A stretch of DNA of 64,000 bases, from positions 1,922,001 to 1,986,000 of the forward strand of contig NZ_CP137080.1 of the NCBI RefSeq assembly GCF_036324365.1, read 5' to 3'. Shown piece by piece: positions 1 through 64,000 of the stretch. The notes beneath the pieces are model-generated. The model had not been told where the DNA came from, did no database searches, and was given only the letters and a program-made list of their open reading frames with translations. Source of the stretch: Microbacterium limosum (lineage in GTDB: Bacteria > Actinomycetota > Actinomycetes > Actinomycetales > Microbacteriaceae). The position numbers and the translations under genes are program-made. Positions within the stretch are counted from its first letter, which is position 1; each line of letters opens with the position of its first letter.

Positions 1-292
1 CTTCCCGAAGGCGCGGTACGGGCAGCACCAGATGGATCGCGTGCTCCTGGACGGCACGGACGTCGGCATCTCGCACGATGCCGGATACATCGTCGGCGAG
101 CAGGCCTTCGTCTCGCTGGCGAGCATCGCGGCCGAGCACGCCACGCCCGGCACCGAGGTCGTCGTCCTATGGGGAGAGGAGCCGAACACCACCAAGCCCT
201 CGGTGGAGCCCCACCGCCAGGTGGCGATCCGCGCCACGGTGGAGCCGGCCCCCTACTCGCGGTTCGCCCGAGAGAACTACCGCGCCGGCTGA
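1..292 (+). CDS. LigM-like demethylase, C-terminal fragment (5' end outside window)
   Basis: The window opens inside this gene: the frame is open from base 2 to the TGA at 290-292, leaving 96 residues. They match the C-terminal barrel of tetrahydrofolate-dependent O-demethylases of the LigM/DesA type (GcvT fold), which move a methyl group from a methoxylated aromatic acid to THF. Landmarks are FPKARYG at the start, DAGYI, VVLWGEE and EPHRQV. The complete paralogue at 1316-2689 shares the same landmarks, so this is a second copy. Its EPHRQ segment looks closer to LigM than the paralogue's does. A hairpin follows the stop. A sarcosine- or DMSP-type relative of the same fold cannot be excluded from the tail alone. 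Confidence 0.75.
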   Translation, partial: FPKARYGQHQMDRVLLDGTDVGISHDAGYIVGEQAFVSLASIAAEHATPGTEVVVLWGEEPNTTKPSVEPHRQVAIRATVEPAPYSRFARENYRAG

Positions 293-305
293 CCAGTCTC
301 CGCGC

Positions 306-355
306 GACGACGAACGCCGCCGCCTCTCGTGGAAGAGGGGGCGGCGTTCGTCGTC
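306..355. terminator. Bidirectional hairpin terminator
   Basis: A perfect 16-base stem (306-321 pairing with 340-355) with an 18-base loop lies between two convergent genes and overlaps the stop codon of the IclR gene. There is no T-tract on either side. Confidence 0.75.
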
Positions 356-1253
356 ACCGCGGCATCCCCTCCGACGCTCGCGCATCGCGCATCCCCGGAT
401 CGTGCGGATCGCGCGCGAGGCGCTCCAGATACTCGAGCGACCTGGTGGAGGCGCCCATGAGGGCGCGAAGACCTCGTGCGCCCTCATCTGCGTCGGGACG
501 ATAGGCGCGCGCGAGCTCACGCGCCGCACCGGCCGCCGCGCGCTGCAGCAGCTCGACGATCGGCTGCGGCGAGGATCCGTCGTTGGGCACGACGACGCCC
601 ATCGCGGCGTACACGGAGCCGTCGGGGCCCCGCACGGGCACGGCGACGCCGCGCGACTCCTCGTGGATGTGACCCGCCAGCTCGGCGTACCCCCTGGCGC
701 GCACGCGCCGCAGCTCGGCTCGCAGGCGCGATCCGGACGTGATCGTCTGGTCGGTGTACCGGCGAAGGCCGCGCGCGATCAGCTCGTCGACGACGCCCTC
801 GCCGGCATCCGCGAGCAGCACGAGCCCGCTGGAGGAGGCGTGCAGCGGGATGCGTCCCCCGATGAGCGTGGCGTTGAGCACGGCATCCCGGGCCGACATC
901 CTCTCGATGAAGAGCACGTCGCTGCCGCTGCGGATCCCCAGCTGCGCGTGCTGCCGCGCACGTTCGTGCACCGCCCCGAGCCACGGACGCGCGATCTCCC
1001 GGAGGCCCAGCGCGCCGGGTGTGCGGCTGGCGAACTCCCATAACCGCACACCCAGGCGATACGACCGGTCGGGCAGCCTCTCGAGCAGCCCCTCCCTCTC
1101 GAGCTCGGAGACGAGACGGTGGGCGCTGGAGCGGGCGAGGCCCGCGGCATCCGCGATCTCCGAGAGGGTCAGCGTCGGATGCCAGGGATCGAAGGCGTCG
1201 AGGATGCGCAGGTGCTTGTGCAGCACGCTCTCGCCCGCCGACCCTCTTGCCAC
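354..1253 (-). CDS. IclR-family transcriptional regulator
   Basis: 299 residues. An N-terminal winged helix-turn-helix (about residues 10-70, containing LSEIADAAGLARSSAHRLV) is followed by an IclR effector-binding domain (about 75-255), recognisable from FIERMSARDAVL, HASSSG and RGVAVPVRGPDG. The last 35-40 residues extend beyond the usual family length. The GTG start at 1253 is supported by GAGGAGG five bases upstream; a TAGCAT box lies further up. It is on the same strand as the LigM-like gene, 62 bases downstream, so the two may be co-transcribed. IclR proteins commonly control aromatic or C1 catabolism from a short palindrome; 2756-2774 is the obvious candidate site. Effector unknown. Confidence 0.85.
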   Translation of the reverse strand: MARGSAGESVLHKHLRILDAFDPWHPTLTLSEIADAAGLARSSAHRLVSELEREGLLERLPDRSYRLGVRLWEFASRTPGALGLREIARPWLGAVHERARQHAQLGIRSGSDVLFIERMSARDAVLNATLIGGRIPLHASSSGLVLLADAGEGVVDELIARGLRRYTDQTITSGSRLRAELRRVRARGYAELAGHIHEESRGVAVPVRGPDGSVYAAMGVVVPNDGSSPQPIVELLQRAAAGAARELARAYRPDADEGARGLRALMGASTRSLEYLERLARDPHDPGMRDARASEGMPR

Positions 1254-1315
1254 CGCGTCCTCCTCGACATCGGCGCCATGCTACCTGCCGGGGACGGGCG
1301 CCGACGCCGCCCGAG

Positions 1316-2689
1316 TCAGTCGTCGGCGCGATATACGGTGCGCGCCCACTCGTGGTACGGAGCCGGTGCGACCGTCGCGCGGATCCGGACCTGGCGGTGC
1401 GACGCGTCGACGGAGTCCTTGCGCGAGATCGGGTCCTCGCCCCACACGACCTCGACCTCGGCTCCGTCCGCCACGTCGTTGTCGACCGTGGCGAGGGACA
1501 TGTAGAGCTGGTCGTAGGCGATGTACCCCGCGTCGGTGGAGATGCCCGCCGGCCGGTCGTGGTAGCGCACCTCGTCCATCTGGAACAGTCCGTAGCGCGC
1601 CTTCGGGAAGTCGAGGAACTTCGCCGGCACGCCGGGCTCCATCTGCGACCGGACGACCGCCGCGACGTCCTCCGCGTTCCAGAGCAGCGTCACCTTCCGG
1701 CGGCGCTGGTCGGCCGCGTGACGCTCGAGGGCCTCGCGCCCGTGGAAGTCGTGGTCGAAGCGCACGGAACGACCGAGCCCCAGGTCGTAGGGCGTCATGT
1801 AGTAGTCGTGGATGTCGTCGGAGTACAGCGAACCGGCGACCGATCCGGCGCGTGCGGCCGGCAGCCACTCCCGGTACTCGGCGAAGTCGTCGCCGAAGAT
1901 CGCGGGGAACGGCGTGGGCACCCACCCCGACTCCAGCGGCGTGGCGGAGTATGCCTTGGCCCCGACGCGCCGGATGCCGAACTCCTCGCCCGCGGTCAGG
2001 ATCTCCGCGAGCACGGCATCCGCATCGGCCCAGGGACCGTAGAACTCGAACCCCGGCTGGCCCGCCATGCCGTGGCGGAGGGCCTTGACGGCCCGACCGG
2101 CGATCGTGACGTCGCCGATGTGGAAGAACTTGATCTCGGGGGCGGGCCCCCCGAAGATCTTCTCCATCACCTTGTCCGCCTCGGGGCCCTGCAGCTCGTA
2201 GCGGTAGAACGTGGGCGGCCCCTGGCGCATGTGGGAGTTCGCCTCGAGGCGGTGGTGCACGTCCTTGCCCGCGGCCTGCGCCTTCTCGACGTTGAAGCGC
2301 ACCCAGTCGATCAACAGGTGGTGACCGATGAGCACGAGTCCCTCGGGCGCGTCCTCGTTGTAGAAGAGGATGCCGTCGCCGATGAGGTATCCCTCCGCAT
2401 TGACGCAGATGAGCTGCTTGGCGACGCCCGGCCGGAAGGTCGAGAAGGTGTTGGGCGAGATCGACGCCAGCAGCGGCAGCAGGTCGGCGCCGCCCAGGAA
2501 GAGCTGCGTCATGTGGTGCGACTGGTCCATGAGCGCCACGGTGGTGTTCCACGCCCGCTGCTCGTCGCGCCAGTTGGTGAACTCGGGCGCGACGGGGAAC
2601 GTGAACGCCGGCCAATTCTGGTTGCGCAGCAGCTCTACAGCGGACCCTGAGCGGGCGATCGCCTCGGCGAGGGATTCTTCAGATGTCAT
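1316..2689 (-). CDS. LigM-like tetrahydrofolate-dependent O-demethylase
   Basis: 457 residues. From memory it resembles Sphingobium LigM (vanillate demethylase) along its length: VAPEFTNWRDEQ near residue 35, MDQSHHM near 55, LRHGMAGQPG near 205, AYSATPLESGWVPTP near 245, and the C-terminal HRQVRIRAT barrel. Such enzymes need no cofactor other than THF and release 5-methyl-THF in the cytoplasm. Of the two adjacent ATG codons, 2689 has AGGAAGG six bases upstream; an in-frame ATG at 2767 has no such signal. It diverges from the transporter operon and precedes the IclR gene. Substrate is inferred: vanillate-like acids are the best guess; syringate, methoxybenzoate or another methyl donor is possible. 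Confidence 0.75.
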   Translation of the reverse strand: MTSEESLAEAIARSGSAVELLRNQNWPAFTFPVAPEFTNWRDEQRAWNTTVALMDQSHHMTQLFLGGADLLPLLASISPNTFSTFRPGVAKQLICVNAEGYLIGDGILFYNEDAPEGLVLIGHHLLIDWVRFNVEKAQAAGKDVHHRLEANSHMRQGPPTFYRYELQGPEADKVMEKIFGGPAPEIKFFHIGDVTIAGRAVKALRHGMAGQPGFEFYGPWADADAVLAEILTAGEEFGIRRVGAKAYSATPLESGWVPTPFPAIFGDDFAEYREWLPAARAGSVAGSLYSDDIHDYYMTPYDLGLGRSVRFDHDFHGREALERHAADQRRRKVTLLWNAEDVAAVVRSQMEPGVPAKFLDFPKARYGLFQMDEVRYHDRPAGISTDAGYIAYDQLYMSLATVDNDVADGAEVEVVWGEDPISRKDSVDASHRQVRIRATVAPAPYHEWARTVYRADD

Positions 2690-2720
2690 CATCGACCTTC
2701 CTGATCGTGGGTTCAGCGTC

Positions 2721-2726
2721 ATGGTA
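2721..2726 (-). promoter_or_regulatory. Candidate -10 box of the LigM-like gene
   Basis: TACCAT on the minus strand, about 32 bases before the start codon. The -35 position (GCGGAA) is poor, which would fit a promoter needing an activator bound just upstream. Confidence 0.4.
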
Positions 2727-2755
2727 GGCACCGCCGGTTCGCCTTCCGCCGATCT

Positions 2756-2774
2756 GATTCCGTTCATCGGAATC
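2756..2774. promoter_or_regulatory. 19-base palindrome, candidate IclR operator
   Basis: GATTCCG and CGGAATC flank a 5-base spacer as a perfect inverted repeat in the divergent region between the LigM-like gene and the transporter operon. It lies just upstream of the -35 position of the LigM-like promoter, where an activator would bind. Two direct copies of CACGATTCG, related to the half-site, sit at 2802-2810 and 2835-2843. Size and layout suit an IclR dimer; the link to the nearby regulator is inference. Confidence 0.55.
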
Positions 2775-2874
2775 GCACCGGCGACGCACCCCGACGACGA
2801 GCACGATTCGATGAGTCTTGACGATCTCGGGCATCACGATTCGGACACTACGTTTGGATCTCACACCAATATCG

Positions 2875-2903
2875 TTGACAATTTCCACGGGACTCCGTAC
2901 CGT
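2875..2903 (+). promoter_or_regulatory. Sigma70-type promoter of the liv-type operon
   Basis: Consensus TTGACA (2875-2880), a 17-base spacer and TACCGT (2898-2903) form the best housekeeping promoter in the window. Transcription would begin near 2910 and give a leader of about 50 bases. Confidence 0.75.
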
Positions 2904-2958
2904 CCCAGTGACGGGGACTCCCTGTCGACAGCAACGACGCGACGACGGAAGGTGAGCG

Positions 2959-3741
2959 ATGGCCGCTCGGCTCACGCTGCATGAGGTGACCCTGCGCTTC
3001 GGCGGGGTCAAGGTGCTCCAGGATGTCGGCTTCACCGTCGAGCCCGGTCAGATCTTCGGCCTGGTGGGCCCGAACGGCGCGGGCAAGACCTCGCTCTTCA
3101 ACTGCATCAGCGGCCACTACCACCCGAACTCCGGATCGATCACGATCGACGAGACCGAGGTGCTGGGCAACGCCCCCTCCCGCCTCGCCAGACACGGCCT
3201 GGCGCGCACTTTCCAGCATCCCGCCCTCCAGCTCCACGCCACCGTGCTCGAGAACGTGCTTCTCGGCGCCCACACACATCTGCCCGGCGGCCCCGTCAGC
3301 TGGTCCCTGCGGCTGCCCTACACGGGTCGGGCCGAAAAGGACCGCCGCGAGGAGGCCCGCGCCCTCCTGGAGCGCAACGGCCTCGGATGGGCCGCCGACC
3401 TCCCGGCCGACGAGCTCTCGCACGGGCTCCACAAGGGGATCGAGCTCTGTCGCGCCCTGCTGATGAGGCCCCGTCTGCTGCTGCTGGACGAGCCCGCCGC
3501 CGGGCTCTCCCACGGCGAGGTGGAGCAGTTCAGCGACTCGATCAAGCGTCTGCGCGAGGAGGAGGACATCACGATCGTGATCGTCGAGCACCACATGGGG
3601 CTCATCGCGGCGCTCACCGACCGCGTCGTCGTCCTCGACCACGGCCGCGTCCTCATGGAGGGCACGGCCGCCCAGGCGCAGTCGGACCCGCGGGTCATCG
3701 AGGCCTACATCGGCAAGGAGGCCACGGATGACGCTGCTTGA
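2959..3741 (+). CDS. livG: ABC transporter ATPase, LivG type
   Basis: 260 residues; first ATPase of a branched-chain-amino-acid-type importer. Walker A GPNGAGKT is at 37-44, Walker B LLLLDEP near 175, and the H-loop histidine in IVEHHMG near 210. The signature motif is unusual: LSHGLHKG replaces the LSxGQ form, although the LivG subgroup is known to vary here. The ATG at 2959 follows GGAAGGTGAGCG. Its 3' end overlaps the next gene by 14 bases, so the operon is translationally coupled. With the LigM-like gene next door the cargo may be an aromatic or methylated acid rather than an amino acid. Confidence 0.88.
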   Translation: MAARLTLHEVTLRFGGVKVLQDVGFTVEPGQIFGLVGPNGAGKTSLFNCISGHYHPNSGSITIDETEVLGNAPSRLARHGLARTFQHPALQLHATVLENVLLGAHTHLPGGPVSWSLRLPYTGRAEKDRREEARALLERNGLGWAADLPADELSHGLHKGIELCRALLMRPRLLLLDEPAAGLSHGEVEQFSDSIKRLREEEDITIVIVEHHMGLIAALTDRVVVLDHGRVLMEGTAAQAQSDPRVIEAYIGKEATDDAA

Positions 3742-4438
3742 GCTGGAGAACGTCACCGCCTACTACGGGCCGGTCCAGGTCCTCGAAGGCGTCTCGCTGA
3801 GCGTGCCGGACGGCGGCGCGGTCGGCATCCTCGGGGCCAACGGCGCGGGCAAGACCACGACGCTGCGTGCCATCAGCGGCACCGTCCGGGCGGGCGGGCG
3901 GATCGTGTTCGACGGCCAGGACATCCGCGGCATGCGACCCGACAAGGTCGCGGCGCTGGGGATCGCGCACGTCCCCGAGGGACGCGGCACGCTCGGAAAC
4001 CTCACGGTGCGGGAGAACCTGCGCGTCGGCGCGTACCTCCGCAAGGACCGCAAGCAGATCGGCCCCGACATCGACTATCTGCTCGAACTGTTCCCCCAGC
4101 TGCGGGAACGGATCTCCTCTGCCGCGTCCGCGCTGTCGGGGGGCGAGCAGCAGATGCTCGCCGTCGCGCGCGCCGTCATGGCCAAGCCCCGCCTGCTCCT
4201 TCTCGACGAGGCCTCGCTGGGTCTCGCGCCGAGCACCGCCCGCAACGTCTACGACGCGATCCGCCGACTGCGTCAGGACTCCGGGCTTGCGATGCTCGTC
4301 GTCGAGCAGAACGCGAACCTGGCCTTCTCCCTCGTCGACACCGCGACGGTGCTCGAGACGGGCCGCAATGTCCTCACCGGAACCTCGACCGAGCTCAAGG
4401 GCATGGACGAGATCCGCCGCGCTTACCTGGGAGGCTGA
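3728..4438 (+). CDS. livF: ABC transporter ATPase, LivF type
   Basis: 236 residues, the second ATPase, expected to pair with LivG on the cytoplasmic face of the LivH-LivM channel. Walker A GANGAGKT is at 36-43, the signature LSGGEQQ at 136-142, Walker B LLLLDE ending at E161, and the H-loop region reads VVEQNANLAF, as usual for LivF. DEA stands where DEP is common, which should not affect catalysis. The start overlaps livG by 14 bases, and livH begins two bases after the stop. Confidence 0.9.
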   Translation: MTLLELENVTAYYGPVQVLEGVSLSVPDGGAVGILGANGAGKTTTLRAISGTVRAGGRIVFDGQDIRGMRPDKVAALGIAHVPEGRGTLGNLTVRENLRVGAYLRKDRKQIGPDIDYLLELFPQLRERISSAASALSGGEQQMLAVARAVMAKPRLLLLDEASLGLAPSTARNVYDAIRRLRQDSGLAMLVVEQNANLAFSLVDTATVLETGRNVLTGTSTELKGMDEIRRAYLGG

Positions 4439-4440
4439 CC

Positions 4441-5322
4441 GTGGGTACCTTCGTGCAGCTGGTCATCGACGGGCTCTCCGCCGGATCGATCTACGCCGCG
4501 CTCGCCCTGGCCATCGTGCTGGTCAATCAGGCGACGGGCCTGATCAACTTCGCCCAAGGCGGCATGGCCGTGCTCTCGGCCTACATCGCCTACGCGTTCC
4601 TCGGCTGGGGGCTTCCGCTCATCCTCGCGATCGTCGCGGCCGTCGTCGTCTCGTTCGCGATGGGCGCGGTCATCGAACGCTTCCTCATCCGCCGCTTCGA
4701 GGGCGGCGACCCCGACACCGCGATCGTGGTGACGGTGGGCCTGCTGACCCTCATCACGGGCATCGCCGGCTGGATCTGGACGTACAACAACCTCCAGTTC
4801 CCGTCGCTCTTCCCCGTCGCGAGCATCGACGTCCTCGGCGCCGTCGTGAGCGTGCGTTCGCTCGGCACAACCGTGGTGATCATCGCGATCATGGTTCTGC
4901 TGCAGCTCGTGTTCCTGCGCACCAAGCTCGGGCTCGCGCTGCGAGCCGTCGCCGACAACCCGCAGTCGGCATCCTTCTCGGGCCTGCCGGTCGGCTGGCT
5001 CCTCATGGTCGGCTGGGGTATGGCCGCGGCGCTCGGCGCCGTCGCCGGAGCGCTCGTCGCACCTCAGCTCACCCTCACGCCCGGCATGATGGACACCGCT
5101 CTGGTCTACGCACTCGCCGCCATCATCCTCGGAGGCATGTCGAGCCCCCTCGGCGTGGTCATCGCTGCCTGGCTCATCGGTGTGCTCGAGAACCTCGCCG
5201 CCGTCTACGTGCCCGCAATCGGACACGACCTGAAGATCGCGGTGCCCTTCATCCTGATCTTCGTCGTGCTGATCGTCCGCCCCCAGGGCCTGTTCGGCCG
5301 GAAAGTCGTGGTGCGCGTCTGA
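4441..5322 (+). CDS. livH: ABC transporter permease, LivH type
   Basis: 293 residues with about eight membrane segments. LINFAQGGMAVLSAYIAY near residue 35 is typical of LivH permeases, as is the loop with LRAVADNPQSASFSGL near 170. The GTG at 4441 is only two bases after the livF stop. The TGA overlaps the ATG of livM in the form TGATG, implying coupled translation. It forms half of the import channel; specificity is set mainly by the binding protein at the end of the operon. Confidence 0.9.
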   Translation: MGTFVQLVIDGLSAGSIYAALALAIVLVNQATGLINFAQGGMAVLSAYIAYAFLGWGLPLILAIVAAVVVSFAMGAVIERFLIRRFEGGDPDTAIVVTVGLLTLITGIAGWIWTYNNLQFPSLFPVASIDVLGAVVSVRSLGTTVVIIAIMVLLQLVFLRTKLGLALRAVADNPQSASFSGLPVGWLLMVGWGMAAALGAVAGALVAPQLTLTPGMMDTALVYALAAIILGGMSSPLGVVIAAWLIGVLENLAAVYVPAIGHDLKIAVPFILIFVVLIVRPQGLFGRKVVVRV

Positions 5323-6392
5323 TGTCCACCAGCCTCTCTCTCCTTCGTTCCCCGTGGGTCCGCGGCGGGCTGCTCGTGCTCGTCGCCGCCCTCCTGCTCG
5401 TGGCACCCCTCGTGCTGCCGGTGTTCTGGAACCAGTCGCTGACCCGCGTCGGCGTCTTCGCCGTCGCGGTCCTCGGCCTGAACCTCATCATGGGCTACAC
5501 AGGAGTCGTCTCCCTGGGTCAGATCTTCTTCCTCGGGGTGGGAGCCTACGTCGCCGCCTACGGGGTCACGAACGACTGGAACATCGTCCTCGTGTTCGTG
5601 CTCTCGGTGCTGATCCCGGGTGCGCTGGGGCTTCTGATCGCCCTCGCCGCCGCGCGGCTCGGAGGCCTCGCCATCGCGATGGTGACGATCGCGCTGCCGA
5701 TCGTCGGAGTGCCGCTCGCCAAACGGCTCTCGGAGTTCACCGGCGGTTCGCAGGGCATCTCGGCTCGGTTTTCGGGAGCCCCCGAGTGGACCGGACTCGA
5801 CAACGACCAGTGGCAGTTCTACATCGTCCTCGTCATCGGGGGCGCAGCGTTCGTCCTCGCGCGCAACCTCGTGCGCGGCAAGTTCGGCCGGGCGCTCGCG
5901 ATCGTGCGCGACAACGAGGCCGTGGCATCCTCGATGGGCATCTCCCCATACCGCTACAAGGTCATGGCGTTCACGATCGCATCGATGTTCGGGGGCGTCA
6001 GCGGGTTCCTCTACCTCGCCGCGGTGCAGTACACCTCCCCGGAGACGATGGCCTTCCACCACTCGATCGAGCTCCTCGCCGCCATGGTGATCGGTGGCGC
6101 CGGCAGCATCATCGGATCCCTCATCGGGGGTGCGTACTACGTCTTCGTGCCCCAGATCACCAACGCCATCGCCGCCGACCTCACCGCCGTCATCCAGGGC
6201 GCGATCCTGCTCATCGTGCTCTTCGTGCTCCCCGGCGGCCTGGTCAGCCTTCCCCGCACCATCCGGCGCCTGCTCCGCCGCAACAGCGGCTCGGGATCCT
6301 CGGGCGCCGATCACACCCCTCCCCCGCGCGAGCCCGCTCCGGCCGGCACGTCGGGACAACCCGGAAACACAGAGAGGCACGGCAACACATGA
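5322..6392 (+). CDS. livM: ABC transporter permease, LivM type
   Basis: 356 residues with about nine or ten membrane helices. LNLIMGYTGVVSLGQIFFLGVG near residue 48 onward (visible as GYTGVVSLGQ) and IRDNEAVASSMGIS-like sequence (here VRDNEAVASSMG, near 202) mark the LivM permease family. The last 30-40 residues form a Pro/Ser-rich cytoplasmic tail. The ATG at 5322 overlaps the livH stop; the end overlaps the next start by four bases (ATGA). It is the second half of the import channel. Confidence 0.9.
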   Translation: MSTSLSLLRSPWVRGGLLVLVAALLLVAPLVLPVFWNQSLTRVGVFAVAVLGLNLIMGYTGVVSLGQIFFLGVGAYVAAYGVTNDWNIVLVFVLSVLIPGALGLLIALAAARLGGLAIAMVTIALPIVGVPLAKRLSEFTGGSQGISARFSGAPEWTGLDNDQWQFYIVLVIGGAAFVLARNLVRGKFGRALAIVRDNEAVASSMGISPYRYKVMAFTIASMFGGVSGFLYLAAVQYTSPETMAFHHSIELLAAMVIGGAGSIIGSLIGGAYYVFVPQITNAIAADLTAVIQGAILLIVLFVLPGGLVSLPRTIRRLLRRNSGSGSSGADHTPPPREPAPAGTSGQPGNTERHGNT

Positions 6393-7654
6393 ACATCTCC
6401 AGGAAGCACAGCCGAGCGGTCGGCATCGTGGCCGCCGCCAGCGCGCTCGCACTCGTCGTCGCGGGATGCAGCGCCCGCGACGACGGTGGCGACGGCGACG
6501 GCGACGGCGCCGCATCGAGCCCCGGCATCACCGACGACTCGATCACGCTCGGCATCACCACGCCGCTGAGCGGCGCGACGGCCGGCCCGGGCACCTGCAC
6601 GGTCGCAGGCGTCACGGCGTACTTCGGCGCGGTGAACGCCGCCGGAGGCGTCGAGTTCGGCGACGGCGTCACCCGTACGGTCGAGATCGAGACCTACGAC
6701 GACGCCTACGACCCGCAGCAGTCCCTCGCGAACTTCCAGCAGATGGTCGCCGACGACGTCTTCGCCGTCACGGCCGGGCTCGGAACCCCCACCAACCGGG
6801 CGTTCCGCGAGGCCGCGATCGACGAAGAGGTACCCCAGGTGCTCGTCATGACCGGCGACCCGCTCTTCAGCGACCGCGAGGAGAGCCCGTGGCAGCTCGG
6901 CTTCGTGCCGATCTATCAGAACGAGGGCGCCGCCTTCGGCGAGCTGCTGGCCACCTCGACCGAGGAGCACAAGGTCGCCATCCTCTCCCAGAACGACGAC
7001 TACGGCGAGGGCTACGTCGAGGGCTTCAAGGAGGCCATCGAAGGTGCCGACAACATCGAGATCGTCGGGGAGCTCACCTATGAGGCCACCGACACCTCGG
7101 TGGACGCGCAGCTCACCGAGCTCGCCGGCACGGGTGCCGACGTCTTCTTCAACGCGATGTCGATCACCCCGCTCGTGATCTCGTCGCTGCAGAAGACGCA
7201 GGAGCTCGGCTGGCTGCCCAGCTGGTTCCTCCCCTCCAACACCTCGAGCCCCACCGCGATCCTGCAGCCGGGCAACGCCACGGCCTTCCCCGGCGTCTAC
7301 TCGGTGTCGTTCTCCAAGGCGCCCGCCTCGCCGGCGTTCGCCGAGGACGAGGACGTGCAGACGTTCCTGTCCGACCTGGCCGAGTACGCCGACTACCCCG
7401 ACATGCCCGCGTTCCCGCACTGCATGTGGAGCTACATGGTGGGGGCGACGCTCGAGCAGGCGTTCCAGAACATGACCGAGCCGACGCGGGAGAACTTCCT
7501 CGCGGCGCTCAACGACATCTCGGACTTCCAGGCGCCGCTGATGCTCGACGGCACGTACGTCGACACCACGGTCGACGGTCAGCCCGCCGTGTCCACGGTC
7601 ATCGTGCAGAAGTACAACGGCACCGGCTACTCGAACGCCGAGACCTTCGAATGA
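6389..7654 (+). CDS. Periplasmic-binding-type lipoprotein of the liv-type importer
   Basis: 421 residues. A Lys/Arg-rich N-terminus, a hydrophobic stretch and the lipobox VVAGC near residue 24 mark a lipoprotein anchored outside the membrane. A low-complexity DGGDGDGDG linker follows, then a Leu/Ile/Val-type binding domain (ITLGITTPLSG at its start, ILSQNDDYGEGYVEGF in the middle). Members of this family also bind aromatic acids and amides, which would suit the neighbouring demethylases. It overlaps livM by four bases and is the last gene of the five-gene operon before a strong hairpin. The ligand cannot be read from sequence. Confidence 0.85.
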   Translation: MNISRKHSRAVGIVAAASALALVVAGCSARDDGGDGDGDGAASSPGITDDSITLGITTPLSGATAGPGTCTVAGVTAYFGAVNAAGGVEFGDGVTRTVEIETYDDAYDPQQSLANFQQMVADDVFAVTAGLGTPTNRAFREAAIDEEVPQVLVMTGDPLFSDREESPWQLGFVPIYQNEGAAFGELLATSTEEHKVAILSQNDDYGEGYVEGFKEAIEGADNIEIVGELTYEATDTSVDAQLTELAGTGADVFFNAMSITPLVISSLQKTQELGWLPSWFLPSNTSSPTAILQPGNATAFPGVYSVSFSKAPASPAFAEDEDVQTFLSDLAEYADYPDMPAFPHCMWSYMVGATLEQAFQNMTEPTRENFLAALNDISDFQAPLMLDGTYVDTTVDGQPAVSTVIVQKYNGTGYSNAETFE

Positions 7655-7669
7655 TCCGGTAGGCGACAC

Positions 7670-7714
7670 ACGTCGAATCCCCCGTCCGCAGCACGCGGGC
7701 GGGGGATTCGACGT
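7670..7714. terminator. Bidirectional hairpin terminator
   Basis: A 20-base stem (7670-7689 with 7695-7714) with one G-T wobble and a 5-base loop lies between the convergent binding-protein and GntR genes. There is no T-tract. Confidence 0.85.
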
Positions 7715-7771
7715 ATGCGCGCGACACGCGGCCGGCGGCGGCGCGCGAAGAGGACCCCCGCGTCGCGCGCG

Positions 7772-8431
7772 TCAGTCGAGCTGACGCAGCAGGGCGACGA
7801 TCCCCTGCAGGTGCTGGCGGGTCGCGGCCTCGGCGCGATCCGGATCCCGCGCGACCACGGCGTCGATGATGGCGACGTGCTCGGGCGCCGACTGCACGGC
7901 GCGTCCGGGGTGGTAGGCGAGGCGGAACTGGTGGCGCGCGGACTGCGCGCGCAGCCGCTCGAGGAGCCGGGTGGCGGTGTCGTGTCCGCTGATCTCACGG
8001 ATGCGCCGGTCCATATCCTGATTCAGGCGTGCGTACTCGACGAGATTCCCCGTCGCGACAGCCGACTCGATCTGACCACCGAGGAGCCGCAGCTCGGCGG
8101 CCTCGTCCTCGGTCACCCGCTCCGCGGCCTTCCGCGCGCACAACGACTCCAGACCCACGCGCACCTCGACGATCTCGATCGCCTCGGCCACGCTGATCGC
8201 GCGCACCCTCGCGCCCCGGTTCGGGAGCCGCTCGACGAGCCCCTCCCCCGCGAGATTGAGCAGGGCGGTGCGCACGCCCGCGCGGCTCGCCTCGAAGCGC
8301 TCGCTGATGTCGGCCTCGATAAGACGCTGATGCGGGGCGAACTCACCGCCCAGGATGGCGTCGCGGATCTGCTGCGTCAGGTCGGGGCGTGAATGAACCT
8401 CCGACTCCATGGTGGCGGGCCCGGAAACCAC
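7772..8431 (-). CDS. GntR-family regulator, FCD (FadR-like) subgroup
   Basis: 219 residues. A winged helix (about 15-80, with LIEADISERFEASRAGVRTALLNL) is followed by an all-helical FCD effector domain (about 90-215) in which the metal or ligand histidines are visible (RHQFRLAYH, PEHVAII). The GTG at 8431 has AGGAGG seven bases upstream, better than the internal ATG at 8410. It diverges from the aldehyde dehydrogenase gene and probably controls it and itself. FCD regulators usually act as repressors released by small organic acids. Its inducer could be an intermediate of the pathway encoded in this island. Confidence 0.87.
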   Translation of the reverse strand: MVSGPATMESEVHSRPDLTQQIRDAILGGEFAPHQRLIEADISERFEASRAGVRTALLNLAGEGLVERLPNRGARVRAISVAEAIEIVEVRVGLESLCARKAAERVTEDEAAELRLLGGQIESAVATGNLVEYARLNQDMDRRIREISGHDTATRLLERLRAQSARHQFRLAYHPGRAVQSAPEHVAIIDAVVARDPDRAEAATRQHLQGIVALLRQLD

Positions 8432-8506
8432 GTGCCGACCTCCTGATCACTCGAGGACGGCACCCTCGCCGCCCGGCCTTTTCCGACAGTACCGCACGCC
8501 TCGATT

Positions 8507-8541
8507 TTGGCGACGACATTTGCGCCAATCCGGGTTAGCAT
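8507..8541. promoter_or_regulatory. Inverted repeat and -10 box before the aldehyde dehydrogenase
   Basis: TTGGCG (8507-8512) and CGCCAA (8523-8528) form an inverted repeat with a 10-base spacer, followed by a candidate -10 box TAGCAT (8536-8541). The repeat covers the -35 region, a repressor-like position. The adjacent GntR protein is the likely binder (inference). Confidence 0.4.
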
Positions 8542-8682
8542 CGTGGTCACAACGTCGCAATGCCTCCTCCGTCGCACGGGCCGCCCCGGCTCGGCCGCGG
8601 CGGGCGTGAGCGGATGGACGAGCGCACCGCCGCATTCTCAACGGCGCACAAGCGCAAGCGAACACAGAGAAGTGGAGTCGAT

Positions 8683-10179
8683 ATGTCTGTAGTCGAGACG
8701 TCCGCGGGTGTGCGGACGGGGTTGTTCATCGGGGGCGTGGAGCGTCATACCGGTGAGGTGTTGAGTGTGGTGGATCCGGCGAGGCCGGGTGTGGTGGTCG
8801 GTGAGGCCGCGTCGGCGTCGGCGGGGGATGTCGCGGACGCGGTCGCGGCGGCGAACGCGGCGTTCCCGGCGTGGTCGGGGTTGTCGGCGGCGGAGCGGGC
8901 CGGGTTGATGGCCGACGCGATCGCGGGGATCGGGGATGATCGGGACGCGGACGCGGAGATCTTGTCGTTGGAGAACGGGAAGGTGCGGTTGGAGGCGTGG
9001 GTGGACGCGCTGGTGTTCGAGATCCGGTGGAACCTCGCGTTGATGCTCGCCGACGAGGTCGAGGCGTCCAAGACGCTGCCGGTGGTCCCCGGACACATCC
9101 CCGTCTCCACCGAGGTGTCCTACCAGCCGTTGGGTGCGGTGACGATCATCGTGCCGTTCAACTGGCCCATCGCGATCCTGGGAGCGGCGCTGCCCCACGC
9201 GCTGCTGGCGGGGAACACCGCGATCGTCAAGCCGCCGCCCTCGGCGCCGCTGGCGACCACCCGGCTGGTGCAGCGGGTGGCGGAGAAACTACCCGCCGGG
9301 GTGCTGAACATCGTCACCGGCAAGGACGAGAACATGTCCGGCCTGATCCAGAACACCGACATCGCGAAGGTCTGCTTCACCGGGTCCGTCGGCGGCGGCA
9401 AGCGCATCGCCGAGATGGCCGCCCGCTCCCTCACCCGCGTCACCCTGGAACTGGGCGGCAACGACGCGGCGGTGTTCCTGGAAGACGCGATCCTCGATGA
9501 CACCCACCTGGACCGCCTCTACGCCGCGATCTACGACAGCACCGGACAGATCTGCATGAACGCCAAACGCGTCTTCGTGCACCGCTCCCGCCTGGACGAA
9601 CTCGTCACCGGCCTGGAAAACCGCCTGAAAAACGTCGTCCTCGGACACGGCCTGGACCAGGCCACCACCATGGGACCCCTCCACCAGGGCGCGCAGAAAG
9701 CATTCGTGGAAGAGATCATCCAAGAAGCCAAAGACGCCGGCGCCGACGTCCGCGAATACGGCACCCTCCCCACCGGAGACCTCGCCGGCGGCAACTTCCT
9801 CCGCCCCGCGATCGTCATCGACCCCGACCCGGGCCTGCGCGTGGTCACCCAGGAACAATTCGGACCCGTCATCCCCATCATCCCCTTCGACACCGAAGAC
9901 GAAGCCATCCGCCTCGCCAACGACACCTGGGGCGGACTGTGCGGATCGGTCTGGACCGCCGACCCCGACACCGCCCACCGCGTCGGCTCCCAACTGATCT
10001 GCGGATACGTCTGGATCAACGACCACGGCGCCACCCGCCTCGACCTCCGCGCCCCCTTCGGCGGCATGAAGCAATCCGGCTACGGCCGCGAACAAGGAAT
10101 CGAAGGCATCCGCGCCTTCCAAGACACCCGCTCCATCGCCACCATCGACCCCCAAGCCCTCGCAAACATGGCCCACTAA
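8683..10179 (+). CDS. NAD(P)-dependent aldehyde dehydrogenase
   Basis: 498 residues of the ALDH superfamily, oxidising an aldehyde to its acid. Visible catalytic residues are N160 (PFNWP), K183 (VKPPP), E256 (LELGGN) and the nucleophile C291 (GQICMN). The ATG at 8683 follows AGTGGAG. Base use is odd: codons in about the first 120 residues end mostly in G or T (TTG for Leu, GCG, CCG, GGG), while the last 250 or so end mostly in C or A, including AAA and GAA, which neighbours avoid. It diverges from the GntR gene and ends at a perfect hairpin. In this context an aryl aldehyde such as vanillin is plausible but unproven. Confidence 0.85.
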   Translation: MSVVETSAGVRTGLFIGGVERHTGEVLSVVDPARPGVVVGEAASASAGDVADAVAAANAAFPAWSGLSAAERAGLMADAIAGIGDDRDADAEILSLENGKVRLEAWVDALVFEIRWNLALMLADEVEASKTLPVVPGHIPVSTEVSYQPLGAVTIIVPFNWPIAILGAALPHALLAGNTAIVKPPPSAPLATTRLVQRVAEKLPAGVLNIVTGKDENMSGLIQNTDIAKVCFTGSVGGGKRIAEMAARSLTRVTLELGGNDAAVFLEDAILDDTHLDRLYAAIYDSTGQICMNAKRVFVHRSRLDELVTGLENRLKNVVLGHGLDQATTMGPLHQGAQKAFVEEIIQEAKDAGADVREYGTLPTGDLAGGNFLRPAIVIDPDPGLRVVTQEQFGPVIPIIPFDTEDEAIRLANDTWGGLCGSVWTADPDTAHRVGSQLICGYVWINDHGATRLDLRAPFGGMKQSGYGREQGIEGIRAFQDTRSIATIDPQALANMAH

Positions 10180-10188
10180 CACCACGAC

Positions 10189-10225
10189 CGTGAGGCCCGC
10201 ACCTGGCGCAGGTGCGGGCCTCACG
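10189..10225. terminator. Hairpin terminator after the aldehyde dehydrogenase
   Basis: A perfect 17-base stem (10189-10205 with 10209-10225) with a 3-base loop begins nine bases after the stop codon. Confidence 0.85.
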
Positions 10226-10338
10226 CACGTCCGGGGCCGGGATCCGAGCGCTCCGCCAGCCGCCGGGTGTCCCCTCTCACGCCGGGGGGAAGTACGGTCG
10301 TGGTGGAGCGACAACCGCCCCAGGATCAGGAACCCCCG

Positions 10339-12249
10339 ATGAGCACCCCCTCCCCCGCCCCTGCCGCGCGACGCGGCCGCCGGAATCGTCCCGACCCCGA
10401 TGGCCCACGCGCCACGTTCCGGCAGCTGCTGCCCTTCCTGTTCGAGCACAAGAAGGTGCTCGTCGTCGTCGCGGTCCTCAGCGTGCTGGGTGCCGGCGCG
10501 ACCCTCGTCCAGCCCCTCCTCGTGGGTCAGGTCATCTCGCGCGTGCAGGAGGGCCTGGACCTCGGCATCCTCATCTGGCTGCTCATCGGCTTCGTCGTCG
10601 TCTCCTCGGTGATCTCCGGCTACCAGCATTACCTGCTGCAGCGCACGGGCACCGCGGTGGTGTACTCCAGCCGCCGCAAGCTGATCGCCCGCATCCTCCA
10701 CCTCCCGGTCAGCGAATTCGACGCGCGCCGCACCGGCGACCTCGTCTCCCGCGTGGGCACCGACACCACGCTGCTCTACGCGGTGCTCACACAGGGGCTC
10801 GCGGATGCCGTGGGCAACGCCCTGATCCTCGTCGGCGCCCTGCTCGCCATGTTGTTCATCGACCCGCTCCTGCTCGGTCTGATCCTGCTCGTGATCGGCG
10901 GCTCGGTCGTCGTGGTGGTGCTGCTGAGCGGGCGCATCCGCACGGCGTCGACGCAGCAGCAGATCAAGGTCGGCGAGCTCGCCAGCGGCGTCGAGCGCGC
11001 GGTCGGCTCCATCCGCACGGTGCGCGCGGCGGGCGCGACCGACCGCGAGGTCGCCTCCGTCACGAGGATGGCGAGCGAGGCCTACGACGTCGGCGTGCGC
11101 ATCGCCAAGGTCTCCGCGCTCGTCGTCCCCGTCGCCGGCATCGCGATGCAGCTCTCGCTCCTCACCGTCCTCGGGGTCGGCGGCTTCCGCGTCGCGGCGG
11201 GCGCCATCTCGATCGCGCAGCTGGTGACCTTCGTGATGTTCCTCTTCCTGCTGATCGCTCCGCTGGCGACCACCTTCGGCGCCATCACGAGCGTCAACCA
11301 GGCCCTGGGGGCGCTCGGCCGCATCCAGGAGGTGCTCGACCTGCCGACCGAGGACGCCGGCGACGGCGTCCCCCGCGAACGGGTCGGGACGGATGCCGTG
11401 GCCGTCGCGGACACCGTGCCCGCGATCGCCTTCCGCGACGTGCGCTTCCGCTACCCCGATGCCGTCATCGCCGCGCGGGAGAAGGCCGCCGCGGAGGCGC
11501 GCTCGCTGCTCGAGGAGGCGCACGTCGAACCGCGGGTCTCGGACGGGGCGCCCGAGCCGGAGCCCGCGCGCGAGGTGCTGCGCGGGGTGAGCTTCGCCGT
11601 CCCGCGGGGCGCTCGCGTGGCACTCGTCGGCCCGAGCGGTGCGGGCAAGAGCACGATCCTCTCGCTCATCGAGCGCTTCTACGACCCCACGGACGGCTCC
11701 ATCCTCGTCGACGGCGTCGATGTGCGCGACATCGCACGCACGGATCTGCGTGCCCGCTTCGGCTACGTGGAGCAGGATGCCCCCACCCTCGCCGGCACGA
11801 TCGCGGACAACCTGCGGCTCGCGTCACCCGAGGCATCCGACGCCGACTGCGAGCGCGTGCTGCGGGAGGTCAACCTCGGCGACGTGCTCGAGCGCAACGA
11901 GCTGGGGATCGACGCCCCCGTCGGCGAGGACGGCGTCATGCTCTCCGGCGGCGAGCGGCAGCGGCTCGCGATCGCACGAGCGATCCTGGCGGCGCCTCCC
12001 GTGCTGCTGCTGGACGAGTCGACGTCGTCGTTGGACGGCGTCAACGAACAGCGCATGAGGGAGGCCATCGATGCGGTCGCCCGGGGCCGCACGCTGCTCG
12101 TGATCGCCCACCGACTGTCGACGGTCGTCGACAGCGACCTGATCGTCGTGCTCGAGCGGGGGCGAGTCGTCGGCACGGGAACGCACGCCGAGCTGGTGGA
12201 ATCGACACCGCTGTACCGGGAGCTCGCCCGGCACCAGTTGCTCGTCTAG
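10339..12249 (+). CDS. ABC exporter, fused membrane and ATPase domains
   Basis: 636 residues, a half-transporter expected to work as a dimer in the membrane. Six membrane helices span about residues 30-310. The ATPase has Walker A GPSGAGKST near 431, signature LSGGERQ near 534, Walker B LLLLDE near 555 and H-loop AHRLS near 590. About 40 residues rich in Ala and Glu are inserted between the first ATPase strand (FRDVRFRYPDA) and the rest, longer than usual. The ATG at 10339 follows AGGATCAGGAA; a TACGGT box lies about 45 bases upstream. Nearest families are lipid or multidrug exporters (MsbA, BmrA-like). It stands alone between two terminators, so its substrate is unknown. Confidence 0.88.
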   Translation: MSTPSPAPAARRGRRNRPDPDGPRATFRQLLPFLFEHKKVLVVVAVLSVLGAGATLVQPLLVGQVISRVQEGLDLGILIWLLIGFVVVSSVISGYQHYLLQRTGTAVVYSSRRKLIARILHLPVSEFDARRTGDLVSRVGTDTTLLYAVLTQGLADAVGNALILVGALLAMLFIDPLLLGLILLVIGGSVVVVVLLSGRIRTASTQQQIKVGELASGVERAVGSIRTVRAAGATDREVASVTRMASEAYDVGVRIAKVSALVVPVAGIAMQLSLLTVLGVGGFRVAAGAISIAQLVTFVMFLFLLIAPLATTFGAITSVNQALGALGRIQEVLDLPTEDAGDGVPRERVGTDAVAVADTVPAIAFRDVRFRYPDAVIAAREKAAAEARSLLEEAHVEPRVSDGAPEPEPAREVLRGVSFAVPRGARVALVGPSGAGKSTILSLIERFYDPTDGSILVDGVDVRDIARTDLRARFGYVEQDAPTLAGTIADNLRLASPEASDADCERVLREVNLGDVLERNELGIDAPVGEDGVMLSGGERQRLAIARAILAAPPVLLLDESTSSLDGVNEQRMREAIDAVARGRTLLVIAHRLSTVVDSDLIVVLERGRVVGTGTHAELVESTPLYRELARHQLLV

Positions 12250-12265
12250 CGGCGGCGTCCACCCA

Positions 12266-12299
12266 CCTCGCGTGCGGGGCGCCCCGCCCGCACGCGAGG
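12266..12299. terminator. Bidirectional hairpin terminator
   Basis: A 10-base perfect outer stem (12266-12275 with 12290-12299) encloses further G/C pairing, between the convergent exporter and pckG genes. Confidence 0.75.
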
Positions 12300-12304
12300 G
12301 CGTA

Positions 12305-14179
12305 CTAGCCGGCCTGCTTCAGGCGGTACCGCAGCGCGGCGAGCTCGGCGTACAGCGCAGGCGGCACCCTGCCGTCGAAGGTCGCGTAGAACTCCTCCGT
12401 CAGATCGGCCTCGATCTGCCACGTCTGCGGCGAGACCGAGAACAGCTCCTCGAGATCGGCCTCGGGCACGTCGATCCCCGAGAGGTTCAGGTCCTCGGTC
12501 CGGGGCAGCCGCCCGATCGGGCTGTCGACGGCGCCGACCTCGCCGTTCAGACGCCGCACGATCCACTCGATGACCCGTGCGTTGTCGCCGAATCCCGGCC
12601 ACAGGAAGCGGCCGTCGTCCCCACGACGGAACCAGTTCACCTGGAAGACGCGCGGAGCCCGGTCGAAGCGGAGCTTCTGACCCACTGCCAGCCAGTGCCC
12701 GAAGTAGTCCGCCATGTTGTAGCCGCAGAAGGGCAGCATCGCGAACGGGTCCCGGCGCAGCTCACCCAGCGTCCCCTCGGCGGCGGCGGTGCGCTCTGAG
12801 GAGATGTTGGAGCCCATGAAGACGCCGTGCGTCCAGTCGGTGGCCTCGACCACGAGGGGCACGTTCGTCGCACGGCGACCCCCGAAGAGGATGGCGTCGA
12901 GGGGCACGCCCTCCGCGGCATCCCAGTCCTCGGCGATCTGCGGGCACTGCCCGGCGCTGACGGTGAAACGGGAGTTGGGGTGCGCCGCCGGCCGCCCGGA
13001 GTCCGGCATCCACGGGTTGCCCTCCCAGTCGGTCAGGTTCGCGGGCGCCTCGTCCGTGAGACCCTCCCACCAGACGTCTCCGTCCGGCCGCAGGGCGACG
13101 TTGGTGAAGATCGTGTTGCCCCACAGCGTCTCGACGGCCGTGACATTCGTCGACTCGCCGGTACCGGGAGCGACGCCGAAGAAGCCGGCCTCGGGGTTGA
13201 TCGCCCAGAGGCGGCCGTCCTCCCCCGGCCGCAGCCACGCGATGTCGTCTCCCAGCGTCTCCACGCGCCATCCCGGGATGGTCGGGCGCAGCATCGCGAG
13301 GTTCGTCTTGCCGCACGCGGACGGGAACGCCGCGGCGACGTGGTACCTGCGGCCCTGCGGATCGATCACCCGGATGAGCAGCATGTGCTCGGCGAGCCAT
13401 CCCTCGTCGCGTCCGATGACGGAGGCGATCCGCAGCGCGAAGCACTTCTTGGCGAGGATCGCGTTGCCGCCGTACCCCGATCCGTACGACCACACCTCGA
13501 GCGTGTCGGGGAAGTGGACGATGTACTTCTCCTCGTTGCAGGGCCAGGCATCGCTCTTCTCGCCAGGCGCCAGGGGGGCTCCCACCGAGTGCACCGTCTT
13601 GACCCACGGCTTTCCGGCGGCGATCTGGCGCGTGACCTCGGCGCCCACTCGCGTCATGATGCCGATGGAGACCACGGCGTAGGGGCTGTCGGTGAGCTGG
13701 ACGCCGATGTGGGAGAGGGGGCCGCCCACGGCGCCCATCGAGAACGGCACGACGTACATCGTGCGCCCGCGCATGCTGCCGGCGAAGATCTCGGTCATCG
13801 TGCCGCGGATCTCCTCAGGGGCCACCCAGTTGTTCGTCGGCCCGGCATCCTCCTCGCGCTCCGACGCGATGTACGTGCGCCCCTCGGTTCGCGCGACGTC
13901 TCCCGGGTGCGAGCGCGCCAGGTAGGAGCCCGGGCGCCACTCCGGATTGAGTTTGATGAGCGTGCCGTCGTCGACCATCTGCCGCAGCAGTGCATCGTTC
14001 TCCGCGGCGGATCCGTCGATCCAGTGGATGCGGTCGGGCTGGGTCAGCGCGGCGATCTCGTCGACCCACGCGAGGAGCTCCTGGAGACCGGGCTCGCCGG
14101 CCGGGCGGCGGCCGAACGCGGCCATCGATCGCGCGGGGGTGGAAGGGGTGCGGCTGGTGAAGGTCTCGGCGAGGGCCAT
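12305..14179 (-). CDS. pckG: Phosphoenolpyruvate carboxykinase (GTP)
   Basis: 624 residues, normal for the GTP-dependent enzyme. It makes PEP from oxaloacetate for gluconeogenesis. The P-loop [12 protein letters not shown] contains the reactive cysteine; GDDIAW is the second metal-binding loop, and NWFRRGDDG belongs to the nucleotide site. The ATG at 14179 has GGAG six bases upstream; two earlier in-frame ATGs (14191, 14212) lack comparable spacing. It diverges from a RamB/ScfR-like regulator gene only 106 bases away, suggesting control by acetate or acyl-CoA status. With ppc at 57821 it forms the opposing pair of the PEP-oxaloacetate node. Confidence 0.95.
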
Positions 14180-14244
14180 CTGTCGCTCCATTACAGGTCG
14201 GGTTTCCTCCATTTCACCGACGTTCCCGTGCGATTTGTCCGGAA

Positions 14245-14255
14245 TTTGCGCGAAA
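14245..14255. promoter_or_regulatory. RamB-like site in the pckG divergent region
   Basis: TTTGCGCGAAA is a near-palindrome resembling the TTTGCAAA-type core recalled for Corynebacterium RamB. It lies between pckG and the RamB-like gene, so it could serve both; binding is inference. Confidence 0.3.
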
Positions 14256-14273
14256 GAATTGTGATTCCTTCGC

Positions 14274-14279
14274 TATCCT
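14274..14279 (+). promoter_or_regulatory. -10 box, leaderless promoter of the RamB-like gene
   Basis: TATCCT ends six bases before the ATG at 14286, so transcription probably starts at the start codon. Confidence 0.6.
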
Positions 14280-14285
14280 CAATTC

Positions 14286-15725
14286 ATGGCGACCGGCATC
14301 GAACTCTCCACCCTGGGTCATCGGGTCCGTCACCACCGCCTGGGGGCGGGACTGACGCTCGACGAGCTCGGCGCGCGCGTCGGCGTCGCGGGCAGTCAGC
14401 TGAGCCTCATCGAGAACGGCAAGCGCGAGCCGAAGCTCTCCCTGCTGCAGGCGATCGCCGACGCCACCGAGACCGACGTGTCCGATCTCATCTCGGGCGA
14501 GCCGCCGAACCGACGCGCCGCGCTGGAGATCGAGCTCGAGCGCGCCCAGGCGAGCCCGGTGTTCCGCCGGCTGGGCATCGCACCCGTCCGGGTCACCAAG
14601 GGCATCTCTGACGAGACGATCGAGTCGCTGCTGGGCCTGCACCACGAGCTCCAGCGCAGGGAGAGGGAGGCGATCGCGACCCCCGAGGAGGCGCGCCGCG
14701 CCAACACGGAGCTACGGCTGCGGATGCGCGACCGCCACAACTACCTCGCCGATATCGAGCGGCTCGCCGAGAAGCAGCTGCGCGCCGCGGGACACACGTC
14801 GGGCGCGCTCACGCACCGCACGGTGAGCATCATGGCGGACAAGCTCGGCTTCGAGCTGATCTACGCGGGCGACCTGCCCTCCTCCACGCGCTCGATCACC
14901 GACCTCGAGAACGGGCGCATCTATCTGCCCCCGGCATCCATTCCCGGCGGCCACGGCCTGCGCTCCATGGCGCTGCAGGCGATGGCGCATCGTCTGCTCG
15001 GGCACACCAGGCCCACCGACTACGCCGACTTCCTGCAGCAGCGACTCGAGATCAACTACTTCGCCGCGTGCTGCCTCATGCCCGAGACGAACGCCGTCGC
15101 GTTCCTGCAGCAGGCGAAGAAGGATCGCAACCTCGCCGTCGAGGACTTCCGCGACGCGTTCGGCGTCACCCACGAGGCCGCAGGCATGCGGATGACCAAC
15201 CTCGTCACGCAGCACCTCGGCATCGCCCTGCACTTCCTGCGGGTCGATCACAACGGCTCGCTGCAGCGCGTCTACGAGAACGACGGCCTCCCCCTGCCGA
15301 TGGATGTCACGGGCTCCGTCGAGGGTCAGATCGTGTGCCGCAAGTTCTCGGCGCGCAGCGCCTTCTCGCAGCAGAATCGCACGACCGAGCACTACCAGTA
15401 CACGGACACGCCCGCCGGCACCTACTGGTGCTCGACGCAGACGGGCACGACCCCCGACGGAGAGTTCTCGATCACGGTCGGAGTGCCCTTCGACGATGCG
15501 CGATGGTTCCGGGGGCGGGAGAGCTCGGCGCGCGCCGTATCGACGTGCCCGGACGAGGCGTGCTGCCGCCGACCCGCGGCGGACCTCGCGCACCGGTGGG
15601 ACGGCAAGGCGTGGCCGTCCGCACGGGTGCACACGCAGATGTTCTCACCCCTGCCCCGCGGGGCGTTCCCCGGGGTGGACGACTCCGAGGTGTACGCGTT
15701 CCTCGAGCGTCACGCCGAGGGCTGA
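14286..15725 (+). CDS. RamB/ScfR-type regulator (XRE helix-turn-helix plus IrrE-like domain)
   Basis: 479 residues. An XRE helix-turn-helix occupies about residues 10-65 (LDELGARVGVAGSQLSLIENG). A middle domain related to ImmA/IrrE peptidases follows, but the usual HExxH motif reads HRLLGH, so metal catalysis is unlikely. The C-terminal part has the cysteines of short-chain acyl-CoA regulators (VCRKF, CPDEACC). RamB in Corynebacterium and mycobacteria controls acetate, glyoxylate and related genes in response to carbon source. Divergence from pckG supports a gluconeogenic role here. The start is leaderless. Its 3' end overlaps the convergent nicotinamidase gene by 16 bases. Confidence 0.85.
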   Translation: MATGIELSTLGHRVRHHRLGAGLTLDELGARVGVAGSQLSLIENGKREPKLSLLQAIADATETDVSDLISGEPPNRRAALEIELERAQASPVFRRLGIAPVRVTKGISDETIESLLGLHHELQRREREAIATPEEARRANTELRLRMRDRHNYLADIERLAEKQLRAAGHTSGALTHRTVSIMADKLGFELIYAGDLPSSTRSITDLENGRIYLPPASIPGGHGLRSMALQAMAHRLLGHTRPTDYADFLQQRLEINYFAACCLMPETNAVAFLQQAKKDRNLAVEDFRDAFGVTHEAAGMRMTNLVTQHLGIALHFLRVDHNGSLQRVYENDGLPLPMDVTGSVEGQIVCRKFSARSAFSQQNRTTEHYQYTDTPAGTYWCSTQTGTTPDGEFSITVGVPFDDARWFRGRESSARAVSTCPDEACCRRPAADLAHRWDGKAWPSARVHTQMFSPLPRGAFPGVDDSEVYAFLERHAEG

Positions 15726-16303
15726 GGCCCCTCACCCGCGACGATCTCCGCCCCCGCATGAGCCAGCTCCGCGAGGGCGCGCTCGCTGGCCTCCGCGGAG
15801 ACCCCCGCGACGAGGGCGGTGAGGATCCGCACCCGACGGCCGTGCTCGATCGCATCGAGGGCGGAGGCGCGAACGCAGTGATCGGTCGCGATCCCGACGA
15901 CGTCGACGTCGAGGACGTGGTGCTCCTCCAGCAGCTCCGAGACACGGCGCCCGTCATCCGTCGTGCCCTCGTAGAGGGAGTAGGCGGGCACGCCCTGCCC
16001 CTTCTTGACGTGATGGGTCACGGCCGACGTGTCCAGGCCCGGGTCGTACTCGGCGCCCGCCGTTCCGGAGACGCAGTGGATCGGCCACGTGTCCACGAAG
16101 TCCGGTTCGGGGTGGAAGTGGCCGCCGTTGTCGCTCTCGGCATCGTGCCAGTCCCGGGACGCCACGATGAGCGCATACTCGTCCGCATGCTCCGCGAGGT
16201 GGGCGCTGATCCGCTCCGCGACCGCGTCTCCGCCCTCCACGGCGAGCGCGCCTCCCTCGGTGAAGTCGTTCTGAACGTCGACGATGAACAGGGCCTTGGT
16301 CAT
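15710..16303 (-). CDS. pncA: Nicotinamidase (isochorismatase fold)
   Basis: 197 residues. It hydrolyses nicotinamide to nicotinate for NAD salvage and, by analogy to Mycobacterium, could also activate pyrazinamide. The catalytic triad is D9 (IVDVQNDF), K101 (VKKGQG) and C143 (ATDHCVRA). Metal ligands are D51, H53 and H62 in SRDWHDAESDNGGHF. The ATG at 16303 gives the normal N-terminus; a longer open frame upstream to 16357 is not supported. A TACCCT box ends six bases before this ATG, so the transcript is probably leaderless. Confidence 0.92.
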   Translation of the reverse strand: MTKALFIVDVQNDFTEGGALAVEGGDAVAERISAHLAEHADEYALIVASRDWHDAESDNGGHFHPEPDFVDTWPIHCVSGTAGAEYDPGLDTSAVTHHVKKGQGVPAYSLYEGTTDDGRRVSELLEEHHVLDVDVVGIATDHCVRASALDAIEHGRRVRILTALVAGVSAEASERALAELAHAGAEIVAGEGPQPSA

Positions 16304-16309
16304 GATCCG

Positions 16310-16315
16310 AGGGTA
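16310..16315 (-). promoter_or_regulatory. -10 box, leaderless promoter of pncA
   Basis: TACCCT on the minus strand ends six bases before the start codon. Confidence 0.55.
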
Positions 16316-16364
16316 CGCGGCGCCGCGGCATCCGTCAGCGGCCGTCCGCACGAGCACAGGGGTT

Positions 16365-16429
16365 CGCCCGAGAACAGGAGCTCACAGCCGGGATCGGCCT
16401 GTCTCGAGCGAATCGCCTGTTCTCGGGCG
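16365..16429. repeat. Inverted and direct repeat cluster at the 3' end of the mmpL gene
   Basis: CGCCCGAGAACAGG (16365-16378) and its exact reverse complement (16416-16429) form a 14-base inverted repeat. Between them GCCTGTCTCGAGCG (near 16398) is a one-gap copy of the right arm. The cluster covers the last codons and stop of the MMPL gene, so the arms encode its C-terminus. It may act as terminator or as a REP-like element. Confidence 0.6.
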
Positions 16430-18604
16430 AGCCGCCGCCTCGTCCACCTCGCGCCGCGCGAGCCTGCTCGGCCACCAGATCGCCCGGCCGATGTCGTGGG
16501 CGAGGGCCGGCACGAGCAGCGAGCGCACGATGAAGGTGTCCAGGAGCACGCCGAAGGCCACGATGAACGCGATCTGGGCGAGGAAGAGGATCGGGATCAC
16601 CCCGAGAGCGGCGAACGTCGCGGCGAGGACCAGACCCGCCGACGTGATGACGCCGCCGGTCGCCACCAGGCCTCGCAGGATGCCGGGGCGGGTGCCGTGC
16701 CGCAGCGACTCCTCGCGCACCCTCGTCATGAGGAAGATGTTGTAGTCGATGCCGAGCGCCACGAGGAACACGAAGCCGTAGAGCGGCACCGCGGGGTCTG
16801 CCCCGGGGAACCCGAAGACGTGCTCGAACACGAGCGCGCTCACCCCGAGCGCCGCCCCGAACGAGACGATGACCGTCGCGACGAGCAGCACGGGAGCCAG
16901 CACAGATCGCAGCAGGAGCATGAGGATCACGAGGATCACCACCAGGACGACGGGGATGATCAGGGTGCGGTCGCGGATGGATGTCGCATTGGTGTCGAGC
17001 GCGACCGCGGTCACGCCGCCGACCTGCGCCACACCCTCCCCCAGCTCCGCGTCGAACGCGGTGCGCAGATCCTCCACCGCCGCCTCGGCGGCGAGGGAGT
17101 CGGCCGCATCCGAGAGAGTGACCTGCAGCAGCACGTCCCCGTCGGAGACAGTCGGCGCGGGCTCCGGAGTGCCGGGCGGCCCGACCGCCGTGAAGACGGC
17201 CTCGCCGTCCCGCACCGTGACCGCCGCCTGCCCGGTCGGCGAGTCCCCCGACGCGATAGCGACGTCGTCGGCGCCGTCGACTCCCTCCACGACGTCGACC
17301 GCCGCGGCGACGTCGCCCTCGGGAACGACGACGTAGGCGGGGCTGCCCGATCCGCCCGGGAAGTGCTCGGAGAGGACCTCCTGGCCGTCCCTGGCCTGGG
17401 AGTACCCCAGCACGAGGTCGCTGGAGGCGACCCCGTCGGCCTCCAGCTGCAGCACGCCGACCGTCGCGGCGAGCAGGCCCACCGTGCACACGATCCAGAT
17501 GCTGCGGGCACGGCGCGCGACGAAGCGTGCCGTCGCGGGCCAGACGCCCCGGCCCGCGACCGGGTCGCCGGCGATCGTCCCGGGCTTGGGCACGAACGGC
17601 CAGAAGGCCGCCCGGCCGAACACCGCCAGCAGCGCGGGCAGGAAGGTCAGGGCGGAGAGCATCGCGAAGGCGATCCCGATGGAGGCGATCGGGCCGAGCG
17701 CCTTGTTGCTGGCGAGATCCGAGAGCAGGAGGCAGAGCAGGCCCGCGATGACGGTGCCGCCGGAGGCGAGGATCGGCTCGAATGCTCCTCGCCAGGCGGT
17801 CACCGCGGCATCCCACCGCGGCTGGCCGCCGGCGAGCGCCTCGCGGAACCGTGCCACGTAGAGCAGGGCGTAGTCGGTCGCCGCACCGATGACGAGGATG
17901 AACAGGATGCCCTGCACCTGGCCGTTGAGCACGAAGATCCCCGCGAAGGCGAGCCACCACACCGTCAGCAGGGCCACGCACAGCGCGAAGACCGAGGAGG
18001 CGAGCACGAGCAGGGGGAGCAGCGGCGAACGGTAGACGACGACGAGGATGACGAAGACGGCGCCGAGAGCGACCGCCAGCAGAAGCCCGTCGATGCCGAG
18101 GAATCCCTCGGTCAGATCGGCCGTGAAGCCCGCGGGTCCCGTCACCCATCCATCCAGCGGTGCGGGCAGGCCGGCAACGAGGTCGCGCAGCTCCGTCACG
18201 CTCTCGCGCAGTTCGGCGTCCGCATCGATCGGCACGAATATCTGCAGCGCCTGGCCGTCCTCCGACGGGACGGGCGGGGAGGCATCCCCCGTCACGCCGT
18301 CGACCCGGGCGAGGTCCTCGGCGAGCGCGGCGACATCGGCCGTCTGCTCGGAGGTCAGCTCGCCCTCCCCCGTCACGACGACGAGCGCGGGCACCGAATC
18401 CGCGCCGAGGAACCCCGGCAGCCGCTCCTGGACGGCCGTCGCATCGGCGCTCGCGGGCAGGAACGACGACTGGTCGTTGGTGGAGACCTCGTCGACCTTG
18501 CCGAAGTAGGGCCCGCCGATGGAGCCGCCGACGAGCCAGACGAGGATCAGCAGCACGGGTAGGCCGATGCGCAGAAGCCGGGGCGGCCGGGAGATGGATT
18601 TCAC
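16382..18604 (-). CDS. MMPL/RND-type membrane exporter
   Basis: 740 residues with two repeats of the MMPL unit: one N-terminal helix, an extracytoplasmic domain of about 140 residues, five helices, then the same again. Motifs such as GAATDYALLYVARFREAL and ALGIDYNIFLMTRVREE mark the proton-relay helices. It most resembles the Streptomyces ActII-3/YdfJ group, which exports antibiotics or lipids, rather than mycobacterial MmpL3. The GTG at 18604 has no ribosome site; instead TAAGCT ends seven bases upstream, so the mRNA is leaderless. A perfect palindrome overlaps that box, pointing to control by a dimeric repressor (MarR or TetR type) not encoded next to it. Confidence 0.88.
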   Translation of the reverse strand: MKSISRPPRLLRIGLPVLLILVWLVGGSIGGPYFGKVDEVSTNDQSSFLPASADATAVQERLPGFLGADSVPALVVVTGEGELTSEQTADVAALAEDLARVDGVTGDASPPVPSEDGQALQIFVPIDADAELRESVTELRDLVAGLPAPLDGWVTGPAGFTADLTEGFLGIDGLLLAVALGAVFVILVVVYRSPLLPLLVLASSVFALCVALLTVWWLAFAGIFVLNGQVQGILFILVIGAATDYALLYVARFREALAGGQPRWDAAVTAWRGAFEPILASGGTVIAGLLCLLLSDLASNKALGPIASIGIAFAMLSALTFLPALLAVFGRAAFWPFVPKPGTIAGDPVAGRGVWPATARFVARRARSIWIVCTVGLLAATVGVLQLEADGVASSDLVLGYSQARDGQEVLSEHFPGGSGSPAYVVVPEGDVAAAVDVVEGVDGADDVAIASGDSPTGQAAVTVRDGEAVFTAVGPPGTPEPAPTVSDGDVLLQVTLSDAADSLAAEAAVEDLRTAFDAELGEGVAQVGGVTAVALDTNATSIRDRTLIIPVVLVVILVILMLLLRSVLAPVLLVATVIVSFGAALGVSALVFEHVFGFPGADPAVPLYGFVFLVALGIDYNIFLMTRVREESLRHGTRPGILRGLVATGGVITSAGLVLAATFAALGVIPILFLAQIAFIVAFGVLLDTFIVRSLLVPALAHDIGRAIWWPSRLARREVDEAAARPRTGDSLETGRSRL

Positions 18605-18611
18605 GATCGCT

Positions 18612-18626
18612 AGCTTAGCTAGCTAA
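18612..18626 (-). promoter_or_regulatory. mmpL promoter with overlapping palindromic operator
   Basis: The -10 box TAAGCT (18612-18617, minus strand) is seven bases from the GTG. TTAGCTAGCTAA (18615-18626) is a perfect 12-base palindrome overlapping it. A repressor bound here would block RNA polymerase. Confidence 0.6.
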
Positions 18627-18645
18627 ATCTTCCCCGAGCGAGGGC

Positions 18646-19044
18646 TCACCATCTCTCGATGATCAGGGGGATCCAGCCGATGACGAACGCCGCAAGTCCC
18701 ACGCCGAGCATGAGGAGCCCGAGGCGGACGAGGAATCGCACGGCGTGGGAGCTGGCCTCGATGCGCATCTTGTTCCGCCAGCCGCGCCGGTAGTGGATGT
18801 CGGCCATGTCGCGGGAGCCGATGTGCCGGACGTCCGCGGCGCCGAGCGGGGCCTCGTTGACGTTGCCGTCGTCGTCGAACCAGCGTACGACCGGTCCGTG
18901 ATCGGTCTGCTCGACGACGGCACGCACCGCGACCCAGTCACCATCGGCGAGCCGCGCGATGAGGGCGACGAGGAGGAGGCCCACTCCGAGCCCCGCACCG
19001 ATCCAGGTGAAGATCTCGGCAATGAGTCCCACCGTGTCGCCCAC
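18646..19044 (-). CDS. Small two-helix membrane protein of unknown function
   Basis: 132 residues: a membrane helix at about 8-30, a soluble middle of about 65 residues (VVRWFDDDGNVNEAPLG), and a second helix at about 105-127. The layout recalls DUF3592-type proteins, but I cannot assign it. The GTG at 19044 is preceded by TAATCT with a 7-base gap, so a leaderless start is likely. It diverges from the CDF exporter, the two -10 boxes being only 30 bases apart. It sits upstream of the mmpL gene on the same strand but has its own promoter. Confidence 0.7.
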   Translation of the reverse strand: MGDTVGLIAEIFTWIGAGLGVGLLLVALIARLADGDWVAVRAVVEQTDHGPVVRWFDDDGNVNEAPLGAADVRHIGSRDMADIHYRRGWRNKMRIEASSHAVRFLVRLGLLMLGVGLAAFVIGWIPLIIERW

Positions 19045-19051
19045 GATCTAC

Positions 19052-19093
19052 AGATTAGCGGCGCGCATGCGCGGCGACGTCCCCGGCTAACCT
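19052..19093. promoter_or_regulatory. Divergent leaderless promoters
   Basis: TAATCT (19052-19057, minus strand) serves the gene starting at 19044 with a 7-base gap. TAACCT (19088-19093, plus strand) serves the CDF gene with a 6-base gap. The two promoters must share or compete for upstream DNA. Confidence 0.6.
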
Positions 19094-19099
19094 GTTCGC

Positions 19100-20062
19100 G
19101 TGGCAGCAGGACACGGACACGCGGGAGGCGGTGGCCACGGGCACGGGCCCGGCGGCACAGCCGGGCACGACCACACCGCCGGAGCGTCGCGTACGCGCCT
19201 GCAGGTCGCCTTGGCACTCACCGCGGCGGTGCTCGTCGTCGAGGTCATCGGCGCGGTGATGACCCGTAGCCTCGCCCTCTTCGTCGATGCCGCGCACATG
19301 CTCACCGACGTCGCCGGCCTCGCGACGGCGGTCGTGGCCTCGCGTCTGGCCGATCTGCCGACCTCCGACCGTCTGACGTGGGGATGGGCTCGCGCGGAGG
19401 TGCTCGGTGCCCTCGCCCAAGCCGCCCTGCTGCTCGGAGTGGGCGTCTTCGCCCTCGTGGAAGGGGTCCGGCGGCTGTTCTCGCCCCCGGAGGTGCTCGC
19501 GGGGCCGCTCGTGGTCTTCGGAGCGATCGGCCTCGTCGCCAATGTCGTCGCCCTCCTGGTGCTCGCGGGTGGGCGACGATCGAACCTCAACATGAGGGCG
19601 GCGTTCCTCGAGGTCGTCAACGACGCGCTGGGGTCGGTGGGCGTGATCGTCTCCGCCCTGTGCATCGCACTGTTCGGCTGGCAGCGGGCGGACGCGATCG
19701 TCGGCATCCTCATCGCCGGGCTGATCATCCCCCGCACCCTCGTCCTGTTGCGCGCGGCAGGCAGCGTGCTGATGGAGCAGACTCCCCCGGGTCTCGATCT
19801 GGCGGCCGTCCGGTCCCACATCCTCGCGCTCCCGCACGTGCGGGAGGTCCACGACCTGCACGCCTCGCGCGTGGCATCGAACCTCCCCGTGCTGAGCGCG
19901 CATGTCGTCGTGGACGAGGAGTGCTTCACCGACGGCCACACGGCCGCGCTCCTGAACGACCTGCAGGAATGCGTCGCGGAGCACTTCGTCGTCTCGATCG
20001 AGCACTCCACCTTCCAGTTCGAGCCGCCCTCGCATCCAGACGAGGGCTCACGGCACGTGTGA
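19100..20062 (+). CDS. Cation diffusion facilitator (Zn/Cd/Co efflux)
   Basis: 320 residues. A Gly/His-rich cytoplasmic N-terminus (GHGHAGGGGHGHG) precedes six membrane helices and a C-terminal metal-sensing domain (about 215-310). Metal-site residues appear in DAAHMLTD on helix 2 and VVNDALGS on helix 5. Such proteins exchange cytoplasmic Zn, Cd or Co for protons. The GTG at 19100 is leaderless. The arsR-arsC fusion gene begins 26 bases after the stop but has its own promoter, so the two form a metal-response block more than a strict operon. Confidence 0.9.
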   Translation: MAAGHGHAGGGGHGHGPGGTAGHDHTAGASRTRLQVALALTAAVLVVEVIGAVMTRSLALFVDAAHMLTDVAGLATAVVASRLADLPTSDRLTWGWARAEVLGALAQAALLLGVGVFALVEGVRRLFSPPEVLAGPLVVFGAIGLVANVVALLVLAGGRRSNLNMRAAFLEVVNDALGSVGVIVSALCIALFGWQRADAIVGILIAGLIIPRTLVLLRAAGSVLMEQTPPGLDLAAVRSHILALPHVREVHDLHASRVASNLPVLSAHVVVDEECFTDGHTAALLNDLQECVAEHFVVSIEHSTFQFEPPSHPDEGSRHV

Positions 20063-20074
20063 CACGGCCGGAGC

Positions 20075-20090
20075 ATAGACTCGCATCTAT
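20075..20090 (+). promoter_or_regulatory. ArsR-type operator and -10 box of the arsR-arsC fusion
   Basis: ATAGA and TCTAT flank a 6-base spacer, overlapping the ATG at 20089. The -10 box TAGACT (20076-20081) lies inside it with a 7-base gap to the ATG. The half-sites match those of the operator at 20996-21011. Confidence 0.65.
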
Positions 20091-20967
20091 GGATGCTGCG
20101 GCGCGACTGGCGGTGATGGCCGACCCCACCCGTGCGCGGATCGTCGCGCTCCTGCGCGGTGCGCCGGACGGGCGGGCACTCGTCGGCCACCTGGCGCGCG
20201 ACCTGGGCCTTCGCCAGCCGACGATCAGCCACCACATGCGGGTCCTCCGCGAGGCGGGCGTCGTCGAGCGCGAGCCTGTGGGCCGCGAGGCGTGGTACTC
20301 CCTGACGCCCGGCGACGCCGAGCAGCTGGCCGACATCGTCGCGGCGCCGGCGGCGGCACCCCCGACGCCCCCGGTGGACCTCGACCGCATCGCCGACGAC
20401 CTCGGCGCGCGCTATCGCGGCGTGCTCGGGCGCGACACGATCCGCCGCCACGTGCAGGAGAGCCACGATCTGCTCAGCGCCACGACGGGGGTGCGGATGC
20501 TCGCCTCCCGCACGAGCGCGTTCGCGGCATCCCGGCTCGAGGCCGCGCTCACCCACGACGCCGTCCCCGCCGCGTGCGAGGTGCTCTTCGTCTGTACGCA
20601 GAACGCCGGCAGGTCTCAGATGGCCGCCGCCCTGCTGCGCCACCTCACCGGGCCGGACGTCGTGATCAGGTCCGCGGGCTCCGAGCCCCGCGGCGAGATC
20701 CGGTCGACCATCGTGAGCGCGCTCGACGAGATCGGGGTCGGAATCGGCGGCGAGTTCCCCAAGCCGCTGACGGACGACGTCGTGCGCGCCGCCGACGTCG
20801 TGGTCACGATGGGATGCGGCGACGCCTGCCCCGTCTACCCGGGCATCCGCTACGTCGACTGGGATATCGCGGATCCCGCCGGGCTGCCGCTCGCGGACGT
20901 GCGACGGATCCGCGACGAGATCGAGCTCCGGGTGCGCGAGCTCGCCGCGGATCTGCGACCCGCGTGA
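20089..20967 (+). CDS. ArsR repressor fused to arsenate reductase (LMW-PTP fold)
   Basis: 292 residues in three parts: an ArsR winged helix at about 1-80 (LRQPTISHHMRVLREAGVV), a helical linker at about 95-160 resembling the three-helix bundle found before some actinobacterial ArsC domains, and a low-molecular-weight phosphatase/arsenate reductase domain from 164. The P-loop C169-x5-R175 (FVCTQNAGRS) is intact, as is the second conserved loop MGCGDACP. The helix-turn-helix has no obvious CxC arsenic site. The leaderless ATG is buried in its own operator, suggesting autoregulation. Fusing sensor and enzyme would couple arsenate reduction to derepression (inference). Confidence 0.88.
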   Translation: MDAAARLAVMADPTRARIVALLRGAPDGRALVGHLARDLGLRQPTISHHMRVLREAGVVEREPVGREAWYSLTPGDAEQLADIVAAPAAAPPTPPVDLDRIADDLGARYRGVLGRDTIRRHVQESHDLLSATTGVRMLASRTSAFAASRLEAALTHDAVPAACEVLFVCTQNAGRSQMAAALLRHLTGPDVVIRSAGSEPRGEIRSTIVSALDEIGVGIGGEFPKPLTDDVVRAADVVVTMGCGDACPVYPGIRYVDWDIADPAGLPLADVRRIRDEIELRVRELAADLRPA

Positions 20968-20995
20968 GCGTTCACCCGGCGTTCACCATCGATAC

Positions 20996-21011
20996 ATAGA
21001 CCGCGGTCTAT
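20996..21011. promoter_or_regulatory. ArsR-type operator of arsC
   Basis: ATAGACCGCGGTCTAT is a perfect 16-base palindrome. A candidate -10 box TATCAT (21009-21014) overlaps its right edge, so binding should block transcription of the arsenate reductase gene. Confidence 0.75.
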
Positions 21012-21035
21012 CATTAGGTGACCGTGAGGAGCATC

Positions 21036-21452
21036 ATGACCGACAAGCCCACCGTTCTCTTCGTCTGCGTCCACAACGCCGGACGCTCGCAGATGGCCGC
21101 CGGATACCTGCGCGCGCTCGCCGGCGACGACGTCGAGGTGCTCTCGGCCGGCTCGGCGCCGAAGGACCGGATCAACCCGATCGCCGTGGAGGCGATGGCG
21201 GAGGAAGGCATCGACATCGCGGGGCACGCCCCGAAGGTGCTGACGGTCGAGGCAGTCGAGGTATCGGATGTCGTGATCACGATGGGATGCGGCGACGCCT
21301 GCCCGATCTTCCCCGGCAAGCGCTACGAGGACTGGGAGCTGGACGACCCGGCGGGACAGGGCATCGAGTCCGTCCGCCCGATCCGCGACGAGATCCGCCG
21401 CCGCATCGAAGCGCTGATCGGCGAGCTGCTCCCCGAGACGCCCCGCGCATGA
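21036..21452 (+). CDS. arsC: Arsenate reductase, LMW-PTP fold
   Basis: 138 residues. The P-loop FVCVHNAGRS has C11 and R17, and MGCGDACP (near residue 86) is the thiol-bearing loop. It reduces arsenate to arsenite, in actinobacteria usually with mycothiol/mycoredoxin or thioredoxin. The ATG at 21036 has GAGGAG four bases upstream; an in-frame GTG at 21018 is less likely. It follows a perfect ArsR operator. No arsenite pump (ArsB or Acr3) is present in the window, so export must rely on a gene elsewhere. Confidence 0.88.
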   Translation: MTDKPTVLFVCVHNAGRSQMAAGYLRALAGDDVEVLSAGSAPKDRINPIAVEAMAEEGIDIAGHAPKVLTVEAVEVSDVVITMGCGDACPIFPGKRYEDWELDDPAGQGIESVRPIRDEIRRRIEALIGELLPETPRA

Positions 21453-21792
21453 GCACGAGGAGACCGTCGAGCGTGTGGTGTTCGAGTCGTATGCCGCCCT
21501 GGGGCGCACCGCGACCGTGTCGACCCACCTGCCCGCGCTCGCCGAGATCGGGATCGACGTGGGGCAGGACTTCCCCAAGCCGCTGACCGACGACGTCGTG
21601 CGCGCCGCGGATGCCGTGGTCACGATGGGGTGCGGGGATGCCTGCCCCATCTACCCGGGCAAGCGCTACCTGGACTGGCCGCTCGCCGACCCGGCTGGTC
21701 TCGACCTCGACGGGGTGCGCGCCGTTCGCGACGACATCCGGGACCGGGTCGAGCACCTGCTCGCGGAGCTCACGAGCGCTCCCCCGCGCTGA
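21451..21792 (+). pseudogene. Decayed arsenate reductase with an internal deletion
   Basis: The frame reads a short three-helix-bundle remnant (ERVVFESYAALG, then THLPALAEIG) and then jumps to FPKPLTDDVVRAAD and the rest of an arsenate reductase C-terminus (MGCGDACPIYPGKRYLDW). The roughly 80-residue segment that should hold the C-x5-R P-loop is gone, so the product cannot be a reductase. The tail is very close to the end of the fusion protein at 20089-20967, even at DNA level. The junction falls at GCGCTCG-C/A-CGAGATCGGG, a sequence present at the matching point of the fusion gene, consistent with deletion between short repeats. The first possible start is GTG at 21475. Confidence 0.75.
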
Positions 21793-21815
21793 GCGCGGGC
21801 GTCGGAGGGCGCACG

Positions 21816-21821
21816 TACCGT
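21816..21821 (+). promoter_or_regulatory. -10 box, leaderless promoter
   Basis: TACCGT ends six bases before the ATG at 21828. Confidence 0.5.
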
Positions 21822-21827
21822 GTCGGT

Positions 21828-22256
21828 ATGACGCGGCACTTCCCCTCCGACGCGCCGTGCGCGCTGTGCGGCGACGCGGGCCGTGAGCGACGCGGCGGTC
21901 GGATCCGGTGCGCGCGCTGCGGATGGCGCGTGGGAGACGCTCCGGATGCCGACCTCGAGCGCCCGCGCGTCGATGTCCTGTACTACCTGCGCTACGCCGA
22001 CCGGATCAAGATCGGCACGTCGGGCGACCCGCGTCGGCGCCTCGCCGCGATCCGCCACGACGAACTGCTCGCGTTCGAGCGGGGCGGCCGCGAGCTCGAG
22101 CGTGCGCGCCATGCGCAGTTCGCGACTTCCCGGCTCGGCGGGGAGTGGTTCGCGGACGACGTCGCGCTCATGAGGCACGTCCGCGCGCTCGAGAGCGCCG
22201 ACCCCTGGCGCTCCTACGATCGCTGGGTCGCGGCATCCCTCGTCGCTCTCTGCTGA
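21828..22256 (+). CDS. Zinc-ribbon protein with GIY-YIG-like (T5orf172/MUG113) domain
   Basis: 142 residues. The N-terminus has two CxxC pairs (CALCG at about 11-14, CARCG near 32), a small zinc ribbon. The rest resembles the T5orf172/MUG113 branch of the GIY-YIG nuclease fold: VLYYLRYADRIKIGTSGDPRRRL near residues 50-70 carries the paired tyrosines and the arginine, and GGEWF near 105 is typical of the group. The family is often found in phage or defence contexts, but its biochemical role is poorly known. A leaderless start is likely. Confidence 0.7.
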   Translation: MTRHFPSDAPCALCGDAGRERRGGRIRCARCGWRVGDAPDADLERPRVDVLYYLRYADRIKIGTSGDPRRRLAAIRHDELLAFERGGRELERARHAQFATSRLGGEWFADDVALMRHVRALESADPWRSYDRWVAASLVALC

Positions 22257-22294
22257 TGCGACGTCCTCCCACCCGGGGCGGCGTCGATCGGACG

Positions 22295-22960
22295 TCAGTC
22301 CCAGTCGAGGTAGTCCTCGATGGCCCATGAGGTGGCACCCACGTGGGTCGCCGGGAAGAGGTGGCCTCCGCCCTCGACGCGCACGACGCTGACCCGGTCC
22401 GGCGCCGCCACCTGCAGCGCGTCGCCGTTGGCGGCCGGCGCGACCGGGTCTTCCGTTCCCTGGATGACCAGCACCGGAATCGCGGGCGCGAGCGGGGGCA
22501 GCTGCGCCGCGCCGCGCGCGGAACGCTGCATCTGTGCGACCGCGTCGTCGCGCAGGTGCTCGGGAGCCTCCACCGCCCCCGGCGACGAGGCGGGCTCGTC
22601 GACGCCGAGCAGCAGTACTCCATTGACGCGGTCGGCATGCTCGAGGGCGACGATGCGCGCGACCGCGCCGCCGAACTCGTGACCGCCGATCCAGGCGTCC
22701 GCGATGCCGAGCTCGTCGAGGACGTCGACGACGTCCTGCGCCAGCTGGCTCATCGTCACGGATGCGGACGGGTCGGAGGGGACGCGGCGGGTGCCGAGCC
22801 GGATGACGCGGAAGTCCTCCTCCGAGACCGAATGGGCGAGCGCGCCCAGATAGTCGATTCCCAGGCCGAGACCGGCGATCAGCACCAGGGCGGGCCCGTC
22901 ACCCTCGACGGCGAAGGGGATCGCCCGGCCGTCGGCGTCGAAGATCTGGGTGTCGGTCAT
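22295..22960 (-). CDS. Alpha/beta-hydrolase-fold protein with glutamate at the nucleophile position
   Basis: 221 residues. The fold is clear: an oxyanion region LVLIAGLGLG near 25-35, a nucleophile elbow near 93-98, an acid GTEDPVAP near 170, and the histidine GGGHLFPATH near 200. The elbow reads GHEFGG, so the usual Ser (or Asp in epoxide hydrolases and dehalogenases) is replaced by Glu. This predicts either loss of activity or an unusual mechanism. GAGAGGA-like sequence lies about 8 bases before the ATG at 22960. No operon partner is visible; substrate unknown. Confidence 0.75.
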   Translation of the reverse strand: MTDTQIFDADGRAIPFAVEGDGPALVLIAGLGLGIDYLGALAHSVSEEDFRVIRLGTRRVPSDPSASVTMSQLAQDVVDVLDELGIADAWIGGHEFGGAVARIVALEHADRVNGVLLLGVDEPASSPGAVEAPEHLRDDAVAQMQRSARGAAQLPPLAPAIPVLVIQGTEDPVAPAANGDALQVAAPDRVSVVRVEGGGHLFPATHVGATSWAIEDYLDWD

Positions 22961-23027
22961 TGCTCGGGTCCTCTCTGGGGACGGTCATCGTTCGTCGCCG
23001 GCGCCCTGCCGGCACGGCCTTCGGGGC

Positions 23028-24101
23028 TCAGACGTTGAAGCGGAACTCCACCACGTCGCCGTCCTGCATGACGTAGTCCTTGCCCTCCAGGCGTGCCTTG
23101 CCCTTGGCCCGGGCATCGAGAACCGACCCCGCCTCGATCAGGTCGTCGAACGAGATGACCTCGGCCTTGATGAAGCCCTTCTCGAAGTCGGTGTGGATGA
23201 CTCCCGCCGCCTGCGGCGCCTTCCAGCCCTTGCCGATCGTCCAGGCGCGGGACTCCTTCGGACCGGCCGTGAGGTAGGTCTGCAGTCCGAGCGTGTCGAA
23301 GCCGATGCGCGCGAGCTGGTCGAGGCCGGACTCCTCCTGCCCCGTCGAGGCGAGCAGCTCCGCCGCGTCCTCGGGGTCGAGGTCGATGAGCTCCGATTCG
23401 ATCTTGGCGTCGAGGAAGACGGCCTTGGCCGGGGCGACGAGCTCTTCCAGGCTCGCCTTCGCCGCGGCATCCGTCAGGATCGCCTCGTCGACGTTGAAGA
23501 CGTAGATGTACGGCTTCGCGGTCAGCAGCCCGAGCTCCCTGATCGGCGAGAGGTCCAGGTCGGAGTGCGAGAGCAGCACGCCCCGCTCCAGCGCGTCCCG
23601 CGCTGCCGTCGCGGCCTCGAGCACGCTCGGATCGCTCTTCTTCCCCCTGACCTCCTTCTCGATGCGCGGGATCGCGCGCTCGAGGGTCTGCAGGTCGGCC
23701 AGCTGCAGCTCGGCGTTGATCGTCTCGAGGTCGTTCTTGGGGTTCACCCCGCCCTCGACGTGCACGACGTCGTCGTCAGTGAAGCCGCGGACGACCTGCG
23801 CGATCGCGTCGGCCTCGCGGATGTTGGCGAGGAACTGGTTGCCCAGGCCCTCGCCCTCGCTCGCGCCGCGCACGATGCCCGCGATGTCGACGAACGACAC
23901 CGTCGCGGGCAGGATGCGCTCGCTGCCGAAGATCTCGGCCAGCTGCGTGAGGCGCGGGTCGGGCAGGCTCACGACCCCGACGTTCGGCTCGATCGTCGCG
24001 AACGGATAGTTCGCGGCGAGCACGTCGTTCTTCGTCAGTGCGTTGAAGAGGGTGGACTTGCCGACGTTGGGCAGGCCGACGATGCCGATAGTGAGAGCCA
24101 C
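23028..24101 (-). CDS. ychF: Ribosome-associated ATPase YchF/OLA1
   Basis: 357 residues from the GTG at 24101. G1 reads GLPNVGKST, G3 DIAG, and the G4 motif is NVDE instead of NKxD, which is why YchF prefers ATP to GTP. A coiled-coil insert and a C-terminal TGS domain (ending DVVEFRFNV) complete the normal layout. It binds the ribosome and responds to stress in other bacteria. An ATG six bases earlier (24107) is possible, but the family N-terminus MALTIGIVG favours the GTG, and a TAGACT box eight bases from it suits a leaderless start. Confidence 0.93.
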   Translation of the reverse strand: MALTIGIVGLPNVGKSTLFNALTKNDVLAANYPFATIEPNVGVVSLPDPRLTQLAEIFGSERILPATVSFVDIAGIVRGASEGEGLGNQFLANIREADAIAQVVRGFTDDDVVHVEGGVNPKNDLETINAELQLADLQTLERAIPRIEKEVRGKKSDPSVLEAATAARDALERGVLLSHSDLDLSPIRELGLLTAKPYIYVFNVDEAILTDAAAKASLEELVAPAKAVFLDAKIESELIDLDPEDAAELLASTGQEESGLDQLARIGFDTLGLQTYLTAGPKESRAWTIGKGWKAPQAAGVIHTDFEKGFIKAEVISFDDLIEAGSVLDARAKGKARLEGKDYVMQDGDVVEFRFNV

Positions 24102-24109
24102 GGGCATCG

Positions 24110-24115
24110 AGTCTA
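24110..24115 (-). promoter_or_regulatory. -10 box of ychF
   Basis: TAGACT on the minus strand ends eight bases before the GTG at 24101 and only two before the alternative ATG, which argues for the GTG. Confidence 0.5.
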
Positions 24116-24151
24116 CGGCGGTGCGCCGGTGGATTCCTCCGGGGGCCGGCC

Positions 24152-24904
24152 TCAGCCGCCGACGACGGCCCGGAACGCGTGCGTCACGTAGGGCATCTCG
24201 ATCGAGCCGTCGCCGGCGCGCAACGGGTGCGCGGCCACGTGGGCGACGACCTCTCGTTCGATGCGGGCGCGCTCGTCGGGCGCCGCCGTGATGACGTAGC
24301 TGCGCGAGCGCACCATCTCGAGGACGGTCGCGGGCGACATCCGCCGCGACCACGTCCACTCGCGTCGCTCCAGCGTGGCGAACGGGTCGGCGACCCGCGG
24401 ACCGCCCTCCGCGATCAGCCGCTCGGCGTTGCTGCCGTGCACGATCTCGGTGAGGCGCGCGACCCAGGGCACGTGCTCGTCTCGGACGTTCCAGACGAGC
24501 CCGAGCACACCGCCGGGCCGCAGCACGCGACCGGCCTCGGCCGATCCGGCATCGGGGTCGACCCAGTGCCATGCCTGGCCGAGCAGGACGGCGTCGACGG
24601 ATGCGTCGGGCAGCGGCATCCGTTCCGCCGTGCCCTCGACGGTCCGCACGCCGGGGACTCCCGCGCGCAGCTGCTCGAGCATCACGGGGTCGGGATCGAC
24701 CGCGACGACGTCGGCCCCGAGCGCCGCCAGCTCCCGTGTCAGCTTGCCCGTGCCGGCTCCGACGTCGGCGACGCGGATGCCGGGGTCGATCGCCACGGGA
24801 GCGAGCATCCACGCCACCGCCGCGGCGGGATACCCCGGCCGGCCCGTGTCGTAGGCCGCGGCGGCCCGCCCGAACGACCTCGCCAGCCCCTGCCCGTCAT
24901 CCAT
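24152..24904 (-). CDS. Class I SAM-dependent methyltransferase
   Basis: 250 residues. Motif I is VADVGAGTGKLTREL (near 45-59), the acidic residue ending strand 2 is in VVAVDPDP (near 67), and GQAWHWVD (near 108) is typical of the UbiE/Methyltransf_11 group. The C-terminal third covers the substrate site and is not diagnostic. The ATG at 24904 is six bases after a TAGGCT box on the minus strand (24911-24916), so it is probably leaderless. It diverges from the exonuclease gene. Substrate unknown. Confidence 0.82.
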   Translation of the reverse strand: MDDGQGLARSFGRAAAAYDTGRPGYPAAAVAWMLAPVAIDPGIRVADVGAGTGKLTRELAALGADVVAVDPDPVMLEQLRAGVPGVRTVEGTAERMPLPDASVDAVLLGQAWHWVDPDAGSAEAGRVLRPGGVLGLVWNVRDEHVPWVARLTEIVHGSNAERLIAEGGPRVADPFATLERREWTWSRRMSPATVLEMVRSRSYVITAAPDERARIEREVVAHVAAHPLRAGDGSIEMPYVTHAFRAVVGG

Positions 24905-24981
24905 GGCCCGAGCCTATGTCGACCGCGCCGTCCGCGGCGCGCCTGCCGCCGGCCCGGACCGGGCCTTGCGAGGCTGAGCGC

Positions 24982-25572
24982 GTGTCCCTGGATTTCACCG
25001 CGATCGACTTCGAGACGGCGAATTCCAGCACCGCGTCGGCCTGCGCCGTCGGGATGGTGCGCGTCCGGGGAGGGCGCGTCGTCGCCCGCGCGGGATGGCT
25101 CATCCAGCCGCCGCCCGGCCACGACGCGTTCGCCCCCGTCAACATCGGCATCCACGGCATCCGGGCCGAGGACGTCGTCGGGGCGAAGGGGTGGAGCGCC
25201 CAGCTGGACGACCTCTGCGCCTTCGCGGGCGCCGACGTGCTCGTGGCCCACAACGCCGGCTTCGACATGAACGTCATCCGACGGGCCTGCGAGGCCACCG
25301 GCGACGCGTGCCCGCCCTATCGCTACCTGTGCTCCCTGCAGCTGGCGCGCCGCTCCTACGAGCTGGACTCCTACCGCCTCCCCCGCGTCGCGGCGGCCGC
25401 GGGCTTCGCCGATTTCGCCCACCACGACGCGCGGGCCGACGCGGAGGCGTGCGCGCACATCGTCGTGGATGCCGCGCGTCGGCACGGCGCGCGGGACGTG
25501 CCGACGCTGGTCGCCGTCGCGGGCGTGCGGATCTCCGCGCTCGCCGCCGCCGCGGCCGCACGGGTGGCCTGA
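24982..25572 (+). CDS. DnaQ-like 3'-5' exonuclease
   Basis: 196 residues. The DEDDh active site is complete: D and E in IDFETANSS (residues 8-10), D in HNAGFDMNVI (near 93), and H and D in HHDARADAEA (near 152-157). No BRCT or helicase domain is attached, so it resembles the short stand-alone exonucleases related to DNA polymerase III epsilon or RNase T. The GTG at 24982 gives the normal N-terminus; GAGGCT six bases before it could serve as a weak -10 box. Its exact substrate is not predictable. Confidence 0.85.
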   Translation: MSLDFTAIDFETANSSTASACAVGMVRVRGGRVVARAGWLIQPPPGHDAFAPVNIGIHGIRAEDVVGAKGWSAQLDDLCAFAGADVLVAHNAGFDMNVIRRACEATGDACPPYRYLCSLQLARRSYELDSYRLPRVAAAAGFADFAHHDARADAEACAHIVVDAARRHGARDVPTLVAVAGVRISALAAAAAARVA

Positions 25573-25627
25573 CCCCCGCGCGGCGCGCGCACCCGCCGGT
25601 GTCCGAGCCCGGTGCCACGATGGGGCC

Positions 25628-26944
25628 ATGGATGCCGTGACCATCGCCGCCCTCGCCGTCGCCGCCCTGCTCGGCGCCCTCATCGGGTGGGTCGTGCGCG
25701 GCTCCCGCGGAGCGGCCGAGCTGGGCGCCGCCCGTGCGCGCGCGGATGGCGCGGAGTCGCTCGTCGCGGGGCTGCGCGATCAGCTGGCGCAGGAGCGGGC
25801 CTCTCAGGCCGAACGCGCGGAGCGCGAGCGCCGCGAGCACGCGGTGCTCGAGGCGCTGGCCCCCGTGCGGGAGACGCTGCACACGATGCAGCGTCAGGTC
25901 GCCGACCTCGAACGGGAGCGCACGGCGCAGTACGGGGCCATCTCGACTCAGCTGCGCCTCTCCCTGGAGACCGACGAGCAGCTGCGCCGCACGACGGAAT
26001 CGCTCGCGGGTGCCCTGCGCGACAACGGCACGCGCGGAGTGTGGGGCGAGGCGGCGCTGCGCAACATCGTGGAAGCGGCGGGGCTCACACGGCACGTCGA
26101 CTTCACGACGCAGGCCTCGATCAGTTCCGACGCCGGCGCCGGGCGCCCCGACATGGTGATCCGCCTCCCCGGCGGTGCCGCCATCCCCGTCGACGCGAAG
26201 GTCCCCCTCGATGCGTATCTCGAGGCGGCCGCCGTCCCGCTCACCGCGACGGGCGAGGACGCAGAGCGGCGCCTGAGTCTGCTGCAGCGGCACGTCAGGG
26301 CCGTGCGCGCGCACATCGACGCACTCGCGCGCAAGGCGTACTGGAGCGGTCTCGAGACGGCGCCGGAGTTCGTCGTCTGCTTCCTGCCGAACGAGTCGCT
26401 CCTGGCCACGGCGCTGGATGCCGACCCGGCGCTGCTGGACTACGCGTTCGGCAAGAGGGTGGCGCTGGCATCCCCCGTGAACCTCTGGGCGGTGCTGAAG
26501 ACGGTCTCCTTCGCCTGGACGCAGCAGGACGTCTCCGCCGAGGCCAAGCAGCTCTTCGATCTGGGCACCACGCTCTACGCACGCCTCGGCACCCTCGCCG
26601 GCCACGCCGAGACGCTGCGCCGATCGCTCGAGCGAGCCGTCGAGAGCTACAACGCCTTCGCGGGGTCGTTCGAGAGCCGCGTCCTCGCGACCGCGCGGCG
26701 CTTCCCCGGGATCGATGACACGAAGCTGCTCCCCGAGGCGGCTCCGCTCGCGGCGACCACGCGTGCGATCACGGCGCCGGAGCTGTCGCCCCCGGCCCAC
26801 GACGCGCGAGGCGACGAGGCGCTCCCGCGCGACAGTGCACTCCAGAGCGACAGTGCACTCCAGAGCGACAGTGCACTCCAGAGCGACAGTGCACTCCAGA
26901 GCGACGGGGACCTCGCCGCCGTGCGAGCCCGCCTCGCCGAGTGA
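25628..26944 (+). CDS. rmuC: RmuC-family DNA recombination protein
   Basis: 438 residues. One N-terminal membrane helix (about 3-24) is followed by a coiled coil (about 30-110) and the RmuC nuclease-like core, with GVWGEAALRNIVEAAGL, RPDMVIRLPGG and PVDAKVPLDAYL (the last holding the D-x-K typical of PD-(D/E)xK folds). RmuC limits DNA inversions and rearrangements in E. coli. The last 25 residues are four exact copies of SALQSD-type repeats. The ATG at 25628 lies six bases after CACGAT, a weak leaderless signal. It is convergent with a small membrane-protein gene. Confidence 0.88.
   Translation: MDAVTIAALAVAALLGALIGWVVRGSRGAAELGAARARADGAESLVAGLRDQLAQERASQAERAERERREHAVLEALAPVRETLHTMQRQVADLERERTAQYGAISTQLRLSLETDEQLRRTTESLAGALRDNGTRGVWGEAALRNIVEAAGLTRHVDFTTQASISSDAGAGRPDMVIRLPGGAAIPVDAKVPLDAYLEAAAVPLTATGEDAERRLSLLQRHVRAVRAHIDALARKAYWSGLETAPEFVVCFLPNESLLATALDADPALLDYAFGKRVALASPVNLWAVLKTVSFAWTQQDVSAEAKQLFDLGTTLYARLGTLAGHAETLRRSLERAVESYNAFAGSFESRVLATARRFPGIDDTKLLPEAAPLAATTRAITAPELSPPAHDARGDEALPRDSALQSDSALQSDSALQSDSALQSDGDLAAVRARLAE
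26831..26902 (+). repeat. Perfect 18-base tandem repeat, four copies, in rmuC
   Basis: Four identical units (GACAGTGCACTCCAGAGC) run head to tail and encode DSALQS four times near the RmuC C-terminus. Perfect identity suggests recent or ongoing expansion; the unit keeps the frame, so copy-number change would only alter tail length. Confidence 0.95.
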
Positions 26945-26953
26945 GTCTTGCGA

Positions 26954-27157
26954 TCAGACGCCGCCGCCGGGAATGAGGCTCATGAGGGCGACGACGGTCC
27001 CCGCGACGAAGACGAAGGCCCCGACCAGCCACCACGGGCTGACCTCGTGGCCCTCTTCCCGGCGCACGCGCAGGAGGACGTCCTCCCGTCGAGCGGGATC
27101 GACGGCGTTCTGCACGACGGCGATCGCGCCGGTCCTGGGTTCCTGAGCAGTGCTCAT
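26954..27157 (-). CDS. Small single-helix membrane protein
   Basis: 67 residues: a soluble, charged N-terminal half (PARREDVLLRVRREEGHE) and one membrane helix at about 42-62, ending PGGGV. GGACGGAA precedes the ATG at 27157. It is transcribed toward rmuC and ends 10 bases from its stop. The 137 bases upstream hold its promoter region; no clear hairpin is seen there. I do not recognise a family. Confidence 0.65.
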   Translation of the reverse strand: MSTAQEPRTGAIAVVQNAVDPARREDVLLRVRREEGHEVSPWWLVGAFVFVAGTVVALMSLIPGGGV

Positions 27158-27294
27158 GCGTTCCGTCCCGTGTCTGCTGTGTACTGGGGTCCACCGTCGA
27201 CGCTGACTGGCGGCTCCATTCTCGCAGATGACCGCGCGAGGGTCAGGTAACGATCAGGTCGCGGCGTCCTCGCGCCCCGCCCGCGACCGGCGGC

Positions 27295-28284
27295 TCACAG
27301 CCACTTGGACGTGAGGTGCTCGGAGGTGATGCGCCGAAGCGTGCCCGACGCGCCCCGCAGCACGATGCTCTCCGTGTAGACGTAGTCGCCCTCGCGCCGC
27401 ACCCCCGCGACGAGCTGGCCGTCGGTGACCCCCGTCGCGACGAAGATCGTATTCCTGCCCTTCACCATGTCGTCGGCCTCGTAGACGTGGCCGTCGAGGG
27501 CGAGGCCGGCATCCAGCCCCTTCTGCTTCTCGTCGTCGTCCCGCGCCCAGAGCCGCCCCTGGATATGACCTCCGAGCGCCTTGATGGCACACGCGGTGAC
27601 GATGCCCTCGGGGCTTCCTCCGATGCCGACGCACATGTCGGTGCGGGCGTTGTGGCGGGCGGCGTTGATGCCGCCCGCGACGTCGCCGTCCGTCATGAGG
27701 CGCGTGCCCGCGCCCGCCTCGCGGATCTCGGCGATGAGCTTCTCGTGACGGGGGCGGTTGAGCACCGAGACGACGATCTCGTCGACGGGCTTGCCCAGGG
27801 CCTTCGCGAGCAGGCGGATGTTCTCCCCGATGGGCAGGCGGATGTCGACGACGCCGACGCCGGCCGGTCCGGTGACGAGCTTGTCCATGTAGAACACCGT
27901 CGACGCGTCGAGCATCGACCCGCGGTCGGAGACGGCGATGACCGAGAGGGCGTTGTTGCGACCCGCGGCCGTGAGAGACGTGCCGTCGATGGGATCGACC
28001 GCCACATCGCACTGCGGCCCCCGGCCCGTGCCGACCTTCTCTCCGTTGAAGAGCATGGGCGCGTTGTCCTTCTCGCCCTCGCCGATGACGATGACGCCGT
28101 CGAAGTTGACGGTCGTGAGGAAGGCGCGCATCGCGTCGACGGCGGCGCCGTCGGCGGCCTCCTTGGCGCCCCGACCGATGAAGGGCACCGAACGGATCGC
28201 GGCGGCCTCGGTGGCGCGGACGAGCTCGAGTGCGAGGTTGCGGTCGGGATGGAGAGGGCTCATGTCCCCCGTGATGCTCACCAT
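27295..28284 (-). CDS. glpX: Fructose-1,6-bisphosphatase, class II
   Basis: 329 residues. It hydrolyses fructose-1,6-bisphosphate to fructose-6-phosphate, the committed step of gluconeogenesis, and is the usual actinobacterial form. Metal and substrate motifs are GEGEKDNAPML (68-78) and DPIDGTSLTAAG (98-109). The ATG at 28284 is seven bases after a TAGGCT box; the frame is open further upstream, but that stretch covers the promoter. It diverges from fba, so one 185-base region controls both directions of the FBP-triose step. Confidence 0.93.
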   Translation of the reverse strand: MVSITGDMSPLHPDRNLALELVRATEAAAIRSVPFIGRGAKEAADGAAVDAMRAFLTTVNFDGVIVIGEGEKDNAPMLFNGEKVGTGRGPQCDVAVDPIDGTSLTAAGRNNALSVIAVSDRGSMLDASTVFYMDKLVTGPAGVGVVDIRLPIGENIRLLAKALGKPVDEIVVSVLNRPRHEKLIAEIREAGAGTRLMTDGDVAGGINAARHNARTDMCVGIGGSPEGIVTACAIKALGGHIQGRLWARDDDEKQKGLDAGLALDGHVYEADDMVKGRNTIFVATGVTDGQLVAGVRREGDYVYTESIVLRGASGTLRRITSEHLTSKWL

Positions 28285-28291
28285 GCGGGCC

Positions 28292-28433
28292 AGCCTAGCC
28301 AGCCGGGCGAGGCGGGCATCGGGATTCTGGACGCCTGGAGACGAAGGAATCGCGTTTCTTAACGACCCGTCATGCGGGAGCCGTGCGAATGGCCCGGGCC
28401 CCACCCGCCGCCGGCCGCGCGCTTCGCTAGAGT
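28292..28433. promoter_or_regulatory. Divergent glpX-fba promoter region
   Basis: TAGGCT on the minus strand (28292-28297) is the leaderless glpX -10 box. TAGAGT on the plus strand (28428-28433) is a candidate fba -10 box giving a leader of about 30 bases. No clear operator was seen between them. Confidence 0.5.
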
Positions 28434-28469
28434 GGCACGCGGCACGAGACCCGATACGAAGGAGCTGCC

Positions 28470-29498
<1,029 letters not shown>

Positions 29499-29522
29499 CC
29501 CGCATAGCCCCCCGAAACGGTC

Positions 29523-29572
29523 ACGGATGCCCCGACCCGGCGCTCTTTCGAGGGCAGGGTCGGGGCATCCGT
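29523..29572. terminator. Bidirectional hairpin terminator
   Basis: A perfect 16-base stem (29523-29538 with 29557-29572) lies between convergent fba and the MOSC gene; an inner CTC-GAG pairing sits in the loop. Confidence 0.8.
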
Positions 29573-29576
29573 CGTT

Positions 29577-30128
29577 CTAGGCGGGGCTGCGGAAGCCGTC
29601 GAGCAGTCCGGGCGCGTCATCGGGGGCTGCGACCACGACGATCTCGTCCCCGGGACGCACGACACCCCCGCGCACGACGCGCAGGTAGGGGCCGAGGCGA
29701 CGCTCTGCGGCGAACCGCTTGACCCAGCCCCGCTCGGCGGCACCGCCGACCCACCGCGAGAACGTCTGGCAGGGAGTCCGCGGCATCGTCACGGCAACCT
29801 CGACGCGCTCGCCGATGCGCCACACCTCGCCGATGCGCGCCGCGTTGACGTCGATCCCCTCGGTGCGCAGGTTCTCCCCGAAGTACCCGGGCGGCACCTC
29901 GCGTCCGAGCTGCTTCTCCCAGAACTCGGCGTCCTCCTGCGCGTAGGCGTAGAGCGCCTTGTCGAGCCCGCCGTGGTGCTTGCGGTTGACCTGCACGTCA
30001 CCCCGCAGGCCGAACGGGCCGACCTTCGCCCCGCGCGCGAGGGGACGCTTGTCGATCGCGGTCACCCCCGCGCTGCCGGCCTCGGGCAGCAGCTGATGGA
30101 CGACGCAGACGGCGAGGAGGCTCGGCAT
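29577..30128 (-). CDS. MOSC-domain protein
   Basis: 183 residues, a stand-alone MOSC domain of the YiiM type. VQVNRKHHGGLDKALYAY (near 46-63), FGENLRT (near 83) and MPRTPCQTF with the conserved cysteine (near 118) are typical. MOSC domains transfer sulfur or act on N-hydroxylated substrates with a molybdenum cofactor; without partner domains the reaction is uncertain. TATCAT on the minus strand (30135-30140) ends six bases before the ATG, so it is probably leaderless. Confidence 0.85.
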   Translation of the reverse strand: MPSLLAVCVVHQLLPEAGSAGVTAIDKRPLARGAKVGPFGLRGDVQVNRKHHGGLDKALYAYAQEDAEFWEKQLGREVPPGYFGENLRTEGIDVNAARIGEVWRIGERVEVAVTMPRTPCQTFSRWVGGAAERGWVKRFAAERRLGPYLRVVRGGVVRPGDEIVVVAAPDDAPGLLDGFRSPA

Positions 30129-30159
30129 CCGGCCATGATACGGGCGCCCGCCGGCGAGG

Positions 30160-30732
30160 CTAGGCGCCGACGACGGCGGCCAGCGCGCCCCGCACCGCGG
30201 GGTCGTTCAGGAGCGGGATCAGCATGAGCGTGCTCGCGATCATGTTGAACACGATGCCGGCGACGAGCGGGATCCAGAACGTCAGTCGCGCCGCGCGCAG
30301 GCTGCGCCACGACACCCACGCCGTGGCGATCCAGCCGAGGCCCAGCACGAGCGCGGCGGCGATCCCCCACCCGCGTCCGGCCGCCGGATCCGACAGCTCC
30401 GCCTGCGCGCCCATGATCTCCAGGAGCATGTCGGCGTAGGCGGGGAAGTCCGTCAGCGCGGGGATGGAGGTGAGCACCTGGAAGAGGCCGTATCCGAGCA
30501 GGGCGAAGGTCGCGATCCGGTCGATCGTGCGACGACGGGGGTGCGCGGCGGGCGCTCGAGCCGGGGTCGCCGGGGCCGGGGGCGCCGAGGGGGGATCCGC
30601 CTCGGCGGGCGCCTGTCCCGATTGGAGCGCCCAGGTCGCGTCCGGCTGCCGGATGCGCGCCCGCTGTTCCTCAGGGCTCGCGTATTCGCCGAACTGCGGA
30701 CGGGGTCGTGCGTCGCGGTCGGGATCGCTCAT
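30160..30732 (-). CDS. Membrane protein, probable DUF6264
   Basis: 190 residues. A hydrophilic N-terminus rich in Arg, Pro and Ala ([19 protein letters not shown]) is followed by about four membrane helices from residue 80. I recall such proteins as DUF6264 in Microbacteriaceae; no function is known. The ATG at 30732 overlaps the ispH stop by four bases, so it is translated from the ispH message. Confidence 0.65.
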
Positions 30733-31790
30733 GCGCGGCCCCGGCCTCCGAGACCCCGGCTGTCGCGCTGTCCGCTCGGCGACTGGCGCAGCTCCTTGGG
30801 CAGCGAGAACATCAGGTCCTCCTCCGCCGTGCGCACTTCCTCCACGTCCCGGTAGCCGGCACCCGCCAGGTCGGCGAGCACCTCCTTCACGAGCACCTCG
30901 GGAACGGAGGCGCCGCTGGTGACACCGACCGTCTCGACGCCCTCCAGCCACTCCTGCTTGACCTCGTCGGCGTAGTCGACGCGGTAGGCGGCCTTGGCGC
31001 CGTGCTCCAGGGCGACCTCGACCAGACGCACGCTGTTGGAGGAGTTGGCGGACCCGACGACGATGACGAGGTCGGCGTCGCGCGCGACCTTCTTGATCGC
31101 GACCTGCCGGTTCTGCGTCGCGTAGCAGATGTCGTCGGAGGGCGGATCGCTCAGCTGGGGGAAGCGCTCCCGCAGCCGACGCACGGTCTCCATCGTCTCG
31201 TCGACGGACAGCGTGGTCTGCGAGAGCCACACGACCTTCGACGGGTCGCGCACCTCGACCGCATCGGCATCCTCGGGCGAGTTGACGACCGTGACGTGGT
31301 CGGGCGCTTCGCCCGCGGTGCCCTCGACCTCCTCGTGCCCGTCGTGGCCGATCAGCAGGATCTCGAAGTCGTCGCGCGCGAACCGCACCGCCTCGCGATG
31401 CACCTTGGTCACGAGCGGGCACGTGGCGTCGATGGCCTGCAGGCCCCGGTCGGATGCCGCGGAGACGACCGCGGGAGAGACGCCGTGCGCGCTGAAGACC
31501 ACGTGCGCGCCCTCCGGAACCTCGTCGACCTCCTCCACGAAGACCGCCCCCTTGCTCTCGAGCTCGGTCACGACGTGGATGTTGTGCACGATCTGCTTGC
31601 GCACGTAGACGGGTGCCCCGTAGCGCTCGAGCGCCTTCTCGACGGCGACGACGGCTCTGTCCACACCCGCGCAGTATCCACGGGGAGCGGCCAGCAGCAC
31701 CCGCTTCTGTCCGGGCACCGGGATATCCTGAAGCCGGCCCGAACGCCCCGGAACGCGGGGAACGGGCATGTGGACGGTCGGGGTAGTCAC
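30729..31790 (-). CDS. ispH: 4-hydroxy-3-methylbut-2-enyl diphosphate reductase
   Basis: 353 residues. It makes IPP and DMAPP in the last step of the MEP pathway using a 4Fe-4S cluster. The three cluster cysteines are C40 ([10 protein letters not shown]), C124 (DATCPLV) and C222 (DDICYATQ); the substrate residues HGVSP and SANSSNS are present. The GTG at 31790 is seven bases after a near-consensus TACAAT box, a clear leaderless start; the frame stays open upstream but would run into xseA promoter DNA. It diverges from xseA, and a DUF6264-like gene overlaps its end. uppS at 40225 uses the product. Confidence 0.94.
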
Positions 31791-31797
31791 CCTGACG

Positions 31798-31803
31798 ATT
31801 GTA
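31798..31803 (-). promoter_or_regulatory. -10 box, leaderless promoter of ispH
   Basis: TACAAT on the minus strand ends seven bases before the GTG. Confidence 0.7.
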
Positions 31804-31860
31804 CGGGCGTGCCCCCGCGCACGGGCCGAGTGCCGCCCCGCACGCCCCGACGAGGATGAG

Positions 31861-33129
31861 ATGACGACGTTCCAGCCCGCCGTCGCAGACGGCGAACAGC
31901 CCCCCGCCGACTCCGTGCACCCGCGCGAGTCGAGCCCGCAGGCCCCCACGTCGGTCTCACGGCTGAACGAGACCATCCGCGGCTTCGTGGAGAAATGGGG
32001 CTCGGTCTGGGTCGAGGGCGAGATCACCTCCTGGAACGTACGCGGCGGGAACGTGTTCGGCCGTCTCAAGGACCGCGGGACCGACGCGACGCTGTCGTTC
32101 CGCCTGTGGTCGAGCACACGCTCGCGCCTGACCGAGGACATGGCGGTCGGCGACCATATCGTGACCTGCATCAAGCCGGACTACTTCGTCCGCTCGGGCG
32201 ATTTCTCCTTCACCGTGTCCGCGATGCGGCACGTCGGCCTCGGCGAGCAGCTCGAGAAGCTCGAACGACTTCGCGCGGCGCTGCGCGCGGAAGGCCTGTT
32301 CGATCAGGCCCGCAAGAGGCCGCTGCCGTTCCTGCCCCACGTCATCGGGCTGATCACCGGCGAGCGCTCGGACGCCGAGAAGGACGTGCACCGCAACGCC
32401 GAGCTGCGGTGGCCGCAGGTCCGCTTCCGCACGATCCACGCCGCCGTCCAGGGCGATCGCTGCGTCCCCGAGACGATCGGCGCGCTCCGGCGGCTCGACG
32501 CCGACGCCGACGTCGACGTCATCATCATCGCGCGCGGCGGCGGCGACCCGCAGACACTCCTCGGCTTCAGCGACGAGCGGCTGCTGCGGGCCGTTGCCGC
32601 GGCATCCACCCCGGTCGTCAGCGCGATCGGGCACGAGAACGACCACCCCCTGCTCGACGACGTCGCCGACCTGCGCGCGTCGACGCCGACGGATGCCGCC
32701 AAGCGCGTCGTGCCCGACGTCTCCGAGCAGCGGGCCATGGTCGCCCAGCTGCGGGCCCGCCTGGGCTCCCGGCTGCAGCAGCGGGTGGCCCACGACATCG
32801 CGCAGCTGGAGCAACTGCGCTCGCGGCCCGTGCTGCGCGCGCCCGAGCGCGGGCTCGACGAACGCGCCGCGCAGGTCGCGCAGGCGATCGGGCGGGGACG
32901 CGCCGCCGTGGATCGCCTCATGGCGCACGCCGACCGCCGGTCCGCCGAGCTGCGCGCCACCCTGCGCGCGCTGAGCCCGCAGCACACGCTCGACCGCGGA
33001 TACGCGATCGTCCAGATGAACGACCGCATCGTGCGCGATCCCCGCGACGCCCCGGAGGGCGCGGAGGGATTCGTGCGCGTCGCGAACGGTCAGTTCGCCG
33101 TGCGCTCGCTCGGCGGCACGGCACCGTGA
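31861..33129 (+). CDS. xseA: Exonuclease VII large subunit
   Basis: 422 residues. An N-terminal OB-fold (about 45-130, [20 protein letters not shown]) is followed by the catalytic domain ([23 protein letters not shown], and [21 protein letters not shown], seen near 175 and 225) and a long coiled coil before the final strand (LDRGYAIVQ). It forms exonuclease VII with XseB, degrading single-stranded DNA from both ends. GAGGATGAG lies directly before the ATG at 31861. xseB follows 40 bases later. Confidence 0.95.
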
Positions 33130-33169
33130 GGCGGCAGAGCGCGCGCACGCGCGTGAGAGGATGGGAATC

Positions 33170-33397
33170 ATGACGGAGCAGGCCGACACCGCCACGCTCT
33201 CGTTCGAGCAGGCACGTGACGAGCTGCAGCGAGTGGTCGCGCAGCTCGAGCAGGGATCCCCCACTCTCGAGGAGTCCCTGCAGCTGTGGGAGCGCGGCGA
33301 GGCGCTCGCTCAGCGATGCGAGGAATGGCTCCTCGGCGCCAAGCGCCGGCTGGATGCCGCGCGCGGTACCGACGCGTCCGAGCGATCGGGGGCCTGA
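33170..33397 (+). CDS. xseB: Exonuclease VII small subunit
   Basis: 75 residues, two helices typical of XseB: LSFEQARDELQRVVAQLEQG and ESLQLWERGEALAQRCEEWL. Several copies wrap the coiled coil of XseA. I chose the ATG at 33170, with AGGATGGGA upstream; an ATG nine bases earlier (33161) is the alternative. The next gene starts one base after its stop, so a five-gene run xseA-xseB-DUF4245-carbonic anhydrase-fumC may share transcripts. Confidence 0.92.
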   Translation: MTEQADTATLSFEQARDELQRVVAQLEQGSPTLEESLQLWERGEALAQRCEEWLLGAKRRLDAARGTDASERSGA

Positions 33398-33398
33398 C

Positions 33399-34034
33399 AT
33401 GGCCCGCGTCGTCGCCGAGCTCGGCAGGCCCGAGACCCCCGAGGAGACCGCCGCGCGCAAGGCGGAGTCGTCGGCGCGCTACCACTCCAGCCAGACCTTC
33501 CGCAATCTCATCGCGGCGCTTCTGGTCACGGTGGGGATGGTCGCCGTGATGGTCTTCGTCGTGCCGCGCGGGGAGCTGCCCGAGCGCGCCAGTATCGATC
33601 CGGCCCCCATCGCCGAGCAGGCCTCCGAGACCTATCAACGCCCCGTCCTGGTTCCCGCCGCGCCGCAGGAGTGGCGCGTGAACGCCGCCTCCGTCAGCTC
33701 CGAGTCCGCCGGCACCTCGACGTGGGACGTCGTCTACGCGCCGGGCGAGCAGGGGTTCCTGCGCTTCTCGCAGGCCTTCGACGCGGAGGAGACCTGGGCC
33801 CGCGGTGAGCTGCGCGGCACGGCCCCCGCCGACGAGATCGACCTGGGGGGCGTGATGTGGCAGGTCTTCGAGCCCCGGGATCCGGCGCAGACAGGGAACA
33901 TCTCGTACGCGCTCGGCACACAGGCCGGGCCGGACTACGTCCTCGTCTACGGATCGACGCCCGCCGAGCTCACCGAGCAGCTGGCGGCGACACTGGCCAC
34001 CCAGATCATCGATCTCCAGGAGGAGCGCCCATGA
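33399..34034 (+). CDS. DUF4245-family membrane-anchored protein
   Basis: 211 residues: a cytoplasmic N-terminus (VVAELGRPETPEETAARKAE), one membrane helix at about 33-53, and an extracytoplasmic domain of about 150 residues that matches DUF4245 (WRVNAA, GEQGFLRFSQAF). The family is common in Actinobacteria next to xseA-xseB and has no established function. The start is one base after the xseB stop; the end overlaps the carbonic anhydrase gene by four bases (ATGA). Confidence 0.82.
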   Translation: MARVVAELGRPETPEETAARKAESSARYHSSQTFRNLIAALLVTVGMVAVMVFVVPRGELPERASIDPAPIAEQASETYQRPVLVPAAPQEWRVNAASVSSESAGTSTWDVVYAPGEQGFLRFSQAFDAEETWARGELRGTAPADEIDLGGVMWQVFEPRDPAQTGNISYALGTQAGPDYVLVYGSTPAELTEQLAATLATQIIDLQEERP

Positions 34035-34687
34035 ACGACCGCCCCACCCCCGCGAAGGTCTGGACCGAGATGAAGCGCGGCAACGCGCGCTTCGTCGCGG
34101 GGGAGCCGCGCCACCCGCGGCAGGACGTCGAACGCCGCAACGAGCTGGCCACGGCGCAGAAGCCCCGAGCGGCGCTGTTCGGATGCTCCGACTCGCGCCT
34201 GGCAGCGGAGATCATCTTCGACAAGGGGCTCGGCGACCTGTTCGTCGTGCGCAATGCCGGTCAAGTGATCACGGAATCCGTCGTCGGCAGCCTCGAGTAC
34301 GCCGTCGCCGTGCTCGATGTCTCCCTCATCGTCGTCCTCGCCCACGACGCGTGCGGCGCCGTGGGCGCGGCGATCGAGAGCACCCGCTCGGATGCACCCG
34401 AGCTGCCCGCCCTCATCTGGCGCCAGATCGCGCCGATCGTTCCGGCCGCCCGCTCCGTCCTGGCGGCGGGCGCGGCTGATGGCGTCACGCCCGAGACGGT
34501 GGATGCCGAAGAGGTCGGTCGTGCGCACCTGCGCAACACCGTCGCGGAGCTGCTGCGCGCCTCCGAACTGATCAGCGAGGCCGTCGCCGACGGGCGCGTC
34601 GCCATCGTGGGCGCCAACTACCGCCTCGCCGAGGGCACGGCGATCCCCGAGGTGGTCGTCGGCCGGACCGACGATGCCGCGGCCTGA
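34031..34687 (+). CDS. Beta-carbonic anhydrase
   Basis: 218 residues. Zinc ligands C52, H105 and C108 and the catalytic D54-R56 pair are in GCSDSR and AHDACGAVG. It interconverts CO2 and bicarbonate; the bicarbonate would feed PEP carboxylase (57821) and biotin carboxylases. Translation is coupled to the DUF4245 gene through an ATGA overlap. fumC follows after 39 bases. Confidence 0.93.
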   Translation: MNDRPTPAKVWTEMKRGNARFVAGEPRHPRQDVERRNELATAQKPRAALFGCSDSRLAAEIIFDKGLGDLFVVRNAGQVITESVVGSLEYAVAVLDVSLIVVLAHDACGAVGAAIESTRSDAPELPALIWRQIAPIVPAARSVLAAGAADGVTPETVDAEEVGRAHLRNTVAELLRASELISEAVADGRVAIVGANYRLAEGTAIPEVVVGRTDDAAA

Positions 34688-34726
34688 TCCCACCCGGACA
34701 AGAACCACTCACAGGAGGACAACGAC

Positions 34727-36121
34727 GTGACCGACACCGCCTACCGCATCGAGCACGACACCATGGGCGAGGTGCGCGTTCCCGCATCCGCCCTCTACGG
34801 CGCTCAGACCCAGCGGGCCGTCGAGAACTTCCCGATCTCGGGCGACAGCCTCGACCCCGCGCAGATCGTCGCCCTCGCTCGCATCAAGAAGGCGGCCGCG
34901 CTCGCCAACAAGGAGCTCGGCACGCTCGAGGGCGACATCGCCGACGCCATCGCCGCCGCCGCCGACCGGGTGATCTCGGGCGAGCACGCCGACCAGTTCC
35001 CGATCGACGTCTACCAGACCGGCAGCGGCACCTCGTCGAACATGAACATGAACGAGGTGCTCGCCACCCTGGCTTCCGCGAGCCTCGGACGACCCGTCCA
35101 CCCGAACGACCACGTCAACGCGTCGCAGTCCTCGAACGACGTCTTCCCCACCTCCGTGCACGTCGCCGTCACGCAGGAGCTCATCGACGACCTCATCCCC
35201 GCCCTGGACCACCTCGCGGTCGCCCTCGAGGAGAAGGCCGAGTTGTGGAAGGACGCCGTCAAGTCCGGGCGAACCCACCTCATGGACGCCACGCCGGTCA
35301 CGCTGGGACAGGAGTTCGGCGGGTACGCGCGCCAGATGCGCCTCGGCATCGAGCGCGTCCACGCCGTGATCCCGCGCGTCGCCGAGGTGCCCCTCGGCGG
35401 CACGGCCGTCGGTACGGGCATCAACACGCCCCTGGGGTTCCCGCAGAAGGTGCTCGAGCTGCTGGTGGCCGAGACGGAGCTGCCGATCACCGAGGCGAAG
35501 GACCACTTCGAGGCGCAGGCCAACCGCGATGCGCTCGTCGAGGCATCCGGAGCGCTGCGGACGGTGGCGGTCTCGCTGACGAAGATCAACAACGACCTGC
35601 GATGGATGGGCTCCGGCCCCAACACGGGCCTCGGCGAGCTCCACATCCCCGACCTCCAGCCGGGTTCGTCGATCATGCCCGGCAAGGTCAACCCCGTCGT
35701 CCCCGAGGCGACGCTCATGGTGTGCGCGCGGATCATCGGCAACGACGCGACGATCGCGTGGTCCGGCGCCTCGGGGTCGTTCGAGCTGAACGTGGCGATC
35801 CCCGTCATGGGAACGGCGCTGCTGGAATCCATCCGGCTCCTGTCCAACACCGTGCGCGTGCTCGCCGACAAGACGATCCGCGGGCTCGAGGCCAACCTCG
35901 AGCGCGCGGCTGCCTTCGCGGGCATGTCGCCGTCGATCGTGACGCCGCTGAACAAGCTGATCGGATACGAGGCGGCGGCGAAGATCGCCAAGCACAGCGT
36001 CGCGAAGGGCATCACCATCCGTGAGGCCGTCATCGACCTCGGCTACATCGAGCGCGGCGAGCTCACCGAGCAGCAGCTCGACGAGAAGCTCGACCTGCTC
36101 TCGATGACGCACGCGGGCTGA
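34727..36121 (+). CDS. fumC: Fumarate hydratase, class II
   Basis: 464 residues. It hydrates fumarate to malate in the TCA cycle as a homotetramer. The signature [12 protein letters not shown] (near 313-324), the [14 protein letters not shown] active-site strand (near 98) and the HPNDHVN loop (near 125) are intact. The GTG at 34727 has AGGAGG eight to nine bases upstream. It ends the xseA-led run; the two-component genes downstream have their own -10 box. Confidence 0.96.
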
Positions 36122-36181
36122 TCCGCACCCGGAACGCGGCGCGGCGAGCGCGAGAGCGCGTGGTGGCCGGATAATGTGACC

Positions 36182-37696
36182 ATGACGCGCGAGCGGCGAC
36201 CCATTCCCGCAAGGGCACTGATCCTGGGCGCCATCCTCTCCGTCGCGGCTCTGGGGTTCGCGATCGTGGGCGGGGTGACGTTCCTCGTTCAGCGGGATCG
36301 CACGCTCATCGAGATCGACGACCGCCTGGGGGCTCTCGTCGAGTCACTGGGGGAGGTGGCCGATCTGTCCGTGATCGTGGAGAGCGACGCCGCTGCGGAG
36401 GCGGCCCGCCGAGGCGACGACTTCGCCGACGTCGGAGAGTACCTCCGGGCCGCCGTGTCGCGCCTCGTGCCCGCCCGCACGGAGGCGTCCCTGGCCGTGG
36501 TCGACGGCGACGTCGCCTTCCGCACGGCGGGCGGCTTCAGCGACGCCCTCGTCGCCGATCCCGACTTCGTCGCGGACGCCGTCGCGCGCACCCTCACGAC
36601 CGACCCGCGCGGCGCCGTCATCGAGAACGCCTCGGTGGACGGCGTGGACGTGCGCTACCTCGCGGTGCCGGTGGAGGTGCGCGGCGACGACAGCCAGGGC
36701 GTGTACATCCGCGCCGTGAACGTCACGCGCGAGCTGGCGCCGGTCACGGCATCCTTCCTGACCTATACCGTCGCCGCCCTCGCGACCCTGACCGCCATGG
36801 GCGTCGTCGGCTGGTTCGTCGCGGGGCGCATCCTCTCCCCCATCCGCCGCATGCGCGAGACCGCCGACTCGATCACCCCGACCGATCTGCGCGCCCGCCT
36901 CCCCGCGGAGGGCAACGACGACCTGTCCGACCTCAGCCGCACCGTCAACTCGATGCTCGACCGACTCGAGGGGTCGATCGACAGCCAGCGTCAGCTGCTG
37001 GACGACGTGCGGCACGAGCTCAAGACCCCGATCACGATCGTGCGCGGCCACCTCGAGATGATGGACGTCTCGAATCCGAGCGACGTCGCGGGGACCCGCG
37101 ACATCGGAATCGCGGAGCTGGACCGCATGACGCGCCTCGTGGAGGACATCGACCTGCTCTCCTCCGCAGAGGGCGACCAGTTCGATTTCTCCCCCGTCGA
37201 GCTCGGCGACCTCACGGAGCGGATGGGGGACCTCGTCGAGGGAATCCCCGGGCACACCTGGCACCTCACGCGATCGGCGCGCGGCCTCATCGAGGCCGAC
37301 CGCGACCGCCTGCTGCAGGCCTGGCTGCAACTGGCCGACAACGCCTCCAAGTACACTCCGCAGGGCTCGCCGATCGAGATCGGAAGCGACATCGACCCGC
37401 TCACGGCGCGACTCTGGGTGCGCGATCACGGCCCCGGCATCCCGCCCGCGGCGCGCCGCCGCATCTTCCATCGGTTCGCCCGCGCCGACCATCGCACGGT
37501 AGGCGGGTCGGGCCTCGGCCTCGCGATCGTCGACGCGATCGCCAAGGCGCACCAGGGCACCTGCGTCGTCACGGACACCCCCGGGGGCGGCGCCACCTTC
37601 ACGATCCACGTGCCCGTCTCGCAGAGCGTGGGGCAATCGCTCCCCTCGCCCGTTCGCGCCGGCGACGTCGTGCTCCAGAGAGAGGCCACCGGATGA
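36182..37696 (+). CDS. Sensor histidine kinase
   Basis: 504 residues. Membrane helices at about 12-37 and 193-215 flank an extracytoplasmic sensor of about 155 residues. A HAMP domain follows (to about 270), then the H-box with H278 (DDVRHELKTPI), the N-box N387 (LADNASKY), DHGPGIP and GGSGLGLAIV. The ATG at 36182 is six bases after GATAAT; a GTG two codons earlier is the alternative. The response regulator overlaps its end by four bases. The signal is not identifiable from the sensor. Confidence 0.9.
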   Translation: MTRERRPIPARALILGAILSVAALGFAIVGGVTFLVQRDRTLIEIDDRLGALVESLGEVADLSVIVESDAAAEAARRGDDFADVGEYLRAAVSRLVPARTEASLAVVDGDVAFRTAGGFSDALVADPDFVADAVARTLTTDPRGAVIENASVDGVDVRYLAVPVEVRGDDSQGVYIRAVNVTRELAPVTASFLTYTVAALATLTAMGVVGWFVAGRILSPIRRMRETADSITPTDLRARLPAEGNDDLSDLSRTVNSMLDRLEGSIDSQRQLLDDVRHELKTPITIVRGHLEMMDVSNPSDVAGTRDIGIAELDRMTRLVEDIDLLSSAEGDQFDFSPVELGDLTERMGDLVEGIPGHTWHLTRSARGLIEADRDRLLQAWLQLADNASKYTPQGSPIEIGSDIDPLTARLWVRDHGPGIPPAARRRIFHRFARADHRTVGGSGLGLAIVDAIAKAHQGTCVVTDTPGGGATFTIHVPVSQSVGQSLPSPVRAGDVVLQREATG

Positions 37697-38349
37697 CGCA
37701 CATCCTCATCGCCGAAGACGAGCCGCGGATCTCGTCGTTCGTCGCGCGCGGACTCGAGTCCGCCGGCTACACCGCGACCATCGTCGAGAACGGGCACGAG
37801 GCCCTCGAGTACGCGCTCGACCGCGATGTGGACCTCGTGCTGCTCGACGTGGGCCTGCCGGGGATGGACGGCTTCGAGATCCTCCGGCATCTGCGCGGCC
37901 AGGGATCGACCGTGCCCGTCATCATGCTGACCGCGCGCAGCAGCACCCGCGACACCGTGCAGGGGCTGGATGCCGGGGCCAACGACTACGTCGCGAAACC
38001 CTTCAAGTTCGACGAGCTGCTCGCACGCGTGCGCTCTCGCCTGCGCGAGACGGTCTCGGCGGGCGCCCCGGGCATCGTCCACGGCGACATCAGCCTCGAC
38101 CCCCTCACGCGCCGGGCTCTCGTCGGCGGCAAGGAGCTCGACCTCTCGGCCCGCGAGTTCGCCCTGGCCGAGCAGTTCCTGCGCCATCCCGGGCAGGTGC
38201 TGAGCCGGGAGCAGCTGCTCTCGAGCGTGTGGGGCCTGGACTTCGACCCGGGCTCGAACGTCGTGGACGTGTACGTCCGCTACCTCCGCAGCAAGTTCGG
38301 CGCCGACCGGATCTCCACCGTGCGCGGCGCGGGCTACCGCTGGCAGTGA
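37693..38349 (+). CDS. OmpR/PhoB-family response regulator
   Basis: 218 residues. The receiver domain has acidic residues E8-D9-E10, phospho-acceptor D52 (LLDVGLPGMDG), T (MLTARSS) and K (VAKPF). A C-terminal winged helix follows (about 125-217, LDPLTRRALVGG to VRGAGYRW). Translation is coupled to the kinase by ATGA. Regulated genes are unknown; the region downstream holds structured RNA rather than a simple terminator. Confidence 0.93.
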   Translation: MTHILIAEDEPRISSFVARGLESAGYTATIVENGHEALEYALDRDVDLVLLDVGLPGMDGFEILRHLRGQGSTVPVIMLTARSSTRDTVQGLDAGANDYVAKPFKFDELLARVRSRLRETVSAGAPGIVHGDISLDPLTRRALVGGKELDLSAREFALAEQFLRHPGQVLSREQLLSSVWGLDFDPGSNVVDVYVRYLRSKFGADRISTVRGAGYRWQ

Positions 38350-38389
38350 GCCCGCCGACCGCGTGACGCGGGGCGCGCGCCCTCGGGGC

Positions 38390-38500
38390 ACGAAGAAGCC
38401 CCCGGCGCTGGGGGGACACCGGGGGCTGGGAGACGTTCGAGCTGGGGGCCTCGCGTCTCTTCGTCAATCCCGCCACGAAGGGAGGGGGGCGGGATTGCGT
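38390..38500 (-). ncRNA. 6C RNA
   Basis: On the minus strand two hairpins carry six consecutive cytosines in their loops, the defining trait of the actinobacterial 6C RNA. Hairpin 1 has a 10-base stem (38465-38474 with 38488-38497) and a 13-base loop; hairpin 2 a 9-base stem (38397-38405 with 38419-38427) and a 13-base loop. The linker contains ACGAAGAGACGCG. Hairpin 2 is followed by TTCTTCG and probably ends the transcript. The 308-base gap between the response regulator and phoH is therefore mostly this gene and its upstream region. Ends are approximate. Related RNAs in mycobacteria (B11) affect growth by base pairing through the C-rich loops. Confidence 0.82.
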
Positions 38501-38509
38501 CTTCCGACA

Positions 38510-38536
38510 CACCGCCGAACTGGGACATCGGCGGTG
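38510..38536. other. Third hairpin upstream of the 6C RNA core
   Basis: A perfect 9-base stem (38510-38518 with 38528-38536) and 9-base loop. It may be the 5' domain of the 6C transcript or the terminator of the response regulator gene. Further upstream (38537-38657) I see only a short ATCCTAGAGGAT palindrome near 38574. Confidence 0.4.
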
Positions 38537-38657
38537 ACCGGACCCGCTCGCGCGGGCGTGTGTGAAGTTCTTATCCTCTAGGATGCCCCCGCGGAATGAG
38601 AGGGGGCTCGGAAGGGGATGAGACTTCTCTCACACGGGCGGTCCCGCCGCCCCCGCA

Positions 38658-40034
38658 TCACGAGAGCTCCCCCACCTCCAGCAGCTCCGTCACGAGGGCG
38701 GCGATGGCGGAGCGCTCGGAGCGCGTGAGCGTGATGTGGCCGAAGAGTCCGTGTCCCTTGAGCGATTCGATGACGGACGCGACGCCGTCGTGGCGGCCCA
38801 CCCGCAGGTTGTCGCGCTGACCCACGTCGTGGGTCAGCACGACGCGCGAGTTCTGGCCCATCCGGCTGAGCACGGTCAGGAGCACGTTGCGCTCGAGTGA
38901 CTGCGCCTCGTCGACGATCACGAACGCATCGTGGAGCGACCGGCCGCGGATGTGGGTCAGCGGGAGCACCTCGAGAAGCCCCCGCTCGACGACCTCCTCG
39001 AGCACGTTCCCCGACACCACGGAGCCGAGGGTGTCGAAGACCGCCTGACCCCAGGGGTTCATCTTCTCCGCCTGGTCGCCGGGGAGGTAGCCGAGCTCCT
39101 GCCCGCCGACGGCGAAGAGCGGGCGGAAGACGATGATCTTGCGCTGCTGCTGCCGCTCGAGCACGGCCTCGAGCCCGGCGCACAGGGCGAGGGCCGACTT
39201 CCCGGTTCCGGCGCGACCGCCGAGCGAGACGATGCCCACGTCGGGATCCAGGAGCAGGTCGATCGCGATGCGCTGTTCGGCAGATCGCCCGTGCAGGCCG
39301 AAGACGTCGCGGTCGCCGCGAACGAGGCGGAAGTCCTTCTCGCCCGTGACGCGGCCGAGGGCGGATCCGCGCTCGGAGTGGATGATCAGGCCCGTGTTGA
39401 CGGGCAGCCCCGCGACGGCGTCGTGGGATCCGACCTCGCTCTCGTAGAGATCGCTCATCTCGTCCCCCGAGAGGTCGACGCCGGCGATACCGGTCCATCC
39501 CGAATCCACGGCCTGCTCGGCGAGGTACTCCTCGGCGTGCAGGCCGAGGGAGGCGGCCTTCACCCGCATCGGCAGATCCTTGGAGACGACCGTGACCTCC
39601 TGTCCGTCGCGGGCCAGGTGCATCGCCACGGCCAGGATGCGCGTGTCGTTGTCGTTCAGCCGCATTCCCGAGGGCAGCACCTGCGGGTCGGTGTTGTTCA
39701 GCTCGACACGCAGCGTGCCGTCGTGCCCGGCCGGCACGGGGAAGTCGAGGCGCCCGTGCTCGACACGCAGCTCGTCGAGATGACGCAGCGCCTGACGGGC
39801 GAAGTAGCCGATCTCGGGATCGTGGCGCTTGCCCTCCAGCTCGGTGATGACGACGACGGGGATGACGACGCTGTGCTCCGCGAAGCGGAAGAACGCCCGC
39901 GGATCGGACAGGAGCACCGACGTGTCGAGCACGTATGTGCGCAATGCCTGATCGGCCGATGCCCCGTCTTCTTCGCGCGGCGAGCGACGCGCGTCGATGA
40001 TCGTGTCTTGCTGGTGCGATGCCGCTGTGGTCAC
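38658..40034 (-). CDS. PIN-domain plus PhoH-like ATPase
   Basis: 458 residues from the GTG at 40034. A PIN nuclease domain (about 33-165, [12 protein letters not shown] and ITELEGKR, with further acidic residues in NDNDTRILA) is joined to a PhoH P-loop ATPase ([11 protein letters not shown] near 270; IVDEAQSL near 370). Mycobacterial PhoH2 with this layout is an RNA helicase/RNase. GGAGCAGG precedes the GTG; the frame is open to 40172 but without a ribosome site. The 190 bases upstream up to uppS probably hold the promoter and a leader; I see no recognisable element there. Confidence 0.88.
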
Positions 40035-40224
40035 AACCTGCTCCCGACCCGGGCGTATCCCCGGTGCCTGCGCGTCGACCACTGGAGTTGCGAGTCGCAC
40101 AGATGTGGCCGACCCGACCGGGCGCCTTGCCCGATGTGACGAAGGTACGACCGCGTCGCGCACCGACGCCATCCGACACGCCCCCCGCGAGGTTACGGAC
40201 GCGTTAATTCGCAGTGCACGACGG

Positions 40225-41010
40225 TCACCGCCCGAATCGGCGCTCGCGCGAGCCGAAATCCCGGATCGCGCGCAGGAAATCGACCTCGCGCAGGTCGGGC
40301 CCGAGCGCCTCGACGAAGTAGAACTCGCTGTGCGCGCTCTGCCACAGCAGGAAGTCCGAGAGCCGCTGCTCCCCCGAGGTGCGGATCACGAGGTCGGGGT
40401 CGGGCTGCCCGCCCGTGTACAGGTGCTCCCCGATCTGCTCGGGCGTGAGGCTCGCGGCCAGCTCCTCCAGCGAGCCACCGGTACCGCCGTGCGCGGCGAT
40501 GATGCTGCGCACGGCGTCGACGATCTCGCTGCGGCCCCCATATCCCACGGCCAGGTTCACGTGCAGACCCGTGTTGGCCCTCGAGCGCTCCTGCGCCTCG
40601 CGGAGGACGCGGGACAGATCGTCGGGGAGGCCCTCCGCACGCCCCACGTGCTGCACGCGCCAGTCGCGCTCCCGCGAGATCTCGTCCGCCAGCTCGGCGA
40701 TGATCTCCAGCAGATCCTGGAGCTCGCGGGTGTCGCGCTTGGCGAGGTTGTCGTGGGAGAGCAGGTAGAGCGAGACGACCCGCACGCCCACGTCGTCGCA
40801 CCAGGTCAGGAACTCGCGCATCTTGGCGGCGCCGGCGCGGTGGCCGTGCGCGGCGGTGTCGTACCCGAGCTGGCGGGCCCAGCGTCGGTTGCCGTCGATC
40901 ATCATCGCGACATGGCGGGGCACCTGCTCGGCGTGGATCTCGCGGCGCAGCCGGCCGATGTAGAGCCGATAGAGGGGACCCCGGCCCTCATCACGTCGGC
41001 GACTCATCAC
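40225..41010 (-). CDS. uppS: Isoprenyl diphosphate (undecaprenyl-type) synthase
   Basis: 261 residues of the cis-prenyltransferase family. D39 in [11 protein letters not shown] binds the Mg-diphosphate, SHDNLAKR is the second conserved block, and [15 protein letters not shown] the C-terminal signature. It condenses IPP onto an allylic diphosphate to build the peptidoglycan lipid carrier or the short precursor some actinobacteria use first; chain length cannot be read here. The GTG at 41010 lies six bases after TAGCGT, so it is probably leaderless. Confidence 0.92.
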
Positions 41011-41016
41011 GTGCCT

Positions 41017-41134
41017 ACGCTACTCGCCGCCACGGGCGGATGCGCGCGCCGCCACCAGCGCGGCACGCGGTGCCGCATATCGCGGCATCCGGTTCCGCTA
41101 TGTGCGCCGCGCGGCATGCGGCCGCGCCTACGCT
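41017..41134. promoter_or_regulatory. Divergent leaderless promoters of uppS and the hemolysin III gene
   Basis: TAGCGT on the minus strand (41017-41022) and TACGCT on the plus strand (41129-41134) each end six bases before their GTG start codons. Confidence 0.55.
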
Positions 41135-41140
41135 GGAACC

Positions 41141-41863
41141 GTGAGTCGTCGCTCGCGCTCCCGCGCCCCCGAGGTCCCCGTCCTTCCGCTGATGCAGGCC
41201 GCCGACGTCGATGCCGCGGTCGAGACGCGGCCGACGTGGCGCGGGTGGATCCACGCCGGCACGTTCCCCGTGGCCATCGCCGCCGGGATCGTCCTCATCG
41301 CGCTCGCCCAGGGCGCGCCCGCCAAGTGGGCGTCGGCGGTCTTCGCGGCCACGTCGCTGCTGCTGTTCGGCAACTCCGCGCTGTATCACCGCTTCGACTG
41401 GTCTGCGCGCACCAAGGCCGTGCTCAAGCGCATCGACCATGCCAACATCCTGCTCCTGATCGCGGGCACCTACACCCCGATCGCTGTGCTCGCGCTCCCG
41501 CCCGACAAGGGCGCCCTGCTGCTGTCCATCGTGTGGGGCGGGGCGGTGCTGGGCATCCTTTTCCGGGTGTTCTGGATCGGGGCTCCGCGCTGGCTGTACG
41601 TCGCACTGTACCTCGCCCTCGGGTGGGCCGCCGTGATGTACATGGCCGATCTGTTCGAGGCCAACGCCGCCATGATGATCCTCGTGATCGCCGGAGGGCT
41701 GCTGTACACGGCGGGGGCCGTCGTCTACGCCGTCAAGCGGCCCAACCCCTGGCCCGGCCACTTCGGCTTCCACGAGATCTTCCACGTGTGCACGGTGCTG
41801 GCTTTCCTCTGCCACTGGAGCGCCGCGCTGCTCATCGCGCTCGACCCGGTCTACAACCCCTGA
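41141..41863 (+). CDS. trhA: Hemolysin III family membrane protein (TrhA/PAQR-like)
   Basis: 240 residues with seven membrane helices. Conserved histidines lie in SALYHRF (near 85), the acidic-histidine pair in RIDHANILLLIAGTYTP (near 100), and FHEIFHVCTVLAFLCHW (near 215), the putative metal site of the PAQR-type fold. In E. coli TrhA modulates membrane energetics; the hemolysin name is historical. The GTG at 41141 is leaderless. It is convergent with a small membrane-protein gene, overlapping by 13 bases. Confidence 0.88.
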   Translation: MSRRSRSRAPEVPVLPLMQAADVDAAVETRPTWRGWIHAGTFPVAIAAGIVLIALAQGAPAKWASAVFAATSLLLFGNSALYHRFDWSARTKAVLKRIDHANILLLIAGTYTPIAVLALPPDKGALLLSIVWGGAVLGILFRVFWIGAPRWLYVALYLALGWAAVMYMADLFEANAAMMILVIAGGLLYTAGAVVYAVKRPNPWPGHFGFHEIFHVCTVLAFLCHWSAALLIALDPVYNP

Positions 41864-42207
41864 TCGCCGCGGCGTCCCGCCTCTCCGGGTTCCTCCCCGT
41901 CAGGTTTGTCGCCCTCCGCGCGGCCGCCGACCGCGTGCGCGTCATCCCGCGCGGCCGGCTCGCCTCCGCGGGCCTCGGCGTCCAGACGCTCGTCGATCTC
42001 CTGGCGATAGCGCGTGCGGCGGATGCGGCGCTGCATGTCCCAGACGAGCACGATCACCGCGACGACGAGCACGACCATGATGGCGAAGCCGGTGAATCCG
42101 GGGGTCACGAGTTCGTCGGGGGGCTCGAGCGGTGCGGGCGACGGCGTCGCCGCGAGGCCGACGACGGACAGCGTGAGAGTGTGCCCGATGTCCGTCGCGA
42201 AATGCAT
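41851..42207 (-). CDS. Small membrane protein of unknown function
   Basis: 118 residues. A short exterior N-terminus (MHFATDIGHTLTLSVVGLAA) precedes one membrane helix at about 38-58 and a long charged cytoplasmic tail (RRIRRTRYRQEIDERLDAEA). GAAGAGGA sits eight bases before the ATG at 42207. It overlaps the end of the convergent hemolysin III gene by 13 bases. I recognise no family. Confidence 0.6.
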   Translation of the reverse strand: MHFATDIGHTLTLSVVGLAATPSPAPLEPPDELVTPGFTGFAIMVVLVVAVIVLVWDMQRRIRRTRYRQEIDERLDAEARGGEPAARDDAHAVGGRAEGDKPDGEEPGEAGRRGDQGL

Positions 42208-42281
42208 CCGTCGTGTCCTCTTCCGCGCCGCGAAGCGCCTAGCCTGGAATCTCCAGCCTAATCCGTCCCCCGAAGGTGCTC

Positions 42282-42674
42282 ATGAGCGTGCAGGCCCGCC
42301 TCGACGAGCGATACGGTCGCGGTCGCGCCACCGGCCGCCGCGGCGCCCTCATCGCGGGCGTCGTCGCCATCGTGCTCGCCGTCGCCGGCACGGCGTGGTT
42401 CGCGATCGCCACGACGCTCGACGACGTCCGCGCCGACGGCGTGTCTTTCACAGTCGTGGACGAGCACACGGTCGAGGTGCGCTTCCAGGTCTCCGGACCG
42501 GCCGACCGCGAGATCGCCTGTGCCGTCGAGGCGCTCGACGAGGAGTTCGGCGTGGTCGGCTGGCGGGTCGTCGTGTACGAGGCGACGGGCGAGGGCACCC
42601 GTGTCATGTCGGAGCGGGTGCCCACCGTCGCGGCGGCCACGACGGGTTTGGTGAACTCCTGCTGGGTCACCTAA
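42282..42674 (+). CDS. DUF4307-family membrane protein
   Basis: 130 residues. ARLDERYGR at the N-terminus, one membrane helix at about 22-44 and a small exterior domain (FTVVDEHTVEVRFQVSG) match DUF4307, usually found upstream of greA in Actinobacteria as here. Function unknown. I chose the ATG at 42282 with AAGG upstream; a GTG two codons earlier (42276) is possible. An intrinsic terminator separates it from greA. Confidence 0.8.
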   Translation: MSVQARLDERYGRGRATGRRGALIAGVVAIVLAVAGTAWFAIATTLDDVRADGVSFTVVDEHTVEVRFQVSGPADREIACAVEALDEEFGVVGWRVVVYEATGEGTRVMSERVPTVAAATTGLVNSCWVT

Positions 42675-42690
42675 ACTTTCGACACCCACG

Positions 42691-42718
42691 ACGCCCTGGC
42701 ACGACGCCGGGGCGTTTT
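42691..42718 (+). terminator. Intrinsic terminator after the DUF4307 gene
   Basis: A 10-base stem with one wobble (42691-42700 with 42706-42715), a 5-base loop and a run of four T. It is one of the few hairpins in the window with a T-tract. Confidence 0.8.
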
Positions 42719-42779
42719 GGCATGTCGGACGGGAATGCCCCGCGGCCGAGCCGCGTCACCCACGAACGAAGGAGAATCC

Positions 42780-43271
42780 GTGTCTCAGGATGCCCAGGTC
42801 ACCTTCCTCACCCAGGATGCCTACGACCGACTCGCCACCGAGCTCGAGCACCTCTCGACCACGGGCCGCGAGGAGATCGCCGCGCGCATCGAAGCCGCCC
42901 GCGAGGAGGGCGACCTGCGGGAGAACGGCGGATACCACGCGGCCAAGGACGAACAGGGACGGCAGGAGGCGCGCATCCGCACGCTCCAGCACCTGCTCGC
43001 CACGGCGGAGGTGGGCGATGCCCCCGAGTCCAACGGCATCGTCGCGCCCGGCACCGTCGTGACCGCGAAGGTGGCGGGACGGGAGCTGCGCTTCCTTCTC
43101 GCCAATCGCGAGCTCGCGGCGGACTCGGCCCTCTCGGTGTACAGCGAGGCGAGCCCGCTCGGCGCGGCGATCCTCGGCCTCAAGGAGGGCGACACGACCG
43201 CGTACGCCGCCCCCAACGGCCGGGAGATGCCGGTCGAGATCGTCTCCGTGGAGACCTACGCGGGCGACTGA
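42780..43271 (+). CDS. greA: Transcription elongation factor GreA
   Basis: 163 residues. An N-terminal coiled coil (about 10-80), with acidic tip residues in AREEGDLRENGGYHAAKDEQ, enters the RNA polymerase secondary channel and triggers cleavage of backtracked RNA. The C-terminal FKBP-like domain follows (GTVVTAKVAGREL onward). The GTG at 42780 has AAGGAG six bases upstream. It is monocistronic between a terminator and a convergent gene. Confidence 0.94.
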   Translation: MSQDAQVTFLTQDAYDRLATELEHLSTTGREEIAARIEAAREEGDLRENGGYHAAKDEQGRQEARIRTLQHLLATAEVGDAPESNGIVAPGTVVTAKVAGRELRFLLANRELAADSALSVYSEASPLGAAILGLKEGDTTAYAAPNGREMPVEIVSVETYAGD

Positions 43272-43278
43272 GTCCGCT

Positions 43279-43303
43279 CGCCCTCCCGGATGCGTGGGGG
43301 GCG
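43279..43303. terminator. Hairpin between convergent greA and ilvA
   Basis: CGCCCTCC (43279-43286) pairs with GGGGGGCG (43296-43303) with one wobble. An outer 8-base pairing (43265-43272 with 43313-43320) spans both stop codons. Confidence 0.5.
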
Positions 43304-43313
43304 CACGGCGTGC

Positions 43314-44564
43314 TCAGTCGGGAACGACGACCGGCCGGAAGCCCGCCTTCTCGAGGGTCTGGAGCGTGAGCGCCTTGTGGTCCTCGCCGCGTGTCTCGAC
43401 ACTGATCTGGAGGATGACCTCGCTGATCTGCAGCCCCTGACCGTGGCGGGTGTGCATCACCTCGGTGACGTTGGCGCCCGCCTGCGCGACGAGCTCGGAG
43501 ACCTGGGAGAGCTGCCCCGGGCGGTCCGGCAGCGGGATGCGGAGGGTCATGTACCGACCCGACGCGGCCAGACCGTGCGCGATCACCCGCTGCATCAGGA
43601 GCGGGTCGATGTTGCCGCCGGAGAGCACCGGGATGGTCGGTCCGGTGGCGGACACCTTGCCGGCCAGGATCGCGGCGACCCCCACGGCACCGGCGGGCTC
43701 CACGACGACCTTGGCCCGCTCGAGGAGTACCAGCAGGGCGCGGGCGATGTCGTCGTCGCTCACCGTGACCACCTCGTCCACGAGGTCGCGGATGATCCCG
43801 AACGGCACGTCTCCGGGGCGCGAGACCAGGATGCCGTCGGCGATCGTGGGTCGAGTGAGGACGTCCACCGGATGCCCCGCCTCGAGCGAGGGAGGGTAGG
43901 CCGCGGCGTTCTCCGCCTGCACCCCGATGATGCGCACGGCGCGGCCGGTCGCGGCCGCCCGCGCACGCACGGCCCCCGCGACGCCCGCGAGCAGCCCGCC
44001 GCCGCCGATGCCGACGATGATGGTCTCGACCTCGGGCAGATCGTCCATCAGCTCGAGGCCGAGGGTGCCCTGGCCCACGACGATGTCGCGATGGTCGAAG
44101 GGGTGGATCAGCACGGCGCCCGTGCGCTCGGCGAACTCGGCCGCGAGGCGCAGGGGTGTCTCGACCGTGGCGCCCTCGAGCACGACCTCGGCGCCGTAGC
44201 CGCGCGTCGCGAGCAGTTTGGGCACGGGCACGCCCAGCGGCATGAAGATCGTGGCGGCGATGCCCAGCTCCTGCGCCGCGAGCGCGACGCCCTGCGCGTG
44301 GTTGCCGGCCGAGGCCGCGACGACGCCCCGCGCGCGCTCCTGTTCCGTCAGGCGGGAGAGCCGGTAGGTCGCGCCGCGGATCTTGAACGAGCCCGTCCGC
44401 TGCAGGTTCTCGAGCTTGAGGTGCACCGGGACCCCGAGCATCTCCGTCAGCGAATGCGAGAGCTCCAGCGGAGTGTGGCTGATGACGCCGCGCAGGCTGC
44501 GCGCGGCATCCTCGAATTCGGACAGGGTGGGTACGTCGGTGAGGAGTTTCTCTGGCGCGGTCAT
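43314..44564 (-). CDS. ilvA: Threonine ammonia-lyase with ACT domain
   Basis: 416 residues. PLP lysine K61 is in GSFKIRGA; the phosphate-binding glycine loop is GIGGGGLLAG (near 190) and SGGNIDP lies near 325. A C-terminal ACT-like domain (about 345-416) suits feedback control. It deaminates threonine to 2-oxobutyrate, for isoleucine synthesis or, in the shorter catabolic form, energy; the single ACT domain and length fit the type common in Actinobacteria. AGGAAG precedes the ATG at 44564, which overlaps the AI-2E gene stop by four bases. Confidence 0.9.
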   Translation of the reverse strand: MTAPEKLLTDVPTLSEFEDAARSLRGVISHTPLELSHSLTEMLGVPVHLKLENLQRTGSFKIRGATYRLSRLTEQERARGVVAASAGNHAQGVALAAQELGIAATIFMPLGVPVPKLLATRGYGAEVVLEGATVETPLRLAAEFAERTGAVLIHPFDHRDIVVGQGTLGLELMDDLPEVETIIVGIGGGGLLAGVAGAVRARAAATGRAVRIIGVQAENAAAYPPSLEAGHPVDVLTRPTIADGILVSRPGDVPFGIIRDLVDEVVTVSDDDIARALLVLLERAKVVVEPAGAVGVAAILAGKVSATGPTIPVLSGGNIDPLLMQRVIAHGLAASGRYMTLRIPLPDRPGQLSQVSELVAQAGANVTEVMHTRHGQGLQISEVILQISVETRGEDHKALTLQTLEKAGFRPVVVPD

Positions 44565-45748
44565 CGGCGGGTCTTCCTGTTGCGGGGCACGGTGCTCCAG
44601 ATGAGGTCGGCCGAGACGGGCGAGGTGTCGACCCCGACGCGTCTGCGGGCGATGGAGACCGCGAAGACATTGACGAACGCCGCCAGCGGAACCGCGAAGA
44701 GGGCTCCCGGGATGCCGGCGATCATCGCCCCTCCCGCGACGACGAGGACGACCGCGAGGGGGTGCACCTTCACGGCGGAGCCCATCAGGATCGGCTGCAG
44801 CACGTGGCTCTCGATCTGCTGCACGCCGAGGACCACGACGAGCATCCAGAAGGCGATCCACGGCCCGTTGTAGACCAGGGCCAGGAACACCGCGAGCGCG
44901 CCCGTCACGATCGCGCCGATGAACGGCACGAACGCGCCGAGGAAGACCAGCACCGCGATGGGGATCGCCAAGGGCACGCCGAGCAGCAGCGCGCCGAGCC
45001 CGATGCCGACGGCGTCGATCGTGGCGACGAGCAGCTGGGTGCGCGCATAGGTCACCACCGTGGCCCAGCCGGCGTGCGCGGCTTCGTCCACGGCGGGGCG
45101 AGCGGCCCGCGGGAACAGCCGCAGCGTCCAGCGCCAGATCCCGCCGCCGTCGGCGAGGGTCGTGATGAGGATGAACAGGGCCAGCAGCGCACCCGTCGCG
45201 ACGTGACCGAGCGTCGTGCCGAACGCAAGCGCGCCCGAGAGGAGCAGCTCCGCCTGCTCCTGGATGAGCTGCCAGCCCTCCACGAGCCATCCGTCGATCT
45301 GCGTGGCCGTGAGGTGCAGCGGCCCGTCGATCAGGAACTCCCGCAGCTGCACGACGGCGTCCGCCGTGCGCTCCTGGACGCTCGCCCACTGGCGCGAGAC
45401 CTGCCAGATCACGAGCCAGAACAGCCCCGTCACGACGGTGATGGTGCCGAGCAGCGACAACACGATCGCGAGCCACCGGGGAAAGCGGTGCCGCAGCATC
45501 CACGTGAAGGCCGGCCACAGCAGCGCCGTGATGAGGATCGCCACGAGCAGCGGGATGACGAGGAGCTTCAGCTGGATGACGAGCCAGACCGCCACCGCCG
45601 CAGCGCCCGCGATGACGAGGAACCGCCAGGCGTAGGCCGTCGCGATCCGCAGTCCGCGCGGCACGGAGCCGGTCGTCTCGGTGGACACCGTCCGCTCGCG
45701 CAGCACGTCGGCCAGACGTCTGCGGGGAGGATCGGGGCTCTCGCTCAC
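44561..45748 (-). CDS. AI-2E family transporter
   Basis: 395 residues with about eight membrane helices and a soluble segment in the middle (about 110-190). The conserved FLGAFVPFIGAIVTGALA and QQIESHVLQPILMG blocks mark the family (PF01594). Members include TqsA, proposed to export autoinducer 2, and Na+/H+ antiporters; the name does not fix the substrate. The GTG at 45748 is six bases after TAGACT (45755-45760, minus strand), so it is leaderless. ilvA is translationally coupled behind it. Confidence 0.85.
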   Translation of the reverse strand: MSESPDPPRRRLADVLRERTVSTETTGSVPRGLRIATAYAWRFLVIAGAAAVAVWLVIQLKLLVIPLLVAILITALLWPAFTWMLRHRFPRWLAIVLSLLGTITVVTGLFWLVIWQVSRQWASVQERTADAVVQLREFLIDGPLHLTATQIDGWLVEGWQLIQEQAELLLSGALAFGTTLGHVATGALLALFILITTLADGGGIWRWTLRLFPRAARPAVDEAAHAGWATVVTYARTQLLVATIDAVGIGLGALLLGVPLAIPIAVLVFLGAFVPFIGAIVTGALAVFLALVYNGPWIAFWMLVVVLGVQQIESHVLQPILMGSAVKVHPLAVVLVVAGGAMIAGIPGALFAVPLAAFVNVFAVSIARRRVGVDTSPVSADLIWSTVPRNRKTRR

Positions 45749-45754
45749 CCGGCA

Positions 45755-45820
45755 AGTCTAGAAGCAGCGCCGAGCCGGGTGCCGCACCGCGCCCGGGGCG
45801 CGCGGCGCCGCCGCTAGGCT
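45755..45820. promoter_or_regulatory. Divergent leaderless promoters
   Basis: TAGACT on the minus strand (45755-45760) serves the AI-2E gene. TAGGCT on the plus strand (45815-45820) ends seven bases before the ATG of a 29-codon frame at 45828. Confidence 0.5.
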
Positions 45821-45827
45821 GGCGCGG

Positions 45828-45917
45828 ATGAGCCCGACCCTCCCCCGCACGCTCAGCCCGGCCGCGCCCGCTCGCCCCGGGCGAAGGGCCGCGCGCGGCA
45901 GGACGATGCCGGCATGA
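45828..45917 (+). CDS. Possible 29-codon leader ORF
   Basis: An ATG placed exactly where a leaderless start would be (seven bases after TAGGCT) opens a 29-codon frame rich in Pro, Arg and Ala (MSPTLPRTLSP), ending in TGA ten bases before the next ATG. It is out of frame with the downstream gene. It may be a translated leader feeding ribosomes to that gene, or chance. Confidence 0.35.
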   Translation: MSPTLPRTLSPAAPARPGRRAARGRTMPA

Positions 45918-45927
45918 CGGTGCCGGC

Positions 45928-46824
45928 ATGAGACGGGGCGCCGCCGCCGCGATCGTCGCGAGCGGGGTCGTCCTGGTCGCCTCCGTCGCGGTCGTCGCGT
46001 GGGTCGTCCTCGGCCGAGGACCCTCCGCCGACGACGCCGCCGACCGCTACGTCGCCGCGCTCGGCGCGGGGGATCTCGACGCGCTGCGCGACCTCGAGGC
46101 CGTCGACGCCGGCACCGCCGCGCTCGCGTTCGAGGCCGCGACCTCTCGCGTGGAGGACGCCGAGATCACCGGCATCCGTACGGAGGGCGATCACGCGGTC
46201 GTGGAGGCCACCGGCCGGATCGCAGACACCGAGCGGCCCCTCGACTTCTCCCTCCGTCGAGAGGAGGGAGAGTGGGTGGTCGAGGACAACCTCGGCCGGC
46301 TCGAGGTGACGACGACCCTCGGCGACACCCTGCGGGTCGGGGACGCCGACGTGCCGGCCGGCTCCGTCGGCCTGCTCCCGGCCGGGTACACCGTCTCGCC
46401 CGCTCCGGGTGAGGTGCTGGAGGGCTCGCAGGACGTGTCCATCGGCAGCGGGCAGACCGTGGCCGTCGAGATCGCCGCCCGCCTGCGGGACGACGCGGCC
46501 GCTCGGGCGCAGCCGCTCCTCGACGCGTACACGGCCTCGTGCACGACGACCGCCGACGCCGTTCCCGCGGCCTGCGGGCTGCGCATCCCGTGGGCGGCAG
46601 ACCTCGCCACCGCCGACCGGTTCGTCTACCGGGTCGAGCGGATGCCGCAGCTGACGTTCGAGGGTGCGGGGCTCTTCGCCGCCGTCGGCGGCGGCTACGT
46701 CGTGACGGTCTCCGGCACCACGCGCGAGGGCGCGGCGGCCACGGTCACCTTCCGCGACGACGACTGGACGCTGCGGGGCTCCTACGACCTCGGCGGCGGC
46801 GAACTGGCGCTGCGACCGTTCTGA
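45928..46824 (+). CDS. Membrane-anchored extracytoplasmic protein, unknown function
   Basis: 298 residues. A signal anchor (RRGAAAAIVASGVVLVASVA, residues 2-21) has no lipobox. The exterior part begins with an NTF2/DUF4878-like segment (ADDAADRYVAALGAGDLDAL and DFSLRREEGEWVVEDNLG) and continues with about 170 residues of beta-rich sequence containing two cysteines (ASCTTTADAVPAACG) that could form a disulfide. No good ribosome site precedes the ATG at 45928, which supports reinitiation from the small frame upstream. It ends one base from the convergent lemA gene. Confidence 0.65.
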   Translation: MRRGAAAAIVASGVVLVASVAVVAWVVLGRGPSADDAADRYVAALGAGDLDALRDLEAVDAGTAALAFEAATSRVEDAEITGIRTEGDHAVVEATGRIADTERPLDFSLRREEGEWVVEDNLGRLEVTTTLGDTLRVGDADVPAGSVGLLPAGYTVSPAPGEVLEGSQDVSIGSGQTVAVEIAARLRDDAAARAQPLLDAYTASCTTTADAVPAACGLRIPWAADLATADRFVYRVERMPQLTFEGAGLFAAVGGGYVVTVSGTTREGAAATVTFRDDDWTLRGSYDLGGGELALRPF

Positions 46825-46825
46825 C

Positions 46826-47395
46826 TCAGAACTGGATGCGGGGGGGCTCCGAGATCGCGGCGCCGTTCTCGACCTCGAAGAACTCGCGCTCGCGGAAGCC
46901 GAGCCGCCTCGCGAAAAGGGCGCTGGGGAAGACCTTGATCTTCGTGTTGAGCTCGCGGACCCCGCCGTTGTAGAACCGCCGGGACGCCTGGACCTTGTCC
47001 TCGGTGTCGACCACGGCGTGCTGCAGCTGGAGGTAGTTCTGGCTCGCCTGCAGCTGCGGGTACGCCTCCGCGACGGCGAACAGCGACTTCAGCGCGCGCT
47101 GCATATGGCCTTCCGCGATGCCCGACTGCGCGGGGCCCTCGGCCGCGAGCGTCTCGGCGCGCGCCTGCGTGACGCTCTCGAACACGCCGCGTTCGTGCGC
47201 CGCGTAGCCCTTCACCGTCTCGATGAGGCTCGGCAGCAGATCGGCGCGCCTCTTCAGCTGCACCGTGATGTCACTCCATGCCTCGTCGACGCGCGCGCTC
47301 AGCGCCACGAGCGAGTTGTAGGTGGCCCAGAGATAGATGCCGATGATGACGACGAGCGCCACGACGATCAGAATCGGGACGAGCCATTCCCACAT
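46826..47395 (-). CDS. lemA: LemA-family protein
   Basis: 189 residues: an N-terminal membrane helix (about 5-27) and a long helical bundle with the conserved YNSLVALSARVDEAWSDI and RRADLLPSLIETVKGY blocks and FPSALFARRLGF near the end. LemA proteins are membrane-associated; their role is not settled. GCAGGAG lies six bases before the ATG at 47395, and TACGAT (47431-47436, minus strand) is a likely -10 box. Confidence 0.9.
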   Translation of the reverse strand: MWEWLVPILIVVALVVIIGIYLWATYNSLVALSARVDEAWSDITVQLKRRADLLPSLIETVKGYAAHERGVFESVTQARAETLAAEGPAQSGIAEGHMQRALKSLFAVAEAYPQLQASQNYLQLQHAVVDTEDKVQASRRFYNGGVRELNTKIKVFPSALFARRLGFREREFFEVENGAAISEPPRIQF

Positions 47396-47511
47396 GAGTG
47401 TCTCCTGCGCGTGCGGACGTAAACCCCTCCATCGTAGTCGCGCGGGTCCCGCGCGACCTGGGACGCCGGTGGGTATCCCCGCGTGCGCTCCGCGTCGCCG
47501 GCCCGGTGGGC

Positions 47512-47517
47512 TACAGT
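47512..47517 (+). promoter_or_regulatory. -10 box of the riboswitch-terC transcript
   Basis: TACAGT places the transcript start near 47524, just before the riboswitch P1 strand. Confidence 0.55.
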
Positions 47518-47525
47518 GGAGGGCG

Positions 47526-47617
47526 CAAGGGGAGTATTCCCGATCGCGGCGGACCCGTCACTACGGACTCGATGTCGAGTCCCGGCCCGCCGGCCCCCCG
47601 GGGTGGAAGAGACCTTG
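47526..47617 (+). promoter_or_regulatory. yybP-ykoY manganese riboswitch
   Basis: CAAGG (47526-47530) pairs with CCTTG (47613-47617) as the base of the element. The two conserved internal-loop blocks of the family are present: GGGGAGTA at the 5' side and GGTGGAAGAGACC at the 3' side, separated by two G/C hairpin arms. The class binds Mn2+ and turns on efflux genes. A small hairpin (TGACG with CGTCA) and a T-rich stretch lie between it and the start codon of the TerC-type gene. Confidence 0.85.
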
Positions 47618-47648
47618 ACGAGAACCGTCATCGTCTTTTGGAGTACCC

Positions 47649-48722
47649 GTGAACGTCACGCCCCTTGTCTGGATCATCACGATCGCCGTCACGATCGCCT
47701 TCTTCGTCTACGAGTTCTTCGCGCACGTGCGAAAGCCCCACGAGCCCACGATCGGCGAGTCCGCCCGATGGTCGGCCTTCTACATCGCCCTCGCTCTTCT
47801 GTTCGGCGTGGGCATCGGCGTCGTCTCGGGCTGGGACTTCGGCGGCGAGTACTTCGCGGGCTATCTCACCGAGAAGGCGCTCTCGATCGACAACCTGTTC
47901 GTCTTCCTCCTGGTCATGGCCGGCTTCGCCGTCCCCAAGGCCTACCAGCAGAAGGTGCTGATGATCGGGATCGTGATCGCGCTCATCCTGCGCGGCGCGT
48001 TCATCGCGGTCGGCGCGACGCTCATCGAGAACTTCTCCTGGATCTTCTACCTCTTCGGCGCGCTCCTGCTCTTCCTGGCCTGGAGGCAGGCGTTCTCCGA
48101 CCACGAGGACAACCCCGTCGACGGCCGGTTCATGCGCTTCGTCAGGCGCCACCTGCGCGTCACCGACGAGTACCGCGGCGACCGCCTGACGGTCCGCGAG
48201 GGCGGCGTGCTCTTCGTCACCCCGATGATGCTCACGATCATCGCGATCGGCTTCGTCGACCTCATCTTCGCCGTCGACTCCATCCCCGCCATCTACGGAC
48301 TGACGAACGAGGCGTACATCGTCTTCACCGCGAACGCCTTCGCGCTGATGGGGCTGCGTCAGCTGTTCTTCCTCATCGGCGGACTGCTCGAGCGCCTCGT
48401 GTACCTCGCGCAGGGTCTCGCCGTCATCCTCGCCTTCATCGGCGTAAAGCTCGTCTTCCACGCGCTCCACGTCAACGAGCTGCCGTTCGTCAACGGCGGG
48501 CGGGCCGTGGAGTGGGCGCCGGAGATCCCGATCTGGTTCTCGCTCCTGTTCATCGGTGCGACGATCGCGGTGGCCACGGCCGCCAGCCTCATCAAGACCC
48601 GTCGCGACGCGCGCGGGCTCGATGCCCGGGTCGAGGAGGTGCGCGGCGAGGGCGTCGAGGGAGAGATCCGCTACGACGACGAGGCCGCGCGAGCGACCGA
48701 TCGCGGTCGCTCGACCGACTGA
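47649..48722 (+). CDS. TerC/Alx-family membrane protein (probable Mn exporter)
   Basis: 357 residues with about nine membrane helices. EYFAGYLTEKALSIDNLFVF (near 75-95) and MLTIIAIGFVDLIFAVDSIPAI (near 200, seen in part) carry the acidic residues of the family. E. coli Alx and related TerC proteins export Mn2+; some load Mn into secreted enzymes. The GTG at 47649 follows TTTTGGAG. The riboswitch directly upstream strongly supports Mn control. A 20-base hairpin follows the stop. Confidence 0.9.
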   Translation: MNVTPLVWIITIAVTIAFFVYEFFAHVRKPHEPTIGESARWSAFYIALALLFGVGIGVVSGWDFGGEYFAGYLTEKALSIDNLFVFLLVMAGFAVPKAYQQKVLMIGIVIALILRGAFIAVGATLIENFSWIFYLFGALLLFLAWRQAFSDHEDNPVDGRFMRFVRRHLRVTDEYRGDRLTVREGGVLFVTPMMLTIIAIGFVDLIFAVDSIPAIYGLTNEAYIVFTANAFALMGLRQLFFLIGGLLERLVYLAQGLAVILAFIGVKLVFHALHVNELPFVNGGRAVEWAPEIPIWFSLLFIGATIAVATAASLIKTRRDARGLDARVEEVRGEGVEGEIRYDDEAARATDRGRSTD

Positions 48723-48741
48723 GCACCGCGCCGCTCCCCCA

Positions 48742-48790
48742 CGCACGATGAACGCCCCTCGCCCGTTGGACGAGGGGCGTTCATCGTGCG
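48742..48790. terminator. Bidirectional hairpin terminator
   Basis: A perfect 20-base stem (48742-48761 with 48771-48790) and 9-base loop between the TerC-type gene and the tRNA. Confidence 0.88.
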
Positions 48791-48844
48791 GGCCCGAAGT
48801 GGCGGCGGGCGGCCGGCTCACGGGCGGGGACGCCGGTTCCTGCG

Positions 48845-48917
48845 TACCCCCGGTGGGACTCGAACCCACACTGAAGCGATTTTAAGTCGCCTGCCTCTGC
48901 CATTGGGCTACGGGGGC
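48845..48917 (-). tRNA. tRNA with UAA anticodon and short variable arm
   Basis: 73 bases fold as a cloverleaf. The acceptor stem pairs GCCCCCG with CGGGGGT (G1-U72 is a wobble) and the discriminator is A73; the CCA is not encoded. The D-arm begins GCCC, the anticodon stem is GGCGA/TCGCT with loop CTTAAAA (anticodon UAA, leucine), the variable loop is only TCAGT, and the T-arm is GTGGG-TTCGAGT-CCCAC. Bacterial leucine tRNAs normally have a long variable arm, so this is a class I body with a leucine UUA anticodon. The decoding identity is therefore uncertain. TTA codons are expected to be very rare in this genome. Confidence 0.8.
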
Positions 48918-48961
48918 ATCGCCGCGGGGCGACGGCTCCAGTATCCCGGACGCCGAGCGTC

Positions 48962-50425
48962 TCAGCGGGATGCGGCCGCCTTCGCCGCGTCCACGGCCTC
49001 GGGCTTGTCGGCCTCCTTGCCCGCACCGCGCGGCTCGGCGGGCGGCGTGACGGGCGGCTGCGCGGGCCGCGGACGGGCCGCGAACTCCTCGAACACGTAC
49101 CGCGGGTTCTGCACCGTCTGCAGGTTGACGAGGTCGCGGCCGAGCAGCAGGTTGTTGCACCAGCCCCCGATCACGCGCAGCTTGCGCTCCCACGTCGGCA
49201 TCGCGAGCCCGTGGTAGCCGCGGTGGGCGAGCCACGCGAGGGGGCCGGTGAAGCCGATCTTGCCCTTCTGGAACGCACCCCGGCCGAGCCCCAGGCCGGC
49301 CACCGCGCCGAGATTCTTGTGCACGTAGTCGCGCGGGGCCTCCCCGCGGAGCACGGCGGTGATGTTCTTGGCCAGCAGCTTTCCCTGACGCACGGCGTGC
49401 TGCGCGTTGGGGACGCAGAAGCCACCCACGCCGCCGCCGGTGAGGTCGGGCACGGCCGAGACGTCGCCCGCCGCCCATGCTCCCTCGACGATCTCCTCGT
49501 CGGTGCCCACGCGCAGGTCGGGACGGGTGACGATGCGTCCCCGCTCCTCGACCGGGAGGTCGCTGCCGCGCACCACCTGCGGGTTGGCCATGACGCCCGC
49601 CGTCCAGATGATGAGGTCGGTGGGGATGACGTCGCCCGTGGAGAGCTCGACGTTGCCGTCGACGGCACCCTTGACCTGCGTGTCGAGGTGCACGAAGGCA
49701 CCGCGCTGGGCCAGCTCGGCGAGCACCTTCTCGCTCGTGGCGAGCGAGACCTCGGGCATGATGCGGCCCATGGCCTCGATGAGGTGGAAGTGCGTGTCGT
49801 CGAACGTCAGCTGGGGGTAGGCCCCGAGAAGCGCCGACGCGAGGGAGCGGAGCTCGGCGAAGACCTCGATGCCGGCGAATCCGCCGCCGACCACCACGAC
49901 CGTCAGGAGACGGTCGCGCTCGGGGCCGGGGGGCAGCAACGCGGCCTTGTCGAAGTTCGACATCAGGCGGTCGCGGATCGCCACGGCCTCCTCGATCGAC
50001 TTGAGGCCGATCGCGTTGTCGGCGATGCCGGGGATCGGGAAAGTACGCGAGACGGCACCGGCCGTCACGACGATCTGGTCGTACTCCTGCTGCCACGGCT
50101 CGCCCACGGGCGGCGTGATCGTGGCGAGCTTGTGGGCGTGGTCGATGCCCGTGACCTTCGCGGTGATGACCGTCGAGCGCTTCAGGTGGCGACGGAGGGC
50201 GACGACGGAGTGCCGAGCCTCGATCGAGCCGGCCGCGACCTCGGGGAGGAAGGGCTGGTAGGTCATGTAGGGCAACGGGTCGACGACCGTGATCTCGGCC
50301 TCGCCCTTGCGGAGCGTCTTCTCGAGCTTCCACGCCGTGTAGAAGCCGGCGTAGCCGCCTCCGACCACGAGGATCTTGGGGACGGCGGGCGCGCTGGTGG
50401 CAGTGCTGTTGACAGAGCTGGTCAC
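48962..50425 (-). CDS. ndh: Type II NADH dehydrogenase
   Basis: 487 residues. It passes electrons from NADH to menaquinone without pumping protons. FAD binding: VVGGGYAGF (near 20-28); NADH binding: VVVGGGFAGIE (near 172-182); the second FAD block WAAGDVSAVPD lies near 315. The C-terminal region carries amphipathic helices for membrane attachment, then a disordered Ala/Pro/Lys-rich tail of about 45 residues. GAGGAG lies 13 bases before the GTG at 50425, a long spacing. The mycosin-like gene is 25 bases upstream on the same strand. Confidence 0.92.
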   Translation of the reverse strand: MTSSVNSTATSAPAVPKILVVGGGYAGFYTAWKLEKTLRKGEAEITVVDPLPYMTYQPFLPEVAAGSIEARHSVVALRRHLKRSTVITAKVTGIDHAHKLATITPPVGEPWQQEYDQIVVTAGAVSRTFPIPGIADNAIGLKSIEEAVAIRDRLMSNFDKAALLPPGPERDRLLTVVVVGGGFAGIEVFAELRSLASALLGAYPQLTFDDTHFHLIEAMGRIMPEVSLATSEKVLAELAQRGAFVHLDTQVKGAVDGNVELSTGDVIPTDLIIWTAGVMANPQVVRGSDLPVEERGRIVTRPDLRVGTDEEIVEGAWAAGDVSAVPDLTGGGVGGFCVPNAQHAVRQGKLLAKNITAVLRGEAPRDYVHKNLGAVAGLGLGRGAFQKGKIGFTGPLAWLAHRGYHGLAMPTWERKLRVIGGWCNNLLLGRDLVNLQTVQNPRYVFEEFAARPRPAQPPVTPPAEPRGAGKEADKPEAVDAAKAAASR

Positions 50426-50450
50426 GATGGGGGGGTAACTCCTCAGAGGA

Positions 50451-51773
50451 TCACGGAGTCGAGCGCGGCTGTGTGCGCGCCGATCGGATGCGTCGGACAG
50501 CTGCGGTGACGCCGAGCGCGACCAGGATACCAGCCACGGTCCCCGCCACGAGCGGAAGCGTGCCGTACCGAAGGCTATCCGCCGACGGCAGCAGCGCCGA
50601 GGCTCGCTCGCTGGGCGGATCGGCGGGGGGCAGCGGCGGGATCTCGGCGGCGGATTCGTCCGTCTGTTCGGGCTGCGGGTCGACGTCGGCGCGCCGGTAC
50701 AGGCGGATCCATTCGGCGAGGTCGCCCATGGGGTTCGCGCTCACCGGCGCCACCTCGGCCTCCACCGCGGCCTGGGCGTTGACGATCCCGTATCCGTAGA
50801 GCGGATCGGGCCGCGCCGAGGCCGCCGGCGCCGGCGTCGCGGTCTGGACGAGGCGATTGACGACGCCCGCGAGGTCGAGCCGGGGATGCGCGGCGCGCAC
50901 GAGGGCGGCGACCCCGGCGACGATGGGGGCGGCCCCGCTGGTACCGCTCCAGCGCACGATGCGGCCGTCCGCGGACACGCCCAGCAGCTCCTCGCTGGGC
51001 GCCGAGACGCCGATCGTGATGCCCTGGGTGGATGCCTCGACGCTCGCGGCACCGGACGGGTCGACACCGCCGACCGTGAGCACGCCGGGGATCGTGGCCG
51101 GCGCCCCCACGAGCGTGGTGCCGCTGCCCCGGTTGCCCGCCGCGACGACGATCACGACGTCGTTGTCGAAGGCGTACTGGAAGGCCTCGTCCCACAGGGG
51201 GTCCCAGTCGAGGGTGTTCGTCGTGAACGAGAGGTTGATGACCGTGGCGCCCTGGTCGACCGCCCACGTGATCGCGGTCGCGACCTGCTCCACGAAGGGC
51301 ACCCGGCCGGCCTGCCCGAACCCGAGCGAGATCGAGAGCAGGGACGCCTCGGGGGCCACTCCGATCATCCCGGTGCCGTCGCCCGTGCCGCGACCCGCCG
51401 CGAGCGAGGCCACCCACGAGCCGTGGTTGGCATCGACGGCCCCGACCGGGGTGCGGCCGTCGGAACTGCCGGAGCCGGAGACATCCGTTCCGCCCACGAC
51501 GGCGCCGGCGAACTCGGGCGGTCCTGCGCCGATCCCGGTGTCGATGATCGCGATCGTCTGACCCGCGCCCCGCGTCGTCTGCCACGCCGCACGGATGCCG
51601 AGGGAGTCGAGCCAGTACTCGGCCTGGCGGATGGGGTCCGCGGGATCGTCGGGGAAGGCCGGCGCCGCGGTCGTCGGGACGAGGGCGGCGGCGGTCGCGG
51701 CGGCGGGGGCCGCCGGTGCGAGGGCGAGCGCCAGGGCCACCAAGGCGGCGAACGACGCGCGCGCGACCCTCAT
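50451..51773 (-). CDS. Mycosin-like S8 serine protease, membrane-anchored
   Basis: 440 residues. A signal peptide (about 1-28) precedes the subtilisin-like domain with D in AIIDTGIG (near 75), H in NHGSWVAS (near 118), N in AAGNRGS (near 208) and S in SGTSGAAPIVAG (near 282). A Pro/Glu-rich linker and one membrane helix (about 400-425) end the protein, the same layout as type VII secretion mycosins. No other type VII gene is visible here, so a general cell-surface role is as likely. The ATG overlaps the DUF501 gene stop by four bases. Confidence 0.87.
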   Translation of the reverse strand: MRVARASFAALVALALALAPAAPAAATAAALVPTTAAPAFPDDPADPIRQAEYWLDSLGIRAAWQTTRGAGQTIAIIDTGIGAGPPEFAGAVVGGTDVSGSGSSDGRTPVGAVDANHGSWVASLAAGRGTGDGTGMIGVAPEASLLSISLGFGQAGRVPFVEQVATAITWAVDQGATVINLSFTTNTLDWDPLWDEAFQYAFDNDVVIVVAAGNRGSGTTLVGAPATIPGVLTVGGVDPSGAASVEASTQGITIGVSAPSEELLGVSADGRIVRWSGTSGAAPIVAGVAALVRAAHPRLDLAGVVNRLVQTATPAPAASARPDPLYGYGIVNAQAAVEAEVAPVSANPMGDLAEWIRLYRRADVDPQPEQTDESAAEIPPLPPADPPSERASALLPSADSLRYGTLPLVAGTVAGILVALGVTAAVRRIRSARTQPRSTP

Positions 51774-52288
51774 CCGCGGGGTCCGGGCTCGGCGCACACG
51801 CAGAGCTCGGGGCTCCACCGCGAGCGGGCCAGGGCGAGGTCGCCGATCGGGTTGACCCCCGGTCCGGCCGCCAGGGCGTGGCCGGCGAGCGCGTGCAGGC
51901 ACTTCACCCGGGTGGGCATGCCCCCGGCCGAGATCCCGGCGACCTCGGGCACGTCGCCGTAGGGCGCGCGGTCGTCGAGGTACGCGCGGTGGGCGGCGGC
52001 GTACGCCGCCCGCATGTCGTCGTCGGCATCGAGATCGTCCTGCAGCTGGGCCATGACGTGCGTGGCCTCGAGCTCGCTCATCGCCGCCGTCGCACCGGGG
52101 TGCGTGAGGTAGTAGAACGTGGGGAACGGCGTGCCGTCGGGGAGCCGGGGCGCGGTCGCCACGACGGTGGGGTTGCCGCACGCGCACCGCGCCGCGATGC
52201 CGATCACTCCGCGAGCCGGCCTGCCCAGCTGCGCGCGCACGACGGCGAGTTCGGCCTCGGTCGGCGGATCGTAGGGCGGGGTGCTCAC
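51770..52288 (-). CDS. DUF501-family protein
   Basis: 172 residues, soluble. CACGNPTVVATAPRL (near 35-50) and PFPTFYYLTHP (near 54-64) identify DUF501. Cysteine clusters (CACG, CLHAL, CVCAE) suggest metal or redox chemistry, but no activity is known. It sits between ftsB and a protease, a conserved actinobacterial order. The GTG at 52288 is six bases after TAGCCT (52295-52300, minus strand), and GGAAGG in the same gap could also act as a ribosome site. Confidence 0.87.
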   Translation of the reverse strand: MSTPPYDPPTEAELAVVRAQLGRPARGVIGIAARCACGNPTVVATAPRLPDGTPFPTFYYLTHPGATAAMSELEATHVMAQLQDDLDADDDMRAAYAAAHRAYLDDRAPYGDVPEVAGISAGGMPTRVKCLHALAGHALAAGPGVNPIGDLALARSRWSPELCVCAEPGPRG

Positions 52289-52334
52289 CCTTCCAGGCTA
52301 ACGCCGACGCGGCCCGCGCCGACGCCGGCGCCGC

Positions 52335-52952
52335 TCAGCCCGCGGGGGTGCCGCCCTCGCGGGGAGCCGAATGCGTCTGGCGCACCGTCGCCGACAGCCC
52401 CGCCTGCGTGACCGAGCCCAGCAGCTGCGTCATCCAGTCGGTACGGGTTTCGGTGACCTCCGCGCTGACCGGGGTCTCCTCTGCCGGCAGCAGCGAGGCA
52501 TCGAGATCGTTGAGGACGAGGTAGACGACCTCCCCCGGGCGCGTGTAGTACAGCCGCTCCCGCGCCTGCGTCGTGATGTAGGCGGGATCGCCCCACCGCT
52601 CCTGCTGCGCCTCGAGCTCGGCCACGTCGGCCTCGGCCGCCGTCACGGATGCCTCGAGCGCGGCGATGTTCTGGCGCTGCTGCACGAAGGTGCCCACGGT
52701 GGGCACGAGGACGAAGGCGGCGAGGACGACGAGCCCCATCATCACGACCATGAAGCCCGACAGCCGGATGCCGCCCAGCCAGCCGCGCACGTCGACCTGG
52801 CGCCGAGGCGCCCGGCCCTCGTCCCGGCGTGCGCCGCGGCGACGTGCCGCCCGGGGCGCACCGGCGGGGCCGGCGGCATCCGGTGTGCGCGGCGCTGCTC
52901 CCGGGACGGGTCCCCCGAAAAGCCCGGAGGGGGGAGCCGGCCGTTTCGCCAT
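52335..52952 (-). CDS. ftsB: FtsB/DivIC-type septum formation protein
   Basis: 205 residues. A basic Pro/Ala/Arg-rich cytoplasmic tail (about 75 residues) precedes one membrane helix (about 78-100), a coiled coil (about 100-130, NIAALEASVTAAEADVAELE) and the conserved RWGDPAYITTQARERLYYTRPGE region (seen near 132-154). It links early and late division proteins with FtsL and FtsQ at the septum. GGAGGGGGGAG precedes the ATG. It is 32 bases downstream of eno, the usual order. Confidence 0.9.
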   Translation of the reverse strand: MAKRPAPPSGLFGGPVPGAAPRTPDAAGPAGAPRAARRRGARRDEGRAPRRQVDVRGWLGGIRLSGFMVVMMGLVVLAAFVLVPTVGTFVQQRQNIAALEASVTAAEADVAELEAQQERWGDPAYITTQARERLYYTRPGEVVYLVLNDLDASLLPAEETPVSAEVTETRTDWMTQLLGSVTQAGLSATVRQTHSAPREGGTPAG

Positions 52953-52984
52953 GACTCCCCCCTCCGGTTCCGTGTGTGCGGTGC

Positions 52985-54370
<1,386 letters not shown>

Positions 54371-55660
54371 TCAGCCCAGCGGCTTGAGCTCGAGCGTCTC
54401 TCGCGTGGTCGCGGTCGAGACCGTCGCGAACGACGCGTATCCGTCGGCGGCCGCGCGCTCCAGGAGCGCCCGCAGGTTCTTCGTCCGCTGCTCGAGCCGC
54501 ACCCTGGCCCCCTCGGCCACGAGAGCGGCCTTGAGGCCGAGCAGCTGCGGAAGCGGCACGTCGCGGTCGTGGACGAGCACGACGGCGGGCACCGCGGCAT
54601 CCTCCCCCGCCTCGACGAGGTCGACGATGCGCTCGAAGCCGATCGAGAACCCGACGGCGGGGACGTCGGTGCCGAGGAACCGCCCGATCATGCCGTCGTA
54701 CCGGCCGCCGCCGCCGAGCGAATAGGCGACGGAGGGGTGCGCCAGCTCGAAGATGGTGCCGGTGTAGTAGCCCATCCCGCGCACGAGGAACGGATCGAAG
54801 ACGAGCGGCACGGCGCCCTCGTCGCCGAGCGAGCGCGCCTCGGCGACGGCGATGCCGAGCGCCACGAGGTGCGCGACCACGTCGTCCGCAATCCCCTCGG
54901 GCAGCTCCCGCCGGATGTGCTCCTCTCCGAAGGGACCCGCCGCGGCGCGCGGACGGCGCAGGAACGCCGCGAACGCGTCGACGGCCGACGCGCTCACACC
55001 GCGCTCGCGCAGCTCCGCCGCGACGCCCTCGGGCCCCACCTTGTCGAGCTTGTCGATCGTGATCAGCACGCCGGGACGCTCCTCGGGCGTGAACCCGAAG
55101 GCGCCGAGCATGGCATCCAGTGCGCGCCGGTCGTTGATGCGCACCGTGGCGCCCTCGAGCCCCAGGGCCGCGAGCGTGTCGAGCGTCGCCGCGATCAGCT
55201 CCGCCTCCGCGCGCGCCGAGGCATCCCCGATGATGTCGATGTCGCACTGCACGAACTGGCGGTAGCGACCCTTCTGAGGCCGCTCGGCGCGCCACACCGG
55301 AGCGATCTGGATCGCGCGGAACACGCCGGGCAGCTCGCCGCGGTGACTCGCATAGAAGCGCGCGAGGGGCACCGTGAGGTCGTAGCGCAGGCCGAGATCG
55401 GCGAGCGCCGCGGGGTCCTCGGCGGCGGCGCGGATGCCGTCGGCGTCGAGCCCGCGGCGCAGCACGCTGAACGAGATCTTCTCGTTGTCGCCGCCGATGC
55501 CCGCGTGCAGCCGGTCGTAGTCCTCGACCACGGGCGTCTCGATCTCGTCGAACCCGTGCGCGCGGTAGCGGTCGCGGATGATCGCGAGGACGCGCTCGCG
55601 GCGGGCCTTGTCGGCGGGGAGGAAGTCGCGCATGCCGCGCGGCGGATTCACGGGGGGCAC
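54371..55660 (-). CDS. hisS: Histidyl-tRNA synthetase
   Basis: 429 residues from the GTG at 55660. It is a class II synthetase: motif 2 in VWRAERPQKGRYRQFVQCD (near 115), the histidine-binding block GLRYDLTVPLARF (near 80) and motif 3 in GGGGRYDGM and GFSIGFERI (near 300-320). A C-terminal anticodon domain follows. GGAGG lies eight bases before this GTG; a second GTG at 55651 is equally possible and matches the usual N-terminus. mazG is 37 bases upstream. Confidence 0.94.
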   Translation of the reverse strand: MPPVNPPRGMRDFLPADKARRERVLAIIRDRYRAHGFDEIETPVVEDYDRLHAGIGGDNEKISFSVLRRGLDADGIRAAAEDPAALADLGLRYDLTVPLARFYASHRGELPGVFRAIQIAPVWRAERPQKGRYRQFVQCDIDIIGDASARAEAELIAATLDTLAALGLEGATVRINDRRALDAMLGAFGFTPEERPGVLITIDKLDKVGPEGVAAELRERGVSASAVDAFAAFLRRPRAAAGPFGEEHIRRELPEGIADDVVAHLVALGIAVAEARSLGDEGAVPLVFDPFLVRGMGYYTGTIFELAHPSVAYSLGGGGRYDGMIGRFLGTDVPAVGFSIGFERIVDLVEAGEDAAVPAVVLVHDRDVPLPQLLGLKAALVAEGARVRLEQRTKNLRALLERAAADGYASFATVSTATTRETLELKPLG

Positions 55661-55697
55661 TCCCCCATCCTCCCATCCGCGGCGGGCGACGCCCGCG

Positions 55698-56366
55698 TCA
55701 GTCGGTCTCGACCTCGCGGACCTCGTCCGCGAGGGAGCGCAGCCGCGAGCGCAGGGCCGCCTCCGCATCCCAGCCCTGCCGACGTGCCGCCGCGACGAGG
55801 GCCAGCAGCGCCTCGCCGAGCTCGGCCTCGGTGGCCGGGGCATCCGCCGCGGGGTCGACCCGCACCCCGACGCCCTCGGCCTTGCCGAGGACCTTCTGGG
55901 CGAGGGCCAGGGCGGGCATGCCGGGGGCGACGCCCTCGAGCACGCTGCGACGGTCGCGCTTCTCCGCCGCCTTCGCTGCGTTCCACAGCTCGATCACCTG
56001 CTCGGGCGTGTCGGCGCGGGCGTCGGCGAAGACGTGCGGATGCCGGCGCACCATCTTGCGCGTCAGCCCGTCGGCGACGTCGGCGATGTCGAACGGATCT
56101 CCGGCATCGCGGGACGCGATCTCGGCGTGGAACAGCACCTGCCAGAGCACGTCGCCGAGCTCCTCGCGCAGCTCGGACCGCGAACCCCGCTCGACGGCGT
56201 CGATCAGCTCGGCGCTCTCCTCAACGAGATAGGGGACGAGGTCCTCATGCGTGATGCGCTGCGACCACACGCAGTCCTCGCGAACGCGGCGCATCGCCTC
56301 GGCCGCCTCGGCGAGGGCACGCGCGCGGCGCGCGGCCGCGGCATCCCCCGCCCCTTGCGTGCTCAT
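55698..56366 (-). CDS. mazG: MazG-family nucleotide pyrophosphohydrolase
   Basis: 222 residues. One MazG domain: the metal-binding E-x-x-E set is in YLVEESAELIDAVE and ELREELGDVLWQVLFHAEIA (near 45-85), with RKMVRRHPHVFAD (near 105) conserved. It hydrolyses NTPs, possibly damaged ones, and affects stringent-response signalling in some species. The ATG at 56366 overlaps the nhaA stop by four bases, so it is translated from the nhaA message. Confidence 0.9.
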   Translation of the reverse strand: MSTQGAGDAAAARRARALAEAAEAMRRVREDCVWSQRITHEDLVPYLVEESAELIDAVERGSRSELREELGDVLWQVLFHAEIASRDAGDPFDIADVADGLTRKMVRRHPHVFADARADTPEQVIELWNAAKAAEKRDRRSVLEGVAPGMPALALAQKVLGKAEGVGVRVDPAADAPATEAELGEALLALVAAARRQGWDAEAALRSRLRSLADEVREVETD

Positions 56367-57565
56367 GCGAGCTGGCCCCGGTCGGGCGAGGACGGCGAGG
56401 GCACCTCGACCTCGTCGGCGTCGATGTCGCGGACGCGCCGGAAGTGCCGCGCGCGCATCGCCACGAGCACCGCGGCGATGACCAGCGAGATCACCGAACC
56501 GGCGAGCACGCCGAGCGTCGCCTGATCGCGGATCTCGGGAAGGTCGGAGAAGGCGAGCTCGGACAGCAGCAGCGAAACGGTGAACCCGATGCCGCCGAGC
56601 GCGCCGGCGGCGAGCAGGTCGGCGAACGAGAGGTGCGGAGCGCGACCCCGGGCGCCGATGCGCAGGGCGATCCACCCGAAGAGGGAGATGCCGATGATCT
56701 TGCCGACCGGGAGGGCGACCAGGACGCCCCAGAAGGCGGGCGACAGCTCGGTCGGCGAGACCGCTGGGATGACGACGAGCGCCGCCGAGAACGCGAACAG
56801 GGGCAGGACGAGTCCGTTGACCCACGGCTCCAGCGCGTGGCGCACCTGAAGGGCGGGTCGCTGGTACATCGCCAGGCCCAGCGCCACGCCCGCGATCGTG
56901 GCGTGGACGCCCGAGAGGTAGGTGAGCGCCCAGGCGATGACCGCGAGCACGACGAGCAGGACGCCGACCCCCGCCTTCGCGCGCGAGTCGAGGAACCGGC
57001 TGAGGACTCCGAACGCGATGACGGCGAGCGCCGCGAGAGCCAGGAGCCCGATGTTGACGTCGGTCGTGAACAGGACCGCGATGAAGATGATGCCGACGAT
57101 GTCGTCGAGGATCGCGAGGGCGAGGAGGAAGATGCGGATGCCGGAGGGCAGCCCCTTACCGAAGACCGCCAGCACGCCGAGGGCGAAGGCGATGTCGGTC
57201 GCCGTGGGGATCGGCCACCCGCCCGCGGCGGGGCTGCCCGCGGCGAACACGAGGAAGACGGCGATCGGCACGATGACGCCGCCCGCGGCCGCGATGGCCG
57301 GCTGCAGGGCCTTGCGGGCGGAGTTCAGCTCGCCGTTGGTCAGTTCGAACTGCAGCTCGACCGCCACGACGAAGAAGAAGATCGCGAGGAGCCCGTCCTT
57401 GATCCAGTGCGCGATGCTCAGTTCGAAGACGCCGGGGATGCCGAGGTAGACGTGCATGAAGTCATCGAGGGCGGGACCCGCCGCCGTATTGGCGATGATG
57501 AGGGCGGCCGCGGCGGCGACGAGGAGGATGATCGCCGGGAAGCGGGCGGAGCGAAGCAGGGACAC
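56363..57565 (-). CDS. nhaA: Na+/H+ antiporter NhaA
   Basis: 400 residues with about 11-12 membrane helices. The ion-binding aspartate pair is in LALAILDDIVGI (near 150), and TATDIAFALG precedes it, as in E. coli NhaA. It expels Na+ in exchange for protons and matters at high salt or alkaline pH. AAAGGA lies five bases before the GTG at 57565. A leader of about 100 bases with alternative pairings lies upstream. mazG is translationally coupled behind it. Confidence 0.94.
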   Translation of the reverse strand: MSLLRSARFPAIILLVAAAAALIIANTAAGPALDDFMHVYLGIPGVFELSIAHWIKDGLLAIFFFVVAVELQFELTNGELNSARKALQPAIAAAGGVIVPIAVFLVFAAGSPAAGGWPIPTATDIAFALGVLAVFGKGLPSGIRIFLLALAILDDIVGIIFIAVLFTTDVNIGLLALAALAVIAFGVLSRFLDSRAKAGVGVLLVVLAVIAWALTYLSGVHATIAGVALGLAMYQRPALQVRHALEPWVNGLVLPLFAFSAALVVIPAVSPTELSPAFWGVLVALPVGKIIGISLFGWIALRIGARGRAPHLSFADLLAAGALGGIGFTVSLLLSELAFSDLPEIRDQATLGVLAGSVISLVIAAVLVAMRARHFRRVRDIDADEVEVPSPSSPDRGQLA

Positions 57566-57676
57566 ACGTGTCCTTTCGGTCGGGGGTCACGGGTCATCGT
57601 GACGGTCGGGGGCGCAGATGGCGCGCACGACGCACCACCGCCGACCAGACTTCCCGGCACTCCTTCACCCAGTCTA
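57566..57676 (-). promoter_or_regulatory. nhaA promoter and structured leader, candidate regulatory RNA
   Basis: TAGACT (57671-57676, minus strand) places transcription start near 57664. The leader contains one GGTCGG strand (57641-57646) and two identical CCCCCGACCG blocks (57603-57612 and 57577-57586), either of which can pair with it. The second block touches the AAAGGA ribosome site. A GTCACG/CGTGAC hairpin (57586-57591 with 57598-57603) sits between the blocks. This is the layout of a translational switch. I cannot match it with confidence to a named riboswitch class. Confidence 0.5.
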
Positions 57677-57807
57677 TCGGTGCCGTGTCGGAGCACCGCG
57701 GGTTCCGCTGAGAGGCGCTGCGCGGCGAGCTGCGCGGGGACCGGAGTGGGTCGCGAAGCGGCGCGCTGGGTGACGCCGTGGGTGACGGAGCGAGACACGG
57801 CGCCCGC

Positions 57808-57813
57808 TACCGT
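57808..57813 (+). promoter_or_regulatory. -10 box, leaderless promoter of ppc
   Basis: TACCGT ends seven bases before the ATG at 57821. A GGAGG lies in that gap but would not be transcribed if the mRNA is leaderless. Confidence 0.55.
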
Positions 57814-57820
57814 TGGAGGT

Positions 57821-60505
57821 ATGTCTTCACCCACCACCGAGGCGATCGATCTCGTCGGCCGGTTCGATGCCGGCCAGGAGCTGCCCGAGCAGATGCGGGC
57901 CGACGTCCGCCTGCTCGGCTCCCTCCTGGGGCAGGTGCTGCGCGAGAGCGGCAGCGCCGGCCTCTACGAGGACGTCGAGCGCCTGCGCACCGCCACGATC
58001 CAGGCCTACACCGACCCCTCGCCGGAGGCCTTCGAACGGGCCGCGGCGATCGTGGAGGAGTTCTCGATCGAGCGCGCCGACGAGGTCGCCCGTGCCTTCA
58101 CGTGCTACTTCCACCTCGTCAACCTCGCCGAGGAGCACCAGCGCGTGCGCGTGCTGCGCGAGCGCGACGGACGCCCCGAGAAGGACGCCGCGACGGACTC
58201 GGTCGCGGCGGCCTTCGTGCGCCTGGCCGAGGAGGTGGGCGATGAGACCGCGCTCGCGCGGCTGAAGGCACTGCGCTTCCACCCCGTCTTCACGGCGCAC
58301 CCCACCGAGGCGCGACGGCGGGCGATCTCGACGAGCGTGCGCCGCATCGCGGGCCTCCTCGGCGAGCTCGACGCGTCGCTTCGCGGCGGCGCCGACGAGC
58401 GGCGCGCGCGCCGACGCATCCTCGAGGAGATCGACACGCTCTGGCGCACGGCGCCGCTGCGCGCCGAGAAGCCCTCCCCGACCGACGAGGTGCGCGCCGT
58501 CATGGCCGTCTTCGACGACACCCTCTACACCGCCGTGCCGCACGTCTACCGCCGCGTGGACGACGCGCTGCAGGGGGTCGCCGCCGGGCGACGCGCTCCG
58601 ATCGTCACCCCGTTCGTCCGGATCGGATCCTGGGTGGGCGGCGACCGGGACGGCAACCCCTTCGTCACGGCCAAGGTGACCCGCAAGGCGGCGGCAATCG
58701 CCTCGGAGCACGTGCTCCGGGGGCTCGAGCGCACGACCGAGCGGGTGGGCCGCGGCCTCACCCTCGACGCCGAGACGACGCCCCCGAGCGACGCGCTCGT
58801 CGCACTGTGGCACCGCCTGCGCGCCGCCGACGAGGACGCGGCCGCCGACATCGCCAAGCGCTCCCCCGGCGAGCCGCACCGCCGCATCCTGCTCCTCATC
58901 GCCCGCCGCATCGCGGCGACCCGCACGCGCAACGCCGACCTCGCGTATCGCGCCCCCGACGAACTGCTCGCCGACCTTCGCACGGTGCAGGACTCCCTCG
59001 CCGCGGCGGGGGCCGGTCGTCACGCGTTCGGCGGCCTGCAGCACCTCATCTGGCAGGTCGAAACGTACGGGTTCCACCTCACCGAGCTCGAGGTCAGGCA
59101 GCACTCCCAGGTGCACCGCACCGTCCTCGCCGAACTCGACGAGCTCGACGGACGCGGAGGCGGCGAGCGCAGCGAGCTCGCCGAGGAGGTGCTCGACGTC
59201 TTCCGCTCGATCGCCTTCGTCCAGGAGCGGTTCGGACCGCGCGCCGCCGGGCGCTACATCGTCTCGTTCACGCAGTCGGCCGAGGACCTCGCCAATGTGC
59301 ACCGCCTCGCCCGATATGCCGTGGGCCCCGACGCCGAGCCCCCGGTGCTCGATGTGATCCCGCTGTTCGAGACGTTCGCCGACCTGCGGGCAGCCCCCGG
59401 CATCCTCGCCGAGATCGCCCGGCACCCCGAGTTCGCGGCCCGCCTGGAGGAGACCGGACGCCGCCTCGAGGTCATGCTCGGGTACTCCGACTCCTCGAAG
59501 GACGTCGGCCCCGTGGCGGCGAACCTGGCGCTCTACGAGGCCCAGGCCGAGATCTCGGCCTGGGCGCGCGAGAGCGGCATCGAGCTGACCCTCTTCCACG
59601 GGCGCGGCGGAGCCCTCGGGCGCGGCGGCGGTCCCGCCAACAGCGCGATCCTCGCCCAGCCGCCCCACTCCGTGGACGGACGCTTCAAGCTCACCGAGCA
59701 GGGCGAGGTCATCTTCGCCCGCTACGGCGACCCCGCCATCGCGATGCGCCACATCGACCAGGTCGCGGCCGCCACGCTGCTGGCCTCGGCACCGTCGGTC
59801 GAGCGCCGCAACGAGGACGCCGCCTCCCGCTACGCCGACGTCGCGCGGACGATGGATGCGGCATCCCGCGAGCGCTTCTTCGCGCTGGTCAAGGCCGAGG
59901 GCTTCGCCCCCTGGTTCGCGACGGTGACGCCGATGGAGGAGATCGGCCTGCTCGCCCTCGGGTCGCGTCCGGCGCGGCGCGGGCTCTCGGTCGAGTCCCT
60001 CGAGGATCTGCGGGCGATTCCGTGGGTGTTCGCGTGGACCCAGGCGCGCATCAACCTCGCGGGCTGGTTCGGCCTGGGCACGGCGCTCGAGGCCGTCGGC
60101 GACGAGGACCTGCTGCGCGAGGCATACGAGCAGTGGCCGCTGCTGCGCACGATGGTCGACAACGTCGCGATGAGCCTCGCGAAGGCCGACGACCGCATCG
60201 CGTCGCGCTACCTCGCCCTCGGAGACCGCGACGACCTCGCGCAACTGGTGCGGGAGGAGATGGCGCTCACCCGCGGGTGGGTCATCCGGCTCACCGGCTC
60301 GGGAGAGCTGCTGGCGAACCGCCCCGTGCTCGGCCGCGCCGTCAAGATGCGCAGCCCCTACGTCGACGCGCTCTCCCTCCTGCAGCTGCGCGCGCTGCGC
60401 GCCCTCCGGGCGACGCCCGAGGGCGAGAAGCCGGCGCCCGAGCAGCAGCGCCTTCTCCTGCTCTCGGTCAGCGGCGTCGCCGCGGGCCTGCAGAACACCG
60501 GCTGA
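57821..60505 (+). CDS. ppc: Phosphoenolpyruvate carboxylase
   Basis: 894 residues. It carboxylates PEP with bicarbonate to oxaloacetate, refilling the TCA cycle. The catalytic histidine is in FTAHPTEARRR (near 158); VGGDRDGNPFVT (near 275), GYSDSSKDVG (near 555), FHGRGGALGRGGGP (near 595) and the C-terminal QNTG are all present. The frame is open far upstream but the first 1.3 kb of it is antisense to nhaA; the ATG at 57821 matches family length. It opposes pckG; the carbonic anhydrase at 34031 can supply bicarbonate. Confidence 0.96.
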   Translation: MSSPTTEAIDLVGRFDAGQELPEQMRADVRLLGSLLGQVLRESGSAGLYEDVERLRTATIQAYTDPSPEAFERAAAIVEEFSIERADEVARAFTCYFHLVNLAEEHQRVRVLRERDGRPEKDAATDSVAAAFVRLAEEVGDETALARLKALRFHPVFTAHPTEARRRAISTSVRRIAGLLGELDASLRGGADERRARRRILEEIDTLWRTAPLRAEKPSPTDEVRAVMAVFDDTLYTAVPHVYRRVDDALQGVAAGRRAPIVTPFVRIGSWVGGDRDGNPFVTAKVTRKAAAIASEHVLRGLERTTERVGRGLTLDAETTPPSDALVALWHRLRAADEDAAADIAKRSPGEPHRRILLLIARRIAATRTRNADLAYRAPDELLADLRTVQDSLAAAGAGRHAFGGLQHLIWQVETYGFHLTELEVRQHSQVHRTVLAELDELDGRGGGERSELAEEVLDVFRSIAFVQERFGPRAAGRYIVSFTQSAEDLANVHRLARYAVGPDAEPPVLDVIPLFETFADLRAAPGILAEIARHPEFAARLEETGRRLEVMLGYSDSSKDVGPVAANLALYEAQAEISAWARESGIELTLFHGRGGALGRGGGPANSAILAQPPHSVDGRFKLTEQGEVIFARYGDPAIAMRHIDQVAAATLLASAPSVERRNEDAASRYADVARTMDAASRERFFALVKAEGFAPWFATVTPMEEIGLLALGSRPARRGLSVESLEDLRAIPWVFAWTQARINLAGWFGLGTALEAVGDEDLLREAYEQWPLLRTMVDNVAMSLAKADDRIASRYLALGDRDDLAQLVREEMALTRGWVIRLTGSGELLANRPVLGRAVKMRSPYVDALSLLQLRALRALRATPEGEKPAPEQQRLLLLSVSGVAAGLQNTG

Positions 60506-60521
60506 TCCACGGCATCCTGAC

Positions 60522-60545
60522 CGCCCCGCCGCATGCGACGGGGCG
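60522..60545. terminator. Hairpin between convergent ppc and mfd
   Basis: A 7-base stem (60522-60528 with 60539-60545) and 10-base loop with no T-tract. Confidence 0.55.
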
Positions 60546-60563
60546 CTCCGGATACGGTGCGGT

Positions 60564-63500
60564 TCAGGCGGATGCCGCGGGCGCGCCCACGGCCGCGTCG
60601 GGCTCGGGGAACAGCGCCGTCAGCAACTGGGCGACCCATTCCAGGAGCGCTTCGTCGCCGACGGGGTCGCCGCCGTCGCGGGGAAGCGGCACGACGAGCG
60701 CGTCGCCGCCCTGCAGCAGCTTCGCGGCGGGGTACAGCCGCTGCAGGCGCACGCGCATCGAATCCGGCAGGCGCGCCGGAGCGATTCGCAGATTGGGTCC
60801 CATCGCCACGACGTCGGTGAGTCCCGCGCGACCCGCGCGACGACGCAGACGGGCGACCGCGACGAGGCCCTCGACCTCGGCGGGGGGCTCCCCGTAGCGG
60901 TCGCGCAGCTCGTCGATGACGAGATCGATCGCGTCCGGAGCCGCGTTCGCGGCGGCCGCCGCCGAGAGCTTCTGGTACGCCTCGAGGCGCAGCCGCTCGC
61001 TGTCGATGTACGACTCGGGGATGCGCGCCTGCACGGGCAGCTCGAGGCGCAGTTCGGCAGGTCCCTCGGCCTCTTCGCCGCGGAAGGTCGCGACGGCCTC
61101 CCCGATCATCCGCAGATACAGGTCGAACCCGACCCCCGCGATGTGGCCGGCCTGCTCGGCGCCGAGCATGTTGCCCGCGCCGCGCAGCTCGAGGTCCTTG
61201 AGCGCGACCTGCATGCCCGAGCCGAGGTCGTTGTTGACCGAGATCGTCTCGAGCCGGTCGGCCGCCGTCTCCGACAGAGGCTTGTTCTCGTCGTAGAGGA
61301 AGTAGGCGTATGCCCGCTCCCGCGCGCGACCCACGCGTCCCCGCAGCTGGTGCAGCTGCGAGAGTCCGTACTTGTCGGCGCGATCGATGATGATCGTGTT
61401 CGCGTTCGCGATGTCGAGCCCCGTCTCGATGATCGTCGTCGAGACGAGTACGTCGAACTTGCGCTCCCAGAAGTCGTCGACGACCTGCTCGAGCGCGTGC
61501 TCGCCCATCTGGCCGTGCGCGACCGCGATGCGCGCCTCCGGCACGAGCTCGGCGAGGTGCGCCGCGACCCGCTGGATCGACTTCACCCGGTTGTGGACGT
61601 AGAAGACCTGCCCCTCGCGCAGGAGCTCGCGGCGGATGGCCGCGGCGACCTGCTTGTCGTTGCGGGGCCCGACGTAGGACAGGATCGGATGCCGGTCCTC
61701 CGGCGGCGTCGCGAGGGTCGACATCTCGCGGATCCCCGTGACGGCCATCTCGAGCGTGCGCGGAATGGGGGTCGCGCTCATCGCGAGGACGTCGACGTTG
61801 GTCTTGAGCTTCTTCAGCGCGTCCTTGTGCTCGACGCCGAAGCGCTGCTCCTCGTCGATGATCATGAGGCCCAGATCCTTGAAGACCACCTGCTCGGTGA
61901 GGATGCGGTGGGTGCCGATGACCATGTCGATCGTGCCGTCGGCGAGCCCCTTCACGATCTCGCGCGTCTCCTTGTCGGTCTGGAACCGCGAGAGGGCCCG
62001 CACCTTCACAGGGAAGCCCGCGAAGCGCTCGGTGAAGGTCTCGGAGTGCTGCTTGACCAGGAGGGTCGTCGGCACGAGCATCGCGACCTGCTTGCCGTCC
62101 TGGATCGCCTTGAAGGCCGCCCGCACGGCGACCTCGGTCTTGCCGAAGCCGACGTCGCCCGACAGCAGCCGGTCCATCGGGATCGGGCGCTCCATGTCGG
62201 CCTTGATCTCATCGATCGTCTGCAGCTGGTCCGGGGTCTCGGCGAACGGGAACGCCTCCTCCAGCTCCCGCTGCCACGGCGTGTCGGGCCCGAACGCGTA
62301 GCCCTTGGCCGACATCCGCGCCGAGTAGAGCTTCACGAGCTCCACGGCGATGTCGCGGACGGCCTTGCGCGCCTTGCCCTTGGCCTGCGCCCAGTCGCTT
62401 CCGCCCATCTTCGACAGCGCCGGGGCCTCCCCCCCGACGTACCGGGAGAGCTGGTCGAGCTGATCGGTGGGTACGAACAGCTTGTCTCCCGGGTAGCCGC
62501 GCTTGGTGGGGGCGTACTCCACCACGAGGTACTCGCGCATGCTCTTGACGGGGTTGCGGCCGCCCGAGGACACCTCCCGCTGCACGAGCTCGACGAAGCG
62601 GCCGATGCCGTGGGTGGTATGCACGACGAAGTCGCCGGCCTTCAGCTGCAGCGGGTCGACGACGTTCTTGCGACGAGACGCGAGCTTTTTCACGACGCGG
62701 CTGTCGCCGCCGATCGTGCGGCCGTAGAAATCGGCTTCGGTCAGCAGTGCGATGCGCGCATCGGATGCCTCGAAGCCCGCCTCGACGCTCGCCTGCGTCA
62801 ACAGCGCCACACCTGCTTCGGGGATCTCGTCGATCGTCTCGGCGACGCGCGCCGCCAGGCCCCGCTCGGAGAGCACATCGCGCGCCCGCTCGACCAGGCC
62901 GTGGCCGCTCGCCGCGACGACGACGCTCCAGCCGTCACGGAGGAGTTCGCCGACGTGTTCGGTCGCCCCCTCGACGTTGCCGTGGAAGGACGGCACCGGT
63001 GCGGCGGGGATGCGCGTGGCGACGCCGCCCTCGGCATCCAGCACTCCCTCGGCGGCCGCATCGGCGGCTCCGGAGTCGAACGCGCTGAAGCTCCACCACA
63101 CGCCGCCCCGCTCGCGGGCCGACTCCCGCAGGCTCGCCAGCGGGAGGAAGTCGCCCGACCCGAGGTCGACCGGCACGGCGGCTCCCGCGACGGCGGCGCT
63201 CCACGCGGCCTCGAGGAACTCGCGGTTGGTCTCCTGCAGGGTGAGGGCGCGGGTGACGGCCCTCTCCGGGTCGACGAGCGCGACGGCCGCCCCGGCGGGC
63301 AGGTAGTCGATGAGCGGCACCAGCCGGTCCACGAGCGCCGGCAGCAGGGACTCCATGCCGTCGGCGGGAATGCCCTCGGACATCTTCTCCAGCATTCCCG
63401 CCAGGCCCGGCAGCCCGTCCCGGAGGGCCCCCGCCCGTTCGCGGATGTCGGGGGTCAGCAGCAGCTCGCGGCTCGGGCCGAGGCGCACGGCGTCGACCTC

Positions 63501-64000
63501 GCCGGGAAGCGAGCGCTGATCCGCGACCGAGAACGCGCGCACCTCCTCGACCTCGTCGCCGAAGAACTCGATGCGGTACGGATGGTCGGCCACGGGAGGG
63601 AAGACGTCGAGGATGCCGCCGCGGACGGCGAACTCGCCGCGCCGGGAGACCATGTCGACCCGCGCGTACGCGAGCTCGACCAGGCGCTCGGCGATGCGCG
63701 GCAGATCGTAGCCCCGGCCGCCGCGGCGCAGGTCGACCGGTTCCACGGCGTCGAGGCCGGGCGCGAGCGGCTGGATCGCGGCGCGGACCGAGGCGGTGAC
63801 CACGAGCGGCGTCGATCCGTCCCATGCCCCGATCTCGCGCAGGGCCTCGAGCCGCGCACCGATCGTCTCGGCGCTGGGGCTGAGTCGCTCGTGCGGCAGC
63901 GTCTCCCAGGCGGGGAAGGAGAGCACCCGCGCCTCGGGAAGGTAGGCCGACAGCGCGGGCCCCACCTGCTCGGCGCGGCGCCCGGTGGGAGCGATGACCA
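60564..64000 (-). CDS. mfd: Transcription-repair coupling factor Mfd (5' end outside window)
   Basis: About 1145 codons are visible and the frame continues past base 64000 (reading VIAPTGRRAEQVGP at the edge), so only the first several dozen residues are missing. The order is normal: UvrB-like region (PAWETLPHERLSP), RNA polymerase-interacting domain (DFVVHTTHGIGRFV), RecG-like motor with Walker A GDVGFGKTEVA and the DEEQRFG box, SATPIPRT, and the C-terminal TRCF domain. Mfd pushes stalled RNA polymerase off DNA lesions and recruits UvrA. It is convergent with ppc. Confidence 0.95.
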   Translation of the reverse strand, partial: VIAPTGRRAEQVGPALSAYLPEARVLSFPAWETLPHERLSPSAETIGARLEALREIGAWDGSTPLVVTASVRAAIQPLAPGLDAVEPVDLRRGGRGYDLPRIAERLVELAYARVDMVSRRGEFAVRGGILDVFPPVADHPYRIEFFGDEVEEVRAFSVADQRSLPGEVDAVRLGPSRELLLTPDIRERAGALRDGLPGLAGMLEKMSEGIPADGMESLLPALVDRLVPLIDYLPAGAAVALVDPERAVTRALTLQETNREFLEAAWSAAVAGAAVPVDLGSGDFLPLASLRESARERGGVWWSFSAFDSGAADAAAEGVLDAEGGVATRIPAAPVPSFHGNVEGATEHVGELLRDGWSVVVAASGHGLVERARDVLSERGLAARVAETIDEIPEAGVALLTQASVEAGFEASDARIALLTEADFYGRTIGGDSRVVKKLASRRKNVVDPLQLKAGDFVVHTTHGIGRFVELVQREVSSGGRNPVKSMREYLVVEYAPTKRGYPGDKLFVPTDQLDQLSRYVGGEAPALSKMGGSDWAQAKGKARKAVRDIAVELVKLYSARMSAKGYAFGPDTPWQRELEEAFPFAETPDQLQTIDEIKADMERPIPMDRLLSGDVGFGKTEVAVRAAFKAIQDGKQVAMLVPTTLLVKQHSETFTERFAGFPVKVRALSRFQTDKETREIVKGLADGTIDMVIGTHRILTEQVVFKDLGLMIIDEEQRFGVEHKDALKKLKTNVDVLAMSATPIPRTLEMAVTGIREMSTLATPPEDRHPILSYVGPRNDKQVAAAIRRELLREGQVFYVHNRVKSIQRVAAHLAELVPEARIAVAHGQMGEHALEQVVDDFWERKFDVLVSTTIIETGLDIANANTIIIDRADKYGLSQLHQLRGRVGRARERAYAYFLYDENKPLSETAADRLETISVNNDLGSGMQVALKDLELRGAGNMLGAEQAGHIAGVGFDLYLRMIGEAVATFRGEEAEGPAELRLELPVQARIPESYIDSERLRLEAYQKLSAAAAANAAPDAIDLVIDELRDRYGEPPAEVEGLVAVARLRRRAGRAGLTDVVAMGPNLRIAPARLPDSMRVRLQRLYPAAKLLQGGDALVVPLPRDGGDPVGDEALLEWVAQLLTALFPEPDAAVGAPAASA

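What the first reader, a model, noticed from the sequence alone, without database searches (positions are those of the whole stretch)
1..10225. Candidate uptake and demethylation island with two LigM-like enzymes
Two LigM-type THF-dependent demethylases, a complete liv-type importer, an aldehyde dehydrogenase and two catabolic-type regulators sit together. LigM enzymes are known mainly from Proteobacteria such as Sphingobium; an actinobacterial set with a dedicated importer would be a distinct route for methoxylated compounds. Enzyme families are read from conserved motifs; the pathway and substrate are inferred.
Basis: partly seen in the sequence, partly recalled or inferred. Interest (0 to 1): 0.72.

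Follow-up and report, generated by a model that had tools for sequence, protein, structure and literature searches.

The report
Actinobacterial syringate-to-gallate lignin breakdown island
A soil-type actinobacterium carries a gene set that appears to import methoxylated lignin acids, strip their methyl groups onto folate, and open the resulting gallate ring with an enzyme of a different family from the known gallate-opening enzymes.

Summary
The window (2.79-Mb genome, genus Microbacterium) holds the last 96 codons of one LigM-like gene, a whole second one, a complete Liv-type importer, IclR and GntR regulators and an aldehyde dehydrogenase. Just upstream lie a third copy that is a true LigM by score and tree, plus a 4-oxalomesaconate tautomerase, an aldolase, a LigJ-type hydratase (reading frame broken here) and a catechol-2,3-dioxygenase-type (VOC, type I) ring-cleavage enzyme. 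The window's two enzymes are neither LigM nor DesA orthologs: they form a third, actinobacterial branch that keeps the catalytic tyrosine but lacks an arginine shared by LigM and DesA. LigM-like gene, VOC, tautomerase and importer lipoprotein occur together in the same 27 of 119 genus genomes. The VOC gene adjoins gallate-pathway genes in 27 of 28 genus genomes that have it and in 10 of 10 further genomes of the phylum, and lies in a tannase operon in Agrobacterium. Best reading: uptake and folate-dependent demethylation of syringate, 3-O-methylgallate and vanillate, then gallate opened by a putative type I gallate dioxygenase in place of type II DesB/GalA. Function is inferred throughout; nothing was measured.

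The parts
1..292 (+). C-terminal 96 codons of LigM_B, a LigM/DesA-like THF-dependent O-demethylase of the third (actinobacterial) branch; whole gene L006:18428-19792
   Evidence: (568.9 bits DesA, 512.8 LigM; cut-offs 800, 580)
354..1253 (-). IclR-family regulator (nearest named subfamily PcaR/PcaU/PobR, below its cut-off)
   Evidence: 133.4 bits, cut-off 284.75
1316..2692 (-). LigM_C, LigM/DesA-like O-demethylase of the third branch (open frame reaches 2767; start near 2692 inferred)
   Evidence: (482 bits DesA, 444.7 LigM)
2758..2772 (.). conserved palindrome TTCCGTTCATCGGAA, candidate IclR-type operator (regulator assignment inferred)
   Evidence: (form seen in 14 of 17 aligned intergenic regions)
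2871..2882 (+). conserved ATCGTTGACAAT, candidate GntR-type operator upstream of livG (regulator assignment inferred)
   Evidence: exact in 13 of 17 aligned intergenic regions; one match in window with up to 2 mismatches, 1.16 expected: not significant alone
2959..3741 (+). LivG-type ATPase
3728..4438 (+). LivF-type ATPase
4441..5322 (+). LivH-type permease
5319..6392 (+). LivM-type permease
6389..7654 (+). substrate-binding lipoprotein (Peripla_BP_6)
   Evidence: co-occurs with LigM in genus
7772..8431 (-). GntR/FCD regulator
   Evidence: beside the importer in relatives
8683..10179 (+). aldehyde dehydrogenase (aromatic-aldehyde role inferred); a 99% identical copy lies near LigM_E

Best explanation
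A catabolic island for methoxylated phenolic acids of syringyl (and guaiacyl) lignin. The Liv importer brings in the acid; the ALDH (and upstream ADH) feed aldehydes or alcohols into it; LigM-family enzymes move the O-methyl groups to tetrahydrofolate (LigM_B/LigM_C for a first step such as syringate to 3-O-methylgallate, LigM_A for 3-O-methylgallate to gallate and vanillate to protocatechuate). Methyl-folate is recycled by MetF, PurU and a MetE-like protein. Gallate is then opened by the VOC (type I) extradiol dioxygenase to 4-oxalomesaconate, which passes through GalD (tautomerase), GalB or a LigJ-type hydratase, and GalC (aldolase) to pyruvate and oxaloacetate. Shown: gene content, orthology, neighbourhood, conserved active-site residues. 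Inferred: every substrate and reaction, and which LigM copy does which step.
For: LigM_A 906 bits and LigM_E 876 against cut-off 580, both inside the LigM clade with proteobacterial LigM. Catalytic Tyr column invariant in all groups. GalC passes NF006731 (282.5, cut-off 179); GalD 422. GalB of relatives matches solved OMA hydratase 5cgz (253 bits); the own genome has instead two pieces of a LigJ-type OMA hydratase (6dxq 245 bits for the C piece). In the 119-genome genus sample the LigM-like, VOC, GalD and lipoprotein genes occur together in the same 27 genomes. VOC starts or ends within 100 bp of GalD in 27 of 28 genus genomes with VOC. Outside the genus, 10 of 10 phylum genomes with a VOC at 54% identity or more have it beside GalB/GalC/GalD. 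Agrobacterium pAt: GalB-VOC-GalC-GalD-tannase with a Liv importer alongside. No type II LigB at 1e-10 in the own genome or in 25 of the 27, nor in 6 of 6 f18 genomes with VOC. In two Sinomonas genomes importer, GntR, LigM_A, LigM_C, VOC, ALDH, MetF, PurU and LigM_E lie in one stretch (L018, L031).
Against: No activity, ligand or expression data. In this genome the LigJ-type hydratase lies in two reading frames and no GalB was found (best 25 bits), so the route may be broken or there may be a sequence error. GalD is just under its curated cut-off (422 of 440). All four f5 genomes with VOC also have LigB genes, and in Roseomonas the VOC lies beside LigAB. LigM_B/C lack the arginine that LigM and DesA share, so their substrate may not be an acid of the same kind. 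Co-occurrence counts are not corrected for kinship; the LigB-versus-VOC contrast in the genus is weak (Fisher p 0.037).
Confidence: 0.74

Rival explanations
1. The VOC enzyme cleaves 3-O-methylgallate (or another methoxycatechol) rather than gallate, so the last demethylation is bypassed.
For: The gene is beside LigM genes in Microbacterium, and SYK-6 also opens 3-O-methylgallate directly by DesZ/LigAB (PMC8027834 passage).
Against: The same operon occurs without LigM nearby in f5 genomes (L130, L131) and with a tannase in Agrobacterium, where gallate is the expected substrate; the next enzymes use 4-oxalomesaconate.
Confidence: 0.14
2. The island is mainly a vanillate/protocatechuate route and the gallate operon serves plant gallate; the LigM copies are not coupled to it.
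For: The own genome has intradiol dioxygenase genes (PF00775); LigM can act on vanillate.
Against: LigM-like gene, VOC, GalD and lipoprotein share the same 27 of 119 genomes; LigM_A adjoins GalB-GalC-GalD-VOC in 16 of 16 relatives fetched.
Confidence: 0.1
3. LigM_B and LigM_C act on non-acid methoxyphenols (syringaldehyde, guaiacol, acetosyringone type) and the importer carries those.
For: Arg in the LigM/DesA column is His/Trp in B and His in C; two further Arg are replaced by Asn and Pro; ADH and ALDH genes in the island.
Against: The role of that Arg is recalled, not tested here; the neighbouring pathway starts from an acid.
Confidence: 0.25

Closest known systems
Sphingobium sp. SYK-6 vanillate/syringate pathway (DesA, LigM, DesB, metF, ligH; LigJ, LigK, LigU)
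   Same: THF-dependent demethylation by LigM-family enzymes, methyl-folate recycling genes nearby, gallate to 4-oxalomesaconate to aldolase products (DesA/LigM/DesB roles: PMC6888825 passages)
   Different: actinobacterial; three LigM-family genes in one island; a third enzyme branch in place of DesA; VOC dioxygenase in place of type II DesB; Liv importer; GntR/IclR/LysR regulators where SYK-6 uses DesR (MarR) and LigR
Pseudomonas gallate pathway GalA-GalB-GalC-GalD (recalled; GalB structure 5cgz and GalC/GalD families)
   Same: GalB, GalC, GalD homologs in one operon
   Different: ring cleavage by a type I VOC enzyme, not the type II GalA
Actinobacterial LigM-type and DesA-like aminomethyltransferases in thermophilic MAGs (PMC9296663, passages and section 17)
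   Same: actinobacterial DesA-like branch with conserved methyl-transfer tyrosine
   Different: those passages describe no importer, no gallate operon and no VOC dioxygenase
Rhodococcus opacus plasmid pRop44186_a cluster
   Same: LigM, a second LigM-like gene, MetF, PurU, FolD, GalB, GalC
   Different: carries LigAB (type II) and no VOC found in the stretch; no Liv importer there

Membership tests
LigM (vanillate/3-O-methylgallate O-demethylase, NF047885) | curated score 580 | tested here: not met
   LigM_C 444.7, LigM_B 512.8, LigM_D 420.8. LigM_A 906.0 and LigM_E 875.7 meet it. The cut-off is not fully specific: three DesA references also pass it (616, 620, 635).
LigM | falls in the LigM clade | tested here: not met
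   window LigM_C and LigM_B in a separate clade (SH-aLRT 97); LigM_A and LigM_E inside the LigM clade (52 of 173 distinct rows used, quick tree)
DesA (syringate O-demethylase, NF047633) | curated score 800 | tested here: not met
   LigM_C 482.0, LigM_B 568.9, LigM_A 619.9, LigM_E 612.9, LigM_D 474.7; references 901, 840, 850 pass
THF-dependent aryl-O-demethylases as a superfamily | catalytic tyrosine (LigM Tyr247, number recalled) | tested here: met
   window Tyr273 of the long frame; invariant in all five paralogs and in all groups
THF-dependent aryl-O-demethylases | methyl transfer to tetrahydrofolate | not testable with these tools
   needs an enzyme assay
DmdA / sarcosine / GcvT enzymes | best match to those models | tested here: not met
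   GcvT 69.6, DmdA 42.2, SoxA 29.8 bits against 482/445
GalA/DesB type II gallate dioxygenase | LigB (PF02900) domain gene in the genome | tested here: not met
   no match at 1e-10 in the own genome
Type I extradiol dioxygenase (VOC) | 2-His-1-Glu metal triad (positions recalled) and family score | tested here: met
   His156, His218/219, Glu270 in at least 58 of 59 copies aligned; TIGR03211 287 bits, under its own cut-off 320, so not a catechol 2,3-dioxygenase equivalog
Gallate dioxygenase (as an activity) | turns gallate into 4-oxalomesaconate | not testable with these tools
   operon context only
4-oxalomesaconate tautomerase GalD (NF033377) | curated score 440 | tested here: not met
   422.1 bits, just under
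CHA aldolase GalC/LigK | NF006731 score 179 | tested here: met
   282.5 bits; TIGR02798 255.7 is under its cut-off 304.5
OMA hydratase | intact GalB or LigJ gene | tested here: not met
   own genome: LigJ-type in two frames, no GalB; 16 of 16 relatives fetched have GalB there
Liv-type importer | two ATPases, two permeases, binding protein | tested here: met
   ligand not testable

The most novel reading that the evidence does not exclude
A second, unrelated kind of gallate dioxygenase exists: a VOC-superfamily (type I) extradiol enzyme that opens gallate in the GalBCD operons of Microbacterium, of two other actinobacterial groups and of Agrobacterium. In Microbacterium it is fed by a third lineage of folate-dependent aryl-O-demethylases, distinct from LigM and DesA, giving Actinobacteria their own syringyl-lignin route.
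Probability: 0.6. Interest if true: 0.74.

Novelty: new variant of a known kind. Interest (0 to 1): 0.6.

Why it matters
[quoted passage not shown] This island would extend an aerobic route to common actinobacteria, give a gene marker for it, and name a ring-cleavage enzyme that annotation now calls catechol 2,3-dioxygenase or VOC protein. It fits field data in which Microbacterium and unclassified Microbacteriaceae took up label from veratric acid in groundwater (PMC10602745, passages). The enzymes are of use for lignin conversion, and the question (is it a type I gallate dioxygenase?) can be settled by one assay.

Tried and rejected
Considered and rejected: DmdA, GcvT or sarcosine branch; window genes as LigM or DesA orthologs; a defence role (no PADLOC match); protocatechuate 4,5-cleavage (no LigB in the genome; no conserved gene cluster among those I listed looked like LigC or LigI, judged by eye).

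Led nowhere: PDB neighbours of the lipoprotein are generic Leu/Ile/Val-type proteins (best 48 bits) and do not name a ligand; plasmid relatives of it reach 33%; the nearest solved structure to the VOC enzyme, 9wgj, is named catechol 1,2-dioxygenase and no held paper mentions it. The 'tannase' rows at 26-29% in Microbacterium loci were not pursued. GntR-type motif: no other exact copy in the window or in L006, L008; the palindrome was not found in L006. LigM_D placement is unsure (long branch joined to a Halobellus protein). Structure prediction and fold search were not used.

Literature: call numbers 22, 23, 33, 45, 61, 62, 93, 100 were read as listings; passages or sections were read only for PMC9296663, PMC8027834, PMC10602745, PMC7295907, PMC4250580, PMC6888825. 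None of what I saw reports a VOC gallate dioxygenase; the library lacks most subscription papers.
Full report
What is in the window. The first 10.2 kb hold, in order: the last 96 codons of a LigM-like gene (LigM_B, 1-292, +), an IclR regulator (354-1253, -), a whole LigM-like gene (LigM_C, about 1316-2692, -), LivG, LivF, LivH, LivM and a substrate-binding lipoprotein (2959-7654, +), a GntR/FCD regulator (7772-8431, -) and an aldehyde dehydrogenase (8683-10179, +). An ABC protein of the permease-ATPase type follows at 10267 and was not tied to the island. The window is G000:C1:1922001-1986000 of a one-contig genome of 2,792,796 bases. The genus is Microbacterium: two 'same genus' genomes have contigs of exactly the lengths of named records, G051:C1 518,244 (M. 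kunmingense) and G074:C4 912,295 (M. salsuginis).

What lies just outside. The genome has five LigM-like genes. Upstream of the window (L006) are, going away from it: LigM_B, a LysR regulator, LigM_A, and on the other strand genes for an RraA-type aldolase (GalC), a PrpF-type 4-oxalomesaconate tautomerase (GalD), a catechol-2,3-dioxygenase-type VOC enzyme and a zinc alcohol dehydrogenase, then a LigJ-type amidohydrolase. The fifth gene, LigM_E, lies at 2.616 Mb next to MetF and PurU and near an aldehyde dehydrogenase 99% identical to the window's. A MetE-like gene is at 2.446 Mb and an intradiol dioxygenase pair at 2.588 Mb.

What the demethylases are. LigM_A and LigM_E score 906 and 876 with the LigM model (cut-off 580); LigM_B and LigM_C score 569/513 and 482/445 with the DesA/LigM models (cut-offs 800/580) and so belong to neither. 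Three sphingomonad references scoring 840-901 with DesA also pass the LigM cut-off, so the cut-off alone is not proof; the tree is. In a quick tree of 52 of 173 distinct rows, LigM_A and LigM_E fall among LigM with proteobacterial members, DesA is sister to LigM, and LigM_B and LigM_C fall in a third clade (SH-aLRT 97), LigM_C as a long, tight subclade (100). The catalytic tyrosine column is invariant. The column of LigM Arg122 (number and role recalled) is Arg in 63 of 63 LigM and 4 of 4 DesA rows, His in 32 of 32 LigM_C rows and mainly His or Trp in 59 LigM_B rows; two further Arg columns become Asn and Pro. The substrate of this branch may therefore differ.

What the neighbours say. LigM_C orthologs with the importer beside them occur in Microbacterium, Agromyces, Sinomonas, Tersicoccus, Naasia and others, and the importer at 70-86% identity (LivM 67% in one) also adjoins LigM_A/LigM_B in Blastococcus and Geodermatophilus (L048, L050, L056, L061). 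In two Sinomonas genomes (L018, L031) importer, GntR, LigM_A, LigM_C, VOC, ALDH, MetF, PurU, LigM_E and PadR lie in one stretch. In 119 genomes of the genus, 29 have a LigM-like gene, 28 the VOC gene, 31 a GalD relative (28 of them above 350 bits, three near 165), 27 the lipoprotein; the same 27 genomes have all four. In those 27 the VOC and GalD genes are within 100 bp. I fetched 16 of the 26 other genomes of this set: all 16 have a GalB gene between LigM_A and GalC, which matches the solved hydratase 5cgz, and 11 have the MetE-like gene nearby.

Why gallate. GalB/GalC/GalD act on 4-oxalomesaconate and its products, so the ring opener must make it. The own genome has no type II LigB gene at 1e-10, nor do 25 of the 27 (LigB in G054 and G110). 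In 296 genomes of the phylum the VOC gene occurs at 54% identity or more in ten genomes outside the genus, and in all ten it adjoins GalB, GalC or GalD: six of family f18, which also have LigM genes (within 10 kb in five; in the sixth the VOC contig is only 11 kb) and no LigB, and four of f5, which have no LigM at 1e-60 but do have LigB genes. The eleventh, G272 at 37%, was not examined. On an Agrobacterium plasmid the order is GalB-VOC-GalC-GalD-tannase, with a Liv importer beside it; that importer is only 27-42% identical to ours, so similar in place rather than orthologous. In Roseomonas the VOC lies beside LigAB, a case that does not decide. Of 59 VOC copies fetched (some genes fetched twice, most through LigM, so biased), 58 are at least 54% identical and each of these has a Gal or LigM gene within 6 kb except the Roseomonas one; the 59th (38%) lies in a catechol-type operon. 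The metal-ligand His and Glu columns are kept in at least 58 of 59. The closest database of ring-cleavage enzymes I saw files gallate dioxygenases under LigB only (PMC4250580, passages).

Regulation. Between LigM_C and LivG, ATCGTTGACAAT is exact in 13 of 17 aligned regions and a TTCCRTTSANNNGAA palindrome is seen in 14 of 17 (in the window 2871-2882 and 2758-2772). Their match to GntR- and IclR-type operators is recalled; within the window alone the first motif is not significant.

Weak points. The LigJ-type hydratase of this genome lies in two frames while three relatives are open, and no GalB was found: either a sequence error or a broken route in this strain. No activity is known for any protein here. 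Kinship was not corrected for in the counts (Fisher LigM/VOC 2.7e-23, LigB/VOC 0.037).

Verdict.

Noticed in passing
G000:C1:47.6-60.8 kb (L007:7590-15754, L109:1-4804): LigM_D, an isolated LigM-like gene, is followed by a split PEP-synthase-like dikinase pair, a HAD phosphatase, and a catechol meta-cleavage set (dmpE-type hydratase, catechol 2,3-dioxygenase, PurU copy). It reads like guaiacol-type demethylation, perhaps through a phosphorylated phenol.
   Followed up: partly
window 8683-10179 and L008:2516-4066: Two aldehyde dehydrogenase genes 0.69 Mb apart are 493/498 identical: recent duplication or gene conversion.
   Followed up: no
L006:10604-11659: LigJ-type hydratase gene lies in two overlapping reading frames; relatives in L032, L049 and L059 are open.
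   Followed up: partly
L119, L120, L124-L129; u5 in L090, L095, L100, L101, L106: A DUF1932 NAD-binding protein recurs beside the VOC/Gal genes in Roseomonas, Agrobacterium, family f18 and (30% identical) five Microbacterium loci; role unknown.
   Followed up: no
G000:C1:343627-344862: A second lipoprotein 60% identical to the island's binding protein.
   Followed up: no
L137 (Halobellus limi plasmid): A haloarchaeon carries a DesA/LigM-like gene (516/455 bits) next to MetF and an IclR regulator.
   Followed up: no
L121 (Rhodococcus opacus plasmid pRop44186_a): LigM, a LigM_B-like gene, folate genes including pabB, LigAB, GalB and GalC together on a mobilizable plasmid.
   Followed up: no
G013 and G091: Six and thirteen LigM-like matches in single genus genomes (G091 is 68% complete and many of its matches are partial), hinting at wider paralog families.
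   Followed up: no
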